A program made the translations under genes and the position numbers. The notes under the pieces are model-generated. The model worked only from the letters and a program-made list of their open reading frames with translations, was not told the origin of the DNA and ran no database searches. Of a DNA stretch of 64,000 nt, positions 1-64,000 are shown piece by piece (the stretch's first letter is position 1; every line of letters starts with the position of its first letter). This DNA comes from Pseudomonas nicosulfuronedens (GTDB taxonomy: Bacteria > Pseudomonadota > Gammaproteobacteria > Pseudomonadales > Pseudomonadaceae): contig NZ_SWDV01000019.1 in NCBI RefSeq assembly GCF_005877905.1, forward strand, positions 100,942 through 164,941, given 5' to 3'.

Positions 1-320
1 GGGGATTGGGCCATGGCGGCTCGGTAAAAAGCCCGACCTTTACCCTGGTCGAGCCCTACGAAATCGGCGATCTGCGCGCCTTCCACTTCGATCTCTACCG
101 CCTCGCCGACCCGGAGGAACTGGAGTTCCTGGGCATCCGCGACTACTTCGAAGGCGATGCCTTGTGCCTGATCGAGTGGGCAGAGCGCGGCAAAGGCATT
201 TTGCCAAAGGCCGACATGGACATTACCATTGTTCCGCATGCGGGCGGACGCATGCTGCGCCTCGACCCGCACGGAACACGGGGCGAAGCCTGGTGTGCCG
301 CCCTGGCCACGGGAGCATAG
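1..320 (+). CDS. tsaE: TsaE, tRNA t6A threonylcarbamoylation ATPase (partial, 5' end outside window)
   Basis: Only the C-terminal ~105 residues are present; the reading frame (first full codon at 3) runs in from the left edge and stops at 318-320. Visible family features are the SPTFTLVEPY block that follows the P-loop region, HFDLYRL, and LIEWAERG near the end. The Walker A motif would lie off the window. TsaE is the ATPase that works with TsaB and TsaD to make N6-threonylcarbamoyladenosine in ANN-decoding tRNAs. It is followed 7 nt later by amiB, the usual tsaE-amiB-mutL order of gamma-proteobacteria, so co-transcription is likely. Confidence 0.93.
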   Translation, partial: GLGHGGSVKSPTFTLVEPYEIGDLRAFHFDLYRLADPEELEFLGIRDYFEGDALCLIEWAERGKGILPKADMDITIVPHAGGRMLRLDPHGTRGEAWCAALATGA

Positions 321-327
321 AAAAAAG

Positions 328-1758
328 ATGGGTTGGGGGTTGCGCCTTCGGGCGTTGTTTATCGGGGTGTCCGTTCTGCTGGCATTCGTTGCCGGTGAGG
401 TTTCTGCCGCCACGCAAATCAAGAGCGTGCGCATCTGGCGCGCGCCGGACAACACACGCCTGGTGTTCGATCTGTCCGGTCCCGTGCAGCACAGTCTGTT
501 CACCCTGAGTGCGCCCAACCGCATCGTCGTCGACATCAACGGCGCGCAAATGTCCGCCGCCCTCGACAAGCTCAAGCTCGGCAATACGCCGATCACCGCA
601 ATGCGTTCTGCCCAGCGCTCGCCCACCGACCTGCGCCTGGTGCTGGACCTGAAGAACGCGGTCACGCCCAAGAGCTTCGTGCTGCCGCCGAACCAGCAGT
701 ACGGCAACCGCCTGGTCGTCGATCTCTATGACCAGGGCGCCGACATCGCCCCGGACGTCCCCGCGACCCCGACCCCCAGCGTGCCCGCCACGCCGGTCAG
801 CCCGGCGCAGTCGGTCGCCAAGATTCCCGCGCCCAGCAGTGGCGGCAAGCGCGACGTCGTGATTGCCATCGACGCCGGCCACGGCGGCGAAGACCCCGGC
901 GCCCTCGGTCCGAACGGTCTGCACGAGAAGAACATCACCCTGTCGATCGCCCGCGAACTGCAGCGGCAGATCAACCAGATGAAGGGCTTCCGTGCCGAAC
1001 TGACGCGCACCGGCGACTACTTCATTCCGTTGCGCAACCGCACCGTGATCGCCCGCAAGAAGGGCGCGGACCTGTTTGTCTCCATCCACGCCGACGCCGC
1101 GCCCAGCCGCAGCGCCTTCGGGGCCTCGGTATTCGCCCTGTCCGACCGTGGCGCAACGTCCGAGACTGCGCGCTGGCTGGCTGACACGGAAAACCGTTCC
1201 GACCTCATCGGCGGCGACGGCGGCGTGAATCTCGACGACAAGGACAAGATGCTCGCCGGCGTGCTGCTCGACCTGTCGATGACCGCCACCATGTCTTCCA
1301 GCCTGGACGTCGGCCACAAAGTGCTGACCAGCGTCGGTCGCGTCACCCCGCTGCACAAGCGCCGCGTGGAACAGGCCGGCTTCATGGTGCTGAAGTCCCC
1401 GGATATCCCGTCGATCCTGGTGGAAACCGGCTTCATCTCCAACCCGAACGAGTCTGCCAAGCTGGCCAGCGGCTCGCACCAGCAGGCGTTGGCGCGCTCC
1501 ATCGCCGCCGGCGTGCGCCAGTACTTCGTGCAGACCCCGCCGCCGGGCACCTACATCGCCTCGCTGCGCGATGGTGGCCAACTGGCTTCCGGCCCGCGTG
1601 AGTATGTGGTGCGCAGTGGCGACAGCCTGGCGATGGTTGCCAGCCGCTTCGACGTCAGCACGGCCTCGATCCGCAGCGCCAACTCGCTCAAGAGCGACGA
1701 ACTGAAGATTGGTCAGGTGCTGAAGATCCCGGGCACCTCCCTGGCGTCGCAGCAATGA
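328..1758 (+). CDS. amiB: AmiB, N-acetylmuramoyl-L-alanine amidase
   Basis: 476-aa exported amidase that cleaves the amide bond between MurNAc and the stem peptide during daughter-cell separation. The ATG at 328 is chosen because a signal peptide follows directly (hydrophobic core, cleavage near VSAA); the frame is open upstream to 229 but that stretch lies inside tsaE. An AMIN domain (about residues 30-125) is followed by a Pro/Ala-rich linker and the zinc Amidase_3 domain, with [17 protein letters not shown] and LVETGFISN supplying metal and catalytic residues. A LysM domain (YVVRSGDSL...[10 protein letters not shown]) sits at the C-terminus, as in Pseudomonas AmiB. Its stop overlaps the mutL start by 4 nt. 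Confidence 0.95.
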
Positions 1759-3659
1759 GTGACGTTCGCCGAATCCAGCTGCTCACTCCGCGGCTGGCGA
1801 ACCAGATCGCGGCCGGCGAAGTGGTCGAGCGACCCGCGTCGGTCATCAAGGAACTGCTGGAAAACTGCCTGGACGCCGGCGCCAAGCGCATCGACATCGA
1901 GGTCGAGCAGGGCGGCGTCAAGCTGCTGCGCGTGCGCGACGATGGCAGTGGCATTCCTGCCGACGACCTGCCTCTGGCCCTGGCGCGCCACGCCACCAGC
2001 AAGATCCGCGAGCTGGAAGACCTGGAACGGGTGATGAGCCTGGGCTTCCGTGGCGAAGCGCTGGCCTCGATCAGCTCCGTCTCGCGCCTGACCCTGACCT
2101 CCCGTACCGCCGACGCCGAGCAGGCCTGGCAGGTGGAAGTCGAGGGCCGTGACATGGAGTCCACGGTGAAGCCGGCGGCCCACCCGGTAGGCACCAGCAT
2201 CGAAGTGCGCGATCTGTTCTTCAATACTCCGGCGCGCCGCAAGTTCCTGCGCGCCGAGAAGACCGAGTTCGATCACCTGCAGGAAGTCATCAAGCGTCTG
2301 GCGCTGGCGCGCTTCGACGTGGCTTTCCACCTGCGGCACAACGGCAAGACCATCCTTTCGCTGCACGAAGCGAAGGACGAAGCCTCCCGCGCTCGCCGCG
2401 TGGGCGCGGTCTGCAGCACCGGCTTCCTCGAGCAGGCGTTGCCCATCGAAGTGGAGCGCAACGGCCTGCATTTGTGGGGTTGGGTCGGTCTTCCGACCTT
2501 TTCCCGCAGCCAGCCGGACCTGCAGTATTTCTACGTGAACGGCCGCATGGTGCGCGACAAGCTGGTCGCCCACGCCGTGCGCCAGGCGTACCGCGACGTG
2601 CTGTACAACGGCCGTCATCCGACCTTCGTGCTGTTCTTCGAGGTCGACCCGTCGGTGGTGGACGTCAACGTCCATCCGACCAAGCATGAAGTGCGCTTCC
2701 GCGACAGCCGCATGGTCCACGACTTCCTCTACGGCACCTTGCACCGGGCGCTGGCGGAAGTGCGTCCGGACGACCAGCTGGCGCCGCCTGGAGCGACCAC
2801 CTTGACCGTGCCGCGCCCGACCGGCGCTGAGGCTGGCGAGTTCGGTCCGCAGGGGGAGATGCGCCTGTCCGAGACCGTGCTGGAAGCCCCGGCCGCTGCG
2901 CGAGCCTGGCAGCCGAGCCCGTCTTCGAGTGGGTCCGGTGGCAGTGGTGGCTACAGCTACCAGCCGACGCGCCCGGATCTGCCGCCAATCCAGGAGGCCC
3001 AGGGCGCCTACAAGGCCTATTTCGCGCCGCTGCCCGATCAGGTGCCCCAGGCCCTGCCGGAAAGCAGTCAGGACGTGCCGCCGCTGGGCTATGCGCTAGC
3101 GCAGCTCAAGGGCATCTACATCCTCTCGGAAAATGCCCACGGCCTGGTGCTGGTGGACATGCATGCCGCCCACGAGCGGATCATGTACGAACGCCTGAAG
3201 ACCGCCATGGCCAGCGAAGGCCTGCGCGGCCAGCCGCTGCTGGTGCCCGAATCCATCGCCGTCAGCGAGCGAGAGGCGGACTGCGCGGAAGAGCATGGCG
3301 CCTGGTTCTCCAGGCTCGGCTTCGAACTGCAACGGCTCGGCCCGGAGACCCTGGCGATCCGACAGATTCCCGCGCTGCTCAAGCAGGCGGAGGCCACCCA
3401 GCTGGTGCGAGACGTGCTTGCCGACCTGCTGGAGTACGGCACCAGCGACCGCATCCAGGCGCATCTCAACGAGTTGCTCGGCACCATGGCCTGCCACGGC
3501 GCCGTGCGCGCCAATCGCCGCCTGACGTTGCCGGAGATGAACGGCCTGCTACGCGACATGGAAGTGACCGAGCGCAGCGGCCAGTGCAACCACGGACGGC
3601 CGACCTGGACGCAGCTGGGGCTCGACGAACTGGACAAGCTGTTCCTGCGTGGACGTTGA
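1755..3659 (+). CDS. mutL: MutL, DNA mismatch repair protein
   Basis: 634 aa. The N-terminal GHKL ATPase is clear: [10 protein letters not shown] (usually ENSLDAG; here Cys for Ser), DDGSGI, HATSKI and [11 protein letters not shown] proline/serine/glycine-rich linker spans about residues 340-430. The C-terminal dimerisation domain has [12 protein letters not shown] near residue 468, matching the DQHAx2Ex4E metal-binding endonuclease motif, plus ACHGAVRA and CNHGRPTW, so this MutL is predicted to be a nicking endonuclease, unlike the E. coli protein. It couples MutS mismatch recognition to strand removal. It starts on ATG within the amiB stop (ATGA), indicating translational coupling. Confidence 0.97.
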
Positions 3660-3754
3660 TTTTCGTAAGCTTGCGTTCAGGAAAGTGCAGTAAACTGCAC
3701 GCCAATCGATTCAGCAGCACGCAATAACCAGCAGTGCGTAACAACGAGTCCCTG

Positions 3755-4717
3755 ATGTCCCTGCCTCCCGCGATATTCCTCATGGGCCCCACCGCCGCCG
3801 GCAAGACCGACCTGGCGCTGGAGCTGGCGCGTCTGCTGCCGGTGGAGCTGATCAGCGTGGATTCGGCGCTGATCTACCGTGGCATGGACATCGGCACCGC
3901 CAAGCCGCCCCGTGAGGTGTTGGAGGCTTTCCCGCACCGCCTGATCGACATCCGTGACCCCAGCGAGGCTTATTCGGCGGCGGAATTTCGCGCCGACGCC
4001 CTGGTGGCCATGGCCGAGATCACCGCGGCCGGGAAGATCCCGCTGCTGGTGGGTGGCACCATGTTGTATTTCAAGGCGTTGCTGGAAGGCCTGGCCGACA
4101 TGCCCAGCGCCGACCCCGCCGTGCGTGCTGAGCTGGAAGGCCTGGCCGCCGCCGAAGGCTGGGGTGCCCTGCACGAAGAGCTGGCCCGCGTTGATCCGGA
4201 GTCGGCTGCGCGTATCCATCCCAATGACCCCCAGCGACTTGTCCGGGCCCTCGAGGTGTACCGCGTCAGCGGTATGTCCATGACTGCACACCGCCTTCGC
4301 CAGGCGAGTGAAAATGCGGGTCTCGGCGCGCAAGGCGGTGGACAATTACCGTATACTGTGGCTCATCTGGCGATCGCGCCTCTGCAGCGCCAGGTGTTGC
4401 ACGAGCGTATCGCGCAACGTTTTGACCAGATGCTGGAACAGGGCTTCATCGCCGAGGTCGAACGCCTTCGCGCAAGGAGTGACTTGCACGTGGGGCTACC
4501 GTCCATAAGAGCGGTGGGTTACCGACAGGTATGGGATTACCTCGAGGGCAAACTGTCCTACGCTGAGATGGTGGAGCGCGGCGTCATCGCCACGCGGCAG
4601 CTGGCCAAGCGCCAGTTCACCTGGCTCCGCAGCTGGAGCGATCTACACTGGTTGGACAGTCAGGCAAGCGACAATTTGCCGCGTGCCTTGAAATACTTTG
4701 AGGCGGTCTCCATATAG
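3755..4717 (+). CDS. miaA: MiaA, tRNA dimethylallyltransferase
   Basis: 320 aa from ATG 3755 ([18 protein letters not shown]); a GTG at 3734 is in frame but the ATG gives the family's usual N-terminus. MiaA transfers a dimethylallyl group to N6 of A37 in tRNAs reading UNN codons. The P-loop GPTAAGKT is at residues 10-17, followed by [23 protein letters not shown] and [19 protein letters not shown] is represented by [11 protein letters not shown]. It lies 95 nt after mutL, and hfq follows 106 nt downstream, the conserved miaA-hfq-hflX order. That 106-nt gap probably contains an hfq promoter, though none is assigned here. Confidence 0.96.
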
Positions 4718-4790
4718 GCTCGAGACCTTAATTCCGGCCGTCTATCCTTGGGGTTCAGGACGGCGTTAAGCCAAATTCGACTACTACTAA

Positions 4791-5072
<282 letters not shown>

Positions 5073-5084
5073 CGGGAGTCCGCC

Positions 5085-6386
5085 TTGTTCTTTGAGCGCC
5101 CGGGTGGTGGGGAACGGGCCATTCTGGTCCATCTGGAAGGTCAGGACCCCGAGGCGCGCGAAGACCCGCAGGAATTCCAGGAGCTGGCCCGTTCGGCAGG
5201 CGCGGAATCGGTTGCTTTCGTCAGCATTTCGCGCCATCAACCCTCAGCCAAGTACCTGATCGGCAGCGGCAAGGTCGAAGAGTTGCACGACCTCGTCCAC
5301 GCCGAGAAGGTCGAGCTGATCATCTTCAATCACACCCTCACGCCGAGCCAGGAGCGTAACCTCGAGCGAGCGCTCGAGTGTCGCGTGCTCGATCGTACGG
5401 GTCTGATCCTCGACATCTTCGCCCAGCGCGCCCGCACCCATGAGGGCAAGCTGCAGGTGGAGCTCGCCCAGCTGGAACACATGAGCACGCGTCTGGTGCG
5501 CGGCTGGACTCACCTTGAGCGCCAGAAAGGCGGTATCGGCCTGCGTGGCCCGGGTGAAACCCAGCTGGAAACCGACCGCCGCCTGCTGCGTGGGCGCATC
5601 CGCCAGATCAAGTCGCGCCTGGAAAAGGTCCGCAGCCAGCGCGAGCAGGCTCGTCGTGGCCGTCGCCGAGCAGAGATCCCAGCGGTGTCCCTGGTGGGTT
5701 ACACCAACGCCGGCAAGTCCACGCTGTTCAATGCGCTGACTACTTCCGAGGTCTACGCGGCCGACCAGTTGTTCGCCACCCTCGACCCGACCCTGCGCCG
5801 TCTGGAGCTGGATGACGTCGGTCCGATCGTGCTGGCCGATACCGTAGGCTTCATTCGCCACCTGCCGCACAAGCTGGTGGAGGCGTTTCGGGCTACCTTG
5901 GAAGAGTCCAGCAACTCCGACCTGCTGTTGCACGTGATCGACTCCCACGAGCCGGATCGTGATGCGCAGATCGAGCAGGTGCTGGCGGTGCTCAAGGAAA
6001 TCGGCGCGAACGAGTTGCCGATGCTCGAGGTGTACAACAAGATCGACCTGCTGCCGGACTTGCAGCCGATGATCCAGCGCGACGAACTGGGCAAGCCGGT
6101 GCGAGTCTGGCTGTCGGCGCGGGAATCGCGCGGGCTGGAGCTGCTGGAGCAGGCGGTCGCCGAGTTGCTGGGGGAGGACATGTTCGTGGGAACGCTCTGC
6201 CTGCCACAGCGCCTGGGACGACTCCGGGCTCAGTTCTTCGAGCTGGGTGCGGTACAGTCGGAGAATCACGACGAACAAGGACGCGCCGTTTTGCAGGTTC
6301 GCCTGCCGCGTGTCGAGTTGAACCGCATGGTGAGCCGCGAAGGCTGGCAGCCGGCGGAGTTCATTGCGCAACACACTTTGCAATAA
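5085..6386 (+). CDS. hflX: HflX, ribosome-associated GTPase
   Basis: 433 aa, TTG start at 5085 giving MFFERPGGGERAILVHLEG, with GGGAG-like Shine-Dalgarno just upstream; 12 nt after hfq. The N-terminal HflX domain (ATP-binding, helicase-like) spans about residues 1-185 with a coiled segment of Arg/Lys. The G domain starts near residue 200: G1 GYTNAGKST, G3 DTVGFIRHLP, G4 NKID, G5 SARE. HflX splits stalled 70S ribosomes, for example after heat shock. Co-transcription with hfq and hflKC is likely from spacing. Confidence 0.95.
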   Translation: MFFERPGGGERAILVHLEGQDPEAREDPQEFQELARSAGAESVAFVSISRHQPSAKYLIGSGKVEELHDLVHAEKVELIIFNHTLTPSQERNLERALECRVLDRTGLILDIFAQRARTHEGKLQVELAQLEHMSTRLVRGWTHLERQKGGIGLRGPGETQLETDRRLLRGRIRQIKSRLEKVRSQREQARRGRRRAEIPAVSLVGYTNAGKSTLFNALTTSEVYAADQLFATLDPTLRRLELDDVGPIVLADTVGFIRHLPHKLVEAFRATLEESSNSDLLLHVIDSHEPDRDAQIEQVLAVLKEIGANELPMLEVYNKIDLLPDLQPMIQRDELGKPVRVWLSARESRGLELLEQAVAELLGEDMFVGTLCLPQRLGRLRAQFFELGAVQSENHDEQGRAVLQVRLPRVELNRMVSREGWQPAEFIAQHTLQ

Positions 6387-6481
6387 AGCCCGGCACACTG
6401 TTTTTGGCAGGGTAAGGGGCATTCGGTAGCATAGGTGGGCGCGCCGTAGGCGCGTTTTCGCGTTATCAGATGGAGAGCGCT

Positions 6482-7654
6482 ATGGCTTGGAATGAGCCGG
6501 GTGACAACTCGAACAAGAACGACCAGGACCCCTGGGGTGGACGCCGTGGTGGTGGTCGCCAGGGCCCGCCTGATCTGGATGAGGCCTTCCGCAAGCTGCA
6601 AGACAGCCTGAACGGAATTTTCGGCAAACCCAAGCGCGGCAGTGGTTCGGGCGGTGGCGGCAGTGGCCGGGGCGGTAGCCTCGGTCTGTTCGGCATCGGC
6701 CTGGCGATCCTCGCCGTGCTGTGGCTGTACAACGCCATCTACGTCGTGGATGAGCAGGAGCAGGCGGTGATCCTGCGCTTCGGCCAGTACCACGACACCG
6801 TGGGCCCCGGCCTGAACATCTACTTCCCGCCGATCGACAAGAAGTTCCAGGAGAACGTCACCCGCGAGCGTGCTTACAGCAAGCAGGGTCAGATGCTCAC
6901 CGAGGACGAGAACATCGTCGAGGTTCCGCTGACCGTGCAGTACAAGGTCAGCAACCTGAAGGACTTCGTGCTCAACGTCGACCAGCCGGAAGTGAGCCTG
7001 CAGCACGCCACCGAAAGCGCCCTGCGCCACGTGGCCGGCTCCACCACCATGGACAAGATCCTCACCGAGGGCCGTGAACAGATGGCCACCGAGGTGCGTG
7101 ATCGTCTGCAGCGTTTCCTCGATACCTACAAGACCGGTATCACGGTGACTCAGGTGAATATCCAGAGCGCCGCCGCGCCGCGTGAAGTACAGGAAGCGTT
7201 CGACGACGTGATCCGTGCCCGCGAGGACGAGCAGCGTGAGAAGAACCAGGCCGAAGCCTACGCCAACGGCGTGGTGCCTGAAGCCCGTGGTCAGGCCCAG
7301 CGCATCATCGAGGAAGCCAATGGCTACCGCGATGAAGTGGTCTCCCGCGCCCAGGGTGAGGCGGATCGCTTCACCAAGCTGGCCAGCGAGTACCACAAGT
7401 CGCCGGATGTCACCCGTCAGCGTCTGTATCTGGACACCATGCAGGATGTCCTGAGCCAGACCAGCAAGGTGCTGGTCACCGGCCAGCAAGGTCAGAACAA
7501 CCTGATCTACCTGCCGCTGGACAAGATGATGGATGGCCGTGGTTCGGCAGCTCCGAGCGCCGCGCCCAGCGCGAGCAGCAGCACGCCGGATATCGGTTCG
7601 CGGGTCGCCAGCGACCTGCAGCAGCGTGACACGCGTACCCGGGAGAGCCGCTGA
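6482..7654 (+). CDS. hflK: HflK, FtsH modulator (SPFH/Band 7 protein)
   Basis: 390 aa. ATG 6482 is preferred to an in-frame ATG at 6470 because GGAGAG (6472-6477) is correctly placed before it. Glycine-rich cytosolic N-terminus (about residues 1-65) is followed by one transmembrane segment (LFGIGLAILAVLWLYNAIYV) and a Band 7/SPFH domain (VDEQEQAVILRFGQY onward) with long coiled-coil. HflK and HflC form a large periplasmic-side cage around the FtsH protease and restrain it. The stop overlaps the hflC start (TGATG). Confidence 0.95.
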   Translation: MAWNEPGDNSNKNDQDPWGGRRGGGRQGPPDLDEAFRKLQDSLNGIFGKPKRGSGSGGGGSGRGGSLGLFGIGLAILAVLWLYNAIYVVDEQEQAVILRFGQYHDTVGPGLNIYFPPIDKKFQENVTRERAYSKQGQMLTEDENIVEVPLTVQYKVSNLKDFVLNVDQPEVSLQHATESALRHVAGSTTMDKILTEGREQMATEVRDRLQRFLDTYKTGITVTQVNIQSAAAPREVQEAFDDVIRAREDEQREKNQAEAYANGVVPEARGQAQRIIEEANGYRDEVVSRAQGEADRFTKLASEYHKSPDVTRQRLYLDTMQDVLSQTSKVLVTGQQGQNNLIYLPLDKMMDGRGSAAPSAAPSASSSTPDIGSRVASDLQQRDTRTRESR

Positions 7655-8523
7655 TGAGTAACAAGTCCCTGATCGCCCTCATCGCGGGTGTGGTGGTTGC
7701 TGTTGCCGTCTGGAGCAGCGTCTACGTGGTGCAGCAGACCGAGCGCGCCGTCATGCTGCGCTTCGGTCGCGTGGTCGAGCCAGACGTGAAGCCTGGCTTG
7801 CACTTCAAGATCCCGTACGTCAACACGGTGCGCAAGTTCGACGGCCGCCTGCTGACCCTGGATTCGCCGACCCAGCGCTTCCTGACGCTGGAGAAGAAAG
7901 CGGTGATGGTCGACGCCTACGCCAAGTGGCGCGTCTCCGATGCCGAGCGCTTCTACACTGCGACTTCCGGCATGAAGCAGATCGCCGACGAGCGTCTGTC
8001 CCGTCGTCTGGAAGCCGGTCTGCGTGATCAGTTCGGCAAGCGCACCCTGCACGAAGTGGTGTCGGGTGAGCGTGATGCGCTGATGGGCGATATCACCGCT
8101 TCGCTGAACCGCATGGCGCAGAAGGAGCTGGGCATCGAGGTGGTCGACGTTCGCGTCAAGGCCATCGACCTGCCCAAGGAAGTGAACCGTAGCGTGTTCG
8201 AGCGGATGAGCACCGAGCGTGAGCGGGAAGCCCGCGAGCACCGCGCCAAGGGTCGCGAACTGGCCGAGGGTATCCGCGCGGATGCCGACCGTCAGCGTCG
8301 TGTATTGCTGGCCGAGGCTTATCGCGAGTCGGAAGAGACCCGTGGTGATGGCGATGCGAAGGCGGCGGCGATCTATGCCAAGGCCTACACCGCCGATCCG
8401 GAGTTCTACGCTTTCACTCGCAGCCTCAAGGCTTACCGCGAAAGCTTTGCAGACAAGAAGGACGTGCTGGTGCTCGATCCGAGCAACGAGTTCTTCCGCT
8501 ATCTGGAAAAAGCTAAACCGTAA
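7654..8523 (+). CDS. hflC: HflC, FtsH modulator (SPFH/Band 7 protein)
   Basis: 289 aa, ATG 7654 sharing the A of the hflK stop. A short N-terminal membrane anchor (LIALIAGVVVAVAVWSSVYVV) precedes the Band 7 domain (QQTERAVMLRFGRVV) and the coiled coil (ERMSTEREREAREHRAKGRELAEGIRAD is the helical entry). It ends in EFFRYLEKAKP. Partner of HflK in the FtsH-HflKC complex. Followed by two consecutive hairpins, so transcription of the amiB-hflC block likely ends here. Confidence 0.95.
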   Translation: MSNKSLIALIAGVVVAVAVWSSVYVVQQTERAVMLRFGRVVEPDVKPGLHFKIPYVNTVRKFDGRLLTLDSPTQRFLTLEKKAVMVDAYAKWRVSDAERFYTATSGMKQIADERLSRRLEAGLRDQFGKRTLHEVVSGERDALMGDITASLNRMAQKELGIEVVDVRVKAIDLPKEVNRSVFERMSTEREREAREHRAKGRELAEGIRADADRQRRVLLAEAYRESEETRGDGDAKAAAIYAKAYTADPEFYAFTRSLKAYRESFADKKDVLVLDPSNEFFRYLEKAKP

Positions 8524-8531
8524 GTCAAAGT

Positions 8532-8559
8532 CTCCGGCGGGCGGCAGCGCCCGCCGGAG
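8532..8559. repeat. 12-bp GC-rich hairpin after hflC
   Basis: Perfect inverted repeat with 12-bp arms (CTCCGGCGGGCG at 8532-8543; partner 8548-8559) and a GCAG loop, starting 9 nt after the hflC stop. No T-tract follows, so it may protect the mRNA 3' end or slow polymerase ahead of the terminator at 8580. Confidence 0.6.
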
Positions 8560-8579
8560 AAATCGTGTTATCATGGGTC

Positions 8580-8602
8580 AGCCGGGAAATCCCGGCTTTT
8601 TT
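8580..8602 (+). terminator. Rho-independent terminator of the hfq-hflC block
   Basis: Seven-bp stem AGCCGGG/CCCGGCT with AAAT loop, followed directly by six T residues (8597-8602). Classic intrinsic terminator shape for rightward transcription. Confidence 0.85.
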
Positions 8603-8630
8603 GCGTCCGCGAGAATGATGTACGAGAGCC

Positions 8631-8816
8631 ATGTGGCAGGAATTGGGCAAGGCGTTCTGTCTGTTGCTGGTGCTGGAAGGCATCCTTCCATTCCTGTACC
8701 CGCGTGGCTGGCGCGACGCCGTGAGCGGGCTCGGACGCCTTGGCGACCGCAGTCTGAGACTCATCGGGCTGGGCAGCATGCTGCTCGGCACCGTCCTTCT
8801 TTACTGCATTCATTGA
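8631..8816 (+). CDS. Small inner-membrane protein, YjeT/DUF2065 family
   Basis: 61 aa with two hydrophobic segments (residues 7-21 and 42-58) separated by a short basic loop (YPRGWRDA). Size, the [22 protein letters not shown] pattern in pieces, and its position between hflC and hisZ/purA fit the YjeT (DUF2065) family. The cellular role is not known. ATG 8631 follows GAGAG with suitable spacing. It lies after a strong terminator, so it probably begins the transcript that continues into hisZ 34 nt later. Confidence 0.85.
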
Positions 8817-8850
8817 AGTGCCGCCCGGCCTAAAAAAGGAGAGAGGCGAC

Positions 8851-10029
8851 ATGGCAACGGTAGACCGCTGGCTGCTGCCAGATGGAATCGAAGAAGTGCT
8901 GCCACCGGAGGCGGCTCGCGTTGAAGCAGCCCGCCGTCAGGTGCTGGATCTGTTCCAGCGCTGGGGTTACGAGTTCGTCGTCACCCCGCATATCGAATAC
9001 CTGGAATCCCTGCTGACCGGTGCCGGCCAGGATCTGGACCTGCGTACCTTCAAGGTCACCGATCCGGCTTCCGGCCGTCTGATGGGTTTCCGTGCGGACA
9101 TCACCCCGCAAGTGGCGCGCATGGATGCCCATAGCCTGCGTCGCGAAGGCCCGAATCGCCTGTGCTACGCCGGCAGTGTGCTGCATGCCCGTCCGCGTGC
9201 GCTGGCCACTTCGCGCAGCCCGATCCAGCTGGGTGCCGAACTCTACGGCAACACCGGTTCGGCCGGTGACGTCGAAGTCATCAGCCTGCTGCTCGACATG
9301 CTCGAAATGGCTCAGGTGCCGGATGTGCACATGGACCTCGGGCATGTCGGTATCTACCGTGGCCTGGCCCAGGCAGCCGGCCTGTCCGGCGAGGTCGAGC
9401 AACTGCTGTTCGACGCCCTGCAGCGCAAGGCCGTGGACGAAGTCGCGGCACTGACCGAAGGCCTGCCGAGCGAGCTCGCCGGCATGCTTCGCGCCCTCGC
9501 TGAACTGTGTGGCAGCCGTGAAGTGCTGGAGCAAGCGCGCGAGGTGCTCGCTGGCGCTCCGGCCAACGTTCAGGCGGCGCTTGCTGACCTGACCGCCATC
9601 GCTGACTCGCTGGCGGCGCGTTTCCCGCAGTTGCCGCTGTACTTCGACCTGGGCGAGCTGCGCGGTTATCACTATCACACGGGCGTGGTGTTTGCCGCGT
9701 TCGTGCCCGGGGTTGGCGAGTCCATCGCCCAGGGCGGTCGTTACGACGATATCGGCGCCGATTTCGGCCGTGCGCGTCCGGCTACCGGTTTCTCTACTGA
9801 CCTCAAGACCCTGGTCACTCTTGGTCGCGCCCAGCTCGACGAGCCGCGCACCGGAGTCTGGGCGCCGGCCGATGGCGCTGGCTTGTGGCAGGCGGTGCAG
9901 CAGTTGCGCCGTCAGGGTGTGCGCGTGGTACAGGCGCTGCCCGGGCAGGATGCGGCTTCGGCTTCCGAAGCGGGCTGCGACCAGCAATTGCTGGTTCGCG
10001 ATGGCAATTGGCAGGTGGCAGCGCTCTGA
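8851..10029 (+). CDS. hisZ: HisZ, ATP phosphoribosyltransferase regulatory subunit
   Basis: 392 aa. ATG 8851 is chosen over an upstream in-frame start because AAAGGAGAG precedes it and the protein then begins [21 protein letters not shown]. It is a class II HisRS-like paralogue (motifs [57 protein letters not shown]) lacking an anticodon-binding domain. HisZ forms a hetero-octamer with the short catalytic HisG, which is not in this window. It lies upstream of purA with 66 nt between. Confidence 0.94.
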
Positions 10030-11391
<1,362 letters not shown>

Positions 11392-11409
11392 TCTACAGCT
11401 GTGAACTGC

Positions 11410-11440
11410 AACGGGCCGCTCATGCGGCCCGTTGTCGTTT
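11410..11440 (+). terminator. Terminator after purA
   Basis: Perfect 10-bp stem AACGGGCCGC/GCGGCCCGTT with TCAT loop, followed by GTCGTTT. The T-run is interrupted, so strength is uncertain. Confidence 0.7.
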
Positions 11441-11536
11441 CTGGGGATCCAATTTGCGCGGCGGCATGCGCTTTGCTGGTGAAACGGATTGGCGCCTTTC
11501 GCGCCAGACATCCGTTACGTCCGGAGGAAACCCGCC

Positions 11537-13471
11537 GTGTCCGCCGTCCTGTCTTTGTTGCGCAGCCGCTTGCTGCGCCCCGCTTTCATCGCCCTGGGCA
11601 TTGCGCTGCTGGTGCAGCTGGCGATTGCCCTGTGGCTTACTCGCAGTACTGTCGATGGTCTGGTCAATGACCTTGGCGCTCATCTGGGTAACGAATCGGA
11701 GCGCCTGGCCGGTGAGCTGGAGCAGGCCGGCAAGGAAGTCACTTCCGGCCTGAATGAGTTGTCCGCGCGCACCCGTGAGCGCCTGGGGTCGGCACTTTCG
11801 GCTCGCCTGGAGGAGGAGCAGGCGGTATTGCGCCAGGGACTGGAGCAGAGCTTGCGCCAGTCCGCCACTGAATTGGCGCAACTGTTGGCCGCCGTGGCGC
11901 CCAAGGCCATGTGGGACAACGACGTACCGGTGCTTTCTGATTATGCCCGGCGTGCCCAGGCCAATCCCAATGTGCTTTTTGTGGTCTATGACGATCCCCA
12001 GGGGCAGCACCTGACCCGTTACCTCAATCGCGAAGATGCACGAGTTCAGGCGCTGCTGGAGAAAGGCAAGGGCGAGCGCGCGCTGGACAAGGTGCTGGAG
12101 GCGGCGGGGCACGACGACTCGGTGTTCCTTGTCGAGGCGCCGATCAGCCCTAATGGTGTGGTCATCGGCACGGTGCGCCTGGGCGTTTCCACTGACGCCA
12201 TCGAAAAGCAGATTGCTGCGCTCGACCAGCGCTTCTCCGCCCTGGTCGCCAGTGGTGATCAGTTGGTGGGCGACAGCCTCGCCGGCGCGGCGGCCGACAG
12301 CACCAAGGCGCTGACGGCGCGCCTGCAATCCGCGAAGCAGGCGGCAGAAGGCATGAGTCAGGGGGCGAAGGCATCCATCGAGGAGGCGGCGGGAACGTTG
12401 CGCTGGCGGATCGGCATGGGGCTGCTGCTGGTCGGTCTGGGCGTGTTGCTGTGTCTGGCGATCGTGCTGGGGCACCGCGTGGTGAACCGCCTGCGCCTGT
12501 TGATCGACGCGCTGAACGACCTGGCGGCCGGGGAGGGTGACCTGACTCGTCGCGTTCGGCTGGATAGTCGTGATGAGTTGGGGGAGATGGCGACGGCGGT
12601 GAATCGCTTCGTCGACAAGCTCCAGCCCATCGTGCGAGAAGCGGGGCAGGTGGCGCAGCAGACTGGTAGTGAGATCGCTGCGCTGGCCAGTCGAAGTGCC
12701 AGTGCCGAAGCGGCGGCGGACCGGCAGCGCAATGAGGTGGCCGGCAGTCTGGAGGCGCTCTCCGGCATGGTGGCGGAAGCCGAGATGGAAAGTCGTTCGA
12801 TGCAGGCGGCGCTGGCGCGGGTCGGCGAGATCCGCAAGGCGGCGCAGGACAATGCAGCCATTGCCCGCAAGGTCGGTGGCCTGATCGAGACTCTGGAGTC
12901 CCGCGTGCAGAACGGTGCTGGCGTGATCGAGCGCCTGGCGCGGCAGAGCGAGCAGATCGAGGTGGTGCTGTCGGTGATCCATGGCATCGCCGAGCAGACC
13001 AACCTGCTGGCGCTGAATGCGGCCATCGAGGCGGCGCGCGCGGGTGAGAGTGGGCGGGGGTTCGCCGTGGTGGCGGACGAGGTGCGTGCGCTGGCCAGCA
13101 AGACGCAGCAATCCACGGGTGATATCCAGTCGCACATCGGTGCGCTGCAGGAAGGTGCGCGCGAGGCGGTGTCCGCCATTGGGCAGGCCCGTGAGCAGGC
13201 GGTGCAGGGTTTGACTGCGCTGCAGGACAGCGAGCGGCTGCAGCGCGAAGTGCAGAGTGCGGTGGAAGAGGTGCATGGCGCCATCGAGGCGGCTACCCAT
13301 TCAGCGCAACAGCAGGCAGCCGGCGCCGCGGCGGTGCGTGGTCGGGTCGAAGTGATCCATGCCGAGGCGAGCCGCGCAGCGGAAGCGGTGAGTGCGACTG
13401 CGAGCAGTGGTCGAGTGCTCGATGGCCTGGCCGGTCAGTTGCGCGCCAGCCTGGGGCAATTCAAGGCGTGA
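11537..13471 (+). CDS. Methyl-accepting chemotaxis protein
   Basis: 644 aa from GTG 11537, chosen because GGAGGAAA at 11523-11530 is ideally spaced; the frame is open to 11489 without a better start. TM1 (about residues 12-36) and TM2 (about 290-330, [19 protein letters not shown]) flank a ~270-residue helical periplasmic sensor that I cannot assign to a ligand class. A HAMP domain ([22 protein letters not shown]) and a signalling hairpin follow; the invariant tip is recognisable as [19 protein letters not shown] then [15 protein letters not shown]. The protein lacks an obvious CheR-tethering pentapeptide at its C-terminus (ends LGQFKA). Confidence 0.92.
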
Positions 13472-13522
13472 GGGAGGAGTGGGGCGCTGCGGCGTTCGGC
13501 TCCAGGATTTTCGGAATGCCGA

Positions 13523-13559
13523 AAACGAAAAAGCCGAGCAGTGCTCGGCTTTTTCGTTT
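13523..13559. terminator. Bidirectional terminator between MCP gene and tRNA-Leu
   Basis: Long near-perfect hairpin: an A-rich arm ending GCCGAGC and its complement GCTCGGC followed by TTTTTCGTTT. A-tract and T-tract on opposite sides allow termination of the rightward MCP transcript and of the leftward tRNA-Leu transcript. Confidence 0.85.
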
Positions 13560-13564
13560 GAAGA

Positions 13565-13651
13565 TGGTGCCCAGGAGAAGACTCGAACTTCCACGGTGTT
13601 GCCACCGCTAGGACCTGAACCTAGTGCGTCTACCAATTCCGCCACCTGGGC
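13565..13651 (-). tRNA. tRNA-Leu(CAG)
   Basis: On the minus strand the 87-nt sequence folds as a class II tRNA: acceptor GCCCAGG/CCTGGGC with discriminator A and encoded CCA (13565-13567), D-loop GGTAGACGC, anticodon stem CTAGG/CCTAG around loop TTCAGGT (anticodon CAG), an extra arm CGGTGGCAACACCG, and TTCGAGT in the T-arm. Decodes CUG, the dominant leucine codon in high-GC pseudomonads. Confidence 0.97.
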
Positions 13652-13714
13652 ACTGGAGTCGATGATTACTCATCGTTTCCGTGTTACAACGTCTGTCTGA
13701 CGCTGTGGGCGCGA

Positions 13715-13743
13715 ACTATACGGGCAGCCTTTTCGCTTGTAAA
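13715..13743 (-). promoter_or_regulatory. Sigma-70 promoter of tRNA-Leu
   Basis: Reading the minus strand: -35 TTTACA (13738-13743), 17-nt spacer, -10 TATAGT (13715-13720), then a GC-rich discriminator (TCGCGCCC), a hallmark of stringently controlled stable-RNA promoters. Predicted start about 57 nt before the mature tRNA 5' end. Confidence 0.75.
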
Positions 13744-13856
13744 CCCCTGATGTGATAAAAAATTTATTCTTGCTCGAAGCTGACCGATGAGCGGATTTCG
13801 CGCTTCAATAAGCACATGGCGATCCATACCCCTATATATAAGGTGACCGCACTTTA

Positions 13857-16586
13857 ATGGCCGATTGGCAAAACCTCGATCCCGAGGCCGCCCGCGAGGC
13901 GGAAAAATACGACAACCCCATCCCCAGCCGTGAACTCATCCTGGCGCACCTCGCCGAGCGCGGCGCACCCGCGACTCGCTCCCAGTTGATGGACGAGCTT
14001 GGCCTCTCCGGCGAAGAGCAGGAAGAAGCGCTGCGGCGCCGCCTGCGCGCCATGGAGCGCGACGGCCAGCTTATCTATACCCGCCGTGGCGCCTATGCGC
14101 CGGTGGACAAGCTCGACCTGATCCTCGGCCGCATTGCCGGCCACCGCGACGGCTTCGGCTTCCTGATCCCCGATGACGGCAGCGACGACCTGTTCCTCAG
14201 CCCGACGCAGATGCGCCTGGTGTTCGACGGCGACCGCGCTCTGGCACGTGTGTCCGGCTTCGATCGCCGTGGTCGCCGTGAAGGCGCCGTAGTGGAAGTG
14301 GTCGAGCGTGCCCATGAAACCATCGTTGGCCGTTACTTCGACGAGAGCGGCATCGGCACGGTCGTGGCCGACAACCCGAAGATCCAGCAGGAAGTGCTGA
14401 TCCCGCCAGGCAAGGCCGGCAAGGCCAAGCACAACCAGTTCGTGCAGGTGCGCATCGACGTCTGGCCGAACGTGCACCGCCAGGCCCAGGGCGAGGTGGT
14501 GGAAGTGCTCGGCGACTACATGGCGCCGGGCATGGAAATCGAAGTTGCCCTGCGCAGCTACGACATTCCCCACACCTGGCCCGAGGCCGTTGAGAAAGAA
14601 GCGGCCAAGCTCAAGCCAGAAGTGCTGGAGAAGGACAAGGAGAAGCGCGTCGACCTGCGCGCCCTGCCTTTCGTCACCATCGACGGCGAGGATGCCCGCG
14701 ACTTTGACGACGCGGTCTACGCCGAGAAGCGCAAAGGTGGCGGCTGGAAGCTGTTCGTCGCCATCGCCGACGTCTCTCATTATGTGAAAGTCGGTTCGGC
14801 CCTGGATGAAGAGGCAGCCAAACGCGGCAACTCGGTGTACTTCCCCGAGCGCGTGATCCCGATGCTGCCGGAGATTCTCTCCAACGGGTTGTGCTCCCTG
14901 AACCCGCTGGTCGATCGCCTGGCCATGGTCTGCGAGATGAACCTCTCCAAGGCCGGCAAGATGACCGACTACCAGTTCTACGAGGCGGTCATCCATTCCC
15001 ATGCGCGCCTGACCTACACCAAGGTCAGCCAGTACCTGGAAACCCCGGACAGTCCCGAAGGCCAGCGCCTCAAGGAGCAACTGCCGGCGGTGGTACCGCA
15101 CCTCAATACGCTGTACGACCTGTATAAGGTCCTGGTGGGCGCACGCCATGCGCGTGGCGCCATCGACTTCGAAACCCAGGAAACCCGTATCGTCTTCGGC
15201 GCGGACCGCAAGATCTCGGAAATCCGCCCGACCCAGCGCAACGATGCGCACAAGCTGATCGAGGAATGCATGCTGGCGGCCAACGTGGCCACCGCAAAGT
15301 TCATGGAGAAGCACGCCATTCCCGCGCTGTACCGCGTCCACGACGGCCCGCCGCAGGAAAAACTCAACAACCTCCGTCAGTTCCTCGGTGAGCTGGGTCT
15401 GACCCTGTACCGCGGCAAGGGTGACCCGACCCCGGCTGACTACCAGAAGCTGCTGGAGTCCATCCAGGGCCGCCCGGACCTGCAACTGATCCAGACCGTG
15501 ATGCTGCGCTCCCTGAGCCAGGCGGTGTACAGCCCCGAGAACGCCGGGCACTTCGGCCTGAACTACGAGGCCTACACCCACTTCACCTCGCCGATCCGTC
15601 GCTACCCGGACCTGCTGACTCACCGCGCCATCCGTGGTCTGATCCGCTCCAAGGCGGCATCCGAGCACGTGCAGCGCGTTGGCGCCACCAGCATGCCGAA
15701 GGCACGCATTTATCCGTACGACGAAGCACGCCTGGCCCAACTGGGCGAGCAGTGCTCAATGACTGAGCGGCGTGCCGACGAGGCGACCCGTGACGTCACC
15801 AACTGGCTGAAGTGCGAGTTCATGCGCGAGCGCGTGGGCGAGACCTTCCCCGGCGTGATCACCGCAGTGACTGGCTTCGGCATCTTCGTCGAGCTGAGCG
15901 AGATCTATGTAGAAGGCCTGGTGCATGTCACTGCGTTACCCGGCGACTACTACCACTTCGACGCTGTGCACCATCGTCTGAGTGGCGAGCGCACCGGGCG
16001 CAGCTTCCGCCTGGGTGACACCGTGGAAGTGGTCGTGGCGCGGGTCGATCTGGATGAACGCAAGATCGACTTCGAACTCTCCGGCAATGTGCTCAGCGCG
16101 CCCATTGGCCGCAAGAAGCGTGGCGAGAAGGCCGAGCCGGCCGCCAAGGGCAAAGTGGCCAAGGGCAAGGCAGCCAAGGGTGTGGCGGCGAAAGACAAGC
16201 CGGCCAGGGCTCCTCGTGCCGTTGCGGATGATCCGTACCTCGCTCCGGACGTGGCCGTGCAGCCGCGCAAACGCAAGGTCGGCGTGGTCCAGGCACTGCC
16301 GTCGGTAGCACCGGAAATGCTCGCCAAAGCCGAGGAAATGCTCGGCAATACCGATGTGCGCAAGAGCCGTGAAGTGAAGAAGGCGCTGATCGAGGAAGCC
16401 AAGGTCGGTGGCAACAAGCCGGCGGCCGGGAAAGGCAAAGGTGCGCCCGCTGCGGGCAAACCGCGCAATCCTTCGAAACAGAAAGCCCGGTCCGCCAAGC
16501 CGTCCAAGCATCGCAAGGGCTCTGCTGCGCCCAAAGCGGGTGCCACTGGTGGCGCACCGGCCAGCAAGCGTAAGGCGAAGAAATGA
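13857..16586 (+). CDS. rnr: RNase R, 3'-5' exoribonuclease
   Basis: 909 aa. An N-terminal helix-turn-helix-like RNase II/R leader, cold-shock domains, then the RNB catalytic domain with the acidic cluster DGEDARDFDDAVY and YTHFTSPIRRYPDL, an S1 domain (GETFPGVITAVTGFGIFVEL) and a ~200-residue Lys/Ala/Pro-rich basic tail. RNase R degrades structured RNA and takes part in rRNA and tRNA quality control. ATG 13857 is preceded by AAGGTGA at moderate spacing. The stop overlaps the rlmB start by 4 nt, so the two are translationally coupled, as in E. coli. Confidence 0.97.
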   Translation: MADWQNLDPEAAREAEKYDNPIPSRELILAHLAERGAPATRSQLMDELGLSGEEQEEALRRRLRAMERDGQLIYTRRGAYAPVDKLDLILGRIAGHRDGFGFLIPDDGSDDLFLSPTQMRLVFDGDRALARVSGFDRRGRREGAVVEVVERAHETIVGRYFDESGIGTVVADNPKIQQEVLIPPGKAGKAKHNQFVQVRIDVWPNVHRQAQGEVVEVLGDYMAPGMEIEVALRSYDIPHTWPEAVEKEAAKLKPEVLEKDKEKRVDLRALPFVTIDGEDARDFDDAVYAEKRKGGGWKLFVAIADVSHYVKVGSALDEEAAKRGNSVYFPERVIPMLPEILSNGLCSLNPLVDRLAMVCEMNLSKAGKMTDYQFYEAVIHSHARLTYTKVSQYLETPDSPEGQRLKEQLPAVVPHLNTLYDLYKVLVGARHARGAIDFETQETRIVFGADRKISEIRPTQRNDAHKLIEECMLAANVATAKFMEKHAIPALYRVHDGPPQEKLNNLRQFLGELGLTLYRGKGDPTPADYQKLLESIQGRPDLQLIQTVMLRSLSQAVYSPENAGHFGLNYEAYTHFTSPIRRYPDLLTHRAIRGLIRSKAASEHVQRVGATSMPKARIYPYDEARLAQLGEQCSMTERRADEATRDVTNWLKCEFMRERVGETFPGVITAVTGFGIFVELSEIYVEGLVHVTALPGDYYHFDAVHHRLSGERTGRSFRLGDTVEVVVARVDLDERKIDFELSGNVLSAPIGRKKRGEKAEPAAKGKVAKGKAAKGVAAKDKPARAPRAVADDPYLAPDVAVQPRKRKVGVVQALPSVAPEMLAKAEEMLGNTDVRKSREVKKALIEEAKVGGNKPAAGKGKGAPAAGKPRNPSKQKARSAKPSKHRKGSAAPKAGATGGAPASKRKAKK

Positions 16587-17335
16587 GTCAGTGGGAAAAG
16601 GTCTACGGGGTCCATGCCGTAGAAGCATTGCTGCGCCATCACCCCAAGCGGGTCAAGCAATTGTGGCTGGCCGAAGGCCGTCAGGATCCACGCGTCCAGG
16701 CGCTGGTCGAGCTGGCCGGTCAGGCGCGCGTGCCGGTGGGTACGCGCGACCGCAAGGAGCTGGATGAGTGGGCCGAGGGGGTGCACCAGGGCGTGGTCGC
16801 CGAGGTCAGCCCGAGCCAGGTCTGGGGCGAGAACATGCTGGAGGAGTTGCTGGAGCGCTCCGCCGGCCCGGCGCTGCTGCTGGTGCTGGACGGCGTGACC
16901 GACCCGCACAACCTTGGCGCCTGCCTGCGCACCGCCGATGCGGCGGGCGCGCTGGCGGTCATCGTGCCGAAGGACAAGTCCGCCACCCTCAACGCCACCG
17001 TGCGAAAAGTTGCCTGCGGCGCGGCCGAGGTGATCCCGCTGGTGGCGGTGACCAACCTCGCGCGCACCCTGGAGAAACTCCAGCAGCGCGGCCTGTGGAT
17101 CGTCGGCACCGCCGGCGAGGCCACCCAGATGCTCTATGAACTCGACCTCACCGGGCCGACCGTGCTGGTGATGGGGGCCGAGGGCAAGGGCATGCGCCGT
17201 CTGACCCGCGACCACTGCGACTACCTGGCCAAGCTGCCGATGCAGGGCAGCGTCAGCAGCCTGAATGTCTCGGTGGCCACCGGCGTGTGTCTGTTCGAGA
17301 TCGTCCGCCAGCGCCAGCTCAAGGCTGGCGCCTGA
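16583..17335 (+). CDS. rlmB: RlmB, 23S rRNA 2'-O-methyltransferase (G2251)
   Basis: 250-aa SpoU/TrmH-family methyltransferase. N-terminal substrate-binding domain (KVYGVHAVEALLRHHPKRVKQLWLAEG) then a trefoil-knot SAM domain with motif 1 DPHNLGACLRTADAAG, motif 2 MGAEGKGMRRLT and motif 3 GSVSSLNVSVATGV. Length is standard. Starts on the ATGA overlap with rnr. Methylates G2251 in the P-loop of 23S rRNA. Confidence 0.96.
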   Translation: MSQWEKVYGVHAVEALLRHHPKRVKQLWLAEGRQDPRVQALVELAGQARVPVGTRDRKELDEWAEGVHQGVVAEVSPSQVWGENMLEELLERSAGPALLLVLDGVTDPHNLGACLRTADAAGALAVIVPKDKSATLNATVRKVACGAAEVIPLVAVTNLARTLEKLQQRGLWIVGTAGEATQMLYELDLTGPTVLVMGAEGKGMRRLTRDHCDYLAKLPMQGSVSSLNVSVATGVCLFEIVRQRQLKAGA

Positions 17336-17343
17336 CGTCCCCA

Positions 17344-17369
17344 CGCGAGGCGGGTTGCTCCGCCTCGCG
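17344..17369. terminator. Possible terminator after rlmB
   Basis: Perfect 10-bp hairpin CGCGAGGCGG/CCGCCTCGCG with GTTGCT loop, 8 nt after the rlmB stop. Only a weak T-content follows (CTGTTC), so it may be partial. Confidence 0.5.
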
Positions 17370-17394
17370 CTGTTCAAAGTTTCACCAGTTTTCC

Positions 17395-17423
17395 TTGCGC
17401 CCCCCGGCGCGCTTCTCTAGAAT
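17395..17423 (+). promoter_or_regulatory. Sigma-70 promoter for rpsF operon
   Basis: TTGCGC (17395-17400), 17-nt spacer, TAGAAT (17418-17423), located 116 nt before the rpsF ATG and after the rlmB hairpin. Match to consensus is good; the leader it leaves could host autogenous control by S6/S18, which is inference. Confidence 0.55.
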
Positions 17424-17538
17424 GTCGGCCCTTGTCGTCCGGGCAGGCGTTCGCGCGTGCTTCCGAGTGGCAAGGAAAAAATCATTCACTCCTTGTCTGA
17501 CCGCTTTGTCGGCAGGCTGCAATCCGTAAGGAGCATTT

Positions 17539-17955
17539 ATGCGTCATTACGAAATCGTGTTCCTGGTTCACCCGGACCAGAGCGAACAAGTCGGTGGCAT
17601 GGTCGAGCGTTACACCAAGGCCATCGAAGAAGACGGCGGCAAAGTCCACCGTCTGGAAGACTGGGGCCGTCGTCAGCTGGCTTACGCCATCAACAACGTG
17701 CACAAGGCTCACTACGTTCTGATGAACGTCGAGTGCACCGCCAAGGCCCTGGCAGAAATGGAAGACAACTTCCGTTACAACGACGCCGTGATCCGTAACA
17801 TGGTCATCCGTCGCGACGAAGCCGTTACCGGCCAGTCCGAAATGCTGAAGGCCGAAGAGAGCCGCAACGAGCGCCGCGAGCGCCGTGAGCGTCCCGAATC
17901 GAACGAGGGCGAGTCCGCTGACGGCGAAGATAGCCGCGACAGCGCTGACGAGTAA
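17539..17955 (+). CDS. rpsF: Ribosomal protein S6
   Basis: 138 aa. [25 protein letters not shown] opens the S6 fold; [22 protein letters not shown] and [13 protein letters not shown] are diagnostic. An acidic and Arg/Glu-rich tail (about residues 110-138) extends the core and is the kind of C-terminus modified by RimK-type glutamate ligases in E. coli. AAGGAG precedes ATG 17539. First gene of the rpsF-rpsR-(membrane protein)-rplI operon. Confidence 0.98.
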
Positions 17956-17984
17956 TCCCGGACCAGTATTGAGGAGCCACACAC

Positions 17985-18215
17985 ATGGCACGTTTCTTCC
18001 GTCGTCGTAAGTTCTGCCGTTTCACCGCTGAAGGCGTGAAAGAGATCGATTACAAAGATCTGAACACCCTGAAGGCCTACGTTTCCGAAACCGGCAAGAT
18101 CGTTCCGAGCCGTATCACCGGCACCAAAGCCAAGTACCAGCGTCAGCTGGCGACCGCTATCAAGCGCGCCCGTTACCTGGCCCTGCTTCCCTACACCGAC
18201 AGCCACGGCCGTTGA
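17985..18215 (+). CDS. rpsR: Ribosomal protein S18
   Basis: 76 aa, [25 protein letters not shown], with the S18 signature [27 protein letters not shown]. Binds as a heterodimer with S6 on the 30S platform. TGAGGAG precedes the start; 29 nt after rpsF. Confidence 0.98.
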
Positions 18216-18249
18216 TCGGGCAGTCGACTGGAATTGATGGATAGATCGC

Positions 18250-19119
18250 ATGCGCGCATTGGCTGAATTTGTCATGCGAGGCCGCATGCAGGCGACCCTG
18301 GTGGTCGTCGCAGCCGCGGTACTGCAGCCTTTGTTCTGGCTCGGTGCCGCAGCAGGCAGTCTGGTGCTGTTGCGCCGTGGTCCCAGCGATGCCTTTGGCA
18401 TCCTGGCCTGGGCGCTGCTTCCGGCACTGGCCTGGTGGTACCTGGGTGACCCCAGCGTAAGTCTGGTTCTGGTGGGTAGTGCCGTGCTGGCGCAGGTTCT
18501 GCGCAGCAAGGTGTCCTGGAACCAGGTGATGCTGGCGAGCGTTGTGCTCGGTGCGGTGTTCGTGCTGCTGCTCAGCACGGTGTCGGCCGGGTTGGTCGCA
18601 GGTCTTGCCGATGCATTCGGCAAGGCGCTGCCGCAGGTTCTGGCCGAAGCCAAGCTTTCGCCGGAACAGATGGCCGCTCTGCAGGCGGAGATGGTTCCGA
18701 CCATCACCGGCCTGATGGCAGCCTCGCTGCAGACGATCAGCCTGTTGTGCCTGATGCTGGCGCGTTATTGGCAAGCAGTACTGTTCAACCCGGAAGGGTT
18801 TGGCCGCGAGTTCCGCGCACTGCGCCTGTCGCCGGGCACGGCTGTAGCGCTGCTGGTCGGCGTTGTGGCACTGCCCTTCGCAGGACCCGCGGCCACCATG
18901 CTGGCGCCGCTTTGCATGATCCCGCTGCTGTTTGCCGGGATTGCACTGGGGCACGGCCTGGCCGCGCTGAAGAAGCTTCCGGGCTTCTGGCTGGCACCGC
19001 TGTACCTGCTGGTATTCGTACTGGGCAATGTGATCTGTCTTGTCGCCGTCGTCGACAGTCTGTTTGATTTTCGCGGTCGTCTGGCCAAGCGCCAGAAAGC
19101 TGCGAACGGTGAAGGTTAA
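18250..19119 (+). CDS. Conserved polytopic membrane protein of the rpsR-rplI interval (DUF2232-like)
   Basis: 289 aa with about eight hydrophobic segments and little else (for example LVVVAAAVLQPLFWLGAAAGSLVLL, split in the sequence, and VALLVGVVALPFAGPAATML). An uncharacterised membrane protein at this position between rpsR and rplI is conserved in pseudomonads; it resembles the DUF2232/YybS group by topology, but I did not identify catalytic motifs. The function is unknown. It is 34 nt after rpsR and 21 nt before rplI, so it is almost certainly co-transcribed with the ribosomal genes. Confidence 0.8.
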   Translation: MRALAEFVMRGRMQATLVVVAAAVLQPLFWLGAAAGSLVLLRRGPSDAFGILAWALLPALAWWYLGDPSVSLVLVGSAVLAQVLRSKVSWNQVMLASVVLGAVFVLLLSTVSAGLVAGLADAFGKALPQVLAEAKLSPEQMAALQAEMVPTITGLMAASLQTISLLCLMLARYWQAVLFNPEGFGREFRALRLSPGTAVALLVGVVALPFAGPAATMLAPLCMIPLLFAGIALGHGLAALKKLPGFWLAPLYLLVFVLGNVICLVAVVDSLFDFRGRLAKRQKAANGEG

Positions 19120-19140
19120 AAGTTAAGAGGTAAGACTCAA

Positions 19141-19587
19141 ATGGAAGTCATCCTGCTGGAAAAGATCGCCAAACTGGGCAACCTGGGCGATAAGCTGAAC
19201 GTAAAGGGCGGTTACGCTCGTAACTACCTGCTGCCGCAGGGCAAAGCCACCGCTGCCACCGCTGCCAACGTCGCTGCTTTCGAAGAGCGCCGTGCAGAGC
19301 TGGAAAAAGCCGCTGCTGAGAAAAAAGCCGCTGCTGAAGCTCGTGCTGCCCAACTGGCCGAACTGATCGTGACCATCGGCGCCCACGCTGGCGACGAAGG
19401 CAAACTGTTCGGTTCGATCGGCACCCGCGACATCGCCGACGCCGTTTCGGCTGCTGGCTACCCGCTGGAAAAGAGCGAAGTTCGCCTGCCCGACGGCGCC
19501 CTGCGCGCTGTAGGCGAATACAACATCGAAGTGCAACTGCACATGGATGTTGATGCAACCCTGCACGTGGTTGTAGTCGCCGAGTAA
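19141..19587 (+). CDS. rplI: Ribosomal protein L9
   Basis: 148 aa. Classic L9: N-domain [36 protein letters not shown], the long connecting helix (alanine/lysine/glutamate-rich, about residues 42-75) and the C-domain [17 protein letters not shown] strong terminator follows at 19647. Confidence 0.98.
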
Positions 19588-19646
19588 GCGATCCGTCGCT
19601 AGGACGTTTCACACAGCTTGCCTGGGTGAATCAGTCCAATAACAAT

Positions 19647-19685
19647 GGGCACGGTGCCGATCCTCGGTCCGTGCCCTTTGTTTTT
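19647..19685 (+). terminator. Terminator of the rpsF-rplI operon
   Basis: Stem GGGCACGG/CCGTGCCC enclosing a second small stem CCGA/TCGG, followed by TTTGTTTTT (19677-19685). Confidence 0.85.
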
Positions 19686-19729
19686 CCGCCGTTTGATCCT
19701 CTCCTGCGAAGAGCCAACTCGAAGAGCCC

Positions 19730-21124
19730 ATGAACGACATTACCGTCCCCGAGCAATACGACCTGCAGACCGCTTCCCTCAAGGTGCCGCCGCACTCGAT
19801 CGAAGCCGAACAGGCGGTGCTGGGCGGCCTGATGCTCGACAACAACGCCTGGGAGCGGGTCTCCGACGCGGTGTCCGATGGCGACTTCTACCGCCATGAC
19901 CACCGCCTGATCTTCCGTGCCGTCTACAAGCTCGCCGAAGCCAACCAGCCGATCGACGTGGTGACGCTTTCCGAGCAGCTCGAGCGCGAAGGGCAACTGT
20001 CTCAGGTGGGCGGCCTGGCGTACCTTGCCGAGCTGGCGAAGAACACGCCCTCGGTAGCGAACATCAAGGCGTATGCGGGCATCATCCGCGAGCGCGCCAC
20101 CTTGCGGCAGCTGATCGGTATCAGCAGTGATATCGCCGACAGCGCTTTCAACCCCGAGGGGCGCAGCGCCAACGAAGTGCTCGACGAAGCCGAGCGCAAG
20201 ATCTTCGAGATCGCCGAAGCGCGGCCCAAGACCGGCGGCCCGGTGGGCATCGGTGACATCCTGGTCAAGACCATCGACCGCATCGACCACCTGTTCAACA
20301 CCTCGGACGCGCTGACCGGTATCACCACCGGCTTCACCGACCTCGACGAGAAGACCAGCGGCCTGCAGCCCTCCGACCTGATCATCGTCGCCGGCCGTCC
20401 GTCGATGGGCAAGACCACCTTCGCCATGAACCTGGTGGAGAACGCCCTGATGCGCAGCGACAAGGCGATCCTGGTGTACTCGCTGGAGATGCCCTCCGAT
20501 TCCATCGTGATGCGTATGCTTGCCTCGCTCGGCCGCATCGACCAGACCAAGGTGCGTACCGGCAAGCTGGATGACGAGGATTGGCCGCGCCTGACCTCGG
20601 CGGTGAACCTGCTCAGCGACCGCAAGCTGTTCATCGACGACACCGCCGGCATCTCGCCCTCGGAAATGCGCGCGCGGACCCGCCGCCTGGCCCGTGAGCA
20701 CGGCGAGATCGGCATGATCATGGTCGACTACCTGCAGCTGATGCAGATCCCTGGTTCCGCCGGCGACAACCGGACCAACGAAATTTCCGAGATCTCCCGC
20801 TCGCTGAAGGCGCTGGCGAAGGAATTCAATTGCCCGGTGGTGGCGCTTTCCCAGCTCAACCGCTCGCTGGAACAGCGTCCCAACAAACGCCCGGTGAACT
20901 CCGACTTGCGCGAATCCGGAGCGATCGAGCAGGACGCCGACGTGATCATGTTCGTTTACCGCGACGAGGTGTATCACCCGGAGACCGAGTTCAAGGGCGT
21001 CGCCGAAATCATCCTCGGCAAACAGCGTAACGGCCCCATCGGCACGGTGCGCGTGGCCTTCCTCGGCCGCTACAGCCGCTTCGAAAATCTCGCGCCCGGC
21101 ATGTACAACTTCGAAGACGAGTAA
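19730..21124 (+). CDS. dnaB: DnaB, replicative DNA helicase
   Basis: 464 aa. N-terminal DnaG-interacting domain (PPHSIEAEQAVLGGLMLDNNAWE) and RecA-like C-domain with Walker A GRPSMGKTTF, Walker B MIMVDYLQLM, H4 and the arginine finger region (DLRESGAIEQDADVIMFVYRDE). Hexameric 5'-3' helicase at the fork. No intein is present. Transcribed separately from rplI, whose terminator lies upstream. Confidence 0.98.
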   Translation: MNDITVPEQYDLQTASLKVPPHSIEAEQAVLGGLMLDNNAWERVSDAVSDGDFYRHDHRLIFRAVYKLAEANQPIDVVTLSEQLEREGQLSQVGGLAYLAELAKNTPSVANIKAYAGIIRERATLRQLIGISSDIADSAFNPEGRSANEVLDEAERKIFEIAEARPKTGGPVGIGDILVKTIDRIDHLFNTSDALTGITTGFTDLDEKTSGLQPSDLIIVAGRPSMGKTTFAMNLVENALMRSDKAILVYSLEMPSDSIVMRMLASLGRIDQTKVRTGKLDDEDWPRLTSAVNLLSDRKLFIDDTAGISPSEMRARTRRLAREHGEIGMIMVDYLQLMQIPGSAGDNRTNEISEISRSLKALAKEFNCPVVALSQLNRSLEQRPNKRPVNSDLRESGAIEQDADVIMFVYRDEVYHPETEFKGVAEIILGKQRNGPIGTVRVAFLGRYSRFENLAPGMYNFEDE

Positions 21125-21147
21125 CGATGCCGCATTCCGCGTGAACG

Positions 21148-21177
21148 ACGGGCGCCTTAATATAGGCGCCCGTTTTC
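21148..21177 (+). terminator. Terminator between dnaB and alr
   Basis: 10-bp stem ACGGGCGCCT/AGGCGCCCGT, loop TAATAT, tail TTTTCATT. Sits 23 nt after dnaB; it may only attenuate, because alr starts 16 nt beyond it with no clear promoter between. Confidence 0.8.
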
Positions 21178-21192
21178 ATTGCAGAGTCCACC

Positions 21193-22269
21193 ATGCGCCC
21201 GCTCGTCGCCCACGTCGATCTAGCCGCCATTCGCCACAACTACGCCGTCGCCAAGCGCTGCGCGCCCGGGCGTGAAGCCTTCGCGGTGGTCAAGGCGAAC
21301 GCCTATGGGCATGGCGCGCGGGAGGTGGTGAGCTGCCTGCACGACGAGGCCGACGGCTTCGCGGTGGCTTGCCTGGAAGAAGCCGCCGAAGTGCGCGCGC
21401 TGCACGCCGGCGCCCGCATCCTGCTGCTGGAGGGCTGCTTCGAGCCGGCGGAATACCTGATTGCCGCTCAGTTGCGCCTGGACGTGGCGGTGCAAGGCCC
21501 CGAGCAGGCCCAGGCACTGCTCGCCGCACAGTTGCCCAGCGCGCTCAATGTGTGGATGAAACTGGACACCGGCATGCACCGCCTGGGCTTCTCGCCCGAA
21601 GCGCTGCGTGACTGGCATCCGCGCCTGCGCCAGGCGCCACAGGTGGCCGAGCTGAACCTGATGAGCCACTTCGCCAACGCTGATCTGCGCGGCGACGAAC
21701 TGACCGAAGATCAGGTGGCCTGCTTCCTCAGCGTGCTGGACCTGGATTTCGACCAGCGTTCGCTGGCCAACTCCGCCGCCGTGCTGACCATTCCCGCCGC
21801 GCACATGGACTGGGTTCGCCCCGGCATCATGCTCTACGGCGCCACGCCCTTCTCTGACATCGGCGCCGCCGAGCTGGGCCTGCGCCCGGCCATGAGTCTG
21901 GAAGCGCAACTGATCGCCGTGCGCGAGGTGGCGGTGGGGGAAAGCGTTGGTTACGGCGCGACCTGGGTGGCCGAGCGACCTTCGCGTGTCGGCACCGTGA
22001 GTTGCGGTTATGCCGATGGTTATCCGCGCCACGCACCGAGTGGCACGCCGGTGCTCGTGGGGGGCCAGCGCGCCGCGCTGGCCGGCCGCGTGTCCATGGA
22101 CATGCTGGCCGTGGACCTGACCGATTTGCCCGAGGCCGCCGTTGGCGACCGCGTTGAGCTGTGGGGCGTCAACCTGCCGGTGGACGAGGTGGCGGCCCAC
22201 GCCGGGACTATTGGCTACGAGCTGTTGACCAAGGTCACCGCCCGTGTGCCGCGTCGCTACCGCAGCTGA
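21193..22269 (+). CDS. alr: Alanine racemase
   Basis: 358 aa, fold type III PLP enzyme making D-alanine for peptidoglycan. The PLP lysine is K34 in FAVVKANAYGHG; the opposite catalytic tyrosine lies in SVGYGATWVAE; MKLDTGMHRLGF and RVSMDMLAVDLTDL are further family blocks. The housekeeping (dnaB-adjacent) copy rather than the catabolic dadX type is suggested by context. Its stop abuts, with no gap, the stop of the convergent diguanylate cyclase gene. Confidence 0.95.
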   Translation: MRPLVAHVDLAAIRHNYAVAKRCAPGREAFAVVKANAYGHGAREVVSCLHDEADGFAVACLEEAAEVRALHAGARILLLEGCFEPAEYLIAAQLRLDVAVQGPEQAQALLAAQLPSALNVWMKLDTGMHRLGFSPEALRDWHPRLRQAPQVAELNLMSHFANADLRGDELTEDQVACFLSVLDLDFDQRSLANSAAVLTIPAAHMDWVRPGIMLYGATPFSDIGAAELGLRPAMSLEAQLIAVREVAVGESVGYGATWVAERPSRVGTVSCGYADGYPRHAPSGTPVLVGGQRAALAGRVSMDMLAVDLTDLPEAAVGDRVELWGVNLPVDEVAAHAGTIGYELLTKVTARVPRRYRS

Positions 22270-24147
22270 TCAGGCGCGGTCTTCGCTTTCCAGCCATTCG
22301 TTTTCCTGCCAGAGCTCGCTGGTCTCGCCAGCGGCCTCGCTGGCCATGGCGTAGGCTGCTCGACCGTTGCCCTTCACTTCGTAGAGCGCCTGGTCGGCGG
22401 CCTTGTAGAGCTTGCTGAACTGCATCGCGTGGCTGGGGTAGATGGCCACGCCGATGCTCGGCGTGACGCGCAGTTCCAGCGTTTCGAACTTCACCGGCCG
22501 CGACAGTTCGTTGAGGATGCGGCAGGCGATCTCCTTGGCGTGGCCTTCGGCGTCGGGCCCCGAGATCAGTGCCGCGAACTCATCGCCGCCCAGGCGCGCC
22601 ACGCAATCGCTCCCGCGCACGCACTGGCGCAGGCGATTGCCGACGTTCTGCAGCATGAAGTCGCCGGCGTCGTGGCCGTGGCTATCGTTGATCGGCTTGA
22701 AGTGGTCGAGGTCAATCAGCATCAGGGCCAGGGTCTCGCCGTTCTGCTGGGCGCTGGCCAGGGCGTGCTCGGCGTGTTCCACCAGGTAGCGGCGGTTTGG
22801 CAGGCCGGTCAGCGGGTCATAGTGCGCGGCGTGCTGCAGCTGCACTTCCCGTTCGCGCAGCAACTGGTTGCTCTGGGTGAGTTCGGCGGTGCGCTCGGCC
22901 ACGGCGCTCGCCAGGTCCTGCTGGGCGCTCTGCATCAGGGTCAGGCGTGCGCTCTTCTCGCGGTCAGCCTGTTCCAGCGCCTGGGCGCGTTCGCGCTTGA
23001 GGCCCTGGATGCGGGAGGTGAGGGCGAAGGAGAACAGCACCGACTCCAGTGCCACGGCGATGGGGAAGATGTACGAGGTTAGCGGTGACGGCTGCACCAG
23101 GCCTGTCGCGCGCATCACCGAGATGCTCACGCTGGTCAGCACCAGGCCGAAACCGAGCAGGTAGAGGAAGGCCGGGAACGAACCCTGGCGCCAGCGCACC
23201 AGGGCGCCGCCCAGGGCGGCAGGCACGCCGATCAGGGTGATGGCCACCAGCATCCAGCCGGCCACGCCGCGCAGACCCAGGGCGCCGACGATAATGGTCA
23301 GCCCATAAAGCGCGCAGTTCAGGTTCAGCAGCCAGTGCGACCAGCGAACGTGGCGGCGGGTCTGCAGCAGGGTGATGGTGAAGCGGTGCACGCACAGCCC
23401 CCAGAGCGAGGGCAGGGTGATGCGGTCGAGCCACCAGGGTACCGGGTGATCCGGCCAGAAGTACTCGAAGCCATGGCCGGTCATGCCCAGGCTGAACAGC
23501 AGCGCGCTGGCGGTGGTCAGCACGTACCAGAAGTACGCCGGGTCGCGCAGAGTCAGCAGGATGAACAGGTTGTACAGCAGCAGTGCGGCGATCAGGCCGT
23601 AGATGAAGCCGAGGAACAGGCTGGTGTCGGCGCGGTGGTCCTGCAGGTCGTCCAGCGACCAGATGCGCAGCGGGAAGGAGTTGCCGGCCGGGTCCTGGAC
23701 GCGGGCATAGATGCGCACCGGGCCGGTGCCTTCGGGCAGGTGGAAGAGCGGCCGGCGGTAGTCACGGTCGCGGCCCCCGGCGAAGGGCACGGCCTCGCCG
23801 GAGAGTACTACGCGGTAATTGCCCTGGGCGTCGGGTAGGTAGAGGCGCAGGTCCATCAGGTTGACCGCGTCGACCTCCAGCCACCAGCCGCCCAGCGGCG
23901 AAATGCGGCGATCCAGGTCCAGGCGCAGCCACCAGCCGTCGGGGCTCTGGCCGACACTGGTGCGGCCGTTGGCCGGAACGAAGTCGCGGCTCGCCTGCAC
24001 GGCTTCCAGCGACAGTGGCCCGTCACGTTCCTGCAGCAGTTCGAGGTGATCGTTGAGCCAGGCGCCGCTGGCCTTGTCGTCCAGTTCGAAGGCTAGCGCC
24101 GTGTGGCAGAACAGCAGGGTAAGCAACAGCACGATGGCACGACGCAC
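22270..24147 (-). CDS. Diguanylate cyclase with 7TM-DISM sensor
   Basis: 625 aa from GTG 24147, preferred to GTG 24156 because GGGAG then has 8-nt spacing. A signal peptide (residues 1-20) leads a periplasmic 7TMR-DISM extracellular domain (to about 175), seven transmembrane helices (about 180-380), a short coiled coil, and a GGDEF domain with intact active site RLGGDEFAAL and an upstream I-site RGSD five residues before it, so synthesis of c-di-GMP with product inhibition is predicted. No EAL domain. Sequence and position resemble the P. aeruginosa protein beside alr. Ligand unknown. Confidence 0.9.
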   Translation of the reverse strand: MRRAIVLLLTLLFCHTALAFELDDKASGAWLNDHLELLQERDGPLSLEAVQASRDFVPANGRTSVGQSPDGWWLRLDLDRRISPLGGWWLEVDAVNLMDLRLYLPDAQGNYRVVLSGEAVPFAGGRDRDYRRPLFHLPEGTGPVRIYARVQDPAGNSFPLRIWSLDDLQDHRADTSLFLGFIYGLIAALLLYNLFILLTLRDPAYFWYVLTTASALLFSLGMTGHGFEYFWPDHPVPWWLDRITLPSLWGLCVHRFTITLLQTRRHVRWSHWLLNLNCALYGLTIIVGALGLRGVAGWMLVAITLIGVPAALGGALVRWRQGSFPAFLYLLGFGLVLTSVSISVMRATGLVQPSPLTSYIFPIAVALESVLFSFALTSRIQGLKRERAQALEQADREKSARLTLMQSAQQDLASAVAERTAELTQSNQLLREREVQLQHAAHYDPLTGLPNRRYLVEHAEHALASAQQNGETLALMLIDLDHFKPINDSHGHDAGDFMLQNVGNRLRQCVRGSDCVARLGGDEFAALISGPDAEGHAKEIACRILNELSRPVKFETLELRVTPSIGVAIYPSHAMQFSKLYKAADQALYEVKGNGRAAYAMASEAAGETSELWQENEWLESEDRA

Positions 24148-24344
24148 GACAGGCACTCCCTGGCCTGGGCGCGATGGCCAGGCGTACTGCGGATAGTGGC
24201 TGAAGTATAGCCATATGATGGCATTGGCAATCTACCGTACGCCGGTTAAATCTGAGCTCGATAGTCGGATTTGTACACTTTTTGTGCTATATTCCGCGCC
24301 CGCGTTTTTCCGCGAACCCTACTAGAGATACCCCGGTGCCCGTG

Positions 24345-26594
<2,250 letters not shown>

Positions 26595-26615
26595 GTCATT
26601 GTTTGCTGCAGTCGA

Positions 26616-26651
26616 GAAAAGGCGTGCACGCTAAGCGGTCACGCCTTTTTC
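26616..26651. terminator. Bidirectional terminator between ygiQ-family and hemerythrin genes
   Basis: Stem GAAAAGGCGTG/CACGCCTTTTTC with a 13-nt loop. It ends the rightward transcript and, read leftward, overlaps the last codons and the stop of the hemerythrin gene, which lies in the loop. Confidence 0.8.
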
Positions 26652-27041
26652 GCGAAAGAAGCCCACGTAGGCCTTGTCGACCTTCAGGATATGGTGGATC
26701 AACCAGGCCTTGAGCAGCTCCAGCGCCTCGACCGAGACGACTTCGCCATCCTCATGGCGGTACAGCAGGTCGATGATCTGCCGGTTGAAGCGGTCATGCT
26801 CGGCCTTGTGCGCCTCCTCTTCGGGGTAGCCCAGGCGCTGGAACAGCACTTCCTCGACGATGAAGTGATTCATCGTGTACTCCACCAGTTGCTCCAGCAG
26901 CTCGCCGATGGGCTGACCCTCGCCATCCGGGCCGTTCAGGCTGTCGTACAGCGCGTTGGTGAGGTCGACCAGCCAGCGGTGCTGTTCATCGATCCGTTCG
27001 ATTCCGATCACGAACTCATCGTTCCAGGGCATGAAGCTCAT
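26631..27041 (-). CDS. Bacteriohemerythrin
   Basis: 136-aa single-domain di-iron O2-binding protein. The ligand set is complete: H21 (DEQH), H59 and E63 (NHFIVEE), H78 and H82 (AHKAEHD), H117 and D122 (HHILKVD). ATG 27041 follows AAGGAG at 7 nt. Roles proposed for relatives include oxygen delivery and sensing; none can be chosen here. The stop codon lies within the loop of the shared terminator. Confidence 0.93.
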   Translation of the reverse strand: MSFMPWNDEFVIGIERIDEQHRWLVDLTNALYDSLNGPDGEGQPIGELLEQLVEYTMNHFIVEEVLFQRLGYPEEEAHKAEHDRFNRQIIDLLYRHEDGEVVSVEALELLKAWLIHHILKVDKAYVGFFREKGVTA

Positions 27042-27219
27042 CCGTGCACTCCTTGGGGGTGGAAGCGCAGATCATCCCGATCCGCCACCGCGAAACAGTG
27101 ACGTCAATCAATCAAAGTGCGATGTGTCTGAAGGGCTGGCGTGGCGTGGGATGTAGGAGTATTCTCGGCCTCAATTGGTACGATAGTTCCATATGATAAA
27201 AACAAGACCGGAGCCCGCC

Positions 27220-28467
27220 ATGCGTCTCGCTACCCTCTCCCTTCTCGCACTCTCTGTCGCCCTGGCCGCCTGCGGCGAAGGTGACAAGCCCACCGCCGCC
27301 GTCAGCAGCGATTTCCAGAAAGACCTGCAGGCCCGCCTGATCAAGGCCAAGGCCGGTGATGTCATCGACATTCCTGCAGGCACCTACCATCTGGACCGCA
27401 GCCTCAGCCTGAAGGTGGATGGCGTGACCATTCGCGGCGCTGGCATGGACAAGACCATCTTGAGCTTCAAGAACCAGAAGGCTGGCGCCGAAGGGCTGTT
27501 CGTCGACGCCTCCGACTTCACCATCGAGAACCTCGCCATCGAGGACACCAAGGGCGATGGCCTGAAGGTCATCGGCGGCAAGAACATCGTCATCCGCAAC
27601 ATCCGCACCGAGTGGACCAACGGGGCCTCCACGGAAAACGGCGGCTACGGCATCTACCCGGTGCAGACCGAGAACACCCTGCTCGAAGGCAACGTCGCCA
27701 TCGGCGCCTCCGACTCGGGTATCTACGTCGGCCAGTCGCGCAACGTGGTGGTGCGCAACAACCGCGCGGAGCGCAACGTCGCCGGCATCGAGATCGAGAA
27801 CACCATCGGCGCCGACGTCTACAACAACGTCGCCACCGACAACACCGGAGGCATCCTCGTCTTCAACATGCCCAACCTGCCGCAGCCGGGGCGCGGCACC
27901 CGCGTCTTCGACAACGATGTACAGGGCAACAACCACGAGAACTTCGGCCACAAGGGCACCCCGGTGGCCAGCGTGCCGGCGGGCTCTGGTGTGGTGGTGA
28001 ACTCCAACGACGATGTGGAAATCTTCAACAACAAGATCGGCAACCACAAGACCGCCAACGTCATCGTCAGCAGCTACTTCAGCACCGGCTATTCGGACAA
28101 GGCCACGCAGCCGAACTTCGATCCGTACCCCGAAGGCATCTTCATTCATGGCAACACCTTCGGCCCCGGTGGCGACAGCCCCGACCACCTGGAGCTCAAG
28201 GCGCTGAAGATCGCCAAGTTCGGCCTCAATGGGCGTCTGCCGGACATCCTCTGGGACGGTTACTTCAACGAGAAGAAACTGGTCGACGGCAAGCTCCCCG
28301 AAGCCCTGGCCATCTGCATCGACAACGGCAATGCCGGCATCGTCAACGTCGATGGCCCCAACGGCTACAAGAACATCAGCACCGACATCAGCTCGCACCA
28401 GTGCAAGCTCAAGCCGCTGCCGAAAATCGAACAGGCCGGCCTGGGTGAGAAGGGCAACAAGGCATGA
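27220..28467 (+). CDS. Parallel beta-helix lipoprotein (TIGR03805-like)
   Basis: 415 aa from ATG 27220 with GGAG upstream. Lipoprotein signal with lipobox LAAC (mature N-terminal Cys in ACGEGDKP). The body is a right-handed parallel beta-helix: repeated NNxAxxNVAGIEIENT-type coils (NTLLEGNVAIGASDSGIYVGQS, NVVVRNNRAERN, DVYNNVATDNTGGILVFN). It pairs with the di-heme cytochrome gene downstream, whose ATG overlaps its stop; the two families are known to occur together. The substrate is unknown; carbohydrate-active-like folds are common but no catalytic residues are assigned. Confidence 0.85.
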   Translation: MRLATLSLLALSVALAACGEGDKPTAAVSSDFQKDLQARLIKAKAGDVIDIPAGTYHLDRSLSLKVDGVTIRGAGMDKTILSFKNQKAGAEGLFVDASDFTIENLAIEDTKGDGLKVIGGKNIVIRNIRTEWTNGASTENGGYGIYPVQTENTLLEGNVAIGASDSGIYVGQSRNVVVRNNRAERNVAGIEIENTIGADVYNNVATDNTGGILVFNMPNLPQPGRGTRVFDNDVQGNNHENFGHKGTPVASVPAGSGVVVNSNDDVEIFNNKIGNHKTANVIVSSYFSTGYSDKATQPNFDPYPEGIFIHGNTFGPGGDSPDHLELKALKIAKFGLNGRLPDILWDGYFNEKKLVDGKLPEALAICIDNGNAGIVNVDGPNGYKNISTDISSHQCKLKPLPKIEQAGLGEKGNKA

Positions 28468-29600
28468 TGAAACCCGCTTCGTTCCTGTTGTCGCTCGCCC
28501 TGGCCGCTGCCCTTGCTGGTGCACTGGCCGGGTGCGGGCAGGAGAGCAAGCCGCGTTATCAGCCCGAAGGCGGCGACTACCCGGAAAAGCTCAGCGGCTG
28601 GGGCATGTTGCACCTGGCGGACGGCCATCTGACGCCGACCGCCGAGGTGCTGCCCTACGACCTGAATACCTCGCTGTTCACCGACTACGCGCACAAGCTG
28701 CGCACCGTGTGGATGCCCGAAGGGCAGTCGGCGCAGTATGCCGAGGACCGCTTCGACTACCCCGTCGGCACCGTGCTGACCAAGACCTTCTATTACCCCA
28801 AGGACGCACAGGGCAACCTGCTGCAGAACAGCCAGGACGACCGTGACCCGAAGGCCGGGCTCGACATGGCCAAGGTCCATCTGGTGGAAACCCGCGTACT
28901 GGTTCGGCAGAAGGACGGCTGGGCGGCGCTGCCCTACGTGTGGAATGCCGACCAGAGCGAAGCGACCCTGGAGCTTGCGGGCGACAGCCCGGCACTGGAG
29001 TTGACCGCCGAGGACGGCAAGAAGACCGCCTTCACCTACATGGTGCCGGACGCCAACCAGTGCTCCGAATGCCACGCCGAGCAGAAGGGCGGCGGTATCG
29101 CCCCGCTGGGACCCAAGGCACGGCACCTGAACAAGGATTTCGCCTACGCCGAAGGCAACGACAACCAGTTGCAGCACTGGCAGGCGCGCGGTTTCCTCAA
29201 GGGCCTGCCGGCGCTGGCTCAGGTGCCGCAGAACGCGCTGTGGGGGCATCCGCGTCCCGGTGAGGATCTGGAGAATCAGGCGCGCAGCTACCTCGACGCC
29301 AACTGCTCGCACTGCCACAACCCCAAGGGGGCAGCGCGCACTTCGGGCCTGCACCTCGACCCGCATACGCCGGTCTCCATTGCCTACGGCCTGTGCAAAC
29401 CGCCAGTGGCGGCGGGCGGCGGCACCGGCGGGCGACTCGAAGACATTCACCCCGGCAGCCCGGAGAAATCCGTGCTCAGCTACCGCGTCGGCAGCGACAA
29501 ACCCGGCGACATGATGCCCGAGCTGGGCCGCACCCTGGTGCACCGCGAGGGGCTGGAACTGCTCAACCGCTGGATCGCCTCGCTACCCGGCGACTGCTAG
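28464..29600 (+). CDS. Di-heme c-type cytochrome lipoprotein (SO2930 family)
   Basis: 378 aa. Signal peptide with lipobox LAGC. Two c-heme sites: CSECH at residues 200-204 and CSHCH at 281-285, so it is a periplasm-facing di-heme protein. The N-terminal half (SGWGMLHLADGHLTPTAEVLPYDLNTSLFTDYA, PVGTVLTKTFYYP) matches the SO2930/HNE_0200 family that accompanies the beta-helix protein. ATG 28464 overlaps the upstream stop, showing translational coupling. An electron-transfer or oxidative function coupled to the beta-helix partner is inference. Confidence 0.87.
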   Translation: MMKPASFLLSLALAAALAGALAGCGQESKPRYQPEGGDYPEKLSGWGMLHLADGHLTPTAEVLPYDLNTSLFTDYAHKLRTVWMPEGQSAQYAEDRFDYPVGTVLTKTFYYPKDAQGNLLQNSQDDRDPKAGLDMAKVHLVETRVLVRQKDGWAALPYVWNADQSEATLELAGDSPALELTAEDGKKTAFTYMVPDANQCSECHAEQKGGGIAPLGPKARHLNKDFAYAEGNDNQLQHWQARGFLKGLPALAQVPQNALWGHPRPGEDLENQARSYLDANCSHCHNPKGAARTSGLHLDPHTPVSIAYGLCKPPVAAGGGTGGRLEDIHPGSPEKSVLSYRVGSDKPGDMMPELGRTLVHREGLELLNRWIASLPGDC

Positions 29601-29609
29601 TGGAATAGC

Positions 29610-29635
29610 GCCCGGAGCCCGCCAGGGCTCTGGGC
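29610..29635. repeat. Hairpin after the cytochrome gene
   Basis: Inverted repeat GCCCGGAGCCC/GGGCTCTGGGC with GCCA loop and one mismatch, 9 nt after the stop. No T-tract; possible Rho-type 3' end structure. Confidence 0.4.
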
Positions 29636-29710
29636 TGCGCATTGCGACGAGCAAACGGCTGGGGCCGTGCTAGCGTTCATCTGGTCCCTTTCTCTCGCAG
29701 GTGCGCTTCC

Positions 29711-30562
29711 ATGGACGATACGAACATCATCAATGTGGGTACGGAGAAGATCAACGCACTGTGGGCGACGGTTTCGCAGTACGCGCTCGCTTTCGGTGTG
29801 AAGATCCTCGTAGCCATTCTCTTCTGGGTTCTCGGCCGCTGGCTGATCACCTTCGCCGTCAATCTGGTGGAAAAGGCACTGGCCAAGCAGAGCGTCGATC
29901 CGACGGTCCTGCGCTATGTCGGCTCCTTCATCACCGTCACCCTGAACATCCTCCTGGTCGTCGGTATCCTCGGTTACTTCGGCGTGCAGACCACCAGCCT
30001 CGCCGCGCTGATCGCTGCCATCGGCCTGGCCATCGGCATGGCCTGGTCCGGACTGCTGGCGAACCTTGCGGCCGGTGGGTTCATCATCGTGCTGCGGCCA
30101 TTCAAGGTCGGTGATTTCATCACTGCTGGCGGCGTCACTGGCACCGTCAAGGAGATCGGCCTGTTCGCTACGGCAATCAATACGCCGGACAACGTGATGA
30201 CCCTGGTGGGCAACAACAAGATTTTCAGCGACACCATCCAGAACTACACCCACAATCCCTACCGCCGCGTGGAACTCAAGGCGCAGCTCTCCGGCGCTGC
30301 TGATTGGCAGGCTGCCGCTGCGGTGCTCAAGCAGCGCATCGCGGCGATCCCCAATGTGCTGAGCGACCCGGCGGTGGATGTGGAGATCCTCGAGTTCAAC
30401 CTCGTCGGCCCCGTGCTGGCGGTGCGCCCCTACTGTCACAACGACAACTACTGGCAGGTCTACTTCGACACCAACCGCACCATCAAGGAAGCCCTGGGCA
30501 CCGACTTCCCGGCACCGATGCCGGCGCAGACGGTGATCGTGCAGCAGTCGGCGAACAGCTGA
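29711..30562 (+). CDS. Small-conductance mechanosensitive channel, MscS family
   Basis: 283 aa from ATG 29711; an in-frame start at 29642 would lie in the intergenic hairpin region. Three N-terminal transmembrane helices, the pore-lining TM3 with the glycine/alanine pattern SLAALIAAIGLAIGMAWSG then LLANLAAGGFIIVLRPFKVGDFI, and the cytosolic beta and vestibule domains to the C-terminus. Length equals E. coli MscS (286). Relieves hypo-osmotic pressure. A strong terminator follows. Confidence 0.94.
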   Translation: MDDTNIINVGTEKINALWATVSQYALAFGVKILVAILFWVLGRWLITFAVNLVEKALAKQSVDPTVLRYVGSFITVTLNILLVVGILGYFGVQTTSLAALIAAIGLAIGMAWSGLLANLAAGGFIIVLRPFKVGDFITAGGVTGTVKEIGLFATAINTPDNVMTLVGNNKIFSDTIQNYTHNPYRRVELKAQLSGAADWQAAAAVLKQRIAAIPNVLSDPAVDVEILEFNLVGPVLAVRPYCHNDNYWQVYFDTNRTIKEALGTDFPAPMPAQTVIVQQSANS

Positions 30563-30578
30563 CGGCTCCCGCTCCTGC

Positions 30579-30608
30579 AAAGGCCACCGCAAGGTGGCCT
30601 TTTCTTTT
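30579..30608 (+). terminator. Terminator after mscS-type gene
   Basis: 10-bp stem AAAGGCCACC/GGTGGCCTTT with GCAA tetraloop and tail TTTCTTTT. Confidence 0.85.
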
Positions 30609-30811
30609 CCCGGTGAGAATTGATCGGCTGGGACCGATGGTGTGTCGGCCCCGATAAGTGGTCTGGTGTATCGGACGCAGTCCTAGTCGCACGCCTGATC
30701 TCGTTTGGCTGGCGGACTTTTCCCGTCGATCTCCCAGCAAATGTCTGGCTGACCACCCCGCGCTGTGCCTTGCACCCTTGAGGCTCATTCCTCAGCGGTG
30801 AGGCGATCAAC

Positions 30812-31285
30812 ATGGCGGGCGGCAAGCAGAGCGAAGGGTTCACCCTGGTGGAGGTGCTGGTCTCACTGCTCATCCTCGGCATTGGCCTGCTGGGGCTTGC
30901 GGGGTTGCAGAACGTCGGCATCAGCGCCGGCTACAGCGCGCTGCAACGCTCCCAGGCATCCTGGCTGGCCAGCGAGATGGCCGACCTGCTGCGTGCCAAT
31001 CCGGACGCCGCCCATGCCGGTGCCTACGACACGAACTTCGTCGACGCCGCTGCTGGGTGCCCGAAAGGCGGTGGTTCGACGCGTGCGCAGCTCGATCTCG
31101 GCCAGTGGCAGGCCGATGTCTGCGAGACGCTCGGCGGATCGGGTAGCGGCTCGGTGCAGGTGCTCCACAGCGGTGATCAGTACAGCGCGGTGATCGCCGT
31201 GCGCTGGAACGACCGGCGGGCTCGCGAGCGCCTGGGTGAGGCTGGAAATGCCTGGGAAACCTTCACCTATCGGGCGGGCCTCTGA
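30812..31285 (+). CDS. pilV: PilV-like type IV minor pilin
   Basis: 157 aa. Type III prepilin leader: cleavage by PilD expected at SEG|FTLVEVLVSL with Glu at +5, then a hydrophobic helix (LILGIGLLGLAGLQ). First gene of pilV-pilW-pilX-pilY1-pilE. The size and the LLGLAGLQ feature fit PilV. No fimT or fimU precedes it, unlike the P. aeruginosa cluster. The 250 bp upstream hold the mscS terminator and no recognised gene. Confidence 0.85.
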   Translation: MAGGKQSEGFTLVEVLVSLLILGIGLLGLAGLQNVGISAGYSALQRSQASWLASEMADLLRANPDAAHAGAYDTNFVDAAAGCPKGGGSTRAQLDLGQWQADVCETLGGSGSGSVQVLHSGDQYSAVIAVRWNDRRARERLGEAGNAWETFTYRAGL

Positions 31286-31286
31286 C

Positions 31287-32225
31287 ATGCACCAGCGCGG
31301 GCTTTCGCTGGTCGAGCTGCTGGTGGCCATGGCGCTCGGCTTGCTGCTTCTGGCGGGCGTTATCCAGGTCGTCCTGAGCAGCAAACGCAGCTACCAGAGT
31401 GGCGTTGCCCTGGCCGAGTTGCAGGAGAGCGGCCGCTTCGCGCTGGAGGCCATGGCGCAGGACCTGCGCAATGCTGGGTTCACTGGCGCCTGTGCCGCTG
31501 GGCTGGTCAATGCCAGTGGCATCGATGACGCGCAGTACGCCGTGGAGCAGTCGCCAATCGAAGGGTACGGCACGGGAATGTCGGCGTCCGCCTGGGTGCC
31601 TTCCGGACGCCTGGCGAACACTGATGCGGTGCTCCTGCGCCATGCGTCCGAGCCTGTTCTCGAGGCACGTTCGATCAGCGCAAACCGAGTGCTCCTCACC
31701 TCATCGAGTGCGGTCGCCGGGGCCTTCTATCTGCTCAGCGATCAGCAATCCTGCCTGCTGCTGCGCAATGCCGGGAACGCGGCGAGCCTGTTGGCGGATC
31801 GTTCGCTTGAGCACTTCCTGGCGTTCGCGACGCGGGTCTACCCGTACCGCTACGCGATCTACTGGATCGGCCGTGGCGTCGATGGGACGCCGGGGCTGTT
31901 CGTGACGGATAACAGCCAGACCTCACTCAAACCGAACACCGAAGAACTGGTGAACGGTGTCGCCGGCATGAGCCTGCGCTATGGCGTGGCTGGGGCCGGC
32001 AGCGAGGCGGTGTCGGCCTACAAGGCGGCGCGGGAAATGACCGCTGGCGACTGGCAGAGGGTACGTACGGTGCGTGTCAGCCTGCTGCTGCAGAGTCAGG
32101 CCCGCGAGGTCGACGAAGCGCCGAAGTCGCTGGTGTTCGACGGCCGCACCCTCGCACCGAATGCAGAGCGAAGGCTGCGGCTGGTGATGAGCAGCACCAT
32201 CGCACTGCGTAATCCACCGCGGTGA
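31287..32225 (+). CDS. pilW: PilW-like type IV minor pilin
   Basis: 312 aa from ATG 31287, immediately after the pilV stop; an earlier in-frame start at 31236 would overlap pilV. Leader MHQRG|LSLVELLVAMALGLLLLAG with Glu+5. The large C-terminal region (cysteines in TGACAAG and QQSCLLL) matches PilW in size and pattern. PilW works with PilV, PilX and PilY1 at the pilus tip. Confidence 0.85.
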   Translation: MHQRGLSLVELLVAMALGLLLLAGVIQVVLSSKRSYQSGVALAELQESGRFALEAMAQDLRNAGFTGACAAGLVNASGIDDAQYAVEQSPIEGYGTGMSASAWVPSGRLANTDAVLLRHASEPVLEARSISANRVLLTSSSAVAGAFYLLSDQQSCLLLRNAGNAASLLADRSLEHFLAFATRVYPYRYAIYWIGRGVDGTPGLFVTDNSQTSLKPNTEELVNGVAGMSLRYGVAGAGSEAVSAYKAAREMTAGDWQRVRTVRVSLLLQSQAREVDEAPKSLVFDGRTLAPNAERRLRLVMSSTIALRNPPR

Positions 32226-32239
32226 ACGAGAGGTCGACG

Positions 32240-32695
32240 ATGCGCCATAAATCCGAGCGCGGCGCGGTGCTGCTGGTCTCGCTGGTCATGCTGTTGCTGC
32301 TCACCCTCATCGGTCTGGCGGGCATGCGCATGGTGCAACTGGAAGAGCGCATGGCCGGCAACCTGCGTGACCGACAGATGGCCTTTCAGGCAGCGGAAGC
32401 GGCACTGCGCGCAGGGGAAGCGGCTGCACTGGAGCGCTATCGGCACGACGGCCCCATGGCCTCCATCGACGATGCCAAAGGAGTGGTTGATGGCTTTTCC
32501 GAGAGCTCGGCGAAGCCGGCCTTCCGGCTGCGCTTCTTGCGCTGGCTGGCCAGCGAAGGGCTGGAAGTCGGCAAGGGCGGCTCGACCCGTGGTGTCGCTA
32601 TCGAGGTGCGCGCCGAAGGCTTCGGCGCACGTCGCCAACCCTCGGGGGAGCCGGTTTCCAGCGTCCGGCTGAGCAGCGTCTATTTCATCCGTTAG
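32240..32695 (+). CDS. pilX: PilX-like type IV minor pilin
   Basis: 151 aa from ATG 32240, which has GAGAGG at proper distance; a GTG at 32222 overlapping the pilW stop is an alternative. Leader ERG|AVLLVSLVMLLLLTLIGLAGMRM lacks Glu at +5, as is usual for PilX. QAAEAALRAGE is the family's post-helix block. Confidence 0.83.
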   Translation: MRHKSERGAVLLVSLVMLLLLTLIGLAGMRMVQLEERMAGNLRDRQMAFQAAEAALRAGEAAALERYRHDGPMASIDDAKGVVDGFSESSAKPAFRLRFLRWLASEGLEVGKGGSTRGVAIEVRAEGFGARRQPSGEPVSSVRLSSVYFIR

Positions 32696-32709
32696 CTGAC
32701 AGGAAGGAG

Positions 32710-35700
32710 ATGGCAGTGAGGCTCGGAATGCTCTGTTCCCTGATGGTGGGTGCTGCGCTGGCGAGCGCGCTGTCGGCTGCGCCGGTCAGCCAGGTGCCGC
32801 TGCAGATCGCCAGCGGTGCTCCAGGCAACATCCTGTTGTTGCCATCATCGGCCCATGGGGCGACGGCGGCTGCTGCCAATCCGAGTCCTGTCTACGCCAC
32901 CGGCGAGCGGTACTTCGGCTATTTCGATCCAGACAAGTGCTATGCCTACCGTTTTGGCGAAGCGGAGACGCAGCGCTACTTCCAGCCCATCGGCCCGGCC
33001 CTGGCCCATGTCTGCCGGCAGGCCTGGAGCGGCAACTTCCTCAACTGGGCGACGGCGCAGGCCATGGATGTCTACCGCGCCGTGCTGACCGGGGGCGATC
33101 GCCTGATCGACAGCACCGAAACGACGGTGTTGCAGAAGGGGCGAAATCTGGAGCGGGACGGTGCCTTCCCGGATCGCGGTCTGCCATTGGATACCGTTGC
33201 CGGTGCCACGCCATTCTCCGGCGCAATGCTGTACCTTCGAGTTGCGGGTGAGGAGCGCAGTCTGTTGCTGAGCCGCAGCCCGGACTTTCCCGGCGAGCCA
33301 CAGGAGTTCCTGCCCGGAGAGCCGCTGTTACCGGCGAAGAGCTACCGGCTCGCGGTGCATGTGCAGGTTTGCATTGCCGGCCAGCAGGAGCGCAACTGCC
33401 AGCGCTATGGTGAGCGCTACAAGCCCGAGGGGCTGTTGCAGCAGTACGCCGGGCGCCTGCGCTTCAGCCTCTTCGGCCGGTCTGACCGCGAAGGGGGAGT
33501 TGTGCTGCGCGTGCCGCAGAAATTCGTTGGTCCGTGGCGAGACGATGGGAGTGACAATCCGCAGAAGGAGTGGTCGGCACAGACCGGCGTGCTCATCGAC
33601 CGGCCGGCTGGAGTGATCGCCACGCTCAACCGCTTCGACGAGTCCCCGCCACTGCCGTTTGATGACGTGGGCGAACTGCTCCATGCCGCCACACGCTATC
33701 TGCGACATCAGGGAAATCATGCGGACCCGCTGACCTACGCCTGTCAGCGCAATCTCATGCTCGGGCTTGGCGGTGCGGGTGAGGGTGAGGGTGAGGCTGG
33801 CGCGAGTCTGCTGCGCCTCGGTGATCCAGCGGTCGCTCAGGCGGCGCAGCAGGTGATGGCCATGCAGGGCGGAGGAGGGACTGCCGCCTCACTCGCGCTG
33901 GCAGGCCTGGCCTATGAGGCCCATGTGAGCGACCTGCGCCCGGACCTGCCCGGCCGGCAAAGCGCCTCCACCTACTGGCTGGCGTCGTCCGGTGAAGTGG
34001 CCGGACCGGGCAGCGCCCTGTGGCTGGCAACCCAATACGGCGGCTTTGCGATTCCGCGCGGCTACTCCTCTGCGCGCACATCACCGTTGCCGGAAAGCGA
34101 ATGGCGGGGTGTGGATGGCTGGCCGGCCAACCTGCTGAAGCTCGCCGACCCCGACAGGTTGCGTGATGAGCTGAAACAGGCGTTTGCCCGAACGGCTGAC
34201 GACGTGCCGATGAGTATCGGCAATTTCAGCGCCGGCCCGAGGTACGGCGAGTGGTTCAGCACCTTGCTGGCGGGGCGGTACTGGAGCGGTGACCTGCAGC
34301 TATGGCGCGAAGACGAGGAGAAGCCGCAGTGGTCGGCTGCACGAAAGCTGGACGAGCTGAGCGAAGCGCAACTGGCCGAACGTAACATCCTCACTGTGGG
34401 GGCCGCCACGACTGCGGTGGACGGATCGCGGATCATGCGCACAGGCATGCCCTTCGCCTGGGGTGCCCTGGATGACGAACAGCGTCGCAGGCTGGGGAGC
34501 GAGCAGGGCGAGTTACTGATCGACTACCTGCGCGGCTCGCGTTTGCCGGAGCGACGCGAGCCCGGCAGTTCGCTGCCGTTCCGCCTGCGTGCCAGCCGGC
34601 TGGGCGACATCGTCGGCTCGCGCCCGGCCTACGCCTGGCATGACCCGCAGCCCTACGGCGAGCTACCCAAGCTGTTGGGTACAGGCTACCGGGCGTTCCT
34701 TGCCAGCGAGCTCTATCAGCAGCGAGCGCCGCTGGTGGCGGTGGGCGCCAACGACGGCATGCTGCATGGCTTCGATGCGCGCGATGGGCACGAGCTGTTC
34801 GCCTTCGTGCCGGCGGCAGTACTGGGGCGCCTCCATGAGCTGGCCGATCCCGGCTATGCCCATCGCTTTTACGTCGATGGATCGCCCGCGGTGGGGAATG
34901 CCTGGATCGGCGGGGAGTGGCGGACCCTCCTGGTGGGCAGTACGGGAGCGGGCGGCAACAGCCTGTTCGCGTTGGACGTGACCGATCCCGAGCAAATGGG
35001 GCCACGCAGCGTGCTCTGGGAGTTCAGTCATCCCGATCTTGGCTACACCCTGGGGCGGCCAGCCCTCATGGCCCTCGGGTCGGGACGGTTCGTCGTGGCG
35101 GTTTCCTCCGGCGCCAGGGACCCGGAAAGCCAGGGCGGGGATATCTGGCTGCTCGATGCGGCGGATGGGCATGTGCTCAAGCGCGTCCACCTGCCCGGGG
35201 CTGGCGACCTGGGGCCGGTGACCGCGATCAGCAGCTCGGGAGACGTGACCGCCAACCGCCTTTATGTGGGCGACAGCTTCGGGAATCTATGGCGTGTGGA
35301 TCTGGTAGGCGAGGAGGGCGGCGATTCGGCGATTCCACCGTTGCTGGCCGGCAAGCCGTTGTTCCGGGCGCTGGCACCGGATGGGAGTCCGCAGGGGATC
35401 AGTGCGCCGGTGGCCGCTGCCCTGGACCGCAGCGGACTGGTGCGGGTCTTGTTCGGAACCGGGCGCTACTACCGCGTGGGTGACGACGAGCCCTCGGCAA
35501 AGACTGAAAGCCTGTACGGCGTGATTGATGGCGGGCAGGCCTTCGCCGGGCGCTCCAGTCTTCAGCCCGTGTCCTCCAGCGGCGCCCTCGACAGCTTCCA
35601 TGGCTGGTATCTCGACTTGCCGGCGAATGGCTCGCGAGTGGTGGATCAGCCGCAGATCCGCGACGGGAAGCGGGTGCTGTTCAACCTGATCGCACCGGGA

Positions 35701-35958
35701 GACGACCCTTGCAGCGATCCGCTCGTTTACGCGTCGCTTGTACTGGAGGTCGCCAGCGGGGAGCGGTTGGCAGGCGGCTTGCCCAACGATGTTCTGGCGA
35801 ACAGTGACGCAGCGTCTCAGCCTAGCGGCGCGCTGCAGCAATCCGATCCAGGTGGTGCTCTGCGCATCCTCGGGGTGGACCGTGATGGTCGTCCGCAGGG
35901 GCAGGCGCTCGGTCTACCCCGCGACTTCGGGCGCAAGGCCTGGTGGGAGTCTCGTTGA
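32710..35958 (+). CDS. pilY1: PilY1-like pilus tip adhesin/assembly protein (short form)
   Basis: 1082 aa, shorter than typical PilY1 (about 1160). Signal peptide, then PilY1 N-terminal blocks (RYFGYFDPDKCYAYRF, WSGNFLNWATAQAMDVYRAVLTGG). I see no DxSxS MIDAS motif. The C-terminal beta-propeller is clear: VGANDGMLHGFDARDGHELFAFVPAA, GSTGAGGNSLFALDVTDP and LYVGDSFGNLWRVDL (residues 851-865). The segment before that block, SSSGDVTAN (841-849), replaces the DxNxDGxxD calcium loop of P. aeruginosa PilY1. Start ATG 32710 or GTG 32716; both fit AGGA/AAGGAG spacing. Confidence 0.85.
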   Translation: MAVRLGMLCSLMVGAALASALSAAPVSQVPLQIASGAPGNILLLPSSAHGATAAAANPSPVYATGERYFGYFDPDKCYAYRFGEAETQRYFQPIGPALAHVCRQAWSGNFLNWATAQAMDVYRAVLTGGDRLIDSTETTVLQKGRNLERDGAFPDRGLPLDTVAGATPFSGAMLYLRVAGEERSLLLSRSPDFPGEPQEFLPGEPLLPAKSYRLAVHVQVCIAGQQERNCQRYGERYKPEGLLQQYAGRLRFSLFGRSDREGGVVLRVPQKFVGPWRDDGSDNPQKEWSAQTGVLIDRPAGVIATLNRFDESPPLPFDDVGELLHAATRYLRHQGNHADPLTYACQRNLMLGLGGAGEGEGEAGASLLRLGDPAVAQAAQQVMAMQGGGGTAASLALAGLAYEAHVSDLRPDLPGRQSASTYWLASSGEVAGPGSALWLATQYGGFAIPRGYSSARTSPLPESEWRGVDGWPANLLKLADPDRLRDELKQAFARTADDVPMSIGNFSAGPRYGEWFSTLLAGRYWSGDLQLWREDEEKPQWSAARKLDELSEAQLAERNILTVGAATTAVDGSRIMRTGMPFAWGALDDEQRRRLGSEQGELLIDYLRGSRLPERREPGSSLPFRLRASRLGDIVGSRPAYAWHDPQPYGELPKLLGTGYRAFLASELYQQRAPLVAVGANDGMLHGFDARDGHELFAFVPAAVLGRLHELADPGYAHRFYVDGSPAVGNAWIGGEWRTLLVGSTGAGGNSLFALDVTDPEQMGPRSVLWEFSHPDLGYTLGRPALMALGSGRFVVAVSSGARDPESQGGDIWLLDAADGHVLKRVHLPGAGDLGPVTAISSSGDVTANRLYVGDSFGNLWRVDLVGEEGGDSAIPPLLAGKPLFRALAPDGSPQGISAPVAAALDRSGLVRVLFGTGRYYRVGDDEPSAKTESLYGVIDGGQAFAGRSSLQPVSSSGALDSFHGWYLDLPANGSRVVDQPQIRDGKRVLFNLIAPGDDPCSDPLVYASLVLEVASGERLAGGLPNDVLANSDAASQPSGALQQSDPGGALRILGVDRDGRPQGQALGLPRDFGRKAWWESR

Positions 35959-35959
35959 A

Positions 35960-36361
35960 ATGAAATCGATGCATGAGCGCGCGGGCGGTTTCACACTGGT
36001 GGAACTGCTGGTTTGCCTGAGCCTGATCGGCATCCTGCTGGGGATCGCACTGCCGGCGTATCAGGAGCACATCCAGCGGGTGCGTCGGGTGGAGGCGCAG
36101 AAATCCCTGGTGGAGCTGGCGCAGTCGCTGGAGCGCTTCTACACCAGCCGTGGCACCTACGTCGGTGCAACGTTGCCGTTCGAGCAGTCGCCACGTGAGG
36201 CGGGGAAGGCCTTCTACCGCTTGGGGTTTGCCAGTGGCCCGGATGAGTTGGGCTACGTCCTGCAGGCCGAACCGGTCGGGGCGATGGCGGGGGATATCTG
36301 CGGGCCACTGACGCTGGCCAGCAGTGGGCTCCGGGGCTCGGCCACGGAGCGTTGCTGGTAG
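35960..36361 (+). CDS. pilE: PilE-like type IV minor pilin
   Basis: 133 aa from ATG 35960, one base after the pilY1 stop; ATG 35969 is an alternative. Leader HERAGG|FTLVELLVCLSLIGILLGIALPAYQEHI with Glu+5 and Pro22, then a short globular domain with a C-terminal disulfide pair (Cys in GDICGPLTL and the penultimate Cys). Only 7 bp separate its stop from the stop of the convergent LOG gene. Confidence 0.87.
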   Translation: MKSMHERAGGFTLVELLVCLSLIGILLGIALPAYQEHIQRVRRVEAQKSLVELAQSLERFYTSRGTYVGATLPFEQSPREAGKAFYRLGFASGPDELGYVLQAEPVGAMAGDICGPLTLASSGLRGSATERCW

Positions 36362-36368
36362 GCGTGCG

Positions 36369-36956
36369 TCAGGTCGGCGTACGGTCGACCCACTTGGGTG
36401 CTGCCAGGGGCTTCCAGGCGGCCAGGGCGCTGACCAGCTCGGCGGGCGAGGCGGCGCGCTGCAGCATGTCGCGGTGCGGCTGGCGCACGAAGCGCTCCTG
36501 CACCAGGTGGTCGAGGAAGGTCAGCAGCGGATCGAAGAAACCATTCACTTCCAGCAGGCCCAGTGGCTTGGCGTGGTAGCCGAGCTGACCCCAGGTCCAG
36601 ACCTCGAACAGTTCTTCCAGGGTGCCCAGGCCACCGGGCAGGGCGATGAAGGCGTCGCTCAGCTCAGCCATGCGGGCTTTGCGCGCATGCATGCCGTCCA
36701 CCACTTCCAGGCGCGTCAGACCGCTGTGGCCGACTTCGGCGTCCTTCAAACTCTGCGGGATGATGCCGATGACTTCGCCGCCGGCGGTCAGCGCGGCGTT
36801 GGCGACCATGCCCATCAGGCCCACGGCGCCGCCTCCATAGACCAGTTGGATGCCGTTCTCGGCGAGGTGGCGGCCGAGGGCTTCGGCGGCTTCCTGGTAG
36901 ATCGGGGTGGTGCCGGGGCTGGCGCCGCAGAATACGCAGATGGAACGCAAGGTCAT
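36369..36956 (-). CDS. LOG family protein (putative cytokinin-riboside monophosphate phosphoribohydrolase)
   Basis: 195 aa from ATG 36956 with AGGAG at 8 nt; a GTG at 36965 sits on that site. Rossmann-like fold with [22 protein letters not shown], and the LOG catalytic block [21 protein letters not shown] supplies the conserved Arg/Lys. Relatives release the base from nucleoside monophosphates. It neighbours the azurin gene as in P. aeruginosa. Confidence 0.92.
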
Positions 36957-37040
36957 GGAGGGCACTCCTGGTTTCTCTGGCCTCGTTTAGCAGGCCGTCA
37001 GGGTAGCGGCAGTCCGGGGAGCGACCAAGTACGAAATGCC

Positions 37041-37130
37041 CTAGTCCAATTCTGTTCGTTGCAGGCTGCCGCCACAGACGCCGAGGGCGTAGCAGGCGAG
37101 CAGACTTTGTAACAATGGATAGCGGTGCAT
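37041..37130 (-). CDS. Possible 29-aa small protein or leader peptide
   Basis: A 30-codon frame (MHRYPLLQSLLACYALGV then CGGSLQRTELD) begins on ATG 37130 with AGGAG 8 nt upstream on the minus strand, a better ribosome binding site than many genes here. It has a hydrophobic middle and two cysteines. It ends 84 nt before the LOG gene start, so it could be a short leader or membrane peptide of the same transcript. No family is recognised, and it could be chance. Confidence 0.4.
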   Translation of the reverse strand: MHRYPLLQSLLACYALGVCGGSLQRTELD

Positions 37131-37337
37131 GGCGCGAACTCCTGTTGGGCCGTGGGATGGGGTCTATGCTAGGCCGGGTGCGCTGATCTGCCTCGTTGAT
37201 CCTGCTGATCGACCTGATAGACAGTTCGAAGCTTGGCTCGTGGCCGATGGCCATTGATGCAGATCAGGGGAACCCCGATCACGTTCGGGCAGTCTTCCCT
37301 TCAGGATTCTCCGCCCAACCTGCCTAGGAGGCATGTC

Positions 37338-37784
37338 ATGTTCCGTAAACTCGCCGCTGTATCCCTGCTTGGCCTGTTCAGTGCCCCGCTGCTGGCCGCC
37401 GAATGCTCCGTGGACATCCAGGGCAACGACCAGATGCAGTTCAGCACCAACGCCATCACCGTCGACAAGAGCTGCAAGACCTTCACCGTAAACCTGTCGC
37501 ACCCGGGCAGCCTGCCGAAGAACGTCATGGGCCATAACTGGGTTCTGACCACCGCCGCTGACATGCAGGGCGTGGTGACCGACGGCATGGCCGCCGGTCT
37601 GGACAAGAACTACGTGAAAGACGGCGACACCCGCGTGATCGCCCACACCAAGATCATCGGTTCCGGCGAGAAGGATTCGGTGACCTTCGACGTCTCCAAG
37701 CTGAAGGCCGGTGATGAATATGCCTTCTTCTGCTCCTTCCCGGGCCACTCGGCCATGATGAAGGGCACCCTGGCGGTGAAGTGA
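37338..37784 (+). CDS. azu: Azurin precursor (blue copper protein)
   Basis: 148 aa: a 20-residue signal peptide (cleaved LLA|AECSV) and a 128-residue mature protein nearly identical in plan to P. aeruginosa azurin. Copper ligands H46, C112, H117 and M121 (mature numbering) are in GHNWVL and [12 protein letters not shown]; the Cys3-Cys26 disulfide is retained. Periplasmic electron carrier associated with respiration, denitrification and redox stress. ATG 37338 follows TAGGAGG. The frame opens at 37233 but that extension precedes the leader. Confidence 0.98.
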
Positions 37785-37814
37785 TCCGGCTTTCGCTCGA
37801 AAGTCTGTGATCCG

Positions 37815-37846
37815 AAAAGCCCGACCCATGGTCGGGCTTTTTATTT
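37815..37846 (+). terminator. Terminator after azu
   Basis: 12-bp stem AAAAGCCCGACC/GGTCGGGCTTTT with a 3-nt loop and tail TTATTT. Confidence 0.88.
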
Positions 37847-37897
37847 CACGCAAGGAGGGTAGGGTGTGGGCGTGGTTGACATTGCAACGGGGGACTC

Positions 37898-38524
37898 ATG
37901 TACCACGGGGAACGCTTCAACGCCTGGACTCACCTGATTGGCGCCGTGCTGGCGCTGGTGGGCGGCATCTGGCTGCTGGTCGCCACCAGCCTGGTGGGCG
38001 AGCCGCTGCGCATCGTCAGCGTGGCGGTGTACGGCACGACATTGACCCTGCTCTACAGCATCTCGACGCTCTACCACAGCGTGCGGGGGCGGGCGAAGAT
38101 CATCCTGCGCAAGCTCGACCACCTGTCGATCTACCTGCTGATCGCGGGGAGCTACACGCCCTTCTGCCTGGTGACGCTCAAGGGGCCCTGGGGCTGGACG
38201 CTGTTCGGCATCGTCTGGTCGATGGCGGTGATCGGCATGCTGCAGGAGATCAAGCCGCGCTCCGAGGCGCGGGTGCTGTCGATCATCATCTACGCGGTGA
38301 TGGGTTGGATCGTGCTGATCGCGGTCGGTCCGCTGTACCGCGCGCTGGGCGGCGCCGGCTTTGCCTGGCTGGTGGGCGGCGGGGCCTTCTACACCATTGG
38401 CATCATCTTCTTTGCCTACGACAGCCGCTTCCGCCACTGGCACGGCATCTGGCACCTGTTCGTGATCGCCGGCAGCCTGCTGCACTTCATCGCCATCTGG
38501 CGCTACGTCATTCCCCAGCACTGA
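37898..38524 (+). CDS. Hemolysin III-family (PAQR-like) membrane protein
   Basis: 208 aa, seven predicted transmembrane helices. The PAQR/hemolysin III signatures are present: ERFNAWTHLIGAVLALVG, STLYHSV with the metal-binding His, KLDHLSIYLLIAGSYTP with Asp and His, and GIWHLFVIAGSLLHF near the end. Related to YqfA/TrhA. The haemolysin label is historical and should not be read as a toxin; membrane-lipid homeostasis is more likely. Confidence 0.9.
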   Translation: MYHGERFNAWTHLIGAVLALVGGIWLLVATSLVGEPLRIVSVAVYGTTLTLLYSISTLYHSVRGRAKIILRKLDHLSIYLLIAGSYTPFCLVTLKGPWGWTLFGIVWSMAVIGMLQEIKPRSEARVLSIIIYAVMGWIVLIAVGPLYRALGGAGFAWLVGGGAFYTIGIIFFAYDSRFRHWHGIWHLFVIAGSLLHFIAIWRYVIPQH

Positions 38525-38531
38525 ACCCTTG

Positions 38532-38568
38532 AGCCGCCTGGCGCGGGACTTCCCCGCGCCAGGCGGCT
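38532..38568. terminator. 16-bp perfect hairpin between convergent genes
   Basis: Arms 38532-38547 and 38553-38568 (outer bases AGCCGCCTGG, partner CCAGGCGGCT) with an ACTTC loop, between the hemolysin III-like stop (38524) and the nadE stop (38578). Very stable, no T-tract; probable bidirectional 3' end for both genes. Confidence 0.65.
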
Positions 38569-38577
38569 GCCGTTCGC

Positions 38578-39405
38578 TTACGGCGCGGTGGGCAGGGCGC
38601 GCTTGTGGCGGGTCTTCTCGAAGGTGCGGACGATGATGTCGAAGGCTTCCTGGCCGACGTCCTGGCCGTGCAGGAAGGCGTCAATTTCCTTGTAGGTCAC
38701 GCCGTGGGAATGCTCGTCCGGCTTGCCGGGGGCGAGGTCCTCGAGGTCGGCGGTCGGCACCTTCTCCACCAGGTGCTCCGGCGCGCCGAGGCTGCGGGCG
38801 ATGCTGCGTACCTGGTTCTTCACCAGGCCGGTGAGCGGGGCGAGGTCGCAGGCGCCGTCGCCGAATTTGGTGAAGAAGCCCATCACCGCTTCGGCGGCGT
38901 GGTCGGTGCCCACTACCAGACCGGCACGGGCGTTGGCGATGGTGTACTGGGCGACCATGCGGATACGCGCCTTGGTGTTGCCCAGGGCAAAGTCGCGGGT
39001 GGCCGGGGCCAGCCCTTCCAGTGCCTGGGTCTCGGCGGCCAGCGCCTGCACGGCCGGGCCGATGTTCACGGTGTGTCGCTCGTCGGGGGCAATGCAGTCC
39101 ACCGAGTCCTGGGCGTCCTGCTCGTCGCCCTGCACGTTGTACGGCAGGCGTACAGCGAGGAAGCGGTAGTCCGGGCTGCCGGTCTCGGTGCGCAGGCCTT
39201 CCACGGCGCGCTGACAGAGCATACCGGCGGTGAGCGAGTCGACGCCGCCGCTGATGCCCAGCACCAGGGTCTTCATTCCCGAACCCTTCAGGCAGTCCTG
39301 GATGAAGCGCACGCGACGCTGGATCTCGGCCTGCAGCTCGGCGTCGGACTGGAAGGGCGGCTGCACGTTGAGTTCTCTGGCGATGGCGGCCTGTCTGTCT
39401 TTCAT
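38578..39405 (-). CDS. nadE: NadE, ammonia-dependent NAD+ synthetase
   Basis: 275 aa from ATG 39405 ([13 protein letters not shown]), with AGGAG upstream; the longer open frame to 39963 is a shadow of pncB. The N-type ATP pyrophosphatase loop SGGVDS is at residues 52-57; [28 protein letters not shown] and [10 protein letters not shown] are diagnostic. No glutaminase domain, so NH3 is the nitrogen donor. Last step of NAD synthesis. It follows pncB by 32 nt and forms the end of a pncA-type/pncB/nadE operon. Confidence 0.96.
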
Positions 39406-39437
39406 CTGGAGGGCTCCTGTGGAAAGCGGAAAATGGG

Positions 39438-40637
39438 TTACACCGGCACCTTGAACACGTGGCGCAGGTAAGCGACGAAGTTCTCGTCGCGGCATTGGGT
39501 CTTGCCCGGGGTGTCGGAAATCTTCGCCACGGGGTGGCCGTTGCAGGCCGTCATCTTGAGCACGATGTTCATCGGTTCCACCCCGGGGATGTCGCAGGTC
39601 AGGTTGGTGCCGATACCGAAGCTGACGTTGATCTTGCCACGCAATGCGCGGAAGAGCTGCAACGCCTTGGGCATGTCGAGGCCATCGGAGAACACCAGGG
39701 TCTTGGTCATCGGGTCGATTCCCAGGCGGCGGTAGTGGGCAATGGCCTTCTCGGCCCAGGCCAGCGGGTCGCCCGAGTCGTGGCGCAGGCCATCGAAGAG
39801 TTTGGCGAAGTACAGGTCGAAGTCGCTCAGGAAGGCGTCCATGGTAATGCAGTCGGTCAAGGCGATGCCCAGTTGGCCGCGGTACTCGCGCACCCAGCAG
39901 TCCAGCGCGGCGATCTGGCTGTCGATCAGCCGCGGGCCGAGTTGCTGGTGCGCCATCAGCCATTCATGGGCCATGGTGCCGATGGGCTTCACGTCGAATT
40001 CGCGGGCCAGGTGGACGTTGCTGGTGCCGACGAAGCGTCCGGGGAAATCGCGCTTGAGGATGTGCACGACCTCTTCCTGGGTGCGGTAGGAGAAGCGCCG
40101 GCGGGTGCCGAAGTCGGCCACCTGGAACTCCTTCAGCTCCTCTTCGCTGGCGTTGCCGGCAAGCCAGTCGAGCTTGCGGTAGAGCTGCTCGCCGACCTGC
40201 TCCAGCACCACTTCGCGGTAGCGATAGCGGTTGCGCACCTCGCTGACGATGGCCAGCAGCGGCACCTCGAAGAGGATCACGTGCAGCCACGGTCCGCGCA
40301 GTCGAATGGCCAGCTGGTCGTCCTCGATGCTGGTGTGCACGTAGCGCAGGTTGAAGCGGAACAGACTGAGGAAACGGATGAAGTCCGGCTTGATGAACGG
40401 GATGCGCTCGAGGAAGGCCAATTGATCCGGCGTGGCCTCCAGCTCGGCCAGACGCTCGATCTGGTAGCGGATTTCCGCCAGGTACGGGCGCAGGTCCTCG
40501 GCATTGCGGCAGCGGAATTCCCACTCCACTTCGGCGTTGGGGTAGTTGTGCAGCACCGCCTGCATCATCGTCAGCTTGTAGAAGTCGGTGTCCAGCAGGT
40601 TCTGCACGATGCGCTCGGCAAACACGCTCTCGGCCAT
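39438..40637 (-). CDS. pncB: PncB, nicotinate phosphoribosyltransferase
   Basis: 399 aa from ATG 40637. Converts nicotinate and PRPP to NaMN. Recognisable blocks are [31 protein letters not shown], the [23 protein letters not shown] segment (with the catalytic His region) and [11 protein letters not shown]. Upstream frame to 40931 overlaps the nicotinamidase gene and is not needed. It begins 2 nt after the nicotinamidase stop. Confidence 0.96.
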
Positions 40638-40639
40638 GA

Positions 40640-41287
40640 TCAATTCTCCCTGATGCCCATGAGGGCCTCGTCCAGCTCGTTCTCGTCCGTGCAGAGGATG
40701 ACCCCGGCGCTGCGCATTTCCTTGCAGGCCACCTTCGCGGTTTCCTCTGCGATGGCGCGGCAGGCCGGCAGGTACAGCAGCACCTGGAAGCCGGCGCGGC
40801 GCAGTTGCAGCGCGGTGGTCTTCACGCAGTAGTCCAGCGCCAGGCCGCCCACCAGTACGTGGCTGACCGCGTTCTGCCGCAGGTATTCGATCACCCCGGT
40901 GCTGCGCCGTTCCGCCAGGTCGTGGTAGCACGCACCGTAGGGGTGCAGGTTCGGTTCGACGCCCTTCCAGATGAAGAAGTCGTAGTCCATCGGTTCAGGC
41001 AATTCGTCCAGCAGCTCGAAGCCCGGCGTACCGGGCACGCAGTGACTGACCCAGGTGAGGTCGGCATTGGGCAGGCTGAGCGGCTGCAGCATCTGTGCCG
41101 GTTCGCTCACCACCCAGGGCGCTTGCGGGCTGTGGGCGTCCTTGCTGCCCAGGCGCAGGCTGGCGCGTTCGGCCATGAGGTTGAGGGCGCCGCCGATGGC
41201 GTCACCGCCGGGCACCGGCAGTTCATCGGGGCAGAGCGGGGTGAAGCCTTTCTGGGCGTCTACATCGAAGCTGGCGATCAGGTTCAT
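40640..41287 (-). CDS. pncA: Nicotinamidase (isochorismatase fold)
   Basis: 215 aa. Triad D10 (FDVDAQ), K108 (FFIWKG) and C154 ([10 protein letters not shown]); metal ligands D50 and H52 (SKDAHS) and H82 (SHCVPGTPG), the usual PncA set. Deamidates nicotinamide to nicotinate for PncB next door. Start ATG 41287 has GGAGG upstream. First gene of the salvage operon, divergent from nrtR across a 169-bp region holding candidate operators. Confidence 0.9.
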
Positions 41288-41334
41288 GGAAGCCTCCGCT
41301 TGACCGTTGGTGGTCTGTCGTGGCTACATAATTC

Positions 41335-41353
41335 ACGACATGAAATAAGTCGT
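41335..41353. promoter_or_regulatory. Candidate NrtR operator 1
   Basis: Inverted repeat ACGAC-N9-GTCGT containing ATGAAATAAGTC, 48 bp upstream of the nicotinamidase start. The core recurs at 41405. Assignment to NrtR rests on position between nrtR and the salvage operon. Confidence 0.5.
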
Positions 41354-41404
41354 CAAGCAGAAAGGCTAAAAATGATTGGAGGTGGAAGATGCTTTCTGTA
41401 CATG

Positions 41405-41418
41405 GTGAAATAAGTCAC
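41405..41418. promoter_or_regulatory. Candidate NrtR operator 2
   Basis: GTGAAATAAGTCAC, an imperfect palindrome sharing 11 of 12 core bases with the copy at 41340-41351 (65 bp away), 39 bp upstream of nrtR. Suggests autoregulation. Confidence 0.5.
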
Positions 41419-41456
41419 GGGACTTCTTCCAATGAAGGAGCATTCGAGGAGCGTCG

Positions 41457-42149
41457 ATGAATAGCGCTGAAGTGCTGGCCACCGTGGATATCGTGGCGCT
41501 GCGCCTGCACCCCGAGCGCGGGTTGGAGCTGCTGCTGATCCGTCGCGCCCAGGCGCCATTCGAAGGCCAGTGGGCGCTGCCTGGTGTGCTGATCAATGGC
41601 CGCTGCGCCGACCATGGCCTGGACGATGCCGCCCTGCGCGCATTGCGCGAGAAGGCGCGGGTGCAGCCGGCCTACATGGAGCAGGTGGCCACGGTGGGCA
41701 ACGCCGTGCGCGACCCGCGTGGTTGGTCACTGAGCGTGTTCTACCTCGTGCTGGTGGCGCCTGACACCGAGCTGGCCGCCGGCGATCTGGATTTCGTGCC
41801 GCTGGATGCCGTGCGCGGTGAGCGCTTTGCCTTGCCCTTCGACCACACCCAGCTGGTGCAGCAGGCCTGCGAGCGGTTGGCGGGCAAGTCGGTGTACAGC
41901 GCGTTGCCGCTGCATCTGCTGCCGGAACGCTTCACCGTGGCGGAGGCGCTGAAGGCCTTCGAGTGGTCCATCGGCGAGGAAATCCAGCACTCCAGCCTGC
42001 GCGGAAGGCTGGAGCGGATGAAGGCGGCGGGCTGGGTGGAAGACACCGGTGAGCGCCACCAGCCGCCGATGGGGCGGCCGCAGCATGTCCTGCGCTTCAC
42101 ACCGCAGGGGGATGGGGCGTTCGTGTTTGATCGGAGTTTGTTGGTTTAG
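41457..42149 (+). CDS. nrtR: NrtR, Nudix-related transcriptional regulator of NAD salvage
   Basis: 230 aa: N-terminal Nudix-like domain and C-terminal winged helix (FEWSIGEEIQHSSLRGRLERMKAAGWVEDTGE). The Nudix box is degenerate: where GX5EX7REUXEEXGU is expected it reads RALREKARVQ, with the catalytic glutamate pair missing, so it should bind but not hydrolyse ADP-ribose-type ligands. NrtR repressors sense ADP-ribose and control NAD genes. AAGGAG and GAGGAG lie just upstream. Divergent from pncA-pncB-nadE. Confidence 0.92.
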   Translation: MNSAEVLATVDIVALRLHPERGLELLLIRRAQAPFEGQWALPGVLINGRCADHGLDDAALRALREKARVQPAYMEQVATVGNAVRDPRGWSLSVFYLVLVAPDTELAAGDLDFVPLDAVRGERFALPFDHTQLVQQACERLAGKSVYSALPLHLLPERFTVAEALKAFEWSIGEEIQHSSLRGRLERMKAAGWVEDTGERHQPPMGRPQHVLRFTPQGDGAFVFDRSLLV

Positions 42150-42192
42150 GTGTTTTCGGGGCAGTGCGGAGTTGGGCTTTCCCTCTTCCCAG

Positions 42193-42307
42193 CCCTCTCC
42201 CTGAAGGGAGAGGGAGCCGTTCGGCTTGCGTGGATAGCGGGAAGTCAGCCGGCGAGCTCTGAACGGCCCGAATGCACGGACAGTCCCCTCTCCCTTCAGG
42301 GAGAGGG
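42193..42307. repeat. Composite palindromic element 1 (MITE/REP-like)
   Basis: Two 22-bp palindromes (arms CCCTCTCCCT/AGGGAGAGGG; centre GA in the first, TC in the second) at 42193-42214 and 42286-42307, in inverted orientation, flanking a ~71-bp core that contains TCAGCCGGC. Lies between nrtR and the convergent LysR gene. Confidence 0.75.
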
Positions 42308-42339
42308 TTAGAGAGAGGGGGCTCGCCGTCGCACAGAAA

Positions 42340-43233
42340 CTACCCCTCCATCCGCTCCCCAATCCATTCCACGAACGCCCTGACCTTGGGCACCGCCGCC
42401 GCATGCTCGGGGTACGCCAGGTAATAGCCGCTGCGGCTTTCCAGCCCGTGCTCCCAGGCAATCACCAGCTTGCCCTCGCTCAGTTCCTCTTCCACCAGGA
42501 AGCGCGGCAGCAGCGCCACGCCGCAGCCGGCCTGGGCGGCGCGAATGCACATGTAGAAGGTATCGAAGCGCGGCCCGTGGTAGCTGTGCTCGCTGTGCTG
42601 GCCGAGGCTCAGGAACCATTCGTGCCAGGCTTCCTGGCGCGTGGCGTTCTGCAGCAGGACCAGGTCGGCCAGTTGCGTCGGCTTGGTCAGCGGTTGCGCC
42701 GGCAGGATCGCCGGTGAACAGACCGGCACCATTTCTTCGCCGAATAGCGCCACACACTCCGCGCCGGGCAAGGTGGCGGCGCCGAAGAAGAAGGCGATAT
42801 CGCAGCGCGACTGCAGCAGGTCGCCCGGTTCCAGTTCCTGGCGCAGGTCCAGGTGGATGTTCGGGTGGCGATGGCGCCAGCCGTTCAGCCGCGGGATCAG
42901 CCAGCGCGCGCCGAAGGTCGGCGGCGTCGCCACGCGCAGCACTTCGGTCTCGCCACCATAGGACAGCAGATAGTGGGTGGACATCTCCACCTGCGTGAGG
43001 ATCTTGCGCACCTCCACCAGGTACAGGTCGCCCGCCGGAGTCAGTTGCAGGCGCCGGCGTACGCGGCGGAACAGCAGGTGCTGGAGCATCTCCTCCAGCT
43101 GCGCCACCTGCTTGCTGACCGCACTCTGGGTCAGGTTCAGCTCTTCGGAAGCACGGGTGAAACTCAGGTGCCGCGCCACCGCTTCGAAGCATTGCAGGGC
43201 GGTCATGGACGGCAGGTGGCGTTTGCTCAGCAT
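42340..43233 (-). CDS. amaR: LysR-family regulator of the ama genes
   Basis: 297 aa. N-terminal winged HTH (MTALQCFEAVARHLSFTRASEELNLTQSAVSKQVAQLEE in pieces) and a LysR substrate domain. The GcvA-like organisation and position directly divergent from amaB match AmaR of P. aeruginosa, which activates amaAB in lysine catabolism. The inducer is expected to be a pathway intermediate; not visible in sequence. The 120-bp divergent region should hold its binding site. Confidence 0.8.
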   Translation of the reverse strand: MLSKRHLPSMTALQCFEAVARHLSFTRASEELNLTQSAVSKQVAQLEEMLQHLLFRRVRRRLQLTPAGDLYLVEVRKILTQVEMSTHYLLSYGGETEVLRVATPPTFGARWLIPRLNGWRHRHPNIHLDLRQELEPGDLLQSRCDIAFFFGAATLPGAECVALFGEEMVPVCSPAILPAQPLTKPTQLADLVLLQNATRQEAWHEWFLSLGQHSEHSYHGPRFDTFYMCIRAAQAGCGVALLPRFLVEEELSEGKLVIAWEHGLESRSGYYLAYPEHAAAVPKVRAFVEWIGERMEG

Positions 43234-43353
43234 GGCGGGCAGTTCATGAATTTACGGAATGATGTGCATAGGAAACGTCGTTTGTTGTGCCCAGGCAAGC
43301 CAGTTATTACTTCCGGCATTCCATAAGGTCATCTGAAACGAACTGGAGTCCGC

Positions 43354-44844
43354 ATGATTTCCGCACTGCTCGAATCCCTTGGCGTCGACACACGCCTGGT
43401 CACCGGTGGCGATCAGGTCATCCACTCTCCCATCGACGGCAGCCGCCTGGGCGTCGTCCGCCTGGAAAGCGCCGCCGAGGTGGAGCAGAAGATCGGCCGC
43501 GCCACCCACGCCTTCGACGCCTGGCGCAAGGTGCCGGCGCCGCGCCGTGGCGAACTGGTGCGGCTATTCGGCGAAGAGCTGCGGGCGAGCAAGGCGGCGC
43601 TGGGCGAGCTGGTGTCCTGGGAGGCCGGCAAGATCACCCAGGAAGGCCAGGGCGAAGTGCAGGAGATGATCGACATCTGCGACTTCGCGGTCGGCCTGTC
43701 GCGCCAGCTCTATGGCCTGACCATCGCTTCCGAGCGCCCCGGCCACCACATGCGCGAGACCTGGCACCCGCTGGGTGTGGTCGGCGTCATCAGCGCCTTC
43801 AACTTCCCGGTTGCCGTCTGGTCGTGGAACACCGCGCTGGCGCTGGTCTGCGGCAACTCGGTGGTGTGGAAGCCGTCGGAGAAGACCCCGCTCACCGCAC
43901 TGGCCTGCCAGGCACTGTTCGAGCGTGCACTGAAGAAATTCGGCGATGCGCCGGAGTACCTGAGCCAGGTGGTGATCGGCGATCGCAGTGCTGGCGAAGC
44001 GCTGGTGGACGACGTGCGCGTCGCCCTGGTCAGCGCTACCGGCAGCACCCGCATGGGCCGCGAAGTCGGCCCTCGCGTGGCGGCCCGTTTCGGTCGCAGC
44101 ATCCTCGAACTGGGTGGCAACAATGCGATGGTCCTGGCGCCCAGTGCCGACCTCGACATGGCCGTGCGCGCCGTGCTGTTCAGCGCCGTCGGCACCGCTG
44201 GCCAGCGCTGCACTACCTTGCGCCGGTTGATCGCCCACGAGTCGGTGAAGGACGAGTTCGTCAGTCGCCTGAAGACGGCTTATTCCAAGGTGCGCATCGG
44301 TCATCCGCTGGAAGGCAACCTGGTCGGTCCGCTGATTGACGAGCGCAGCTTCCTGGCCATGCAGGGAGCGCTGGAGCAGGCGCGTGGCGAGGGCGGCGTG
44401 GTGTTCGGCGGCGAGCGCCAACTGGCCGAGCAGTTCCCCGAGGCCTATTACGTGTCGCCGGCCATTGTCGAGATGCCCGAGCAGAGCGATGTGGTGCGCA
44501 GCGAGACCTTCGCACCGATCCTCTACGTGGTGCCCTACAAGGACTTCAACGACGCGGTGGCGCTGAACAATGGCGTGCCGCAGGGCCTGTCGTCGTGCAT
44601 CTTCACCACCGACCTGCGCGAGGCCGAGACTTTCATCTCGGCGGTGGGCAGCGACTGCGGCATCGCCAACGTCAACATCGGCCCCAGCGGTGCGGAGATT
44701 GGTGGCGCCTTCGGTGGCGAGAAGGAAACCGGCGGCGGCCGCGAGTCCGGCTCCGACGCCTGGAAGGGCTACATGCGCCGGCAGACCAACACCGTGAACT
44801 ACTCGCGGGAACTGCCGCTGGCCCAGGGCATAGTCTTCGATTGA
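43354..44844 (+). CDS. amaB: AmaB, delta1-piperideine-6-carboxylate (aminoadipate semialdehyde) dehydrogenase
   Basis: 496 aa aldehyde dehydrogenase. Catalytic E252 (LELGGNNAM) and C286 (GTAGQRCTTLRR) are 34 residues apart as expected; NAD-binding FNFPVAVWSWN and WKPSEKTPLTA. Similar to the antiquitin/AmaB branch, which oxidises aminoadipate semialdehyde (P6C) to 2-aminoadipate. GGAG precedes ATG 43354. Divergent from amaR, followed by amaA after a 262-bp gap holding a repeat element. Confidence 0.9.
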   Translation: MISALLESLGVDTRLVTGGDQVIHSPIDGSRLGVVRLESAAEVEQKIGRATHAFDAWRKVPAPRRGELVRLFGEELRASKAALGELVSWEAGKITQEGQGEVQEMIDICDFAVGLSRQLYGLTIASERPGHHMRETWHPLGVVGVISAFNFPVAVWSWNTALALVCGNSVVWKPSEKTPLTALACQALFERALKKFGDAPEYLSQVVIGDRSAGEALVDDVRVALVSATGSTRMGREVGPRVAARFGRSILELGGNNAMVLAPSADLDMAVRAVLFSAVGTAGQRCTTLRRLIAHESVKDEFVSRLKTAYSKVRIGHPLEGNLVGPLIDERSFLAMQGALEQARGEGGVVFGGERQLAEQFPEAYYVSPAIVEMPEQSDVVRSETFAPILYVVPYKDFNDAVALNNGVPQGLSSCIFTTDLREAETFISAVGSDCGIANVNIGPSGAEIGGAFGGEKETGGGRESGSDAWKGYMRRQTNTVNYSRELPLAQGIVFD

Positions 44845-44909
44845 TGCCGGTTGTTGTTGGAACAGCTGCCTTCGTTTGGAACTCGGTGCCTGAGGCGCCC
44901 TCTCCCTAA

Positions 44910-45002
44910 CCCTCTCCCTGAAGGGAGAGGGGACCGTACGTCGCAGGTTGAAATATCGACATCAGCCGGCACGGACAACTCCCTCTCCCTTCAGGGAGAG
45001 GG
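44910..45002. repeat. Composite palindromic element 2 (MITE/REP-like, 93 bp)
   Basis: Best-preserved copy. Both 22-bp end palindromes (44910-44931, 44981-45002) flank a 49-bp core beginning GACCGT and containing GCAGGTTGAAA and TCAGCCGGCACGG. The core is shared with element 3 at 52 kb. It separates amaB from amaA. Confidence 0.8.
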
Positions 45003-45106
45003 CGGGGGAGAGGGCCGGGCCTGATGCCAGGCTTTCACGGTACGAACGAGCCCATAGGGCCGCTGTACAGAGTCATTCACAAAGGTTCGCGTAGAAGGAT
45101 CGCTGG

Positions 45107-46390
45107 ATGTCGCTTCGCCAAGAGTGTCTGTGGGAATACCTGACGCCCGACTGCCCGGAAGCCCCGGAGCTGCGTGGGGATCGCAAGGTCGACGTGTGTG
45201 TCATCGGCGCGGGCTTCACGGGCCTGTCTGCCGCGCTGCACCTGCTGGAACGGGACCAGACAGTCTGCGTGCTGGAGGCCCACACCACCGGGCACGGCGG
45301 TTCAGGGCGCAATGTCGGGCTGGTCAATGCCGGCCTGTGGATTCCCCCGGACGAGATCGAGGCAGGCATGGGCGCGGAGGTCGGCCAGCGGGTCAATCGC
45401 ATGCTCGGCAACGCTCCCTCGCTGGTGTTCTCCTTGATCGACCACTACGGCATCGACTGCCAGGCACGCCGCGAAGGCACGCTGCACATGGCGCACAACG
45501 CCCGCGGTCTGGCCGACCTGCGCAGCCGCTGCGAGCAGTGGAGCCGCCGTGGTGCCCCGGTGGAGTTGCTCACCGGCACCGACTGCGAGCAGGCCTGTGG
45601 CACCGACAAGATTGCGGGAGCGCTGCTCGATCGCCGCGCCGGTACGCTCAACCCCATGGCTTACGTCAGCGGCCTCGCCCGCGCAGTGGTCGGCCTGGGC
45701 GGCGAGCTATACCACCATTCCCCGGTGGTCGGCCTGGTGCGCATGGGCAGCGCATGGAACGTGATAACCGCCGGTGGCGTCGTGACCGCCGACAAGGTGG
45801 TGATCGCCTCCAGCGCCTACACCGAGGGCGAGTGGACGCAATTGCGCCGCACCTTCTTCCCTGGCTACTACTACCAGGTCGCCTCCCGCCCGCTGGAGGG
45901 CGCCGAGGCCGCGCGCATCCTGCCGGGCGGGCAGGGCTCCTGGGATACCCGCCAGGTGCTCAGCAGCATCCGCCGCGATGCCGATGGCCGCCTGCTGCTC
46001 GGCAGCCTGGGCAAGGGCACCGGCAAGCCGGCGTGGTTCCTCAAGAGCTGGGCGGACCGCATCCAGCAGCACTACTTCCCGAAGCTGGGCAAGGTGGACT
46101 GGGAGTTCACCTGGACCGGTTGCATCGACTTCACCCCCGACCACCTCATGCGCCTGTTCGAGCCGGCGCCGGGGCTGGTCGCCATGAGCGGCTACAACGG
46201 TCGTGGCGTCACCACCGGCACGGTGGTGGGCAAGGCCTTTGCCGACTTCCTGCTGGACGGTGACGCCAGCGCCTTGCCGATGCCGCTCAGGCCCATGGAG
46301 GAAATCTCCGCCGTGGGCCTGCGCAGCTGTCTGTACGAAGCCGGCTTCTCCCTCTACCACGCCGGGCAATGCCTGCGGGTGGTGATCTGA
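45107..46390 (+). CDS. amaA: AmaA, L-pipecolate oxidase
   Basis: 427-aa FAD-dependent oxidase of the DAO family. Dinucleotide motif VDVCVIGAGFTGLSAALHL near residues 28-46, E-box residue in VLEAHTTGHGGSGRN, and C-terminal GYNGRGVTTGTVVGKAFADFL. Length and context match P. putida AmaA, which oxidises L-pipecolate to delta1-piperideine-6-carboxylate, the AmaB substrate. A short hairpin (46403-46421) follows. Confidence 0.88.
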   Translation: MSLRQECLWEYLTPDCPEAPELRGDRKVDVCVIGAGFTGLSAALHLLERDQTVCVLEAHTTGHGGSGRNVGLVNAGLWIPPDEIEAGMGAEVGQRVNRMLGNAPSLVFSLIDHYGIDCQARREGTLHMAHNARGLADLRSRCEQWSRRGAPVELLTGTDCEQACGTDKIAGALLDRRAGTLNPMAYVSGLARAVVGLGGELYHHSPVVGLVRMGSAWNVITAGGVVTADKVVIASSAYTEGEWTQLRRTFFPGYYYQVASRPLEGAEAARILPGGQGSWDTRQVLSSIRRDADGRLLLGSLGKGTGKPAWFLKSWADRIQQHYFPKLGKVDWEFTWTGCIDFTPDHLMRLFEPAPGLVAMSGYNGRGVTTGTVVGKAFADFLLDGDASALPMPLRPMEEISAVGLRSCLYEAGFSLYHAGQCLRVVI

Positions 46391-46402
46391 GATCGTGCAG
46401 AG

Positions 46403-46421
46403 CGGGGCGGGCACCGCCCCG
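46403..46421. terminator. Hairpin after amaA
   Basis: 8-bp stem CGGGGCGG/CCGCCCCG with GCA loop, 12 nt after the stop, then GTTTGACC. A possible weak terminator. Confidence 0.5.
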
Positions 46422-46576
46422 GTTTGACCCACCCACGCTCGCTGCACTTTCGTCTAGCCTCTTATGGTGCGTTACCCCGACGGGTCTGCACCGCGGATGT
46501 GCAGTTCGGTGACAGCGATGGTTACGGTTGGGGTTGCGCCTGTGGTGGCTGGAAAAAGCCAGCTCACGGGAAGATT

Positions 46577-46629
46577 GGTTGCACCCTTTTGCCTGCTTGG
46601 TTGCACCTTTTGCTTTCAGTGGGTTGCAC
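46577..46629 (+). promoter_or_regulatory. Candidate enhancer: three GGTTGCAC repeats
   Basis: GGTTGCAC at 46577, 46599 and 46622, i.e. 22 and 23 bp apart (two helical turns, same face). The first two continue into CC(C)TTTTGC. They lie 70-125 bp upstream of the -24 element, a normal enhancer distance. The activator is not identified; an NtrC-type (GCACC half-site) protein is possible. Confidence 0.55.
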
Positions 46630-46699
46630 GTGTCTAGCACTTGATGTCTGCCAGCTCGGGCTGTTTTCGCTGTAGGACTTGGTTAATAACAAAAACGAA

Positions 46700-46715
46700 T
46701 GGCACGCCGCTTGCT
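46700..46715 (+). promoter_or_regulatory. Sigma-54 (RpoN) promoter of the ABC importer
   Basis: TGGCACG-N4-TTGCT, an exact match to the -24/-12 consensus (TGGCACG-N4-TTGCW), with GG at 46701-46702 and GC at 46713-46714. About 88 nt before the binding-protein ATG. Confidence 0.88.
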
Positions 46716-46802
46716 GTCGATAACTCGCTGAATCGCTTAAACGAGAAATCGCCAACAAGACCTACAACGCGCCATTACAAAAACCCTCAGGAGCAAAACT
46801 CC

Positions 46803-47939
46803 ATGTCGCAGAAGATTTTCAGAAAAGGCTTTCTGGCTCTGGCGGTCACCACCGCACTGGGCATGTCTTCCGTAGTACAGGCCGATGTCGTTATCGGGGT
46901 CGCAGGACCGCATACCGGGGCCAACGCCTCGTTCGGGGAACAGTACTGGCGTGGGGCTAGCCAGGCCGCGGAAGACATCAACGCCGCCGGTGGTATCAAT
47001 GGCGAGAAGATCAAACTGGTGAAGGCGGACGACGCCTGCGAACCGAAACAGGCCGTGGCCGTGGCCAACCGCCTGGTCGACCAGGACAAGGCGGTCGCCG
47101 TGGTCGGCCACTTCTGCTCCTCCTCCACCATCCCCGCCTCGGAGGTCTACGACGAGGCCGGCGTCATCGCCATCACCCCCGGCTCCACCAACCCGCAGGT
47201 CACCGAGCGCGGCCTCTCCGGCATGTTCCGCATGTGCGGCCGTGACGACCAGCAGGGCGTGGTCGCCGGCGATTACATCGTCGACGTGCTGAAGGCCAAG
47301 AAAGTCGCGGTGATCCACGACAAGGACACCTACGGCCAGGGCCTGGCGGATGCCACCCGTGCGCAGCTGAACAAGCGCGGCGTGAAGGAAGTGCTGTACG
47401 AAGGTCTGACCCGTGGCGAGAAGGACTTCAACGCCCTGGTCACCAAGATCCGCGCCTCGGGCGCAGAGGTCGTCTACTTCGGCGGCCTGCACCCGGAAGC
47501 CGGCCCGCTGGTCCGTCAGATGCGCGAACAGGGCCTGACCGCCAAGTTCATGTCCGACGACGGCATCGTTACCGACGAACTGGTCACCACTGCTGGCGGC
47601 CCGCAATACGTCAAGGGCGTGCTGATGACCTTCGGCGCCGACCCGCGCCTGATCCCGGACGGCAAGGCCGTGGTGGAGAAATTCCGCGCCAACGGCTTCG
47701 AGCCCGAGGGTTACACCCTCTACGCCTACTCTTCGGTGCAGGCCCTGGCCGCCGCCTTCAATGGCGCGGGCAAGACCGACCCGGCCAAGGCCAGCGCCTG
47801 GCTGAAGGCCAACCCGGTGCAGACCGTGATGGGCAAGAAGGAATGGGACACGAAGGGCGACCTGAAAGTCTCCGACTACGTGGTCTACGAGTGGGACGAC
47901 AAGGGCAAGTACCACCAGCTCGACGCAATGAAGAAGTAA
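46803..47939 (+). CDS. LIV-type ABC importer, periplasmic substrate-binding protein
   Basis: 378 aa. Signal peptide cleaved near VVQA|DVVIGVAGP. Type I periplasmic-binding fold (LivK/LivJ, Peripla_BP_6): GPHTGANASFGEQYWRGASQAAEDINAAGGINGEKI in pieces, VVGHFCSSSTIPASEVYDEAGVIAITPGSTNP. A full LivHMGF set follows. The real substrate is not evident; proximity to amaA/amaB suggests an amino acid such as a lysine-derived imino acid, which is inference. A stable hairpin after the stop may boost its expression over the membrane genes. Confidence 0.9.
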   Translation: MSQKIFRKGFLALAVTTALGMSSVVQADVVIGVAGPHTGANASFGEQYWRGASQAAEDINAAGGINGEKIKLVKADDACEPKQAVAVANRLVDQDKAVAVVGHFCSSSTIPASEVYDEAGVIAITPGSTNPQVTERGLSGMFRMCGRDDQQGVVAGDYIVDVLKAKKVAVIHDKDTYGQGLADATRAQLNKRGVKEVLYEGLTRGEKDFNALVTKIRASGAEVVYFGGLHPEAGPLVRQMREQGLTAKFMSDDGIVTDELVTTAGGPQYVKGVLMTFGADPRLIPDGKAVVEKFRANGFEPEGYTLYAYSSVQALAAAFNGAGKTDPAKASAWLKANPVQTVMGKKEWDTKGDLKVSDYVVYEWDDKGKYHQLDAMKK

Positions 47940-47953
47940 TCACCGCCTGACCG

Positions 47954-47980
47954 GCCGGCGCCGCTACCCGCGGCGCCGGC
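47954..47980. promoter_or_regulatory. Intra-operon hairpin after binding-protein gene
   Basis: Perfect 11-bp stem GCCGGCGCCGC/GCGGCGCCGGC with TACCC loop, 14 nt after the stop and 79 nt before the permease start. Typical site for transcript stabilisation or partial termination. Confidence 0.6.
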
Positions 47981-48058
47981 TTCCCCGCAGGTTGACGAAA
48001 CGCGCGCAGCTGGTCACGAGCCGGTGATTGCGCGAGCCGTCCGCCTTTCCTGCCCAGC

Positions 48059-48991
<933 letters not shown>

Positions 48992-48993
48992 GC

Positions 48994-50294
<1,301 letters not shown>

Positions 50295-50298
<4 letters not shown>

Positions 50299-51166
50299 GC
50301 GGTGACAAGATCCTCAGCGTCGAGCACCTGATGATGCATTTCGGCGGCATCAAGGCGCTCAACGACGTCAACCTCGACGTGGAGCGCGGCTCCATTACCG
50401 CGCTGATCGGCCCCAACGGCGCCGGCAAGACCACCGTGTTCAACTGCCTCACCGGTTTCTACAAGGCCACCGGCGGCAACATCCTGCTCAACACCCAGGG
50501 CGGCACCACCGACGTCATCAAGGTGCTCGGCCAGCCGTTCCAGGGCGGCGACTTCGTCAATCCGGCGCAATTCGGCAACCGCCTCTACTACAAGATGTTC
50601 GGCGGTACCCACCTGGTGAACCGCGCCGGCCTGGCGCGTACCTTCCAGAACATCCGGCTGTTCCGCGAGATGTCGGTGGTGGAGAACCTGCTGGTGGCCC
50701 AGCACATGTTCGTCAACCGCAACCTCATCGCCGGCGTGCTCAACACTCCCGGCTACCGTCGAGCGGAAAGCGAAGCGCTGGACCACGCCTTCTACTGGCT
50801 GGAAGTGGTGGACCTGGTGGATTGCGCCAACCGCCTGGCCGGCGAGATGTCCTACGGGCAGCAGCGCCGCCTGGAGATCGCCCGCGCCATGTGCACCCGA
50901 CCGGAGTTGATCTGCCTCGACGAACCGGCTGCCGGCCTCAACCCCGCGGAAACCCAGGCGCTGGCGCGCATCGTCCGCTACCTGCGCGACCACCACGGCA
51001 TCACCGTGCTGCTGATCGAGCACGACATGGGCATGGTGATGAACATCTCCGACCACATCATCGTGCTCGACCACGGCGTGGTCATCGCCCGTGGCGCACC
51101 GGACGAGATCCGCCACAACGAGAAAGTGATCGCCGCCTATCTCGGCGCAGACGAAGAGGAGTTGGC

Positions 51167-51170
<4 letters not shown>
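50295..51170 (+). CDS. livG: LIV-type ABC importer ATPase, LivG-like
   Basis: 291 aa. Walker A GPNGAGKTT, LivG-type insertion after strand 3, signature MSYGQQRRLEIARAM, Walker B LICLDEPAAGLNP, H-loop IEHDMGMVM. Overlaps livM by 4 nt and livF by 4 nt, so the set is translationally coupled. Confidence 0.94.
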
Positions 51171-51883
<713 letters not shown>

Positions 51884-51947
51884 TGCTCCGCTGAGAATGG
51901 GGCCGGGTTCGCTTCTGATCGACACGGGAGCCGCCGGTCGCCTCCCA

Positions 51948-52064
51948 CCCTCTCCCTAACCCTGGCTACGCGCCCCGCTCCGAAGGGAGAGGGGACCGTT
52001 CGGTGCAGGTTGAAACCTTGATGTCAGCCGGCACGGGCGGCTCCCTCTCCCTTCAGGGAGAGGG
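51948..52064. repeat. Composite palindromic element 3 (MITE/REP-like, one end altered)
   Basis: Right palindrome intact (52043-52064). The core (GACCGT, GCAGGTTGAAA, TCAGCCGGCACGG) matches element 2. The left palindrome is interrupted by about 18 bp of unrelated sequence (GGCTACGCGCCCCGCTCC region, 51964-51981). Located between livF and the cyclodeaminase-family gene. Confidence 0.75.
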
Positions 52065-52104
52065 CAGGGGAGAGGGGCTTTCAACTCTGCCGTACGAGGC
52101 CCCC

Positions 52105-53028
52105 ATGCATGACCTTAAATTCCTCACCAACGCCGACGTTGCCCAGCGCCTGGGTTATCCCCAGTTGATCGAAGCCCTGCGCATCGGCCTTGCCAGCGAA
52201 TGCGAAGCCCCGGTACGCGGCTGCCACGAACTGCCCGACAACGCCTCACTACTGACCATGCCGGTGTGGCGGCCGGGGCAGGACATCGGTGTGAAGCTGG
52301 TGACCGTGTTCCCCAATAACGGCGCGAAGAACCTGCCGGCGGTGGCCGCGCTGTTCTGCCTGTTCGATGGCGAAACCGGCCACCCGCTGGCGATGCTCGA
52401 AGCCTCGGAAATGACTGCGCGGCGCACCGCCTGCACCTCCGCGTTGGCCGCCGATTACCTGGTGCGCCGCGACGCACGGCGGCTGCTGATCGTCGGCAGC
52501 GGCACCCTGGCGCCACACATGGTCCGCGCCCACTGTTCGGTGCGCGAGTATGAGGACATTGCCCTCTGGGGCCGCCACGAAGAGAAAGCGAATGCGTTGG
52601 TAAAGCAGCTGCAGGACGAAGGCTATCCCGCCCACGCCTGCGTCGATCTGCGCGGTGCTGTGGCGGCGGCGGACTGCATCAGTTGCGTCACCACTTCCCG
52701 CGAGCCCATCGTCCACGGTGCCTGGCTGCGCTCGGGCTGCCACCTCGATCTGGTCGGTGCCTTTCTTCCCAGCATGCGCGAGACGGACAGCGAAGCCGTG
52801 CGCCGTGCGCGCATCGTCGTCGACACCCGCGAAGGAGCGCTGGAAGAGGCGGGCGATCTGCTGATTCCCCTGGGCGAGGGTGTGATCGACGAGAGCGCCA
52901 TCCACCACCAGCTGAGCGACCTGCTGCAAGGTCGTGGCGCCCGCAGGGACGATAGCGAGATCACCCTGTTCAAGTCCGTGGGTTATGCACTGGAAGACCT
53001 GATCGCGGCGCGTTTGCTCGTGCAGTGA
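52105..53028 (+). CDS. Ornithine cyclodeaminase / mu-crystallin family protein
   Basis: 307 aa from ATG 52105 (MHDLKFLTNADVAQRL); an in-frame ATG at 52003 lies inside the repeat. OCD/CRYM fold with GVKLVTVFPNN (substrate Lys), EASEMTARRTACTSALAADYL and the dinucleotide motif LLIVGSGTLAPHMVRAH, then HLDLVGAFLPSMRE and ITLFKSVGYALED. Family members are ornithine cyclodeaminases or NADPH ketimine (delta1-piperideine-2-carboxylate) reductases. Given amaA/amaB nearby, a ketimine reductase making L-pipecolate is an attractive inference. Confidence 0.85.
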   Translation: MHDLKFLTNADVAQRLGYPQLIEALRIGLASECEAPVRGCHELPDNASLLTMPVWRPGQDIGVKLVTVFPNNGAKNLPAVAALFCLFDGETGHPLAMLEASEMTARRTACTSALAADYLVRRDARRLLIVGSGTLAPHMVRAHCSVREYEDIALWGRHEEKANALVKQLQDEGYPAHACVDLRGAVAAADCISCVTTSREPIVHGAWLRSGCHLDLVGAFLPSMRETDSEAVRRARIVVDTREGALEEAGDLLIPLGEGVIDESAIHHQLSDLLQGRGARRDDSEITLFKSVGYALEDLIAARLLVQ

Positions 53029-53543
53029 AGTTGTCCCGAGATTCTGTGGGCGGCGCTGTGGATAACATCTGGGCGAACCTTGCGAGACCGCGTGGCGACA
53101 GGCCCCGCCAGCGCCGCTCGATTTCTGTTCGATTGCCCTGCAACCCCTGTATGGATGGACAGTTACGGCTTCGCGGAAAAGTTCCGCAGTTCCGATAGTT
53201 GTCCCCGCCAGCCGTTGAAAGACTTGTGGATAAGCTTGGGAAGAACTTCTCCAGCGCAGCGGTGGCGCGGCCTGCAGCGAGGCGCTTGAAAATCGTCCAG
53301 CGGGAAACCCTGATCCCGCTTGCCCACAGAATCCGTGGAGCAGCCTGTGGACAAGGTGGGTGCAACTCGCGGCAGGCCCGTAGCCATGGGGCTTTCAGGC
53401 GTCTGTTCGGGTTTTATCCAGCTTGGCTGTAACGCAACGCGGCGGGTTCAGGCTGTTATGCTCGGTCGACCGACAAGAACGCGCGCGGCACGATTGCCCG
53501 GCAGGTACCGGTGACGGCGGCGCCCAGCAAGAGGACTTCTGCG
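53029..53543. other. 515-bp gene-free region with DnaA boxes
   Basis: No convincing gene; short frames here lack ribosome sites and family resemblance. Contains two exact DnaA boxes, TGTGGATAA at 53057-53065 and 53225-53233, a near match TGTGGACAA at 53346-53354, and a 10-bp inverted pair ATTCTGTGGG (53041) / CCCACAGAAT (53323). The right end must hold the promoter of the SDR gene. Confidence 0.5.
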
Positions 53544-54308
53544 ATGACCACTCCCACTCTGTTCATTACCGGCGCCACCTCCGGCTTCGGCGAGGCCTGT
53601 GCACGGCGTTTCGCCCGTGATGGCTGGTCGCTGGTGATCACTGGCCGTCGCGAGGAGCGCCTCAACGCGCTGGCCCAGGAGCTTTCCACCGAGACCGACG
53701 TGCTGCCTCTGGTACTCGACGTGCGCGATCGCGCGGCGATGACCGCCGCCGTGGACAGTCTGCCGGAGAAGTTCGCCAAGCTGCGTGGCCTGATCAACAA
53801 CGCCGGCCTCGCCCTGGGCACCGACCCGGCGCAGGCGTGCGAGCTGGATGACTGGGACACCATGGTGGACACCAACATCAAGGGCCTGATGTACGCCACC
53901 CGCCTGTTGCTGCCGCGCCTGATTGCTCACGGCCCCGGCGCGAGCATCCTCAACCTGGGCTCGGTCGCGGGCCACTGGCCCTATCCGGGCGGCCATGTGT
54001 ACGGCGCCACCAAGGCCTTCGTCGAGCAGTTCTCGCTGAACCTGCGCTGCGACCTGCAGGGCACTGGCGTGCGCGTCACCAACCTTGAGCCGGGCATGTG
54101 CGAGAGTGAGTTCTCGCTGGTGCGCTTCGGCGGTGACCAGGCGAAGTACGACAAGACCTATGCCGGCGCCGAGCCGATCCAGTCCGCGGACATCGCCGAG
54201 ACCATCCACTGGATCCTGAACCAGCCGCCGCACATCAATATCAACACCCTGGAGATCATGCCGGTGAGCCAGGCCTGGGCGGGGTTCTCGGTGCATCGCA
54301 AGGGTTGA
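53544..54308 (+). CDS. Short-chain dehydrogenase/reductase (YdfG-like)
   Basis: 254 aa from ATG 53544 with AAGAGGAC upstream. Rossmann motif TGATSGFGEACARRF, NNAG at LINNAGLAL, catalytic Ser in LNLGSVAG and YGATK (Y and K four apart). TGRREERL after strand 2 carries Arg suited to NADP. Resembles E. coli YdfG, an NADP-dependent 3-hydroxy acid (serine/allo-threonine) dehydrogenase. Confidence 0.88.
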   Translation: MTTPTLFITGATSGFGEACARRFARDGWSLVITGRREERLNALAQELSTETDVLPLVLDVRDRAAMTAAVDSLPEKFAKLRGLINNAGLALGTDPAQACELDDWDTMVDTNIKGLMYATRLLLPRLIAHGPGASILNLGSVAGHWPYPGGHVYGATKAFVEQFSLNLRCDLQGTGVRVTNLEPGMCESEFSLVRFGGDQAKYDKTYAGAEPIQSADIAETIHWILNQPPHININTLEIMPVSQAWAGFSVHRKG

Positions 54309-54327
54309 TTTCTGTGCGGGTTTTTTA

Positions 54328-54372
54328 CCCTCACCCCAGCCCTCTCCCAGAGGGAGAGGGCTGGGGTGAGGG
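54328..54372. repeat. 21-bp perfect hairpin between SDR and hupE genes
   Basis: Arms CCCTCACCCCAGCCCTCTCC(C) and its exact complement with AGA loop, preceded by TTTTTT (54321-54326). Related in sequence to the CCCTCTCCC palindromes. It may terminate both convergent transcripts; the T/A-tract favours leftward termination less than rightward. Confidence 0.7.
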
Positions 54373-54383
54373 GCTCTTGATCT

Positions 54384-54451
54384 TGTAGGAGCGAGCATGC
54401 TCGCGAACCAGCCCCGCTGCGAGGCTGTTCGCGAGCAAGCTCGCTCCTACA
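54384..54451. repeat. REP/BIME pair (GAGCGAGC type)
   Basis: 25-bp arms TGTAGGAGCGAGC.../...GCTCGCTCCTACA with one mismatch (AGCATGCT versus AGCAAGCT), enclosing about 18 bp rich in GCCCCGCTGCG. Same family as 57024-57090; typical Pseudomonas REP. Confidence 0.85.
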
Positions 54452-54460
54452 GGTAAAGCA

Positions 54461-55033
54461 TCAGCCGGCGAGCAGCCAGGCACCGGCGCCTGCCGAGGCC
54501 AGGCCGGCGAAACGCACCAGCGGCGCCGCGGCCTGCGGCAGCACGCGAACCAGACCGTAACCCGCCGCATGCAGCGCGGCAGTCGCGCCGACGAAGCCGG
54601 TGGCATACAGCCACGGGCTGCTCAGGTCCGGCAGTTCCAGCCCGTGGGCCACGCCGTGGGCGAGGGCGAACAGCGCCGTGATACCCATCGCCACTGCCAG
54701 CGGCGGACGCACCGCCAGTGCCACGCACAGGCCCAGCGCCAGTACCGAAGCGGCGATGCCGGTCTCCATGAGCGGAATCTGCATCCCTTCGAAGCCAAGT
54801 AACCCACCGACCAGCATGACGCCGACGAAGGTGCAGGGCAGCGCCAGGCGTGCTGCGCCTTGCTGTTGGGCAGCCCAGAGGCCGACGGCAAGCATCGCCA
54901 GGAGATGGTCGAGGCCGGTGATGGGATGGGCGATGCCGGCGATCAGGCCGTGGTCGCCGTGGCCCGGATGAGCGAAGGCCACCGCCGGGGTGAGGAACAG
55001 CGCCAGGCTGTAGAGGGCTTTACGCAGGGTCAT
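54461..55033 (-). CDS. HupE/UreJ family nickel permease
   Basis: 190 aa from ATG 55033, which has AAGGA at 6 nt; ATG 55039 sits directly on that site. Signal peptide then HPGHGDHGLIAGIAHPITGLDHLLAMLAVGLWAA, the His/Asp metal motif of HupE/UreJ proteins, and about six helices. Last gene of ureE-ureF-ureG-hupE; predicted to import Ni2+ for urease maturation. Confidence 0.88.
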   Translation of the reverse strand: MTLRKALYSLALFLTPAVAFAHPGHGDHGLIAGIAHPITGLDHLLAMLAVGLWAAQQQGAARLALPCTFVGVMLVGGLLGFEGMQIPLMETGIAASVLALGLCVALAVRPPLAVAMGITALFALAHGVAHGLELPDLSSPWLYATGFVGATAALHAAGYGLVRVLPQAAAPLVRFAGLASAGAGAWLLAG

Positions 55034-55059
55034 GGTCATTCCTTGGTCTTTGGGGCTGT

Positions 55060-55674
55060 TCAGGCTGCGCTCAGCAGGCCCTGGCGTTCGATGAAGGTGA
55101 TGATTTCGGCCAGGCCCTGGCCGGTCTTCTGGTTGCTGAACACGAAGGGCTTGTCGCCGCGCATGCGCGAGGCATCCTGGTCCATCACTTCCAGCGAGGC
55201 GCCCACCAGCGGGGCGAGGTCGATCTTGTTGATTACCAGCAGGTCGGACTTGCAGATGCCCGGTCCACCCTTGCGCGGGATCTTGTCGCCGGCGGAGACG
55301 TCGATCACGTAGAGCGTCAGGTCCGACAGCTCGGGGCTGAAGGTGGCCGAGAGGTTGTCGCCGCCGGATTCCACCAGGATCAGGTCCAGGCCGGGGAAGC
55401 GGCGGTTGAGCTGGTCCACGGCTTCCAGGTTGATCGAGGCATCCTCGCGGATCGCCGTGTGCGGGCAGCCGCCGGTTTCCACGCCGATGATCCGCTCCGG
55501 CTCCAGTGCCTCGTTGCGCACCAGGAACTGCGCGTCTTCCTGGGTGTAGATGTCGTTGGTGACCACCGCGATGTTGTAGCGCTGACGCAGGGCGCGGCAC
55601 AGCGCCAGGGTCAGGGCGGTCTTGCCGGAGCCCACCGGGCCGCCGATGCCGACGCGAAGAGGTTGAGAGTTCAT
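55060..55674 (-). CDS. ureG: UreG, urease accessory GTPase
   Basis: 204 aa. P-loop [11 protein letters not shown] (residues 11-21), [14 protein letters not shown], the CPH metal motif in [30 protein letters not shown] and NKIDLAP. GTP-dependent nickel insertase with UreE, UreF and UreD. ATG 55674, 10 nt after ureF, with CTAGGAG overlapping the ureF stop. Confidence 0.96.
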
Positions 55675-55684
55675 GGCAGTTCTC

Positions 55685-56353
55685 CTAGGAGCGGAACAGA
55701 CGGCTGTATTGGGTTTCGTGGGTCATGCAGGCCAGCGCGAGACCGAAGGGCGCGCCGCCGAGGGGATCGTTTGCCAGCGCGGCCTGGCAGGCAGCGTCGA
55801 GCTCGGGGAGCAATTGCGAGGTGAGCTTCTGCGCGGCCAGCTGGCCCAGCGGCAGGGTCTTCATCAGCACCGCCAGCTGGTTCTCCAGCCAGCTCCACAG
55901 CCAGGCGCCGAGGGCCTGCTCCGGGGAAAGCCCCCAGGCGCGGGCGGCCAGCGCCCAGGCGGCGGCGAAGGAGGGCTCGGCCTGCTCGGCGAGCCACTGG
56001 CGAGCGGGTTCGTCCAGCTCGGGCAGGGCTTCGAGCAACTGGCCGAGGGAGAAGCCCATCTGCCGGTTTTCCAGGCCCAGCTCGCGGGTTTCGCGGCTGG
56101 CGCGATGGCGCTCGGCGGCATCGCGCAGGGCGTCCCAGTCGGCGCTCTGTGCGGCGCGCAGCAATTCGGCCAGCAGGGGGGCTTCGAAGCGCGCGAGGTT
56201 GAGATGCAGCTGGTCGACGAGCCAGGTGCGGGCGCCGTCGGCATCCTTCACCTGGCCCTGGTCGATGGCGCTTTCCAGCCCTTGCGAGTAGCTGTAGCCG
56301 CCGATGGGCAACTGGGGGCTGGCCAGGCGCAGCAGCGCCCAGAGGGTGTTCAC
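55685..56353 (-). CDS. ureF: UreF, urease accessory protein
   Basis: 222 aa, all-helical. [20 protein letters not shown] is the UreF signature; ends [19 protein letters not shown], standard C-terminus. GTG start at 56353 overlapping the ureE stop (GTGA). Acts as a GTPase-activating and fidelity factor for UreG in urease assembly. Confidence 0.94.
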
Positions 56354-56850
56354 CGGCGCACTCCGAACTGGTGCAGCTTCGGCGCGTAGTTGAATTCTTC
56401 TTCACCGTGATGCGAATGGTGATGCCCACCACCGTAGGCGCCGTGCTCCGGCTGGAAAGGCGCTTCGATGGCCTCCACGGTGGCGCCGAGCTGGTCGAGC
56501 ATGGCCTTCAGCACATAGTCGTCGAGCAGGCGCAGCCAACCCTCGCCGACCTGCAGGGCAACGTGGCGGTTGCCCAGGTGATAGGCCGCGCGGTTCAGCT
56601 CACACGCGTTGGCGCAGGTGACGTGGAGCAGCTTTTCCGGCGCCGCACAGACGCGCACCACGCGGCCATCGTTGGCCAGCAGGTACTCGCCATCGGCCAG
56701 CGGCGACTGGCCGCGCTCGAGGAACAGGCCGACGTCTTCTCCGCTGCTGCTAAAGCAGCGCAGCCGGCTCTTGCTGCGTGCCTCGTAGTTCAGGCGCAGT
56801 TCTGCGTCCCAGTGTTCGCGGGGTTCGATGCGTTGATGGATGACCAGCAT
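56350..56850 (-). CDS. ureE: UreE, urease nickel metallochaperone
   Basis: 166 aa from ATG 56850 (MLVIHQRIEPREHWDAELRL). N-terminal peptide-binding domain, then the metal domain with HVTCANACELNRAAYHLGNRHVALQ, and a His-rich C-terminus GGGHHHSHHGEEE for nickel storage. First gene of the operon, 34 nt downstream of a sigma-54-type promoter. The structural ureABC and ureD are not in the window. Confidence 0.95.
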   Translation of the reverse strand: MLVIHQRIEPREHWDAELRLNYEARSKSRLRCFSSSGEDVGLFLERGQSPLADGEYLLANDGRVVRVCAAPEKLLHVTCANACELNRAAYHLGNRHVALQVGEGWLRLLDDYVLKAMLDQLGATVEAIEAPFQPEHGAYGGGHHHSHHGEEEFNYAPKLHQFGVRR

Positions 56851-56883
56851 GGCAGTGTCCGGCAGTAGCAATGGCGGTGCTAC

Positions 56884-56899
56884 AGCAAGGGGCTTGCCA
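56884..56899 (-). promoter_or_regulatory. Sigma-54-type promoter of ureEFG-hupE
   Basis: On the minus strand TGGCAAG-N4-TTGCT, one base from the TGGCACG-N4-TTGCW consensus with both invariant GG and GC kept, 34 bp upstream of the ureE ATG. Fits nitrogen control of urease. Confidence 0.75.
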
Positions 56900-56974
56900 G
56901 TGCAGTCCTGGCTCAGTGCTGGCGCGGCCTGGCGGCGTTGTCCGAACGATCAGGAATGGTGCGTGCGCGCAACA

Positions 56975-57003
56975 TTGGTGCGCACGAAAACGGTGCGCAC
57001 CAA
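56975..57003. promoter_or_regulatory. Candidate enhancer palindrome upstream of ureE
   Basis: Perfect inverted repeat TTGGTGCGCAC-N7-GTGCGCACCAA, 76-104 bp upstream of the sigma-54 element, with further GGTGCGTGCGC at 56958. Contains GCACC-N5-CGTGC, one base from the enteric NtrC box GCACC-N5-GGTGC. NtrC binding is inference. Confidence 0.55.
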
Positions 57004-57023
57004 GGCGGGGCGACAGGTATTTT

Positions 57024-57090
57024 GCAGGAGCGAGCTTGCTCGCGAACCGGCCCCGCTGCGAAATCCGTTCGCGAGCAAGCTCGCTCCAAC
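57024..57090. repeat. REP/BIME pair (GAGCGAGC type)
   Basis: 24-bp arms (GGAGCGAGCTTGCTCGCGAAC core and complement) around a CGGCCCCGCTGCG loop; same family as 54384-54451. It sits in the 340-bp region between ureE and desT, which otherwise holds only the ureE control sites. Confidence 0.85.
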
Positions 57091-57190
57091 AGCGGATTTT
57101 CGAGCGCGTGCCAGCGGATCAGCGCGTAGCCGGACCGACGGATGACGCCTTGGGCGTTATCTACCCTGCGTTTGAATTATCGAGTGGGGC

Positions 57191-57826
57191 TCAGGGCCGC
57201 GAACCGATCCCGGTCCAGTGCTTGGCGCCGATCATGATGAAGCGCAGCTGCTGGGTGATCTTGGCCTGGGGCGAGAGGTGCGTCGGCAGGCTGTCCGCCA
57301 GCGGGTCGATCAGCTCGGGCAGGGTGGCGAACACCGTCTTCACCACCAGGTCGGCGATCACGTCGATGTCCTGGGCGGTGAGGTGCGGCAGCTTGTTGAG
57401 CAGCGCCAGGTCAGCGGCCAGGTCGTCGGTGATGCGCTGGCGCAGGGCGCCCACGGCCTGGCGGATCGGGTGTGAGCCGCCGTACTGCTCGCGGGCGAGG
57501 AAGAGAAACTGGGTGCGGTTGGCGGTGACGGCGTCGAGGAAGATGCGTACGGAGGCCTCGATCACGCCGCCCAGCTCGAACTCGTTGCGGCGCACCACGC
57601 GCAGGGTCTCGCGGAAGGTTTCGTCGACATCGGCCACCAGGGCGAGGCCGAGCTGGTCCATGTCGGTGAAGTGCCGGTAGAAGCCTGCCGGCACGATCCC
57701 AGCAGTCTTCGCCACTTCCCGCAGGCTCAGGCTGCCGAAGCCGCGGCCGCTGTCCATCAGGCTGCGCGCGGCGTCCATCAGGGCCAGGCGGGTCTGTTGT
57801 TTCTGTTCGGCGCGGGGAGTGGCCAT
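57191..57826 (-). CDS. desT: DesT, TetR-family regulator of unsaturated fatty acid synthesis
   Basis: 211 aa. N-terminal TetR HTH (SLSLREVAKTAGIVPAGFYRHFTDMDQLGLAL) and a helical ligand domain. Gene order desT-desC-desB and sequence fit P. aeruginosa DesT, which senses the saturated/unsaturated acyl-CoA ratio and represses desCB (and fabAB). Divergent from desC; two palindromes in the 155-bp gap. Confidence 0.92.
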   Translation of the reverse strand: MATPRAEQKQQTRLALMDAARSLMDSGRGFGSLSLREVAKTAGIVPAGFYRHFTDMDQLGLALVADVDETFRETLRVVRRNEFELGGVIEASVRIFLDAVTANRTQFLFLAREQYGGSHPIRQAVGALRQRITDDLAADLALLNKLPHLTAQDIDVIADLVVKTVFATLPELIDPLADSLPTHLSPQAKITQQLRFIMIGAKHWTGIGSRP

Positions 57827-57904
57827 ACGGCAGTGCTATCCAGGGCGAGGGCGCAGGCACTCTAACAAATGCCGGTCGGTGCAGGGGAAGTTCCTGCGGC
57901 AAAT

Positions 57905-57922
57905 AGTGAACGAGTGTTGACT
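57905..57922. promoter_or_regulatory. DesT operator candidate 1
   Basis: AGTGAACG-AG-TGTTGACT, an imperfect 18-bp palindrome whose right half contains TTGACT, a possible -35 element for desC. Confidence 0.6.
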
Positions 57923-57947
57923 GAAAACCTCTCCTCGTGAGATTTTA

Positions 57948-57965
57948 AGTGAACACATGTTTACT
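57948..57965. promoter_or_regulatory. DesT operator candidate 2
   Basis: AGTGAACA-CA-TGTTTACT, 18 bp, half-sites differing at one base, ending 16 nt before the desC ATG and 43 bp from candidate 1. Repeats the AGTGAAC half-site. Confidence 0.7.
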
Positions 57966-57981
57966 GTTTTGGTGTTCCATC

Positions 57982-59082
57982 ATGTCCCTGCTTCCCTTCG
58001 CCGGCCTGCGCTTCATCTCGCCGCTACTGTCTCCGCTTCGCGCTCTGGTGCGCGGCCAGTGGCTGCGCGAGTCGGATGTCGATGCTGTGCTGCGCGCCTG
58101 CAACCCCGGTTGGTCGCTGCGCCGGGTGTTCGCGCGGGTCGAGGCGCGGCAGTGGGTGGCGGACGACATGCTCGAGCTGTGCCTGCGCCCCAATGCGCAC
58201 TGGCGCGGTGCTCGGCCCGGCCAGCACCTGCAGTTGTTCGTCGAGCGCGACGGCGTGCGCCACAGCCGCAGCTACAGCCTGACCCGTATCGCCGAGGACG
58301 GCTGCCTGGAGTTCGCCGTGAAGCTGCAGCCGGGCGGGCGGATTTCCACTTTCCTGCTGCAGCAACTGTGCGTCGGTGAAGTGCTGGAGCTGGGCCAGCC
58401 GGATGGCGACTTGAGCTGGCCGGCCGAAGACCAGGGTGTATTGCTGCTGGCTGCGGGCAGCGGCCTGACGCCCTTGCTCGGCCTGCTGCGCGAGGCACTG
58501 GCGCGCGGTTACAGCGGCCCGGTGACGCTGCTGCATTACGTCCGCGAGCGTGGCCAGAAGGCCTTCGTCGTCGGGCTGGAAGCGCTGGCGCGGCAATACC
58601 CCAATCTCGAACTGCGCTGGGCGCTGAGCGGTGATACCGCGCAGGACGGCGAGTTGTCCGGACGTTTCCAGCGCGCTCACGTGGCCGACCTGGAGGGCCG
58701 TCACGTGCTCGCTTGCGGCCCCGGCGGTTTCGTCGAAACCGTGCGGCAGGTGCTGGGTGCGAGTAGCCGAAGTCTGCAGGTGGAAAGCTTCAGCCCGCCG
58801 GCCTGGGACGACCACGAACCGGCAAGAACGGTGAATCTGCGCTTCGCCCGCAGCGCTCGGCAGGTGGCTGGTGACAGCCGCCGCAGCCTGCTGGAGCAAG
58901 CCGAGTCCCATGGCTTGCGTCCGGTGCATGGCTGCCGCCAAGGCGTCTGCACCAGTTGCACCTGCACGCTGGTCAGCGGCTGCGTGCGCGACCTGCGCAG
59001 CGGAGAGCTATTCAACGAGCCCGGCCAGCCCATCCGCATTTGTGTCAGCGCGCCCCAGGGCGACCTGACTGTCGATCTCTGA
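57982..59082 (+). CDS. desC: DesC, ferredoxin reductase-type electron donor for DesB
   Basis: 366 aa from ATG 57982; an upstream in-frame GTG at 57949 lies in the operator. FAD domain with RSYSLT, NAD domain GVLLLAAGSGLTPLLGLL and CGPGGFVETV, then a C-terminal plant-type [2Fe-2S] domain with C-x4-C-x2-C (HGCRQGVCTSC) and a fourth Cys in RICVSAP. Passes NADPH electrons to the acyl-CoA desaturase encoded 20 nt downstream. Confidence 0.92.
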   Translation: MSLLPFAGLRFISPLLSPLRALVRGQWLRESDVDAVLRACNPGWSLRRVFARVEARQWVADDMLELCLRPNAHWRGARPGQHLQLFVERDGVRHSRSYSLTRIAEDGCLEFAVKLQPGGRISTFLLQQLCVGEVLELGQPDGDLSWPAEDQGVLLLAAGSGLTPLLGLLREALARGYSGPVTLLHYVRERGQKAFVVGLEALARQYPNLELRWALSGDTAQDGELSGRFQRAHVADLEGRHVLACGPGGFVETVRQVLGASSRSLQVESFSPPAWDDHEPARTVNLRFARSARQVAGDSRRSLLEQAESHGLRPVHGCRQGVCTSCTCTLVSGCVRDLRSGELFNEPGQPIRICVSAPQGDLTVDL

Positions 59083-59102
59083 ATAATCGGGAAGCCATCG
59101 CC

Positions 59103-60179
59103 ATGCGTGAAGACCGCGACCTCAGCGCTGCCGAGCTGGCAGCCTTCGGTGCAGAACTGGACGCCCTGCGCCAGCGCACCCTGCATGACCTGGGCGAGAA
59201 CGACGCCCGCTACATCCGCCGCATCCGCGCGGCGGTGCGCTTCTGCTGCTGGAGCGGCCGCGTGCTGCTGATGGCTGGCTGGTTCCCCCCGACCTGGCTG
59301 CTGGGCACCTTCCTGCTCGGGCTGGGCAAGATCCTGGAGAACATGGAACTGGGCCATAACGTCATGCATGGCCAGTACGACTGGATGAACGACCCGGAAT
59401 TCTCCGGACGCAGCTACGAGTGGGACATCGTCGGTCCCTCTGACTTCTGGCGGCACACGCACAACCATGTGCACCACACCTACACCAACGTGTTGGGCAT
59501 GGACGATGACGTGGGCTACGGCGTGGTGCGGCTGTTCCCCGAGCAGAAGTGGAAGCCGTTCTACCGCTGGCAACCGATCTGGGTGACCCTTCAGGCGCTG
59601 CTGTTCCAGTACGCCGTGGCGGTGCAGCATCTGCGCCTGGACAAGTATGTGAAGGGGCGGATGAGCAAGGAGGAGCTGCGCCCGCTGCTGAGCCAGTTCA
59701 ACGCCAAGGTCGGGCGCCAGTGGGTGAAGGATTACCTGGTATTCCCGCTGCTTGGCCTGTTCACCGGTGCTTTCGGCGCGGTGCTGCTGGGTAACGTCAT
59801 CGCCAACCTGATGCGCAACCTGTGGACCTTCACCGTGATCTTCTGCGGCCACTTCACCGAGAAGGCGGCGGTATTCCCGCCCGAGGTGCTGCAGGGCGAG
59901 ACACGCGGCCACTGGTACCTGCGCCAGCTGCGTGGGTCGAGCAACCTGGAAGGTGGCCCGCTGTTCCATATCCTCACCGGTAACCTCAGTCACCAGATCG
60001 AGCATCACCTCTATCCGGACCTGCCGGCGCGCCGTTATGCGCAGCTGTCGAAGGACGTGCAGGCGATTGCTGCGCGCTACGGCCAGACCTACAACAGTGG
60101 CCGTCTGTCGGCGCAATTCGCCACGGTGCTCAAGCGCATCTGGGTGCACCGTCGACCAACGGTGCCGGCCAACGCCTGA
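59103..60179 (+). CDS. desB: DesB, acyl-CoA delta9-desaturase
   Basis: 358-aa membrane di-iron desaturase. Three histidine boxes: HNVMHG, HTHNHVHHT and QIEHHL, separated by hydrophobic segments. Context with desC and desT identifies the inducible aerobic desaturase of P. aeruginosa type that acts on exogenous saturated acyl-CoAs. Confidence 0.93.
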   Translation: MREDRDLSAAELAAFGAELDALRQRTLHDLGENDARYIRRIRAAVRFCCWSGRVLLMAGWFPPTWLLGTFLLGLGKILENMELGHNVMHGQYDWMNDPEFSGRSYEWDIVGPSDFWRHTHNHVHHTYTNVLGMDDDVGYGVVRLFPEQKWKPFYRWQPIWVTLQALLFQYAVAVQHLRLDKYVKGRMSKEELRPLLSQFNAKVGRQWVKDYLVFPLLGLFTGAFGAVLLGNVIANLMRNLWTFTVIFCGHFTEKAAVFPPEVLQGETRGHWYLRQLRGSSNLEGGPLFHILTGNLSHQIEHHLYPDLPARRYAQLSKDVQAIAARYGQTYNSGRLSAQFATVLKRIWVHRRPTVPANA

Positions 60180-60185
60180 GGCGGA

Positions 60186-60401
60186 TCAGGCGCGGCGGGT
60201 CATCGGCGAGGCGATGTCCTCACGCAGGGCGCGCAGGTCGGCGGCGTCCTGGTTGAGGTGGTGAATGGACTTGAGCAGCTTCTGTCGGAGCAGGTCATCC
60301 TGGACCTGTTCGACTGCCCGCATGACTTCCAGGGCCGTGGCCTCGTTGTTGGTGGCGACGGCGTCGAGAGTCTTTCGCAGGCTGCGGGTTGCGTGGTGCA
60401 C
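60186..60401 (-). CDS. Small hypothetical helical protein
   Basis: 71 aa, GTG start at 60401 with AGGAG at 9 nt. Predicted all-helical, no membrane segment, no cysteines (MHHATRSLRKTLDAVATNNE...VQDDLLRQKLLKSIHHLN). No family recognised. Converges on desB with a 6-bp gap. Confidence 0.6.
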   Translation of the reverse strand: MHHATRSLRKTLDAVATNNEATALEVMRAVEQVQDDLLRQKLLKSIHHLNQDAADLRALREDIASPMTRRA

Positions 60402-60514
60402 GTGGGTGATCTCCTGAAAACTGCGTGCACCCTACGACCTGAGTATTTCCAATAAATTTCAACAAGTTGCTTTCCGATCGGCGGTCATGATGTCGCTACC
60501 CGCGGCACATCGAT

Positions 60515-60757
60515 TCAGGAAAGCATGCACAGCGCCAGTAGTGGCACCAGGTTGAGTAGCAGCACACCGATCTTGTAGACGGCCATGCCGCCGTAATGCA
60601 GCGCATCGAACCTCTCCACCGGCAGCGCGAACCAGCGCGAATGCAAGCGATAGACAAAGTCGTGGGCGAGGACGAAGGCGGCGAACCAGACCAGCAGGAT
60701 GGCGTAGTTGATCAGGGTGCAGTAGAGCAGGAAGGGTTTCAGATCCTGGAGCAGCAT
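60515..60757 (-). CDS. Small membrane protein, DUF6868-like
   Basis: 80 aa from ATG 60757 with GGAG upstream. Two hydrophobic stretches (LLYCTLINYAILLVWFAAFVLAHDF; VYKIGVLLLNLVPLLALCML) around RLHSRWFALPVERFDALHYGGMAVYK, the pattern of DUF6868 proteins. Function unknown. The frame opens at 60880 without a plausible start there. Confidence 0.75.
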   Translation of the reverse strand: MLLQDLKPFLLYCTLINYAILLVWFAAFVLAHDFVYRLHSRWFALPVERFDALHYGGMAVYKIGVLLLNLVPLLALCMLS

Positions 60758-60975
60758 GGTGATTCTCCGGATACGTACTGGGTTGGACGCGTGCCAGCGG
60801 GGATGGTTTCCGGCAACCGAACCGGCGTCGGTCCGATAGCCGGCGCGCTGGCCGACGGCCATAATGCGCACCTGCCGCAAACCATGTGATCTTTGCCGCG
60901 CGACCGCTGTCCGATGTGCGGACGGCTAACCTTGCCGTTACACCCCACCTTTCTCATCTGCCTGCCGGACTCGCC

Positions 60976-62286
60976 ATGTTCAGCCCGCTCGTCACCTTTC
61001 CTGCGCTCTATACCGCCACACTGCTGATGCTCGCCGGCTCCGGCCTGTTCACCACCTACATGGGCCTGCGCCTGACCCAGGAAGGCGTCAGTGACCTGTG
61101 GGTCGGCGGCCTGATGGCGGCTTATTACTTCGGCCTGGTCTGTGGCGGCAAGTTCGGCCACAAGCTGATCGCCGGCTTCGGCCACATCCGTTCCTACGTG
61201 GCCTGCGCCGGCATGGCCACGGTGATCGTGCTGATCCACGCGCTGGTCTCGCAGCTGGAGGTGTGGATCTTCCTGCGCTTCGTGATGGGCGCAGTGATGA
61301 TGAACCAGTACATGGTGATCGAGAGCTGGCTCAACGAGCAGGCGGAAGGGCACCAGCGCGGCAAGGTATTCGCCGGCTACATGGTGGCGGTGGACGCCGG
61401 CCTGGTGGTCGGCCAGGGCCTGCTGGCGCTGAGCCCGGCGCTGGATTACAAGCCGCTGCTGCTGGTCGCCATCTGCTTCTCGTCCTGCCTGATCCCGCTG
61501 GCGCTGACTCGCCGCGTCCACCCGGCCAAGCTGGTGGCGGCGCCGTTGGAGATCGGATTCTTCTGGAAGCGTGTGCCGCAGTCGCTGGGCACCATCTTCG
61601 TCGCCGGCCTGATGGTTGGCGCCTTCTACGGTCTGGCGCCGGTGTATGCGGCGCGCAATGGCCTGGACACCGCGCAGTCGAGCCTCTTCGTCGGCATGTG
61701 CATCGTCGCCGGCTTCTGCGCGCAATGGCCGCTGGGTTGGTTGTCCGACCGGGTCAACCGCAGTTGGCTGATTCGCGCCAACGCTTTGCTGCTGTGCCTG
61801 GCGGCGGTGCCGATGTGGGGTCTGGTCGAGCTGCCCTATACGCTGCTGCTGGTGAACGGTTTCGTCACCGGCATGCTGCTGTTTACCCTCTATCCGCTGG
61901 CCGTGGCCCTGGGCAACGACCACGTCGAGCAGTCGCGCCGGGTGGCGCTGTCGGCGATGCTGCTGACCACTTACGGCGTCGGCGCCTGTATTGGCCCGCT
62001 GCTCGCTGGCGCGATGATGCGTCACTTCGGCCCGGGCATGTTCTACATGCTGGTGTCGGCCTATGCGCTGATCCTGATCTTCTGGGTGCAGCCCAAGCGC
62101 GTCACCGGTGTACACCGCGTCGACGAGGCGCCGTTGCACCACGTGGCCATGCCCGACACCGTCAGCCCGATGGCCGCCGCGCTGGACCCGCGTGTCGAGG
62201 AAGTACCGGAAGAGCTGGTGGTGGAAGCGCCGGCGAGCATTGGTCGCTCCGATGGCGAGCCGGGTGCTGGCGAGACGAAGAGCTGA
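60976..62286 (+). CDS. MFS transporter (YcaD-like)
   Basis: 436 aa from ATG 60976; an in-frame start at 60886 would add a non-homologous leader. Twelve predicted helices with GHKLIAGFGHIR in loop 2-3 and a GWLSDRVNRSWL motif after helix 8; a ~50-residue acidic cytosolic tail. Resembles E. coli YcaD and the PA4887-type transporter next to desB. Substrate unknown. Confidence 0.87.
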   Translation: MFSPLVTFPALYTATLLMLAGSGLFTTYMGLRLTQEGVSDLWVGGLMAAYYFGLVCGGKFGHKLIAGFGHIRSYVACAGMATVIVLIHALVSQLEVWIFLRFVMGAVMMNQYMVIESWLNEQAEGHQRGKVFAGYMVAVDAGLVVGQGLLALSPALDYKPLLLVAICFSSCLIPLALTRRVHPAKLVAAPLEIGFFWKRVPQSLGTIFVAGLMVGAFYGLAPVYAARNGLDTAQSSLFVGMCIVAGFCAQWPLGWLSDRVNRSWLIRANALLLCLAAVPMWGLVELPYTLLLVNGFVTGMLLFTLYPLAVALGNDHVEQSRRVALSAMLLTTYGVGACIGPLLAGAMMRHFGPGMFYMLVSAYALILIFWVQPKRVTGVHRVDEAPLHHVAMPDTVSPMAAALDPRVEEVPEELVVEAPASIGRSDGEPGAGETKS

Positions 62287-62312
62287 TCCCCTTGCGCTAG
62301 CGCAGAAATGAG

Positions 62313-62341
62313 AAAGCCCGGCAGATGCCGGGCTTTTCTTT
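62313..62341. terminator. Bidirectional terminator between MFS and repeat-protein genes
   Basis: Stem AAAGCCCGGC/GCCGGGCTTT with AGAT loop, tail TTCTTT rightward; leftward it serves the 62368-62862 gene (tail CTCATTT). Confidence 0.85.
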
Positions 62342-62367
62342 CGCCTGTTCGGCGTATTTCACGCCGA

Positions 62368-62862
62368 TCAGGAAACACGCTTCAGATGGGCATCGAACAC
62401 AGTGTCACCACCGGACTCGGCAACCATGTTGCTGTGCAGCTTGTCGATGGTGTGCTCGGAGCCGTTCTCGGCAACGCGGACGTCATCCATCTGCTTGTGC
62501 AGGCGGTCGATGGTGCGCTCGGAGCCGTTGTCGGCAACGCGGGCATCGTCCATTTGCTTGTGCAGGCGGTCGATGGTGCGCTCGGAACCGTTGTCGGCGA
62601 CGCGGGCGTCATCCATTTGCTTGTGCAGGCGGTCGATGGTGCGTTCGGAGCCGCTATCGGCTACGCGAGCTTCACCCATTTGCTTGTGCAGGCGATCGAT
62701 GGTGCGTTCGGAGCCATTGGCGGATACGCGAGGTTCGGCGCTCTGCTGCTGCAGTTGATGGGTGCTGCGCGGGCCGTTGTTGAGGATGGCCGGGGCGGCG
62801 AAGACGGCGCTGGCGGTCATCAGGGAAGTCAGTGCAAGGCTGAGGGCGATCTTGGTTTTCAT
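62368..62862 (-). CDS. Secreted tandem-repeat protein A (21-residue repeats)
   Basis: 164 aa. Signal peptide (MKTKIALSLALTSLMTASAVFA). Residues 49-149 are four 21-aa units of the form NGSERTIDRLHKQMDDARVAD and a shorter fifth (NGSEHTIDKLHSNMVAE), then SGGDTVFDAHLKRVS. Encoded by 62416-62718. Hydrophilic, many His/Arg/Asp, no cysteine. Shares its C-terminus with the next gene. GGAG precedes the ATG. No known domain recognised; distantly reminiscent of Pseudomonas secreted AEGGSDRT-repeat proteins. Function unknown. Confidence 0.85.
   Translation of the reverse strand: MKTKIALSLALTSLMTASAVFAAPAILNNGPRSTHQLQQQSAEPRVSANGSERTIDRLHKQMGEARVADSGSERTIDRLHKQMDDARVADNGSERTIDRLHKQMDDARVADNGSERTIDRLHKQMDDVRVAENGSEHTIDKLHSNMVAESGGDTVFDAHLKRVS
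62416..62718 (-). repeat. 63-bp in-frame tandem repeats in gene A
   Basis: Four full 63-bp units and one of 51 bp. Units differ mainly at synonymous or conservative positions; the shared core encodes GSERTIDRLHKQM. Confidence 0.9.
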
Positions 62863-63192
62863 GTTGTGCGGCTCCGAAGGGGGGCGATATGTTTTGGCTA
62901 CAGGGTTATTTTCCCTTCGGATAAATCGATTTAAAAACGATGATGCGTGATACAGAGCATCAGTGTTGTCGATTATTTAGCCGGCTAATTTCAACTATCG
63001 CCGTCAATGATGGAACGACGAAAACCGCTCTAGGGCGGTGTTCAGAGGCGTGTTTCAGGAGGTTTCAGGCAAGAAGCTGTTACAAAACACGGCTGGCCTG
63101 TTATCGATGGCGGGACTTCACGGGTTTCCAGCGATAAGAAAGCCCGGCGGGGCCGGGCTTTTCTCTCACCTTGCGGTGTACTGCCTGGAGCT
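62863..63192. other. 330-bp region between the two repeat-protein genes
   Basis: Holds the upstream control region of gene A (relatively AT-rich, 62900-62960) and the terminator of gene B at 63139-63161. I see no gene. Confidence 0.6.
63139..63166. terminator. Terminator of repeat-protein gene B
   Basis: 10-bp stem AAAGCCCGGC/GCCGGGCTTT with GGG loop, tail on the leftward side TTTCTTATC; nearly the same stem as the terminator at 62313. Confidence 0.85.
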
Positions 63193-63960
63193 TCATGCCT
63201 TCAGGTGAGCATCGAAGACGGTGTCGCCACCCGATTCGGCCACCATGTTGCTGTGCAGTTGGTCGATGGTGTGCTCGGAGCCGTTTTCGGCAACGCTCAT
63301 CTCTTCATGCAGACGGTCGATGGTTTTGCTCGAACCGTTTTCAGCGACACCCAGTTGCTTGTGCAGGCGATCGACGGTCTGGCTGGAGCCATTTTCGGCG
63401 ACGTTCATTGCCTGGTGCAGACGGTCAACCGACTTGCTCGAACCGTTTTCGGCAACGCTCATCTCGTCGTGCAGACGGTCGATGGTTTTGCTCGAGCCGT
63501 TTTCAGCGACGCTCAGTTGCTTGTGCAGGCGGTCGACGGTCTGGCTGGAGCCGTTTTCGGCGACGTTCATTTCCCGGTGCAGTCGGTCAACCGACTGGCT
63601 TGAACCGTTTTCAGCGACGCTCATCTCGTCGTGCAGACGGTCGACGGTTTTGCTCGAGCCGTTTTCAGCGACGCCCAGTTGCTTGTGCAGGCGGTCGACG
63701 GTCTGGCTGGAACCATTCTCGGCCACGTTCATTTTCTGGATCAGGCGATCGACCGACTGGCTGGAGCCGTTTTCGGCGATACGGGCCTTGGCCGCGTCCA
63801 GCAGTTTCTGCTGCTGACCCAGGCTGCGTTCGGCGCCTTCCTGAACCAGAACCTGGGTCTGGCTGGCATTGATCACAGGGGATTCCTGCTGGGAGCCGGC
63901 GAAAGCGGCATTGGCAGCAAGTACGGAGAGGGCAAAGCCAAGTACGAGGGTGCGTTTCAT
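63193..63960 (-). CDS. Secreted tandem-repeat protein B (18-residue repeats)
   Basis: 255 aa. Signal peptide (MKRTLVLGFALSVLAANAAFAG), a 40-residue linker, then ten 18-aa units (residues 61-240) of the form VAENGSSQTVDRLHKQLG, and AESGGDTVFDAHLKA. Units fall into three types in the order A-B-C three times (A ends MN, B HKQLG/S, C DEMS/EEMS) plus a terminal unit. Encoded at 63241-63780. Paralogue of gene A. TGGAG precedes ATG 63960. No catalytic motif; a structural, binding or surface role is a guess. Confidence 0.85.
   Translation of the reverse strand: MKRTLVLGFALSVLAANAAFAGSQQESPVINASQTQVLVQEGAERSLGQQQKLLDAAKARIAENGSSQSVDRLIQKMNVAENGSSQTVDRLHKQLGVAENGSSKTVDRLHDEMSVAENGSSQSVDRLHREMNVAENGSSQTVDRLHKQLSVAENGSSKTIDRLHDEMSVAENGSSKSVDRLHQAMNVAENGSSQTVDRLHKQLGVAENGSSKTIDRLHEEMSVAENGSEHTIDQLHSNMVAESGGDTVFDAHLKA
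63241..63780 (-). repeat. 54-bp tandem repeats with 162-bp super-repeat in gene B
   Basis: Ten units of 54 bp, grouped as three 162-bp (A-B-C) blocks and a final unit. The higher order shows block duplication as well as unit duplication. Confidence 0.9.
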
Positions 63961-64000
63961 GATGCGGCTCCAGAAAGAGTGGGGAGTTCGCCTGATCCAG

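Follow-up and report, generated by a model that had tools for sequence, protein, structure and literature searches.

A pair of tandem repeat protein genes of Pseudomonas nicosulfuronedens with a likely link to MexT and a possible protective role in the periplasm

Which role can be assigned to two adjacent genes that encode proteins built from short tandem repeats? Such a pair closes the window analysed here, a stretch of 64,000 nucleotides from Pseudomonas nicosulfuronedens. Genes for a UreG-like protein, a TetR regulator, a fatty acid desaturase and an MFS transporter precede the pair (55060-62286). Judging from the PAO1 gene order we take this region to correspond to PA4887-PA4893, near PA4881.

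Organisation of the gene pair

The following features were assigned to the two genes (basis in brackets):

62368..62862, reverse strand: gene 1, 164-aa repeat protein (ORF list, unit spacing, pN/pS)
62473..62724, reverse strand: four units of 21 residues in gene 1, residues 47-130 (unit spacing)
62371..62472, reverse strand: last unit of gene 1 and PtrA_N-like C-terminal tail VAESGGDTVFDAHLKRVS (unit spacing, PtrA_N model)
62313..62336, reverse strand: hairpin and T-run, likely terminator of gene 1 (hairpin scan)
63193..63960, reverse strand: gene 2, 255-aa repeat protein (ORF list, unit spacing, pN/pS)
63292..63777, reverse strand: nine units of 18 residues in gene 2, residues 62-223 (unit spacing)
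63196..63291, reverse strand: last unit of gene 2 and PtrA_N-like C-terminal tail VAESGGDTVFDAHLKA (unit spacing, PtrA_N model)
63141..63154, reverse strand: hairpin and T-run, likely terminator of gene 2 (hairpin scan)

The original prediction of two genuine coding sequences at these positions was confirmed by the ORF list and by signs of purifying selection. The pN/pS ratio among the units amounted to 0.17 in the 164-aa protein and to 0.34 in the 255-aa protein, and ranged from 0.11 to 0.21 across five orthologue comparisons, in which the differences were found mainly at third codon positions. In view of these low values among units and between orthologues both genes are selected as proteins.

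The further claims on the architecture of the proteins also proved correct. Tandem units of 21 and 18 residues are evident from the unit starts, of which the gene 1 protein contains 5 (spacing 21, 21, 21, 21) and the gene 2 protein 10 (nine spacings of 18), as well as from TRF, which assigned a score of 430 and a period of 63 to the DNA array of gene 1 and a score of 812 and a period of 162 to that of gene 2. The latter period equals three 18-residue units, i.e. a higher-order period of 54 residues. A signal-peptide-like start was recognised by eye in both proteins (residues 1-22 in gene 1, residues 1-21 in gene 2). Furthermore, the core NGSxxT[VI]DRLH and the C-terminal VAESGGDTVFDAHLK, which continues directly from the last unit, are common to both sequences. 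With regard to the predicted separate termination of the genes, a hairpin followed by a T-run lies 3' of each gene, but the number of such sites in the region was close to chance (4 versus 3.0 expected).

A repeat family with a PtrA-like tail

A first protein search detected 46 homologues at E<=1e-3. A profile built from 16 sequences matched in 24 of the 25 genomes searched within the genus and in 236 of the 398 genomes taken from the taxonomic family (8 of 19 genera). Named loci include those of P. nitroreducens, P. citronellolis, P. delhiensis, P. panipatensis and P. aeruginosa PA7. In other genera the unit reads VAEGGSDRLIERNNR (15 residues) or VAEGGSDRLIERRQQHMQ (18 residues).

Counts out of 50 members refer to a set that includes both window proteins. 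The membership signature, which the window pair shares, consists of a signal peptide (by eye) and tandem [AV]E[NG]GSxx[TL][IVL][DE]R units. The unit-start spacings in this set (n=272) were mostly 18 (139), 22 (41), 21 (39), 23 (19) and 15 residues (15), and the number of unit starts per protein varied from 3 to 15. At one locus (L034), where three repeat genes lie in a row, one protein carries both 21/22- and 18-residue units, and another gene combines a start of the 21-residue type with units of 18 residues. Unit lengths of 21 and 18 residues thus interconvert, in agreement with the suggested descent of the window pair from one ancestor by a 3-residue change in unit length. At the same locus a protein of 320 aa has 15 unit starts and consists for the most part of nearly identical units, which suggests a recent expansion.

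A search with a relative from another genus revealed 105 proteins at E<=1e-3, and a few of these bear the name "phage infection protein". This designation, which is attached to several family members in databases (P0003, P0008, P0064, P0078), seems to have been transferred erroneously, since scans of 12 members with Pfam and NCBIfam gave no Pip/YhgE match. Pip is a large membrane protein, and the likeness of Pip/YhgE to the family consists solely in the database name of several relatives.

The original statement that no described domain was recognised proved only partly right. To the NCBIfam model NF041599 (PtrA N-terminal domain) the window proteins score 23.8 and 14.3 bits, below the cut-off of 31, but their C-terminal unit resembles PtrA_N, as outlined below. 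Among ten relatives five pass the cut-off (67.1, 60.0, 58.2, 37.7 and 35.2 bits; repeat proteins from other genera), four stay below it and one gives no match. With a PtrA_N model of our own, based on 19 PtrA_N segments and controlled by 20 shuffles per protein, the C-terminal tails of the window proteins reached 12.5 and 12.4 bits compared to maxima of 7.9 and 2.4 for their own shuffles. The tails exceeded all 20 of their own shuffles in 40 of 42 proteins, the best of all tail shuffles scoring 7.9 bits. The PtrA_N motif AE[GS]G[GA]D-x-[TV]-F is present in both window tails. The repeat bodies exceeded all 20 of their own controls in 23 of the 50 members, while one control body scored 14.2 bits. 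The body of gene 1 obtained 9.6 bits versus -0.3 for its best shuffle, no match to the model was reported for the body of gene 2, and the body of the PA4881-like protein of PA7 (1.8 bits) remained below its best control (9.4 bits). Based on these sequence comparisons the C-terminal tail is PtrA_N-like, and the repeat body may be a diverged relative at best. The closest sequence to the C-terminal unit of the window proteins was seen in a single-unit PtrA_N protein (L098) with AESGGDRVFDRMAQAR.

The C-terminal AESGGDTVFDAHLK of the pair thus matches the motif of the N-terminal domain of PtrA (PA2808). The window proteins differ from PtrA in being tandem arrays, in lacking cysteine and in scoring below the NF041599 cut-off. 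PtrA is reported to be periplasmic and controlled by CopRS (PMC7763554, PMC8872213), the control by CopR being stated in the former paper, whereas the window family possesses a nod box instead.

Nod boxes and a likely link to MexT

The region 5' of gene 1 contains the following elements:

62872..62875, reverse strand: GGAG, likely ribosome-binding site of gene 1 (read from the sequence)
62925..62940, reverse strand: TCGTTTTTAAATCGAT, element conserved 5' of family genes (upstream-region comparison)
62959..62973, forward strand: ATCAGTGTTGTCGAT, nod-box-type ATYA-N7-YGAT, inverted relative to gene 1 (consensus from PMC11432991)
62997..63011, reverse strand: ATCATTGACGGCGAT, second ATYA-N7-YGAT site, in the direction of gene 1 (motif search)

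The upstream regions of the family, which were long enough for motif counts in 49 of the 50 members, are strongly conserved. The core of the TCGTTTTTAAATCGAT element was detected in 39 of them (0.17 expected). ATYA(N7)YGAT, given as the nod box of MexT in PMC11432991, occurs on either strand in 46 of the 49 regions (2.6 expected in shuffles), and ATC-N9-GAT in 47 (6.1 expected in shuffles). The full motif ATCAN5RTCGATN4AYYAT, beginning 107-113 bases 5' of the ATG, was found in 24 regions (0 expected in shuffles), the shuffle figures overstating the support as the motif was derived from these same, related regions. The other 25 regions, including that of gene 1, lack the full motif. ATYA-N7-YGAT is present on both strands 5' of gene 1, and ATCAGTGTTGTCGAT is the likely candidate for a MexT site there. 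The window ends with the contig, so that only 40 bases 5' of gene 2 are visible and its own promoter lies off the contig; close relatives of gene 2 (e.g. L023 and L027) are preceded by the full motif.

An independent check of the motif was provided by searching the whole genome. A single exact site was found (reversed control 0), which precedes genes for an ArsR regulator, an MFS transporter and an N-ethylmaleimide-reductase-like protein and thereby shows the make-up of pyeRM-xenB, named as MexT-regulated in PMC7950407. With one mismatch allowed, 7 sites were detected versus 0 in the control. One of them precedes a glutathione-transferase-like gene, while the rest lie within ORFs or in front of genes that by eye are ribA-like and OprD-like. 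Ten exact sites were identified in six further genomes. Four of these precede repeat genes (by position), five pyeR-type genes (three assigned by reading, two by an identical box) and one a small lipoprotein-like gene, the last in PA7 (L102); the reversed controls of the six genomes gave 2 sites in all with up to one mismatch. Two of the six genomes have no repeat-family match and nevertheless carry the box before a pyeR-type gene, exact in G024, the sole genome of the 25 in the genus without such a match, and with one mismatch in G036. As side observations, the near-match box ATGAAAGCAATCGATAGTSACCAT lies before a glutathione-transferase-like gene at two loci (L068 and L117), similar boxes occur in four more genomes, and the OprD-like gene of the window's genome that follows a one-mismatch box (L069) seems, by eye, to encode a porin.

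The genome also encodes MexT itself (374 bits to the solved MexT 6l33) beside an RND adaptor gene, with ATCACTCCACGTGAT located between the two genes. The window genes are likely to be switched on by the redox-responsive MexT, which would bind at the boxes described here.

P. aeruginosa PA7 contains two members of the family. The first is located after a ferritin-like gene and before genes for a molybdopterin oxidoreductase, a cytochrome b561 and a response regulator; the second follows a gene for a ShlB-type two-partner secretion transporter, which presumably sits at the position of CdrAB. By the PAO1 gene order, the two members are likely the counterparts of PA4881 and PA4623, respectively. 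They share with the window family the signal peptide, NGSxxTxDRLH units (22-24 residues) and a nod-box promoter, all read in PA7, whereas they have fewer units than the window pair and lack the AESGGDTVFDAHLK tail. The first assignment fits the description of PA4881 as an uncharacterised tandem repeat protein under MexT in PMC3557286.

Published transcriptomes rank both PAO1 genes with those that depend most on MexT. In PAO1 without mexT the log2 changes amounted to -6.5 for PA4881 and -5.8 for PA4623 as compared to -6.3 for mexE and -6.4 for mexF (PMC12607905), so that the response of both genes to MexT is similar in strength to that of the efflux pump. Their transcripts were also lower in parS and parR mutants (PMC3848899), and raised by an enynone inducing mexEF-oprN (PMC10848761) and in a desB mutant (data not shown therein; PMC4521719). 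Inputs besides MexT act on these genes as well, since PA2206 binds the PA4881 promoter (PMC3557286) and PA4623 is strongly raised in an ex vivo biofilm (PMC8627541), raised with phage infection (PMC12041424) and lowered by nanosilver (PMC10591374). In P. fluorescens In5 a "phage infection protein" gene, assigned to the repeat family by its name only, was up 32-fold against Rhizoctonia solani and not against a Pythium, and an azoreductase and a glutathionyl-hydroquinone reductase were raised along with it (PMC5557065).

The likely relatives PA4881 and PA4623, the window pair and many proteins named "hypothetical" or "phage infection" can be grouped into a single family that shares a box type and a PtrA-like motif. 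Among the papers listed in our literature search, mainly openly accessible ones, none was found to unite PA4881, PA4623 and their relatives in this way or to connect them with PtrA. The grouping corrects the misleading database name, and with it a small number of deletions in any Pseudomonas would suffice to test the role of the family.

Possible roles in the envelope

Metal-binding, adhesin, phage-receptor and matrix roles had been considered originally; promoters and transcriptomes rather indicate a stress response under MexT. The mature part is free of cysteine in all 50 members and FoldIndex is negative in 49. Hydrophilins are defined by a glycine content above 6% and a GRAVY below -1, values found for gene 1 (6.3%, -1.05) and for 10 of the 50 members, while gene 2 exceeds the GRAVY limit (6.9%, -0.77). 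Like hydrophilins and LEA-like protectants the window proteins are hydrophilic, repetitive, Cys-free and helix-prone; the unit motif of the family is far stricter than in hydrophilins.

The helical tendency was deduced from AlphaFold2 models. That of the 164-aa protein shows helices broken near NGS (mean pLDDT 50), as expected for the predicted turn-helix units, whereas that of the 255-aa protein forms one helix (67-224) with a mean pLDDT of 63. Residues 71-190 of this model reach about 70-89, and the means of the five models lie between 63 and 33. As both models are weak, they are taken to suggest helix-prone proteins and nothing beyond. A Foldseek search of the gene 2 model against the PDB gave 3 matches at E<=10 and none at 0.001. 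The idea of a periplasmic ruler, based on the 158-residue helix of this model, was dropped due to the variable number of unit starts (3 to 15), and a strict coiled coil is not claimed, since its 18/5 and 21/6 residues per turn agree with the unit lengths of the window but not with the spacings of 23, 24 and 26 residues. Sequence matches of both proteins in Pfam, NCBIfam, PHROGs and the PDB were set aside as mostly coiled-coil or repeat-driven. They include DUF6356 on gene 2, the one Pfam row above its cut-off (25.7 bits, cut-off 24.4; best residues 153-168, no stretch significant alone), as well as NCBIfam ORF80 (E 7e-6, below its cut-off) and phrog_35043 of unknown function (PHROG rows up to 1.6e-14), all of which rest on short repeated stretches.

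The reading that we favour, although we rate it somewhat below an even chance, is that the MexT-induced, Sec-exported, Cys-free helical repeat proteins act as multivalent periplasmic protectants against electrophile or oxidant stress. Redox-responsive MexT would induce both genes under such stress, Sec would export the proteins to the periplasm, and their hydrophilic units would form flexible amphipathic helices weakly holding many envelope partners. Since each unit would work alone, the number of units would be free to change. We infer in this proposal the export, the identity of the PA7 genes with PA4881 and PA4623, the action of MexT on the window genes and the protection itself. In PMC7950407 a mexT mutant is described as sensitive to HOCl, as are mutants in four of eight other MexT-dependent genes, which do not necessarily include PA4881 or PA4623. 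On the other hand, loss of PA4881 did not increase the sensitivity to H2O2 in disk tests (PMC3557286, data not shown therein), the strictness of the AE[NG]GS motif speaks more for a specific ligand than for a generic shield, and the hydrophilin values apply to gene 1 and not to gene 2.

It seems rather unlikely that the arrays serve as a periplasmic metal buffer, in which the His/Met ligands of each unit (H-x-x-M) bind copper or a similar metal. The number of H-x-x-M motifs amounts to 5 in gene 1 and 6 in gene 2, and PtrA, which the tail resembles, is called a periplasmic copper storage protein in a review (PMC8872213). However, the 6 of 50 members lacking H-x-x-M are mostly those with the best PtrA_N scores, cysteine is absent, control is likely exerted by MexT and not by CopRS, PA4623 responds to nanosilver by a decrease, and a copper proteome paper (PMC6444534) was absent from the 8 papers found to mention PA4881, PA4882 or PA4883. 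A function as methionine sink was dropped as well: the molybdopterin oxidoreductase of PA7 scores 93 bits against MsrP (cut-off 207), and four of the 50 members have no methionine in the mature part.

The two-partner secretion gene beside the second PA7 member and the strong increase of PA4623 in the ex vivo biofilm would suit exported repeats that reach the cell surface and help cells to stick together. We regard such a surface or matrix protein as improbable, considering that neither the window pair nor the other PA7 member adjoins a secretion gene, that the AlphaFold2 models contain no beta structure and that no outer-membrane anchor was seen by eye.

PtrA owes its name to its description as a type III repressor. 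Together with the PtrA_N-like tail and the MexT control of the likely PAO1 relatives, this name could speak for units that report envelope stress and lower other traits, e.g. type III secretion. Such a signalling role appears very improbable to us, as no sensor or anti-sigma gene was seen by eye beside the pair and PtrA is reported to be periplasmic (title of Elsen 2011). There is scarcely any likelihood that the repeats are a precursor from which a short secreted peptide is released in many copies: the units are similar and variable in number, but neither regularly placed dibasic sites nor other obvious cleavage sites were found between them and the units within gene 2 differ from each other.

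Returning to the protectants, a wider proposal, which we consider possible but doubtful, is that a PtrA_N-like unit was copied into helical arrays of variable length, which would constitute the main non-efflux output of MexT and an envelope defence module of Pseudomonadaceae. If true, MexT would answer electrophiles both with a pump and with a shield of repeat proteins in the periplasm.
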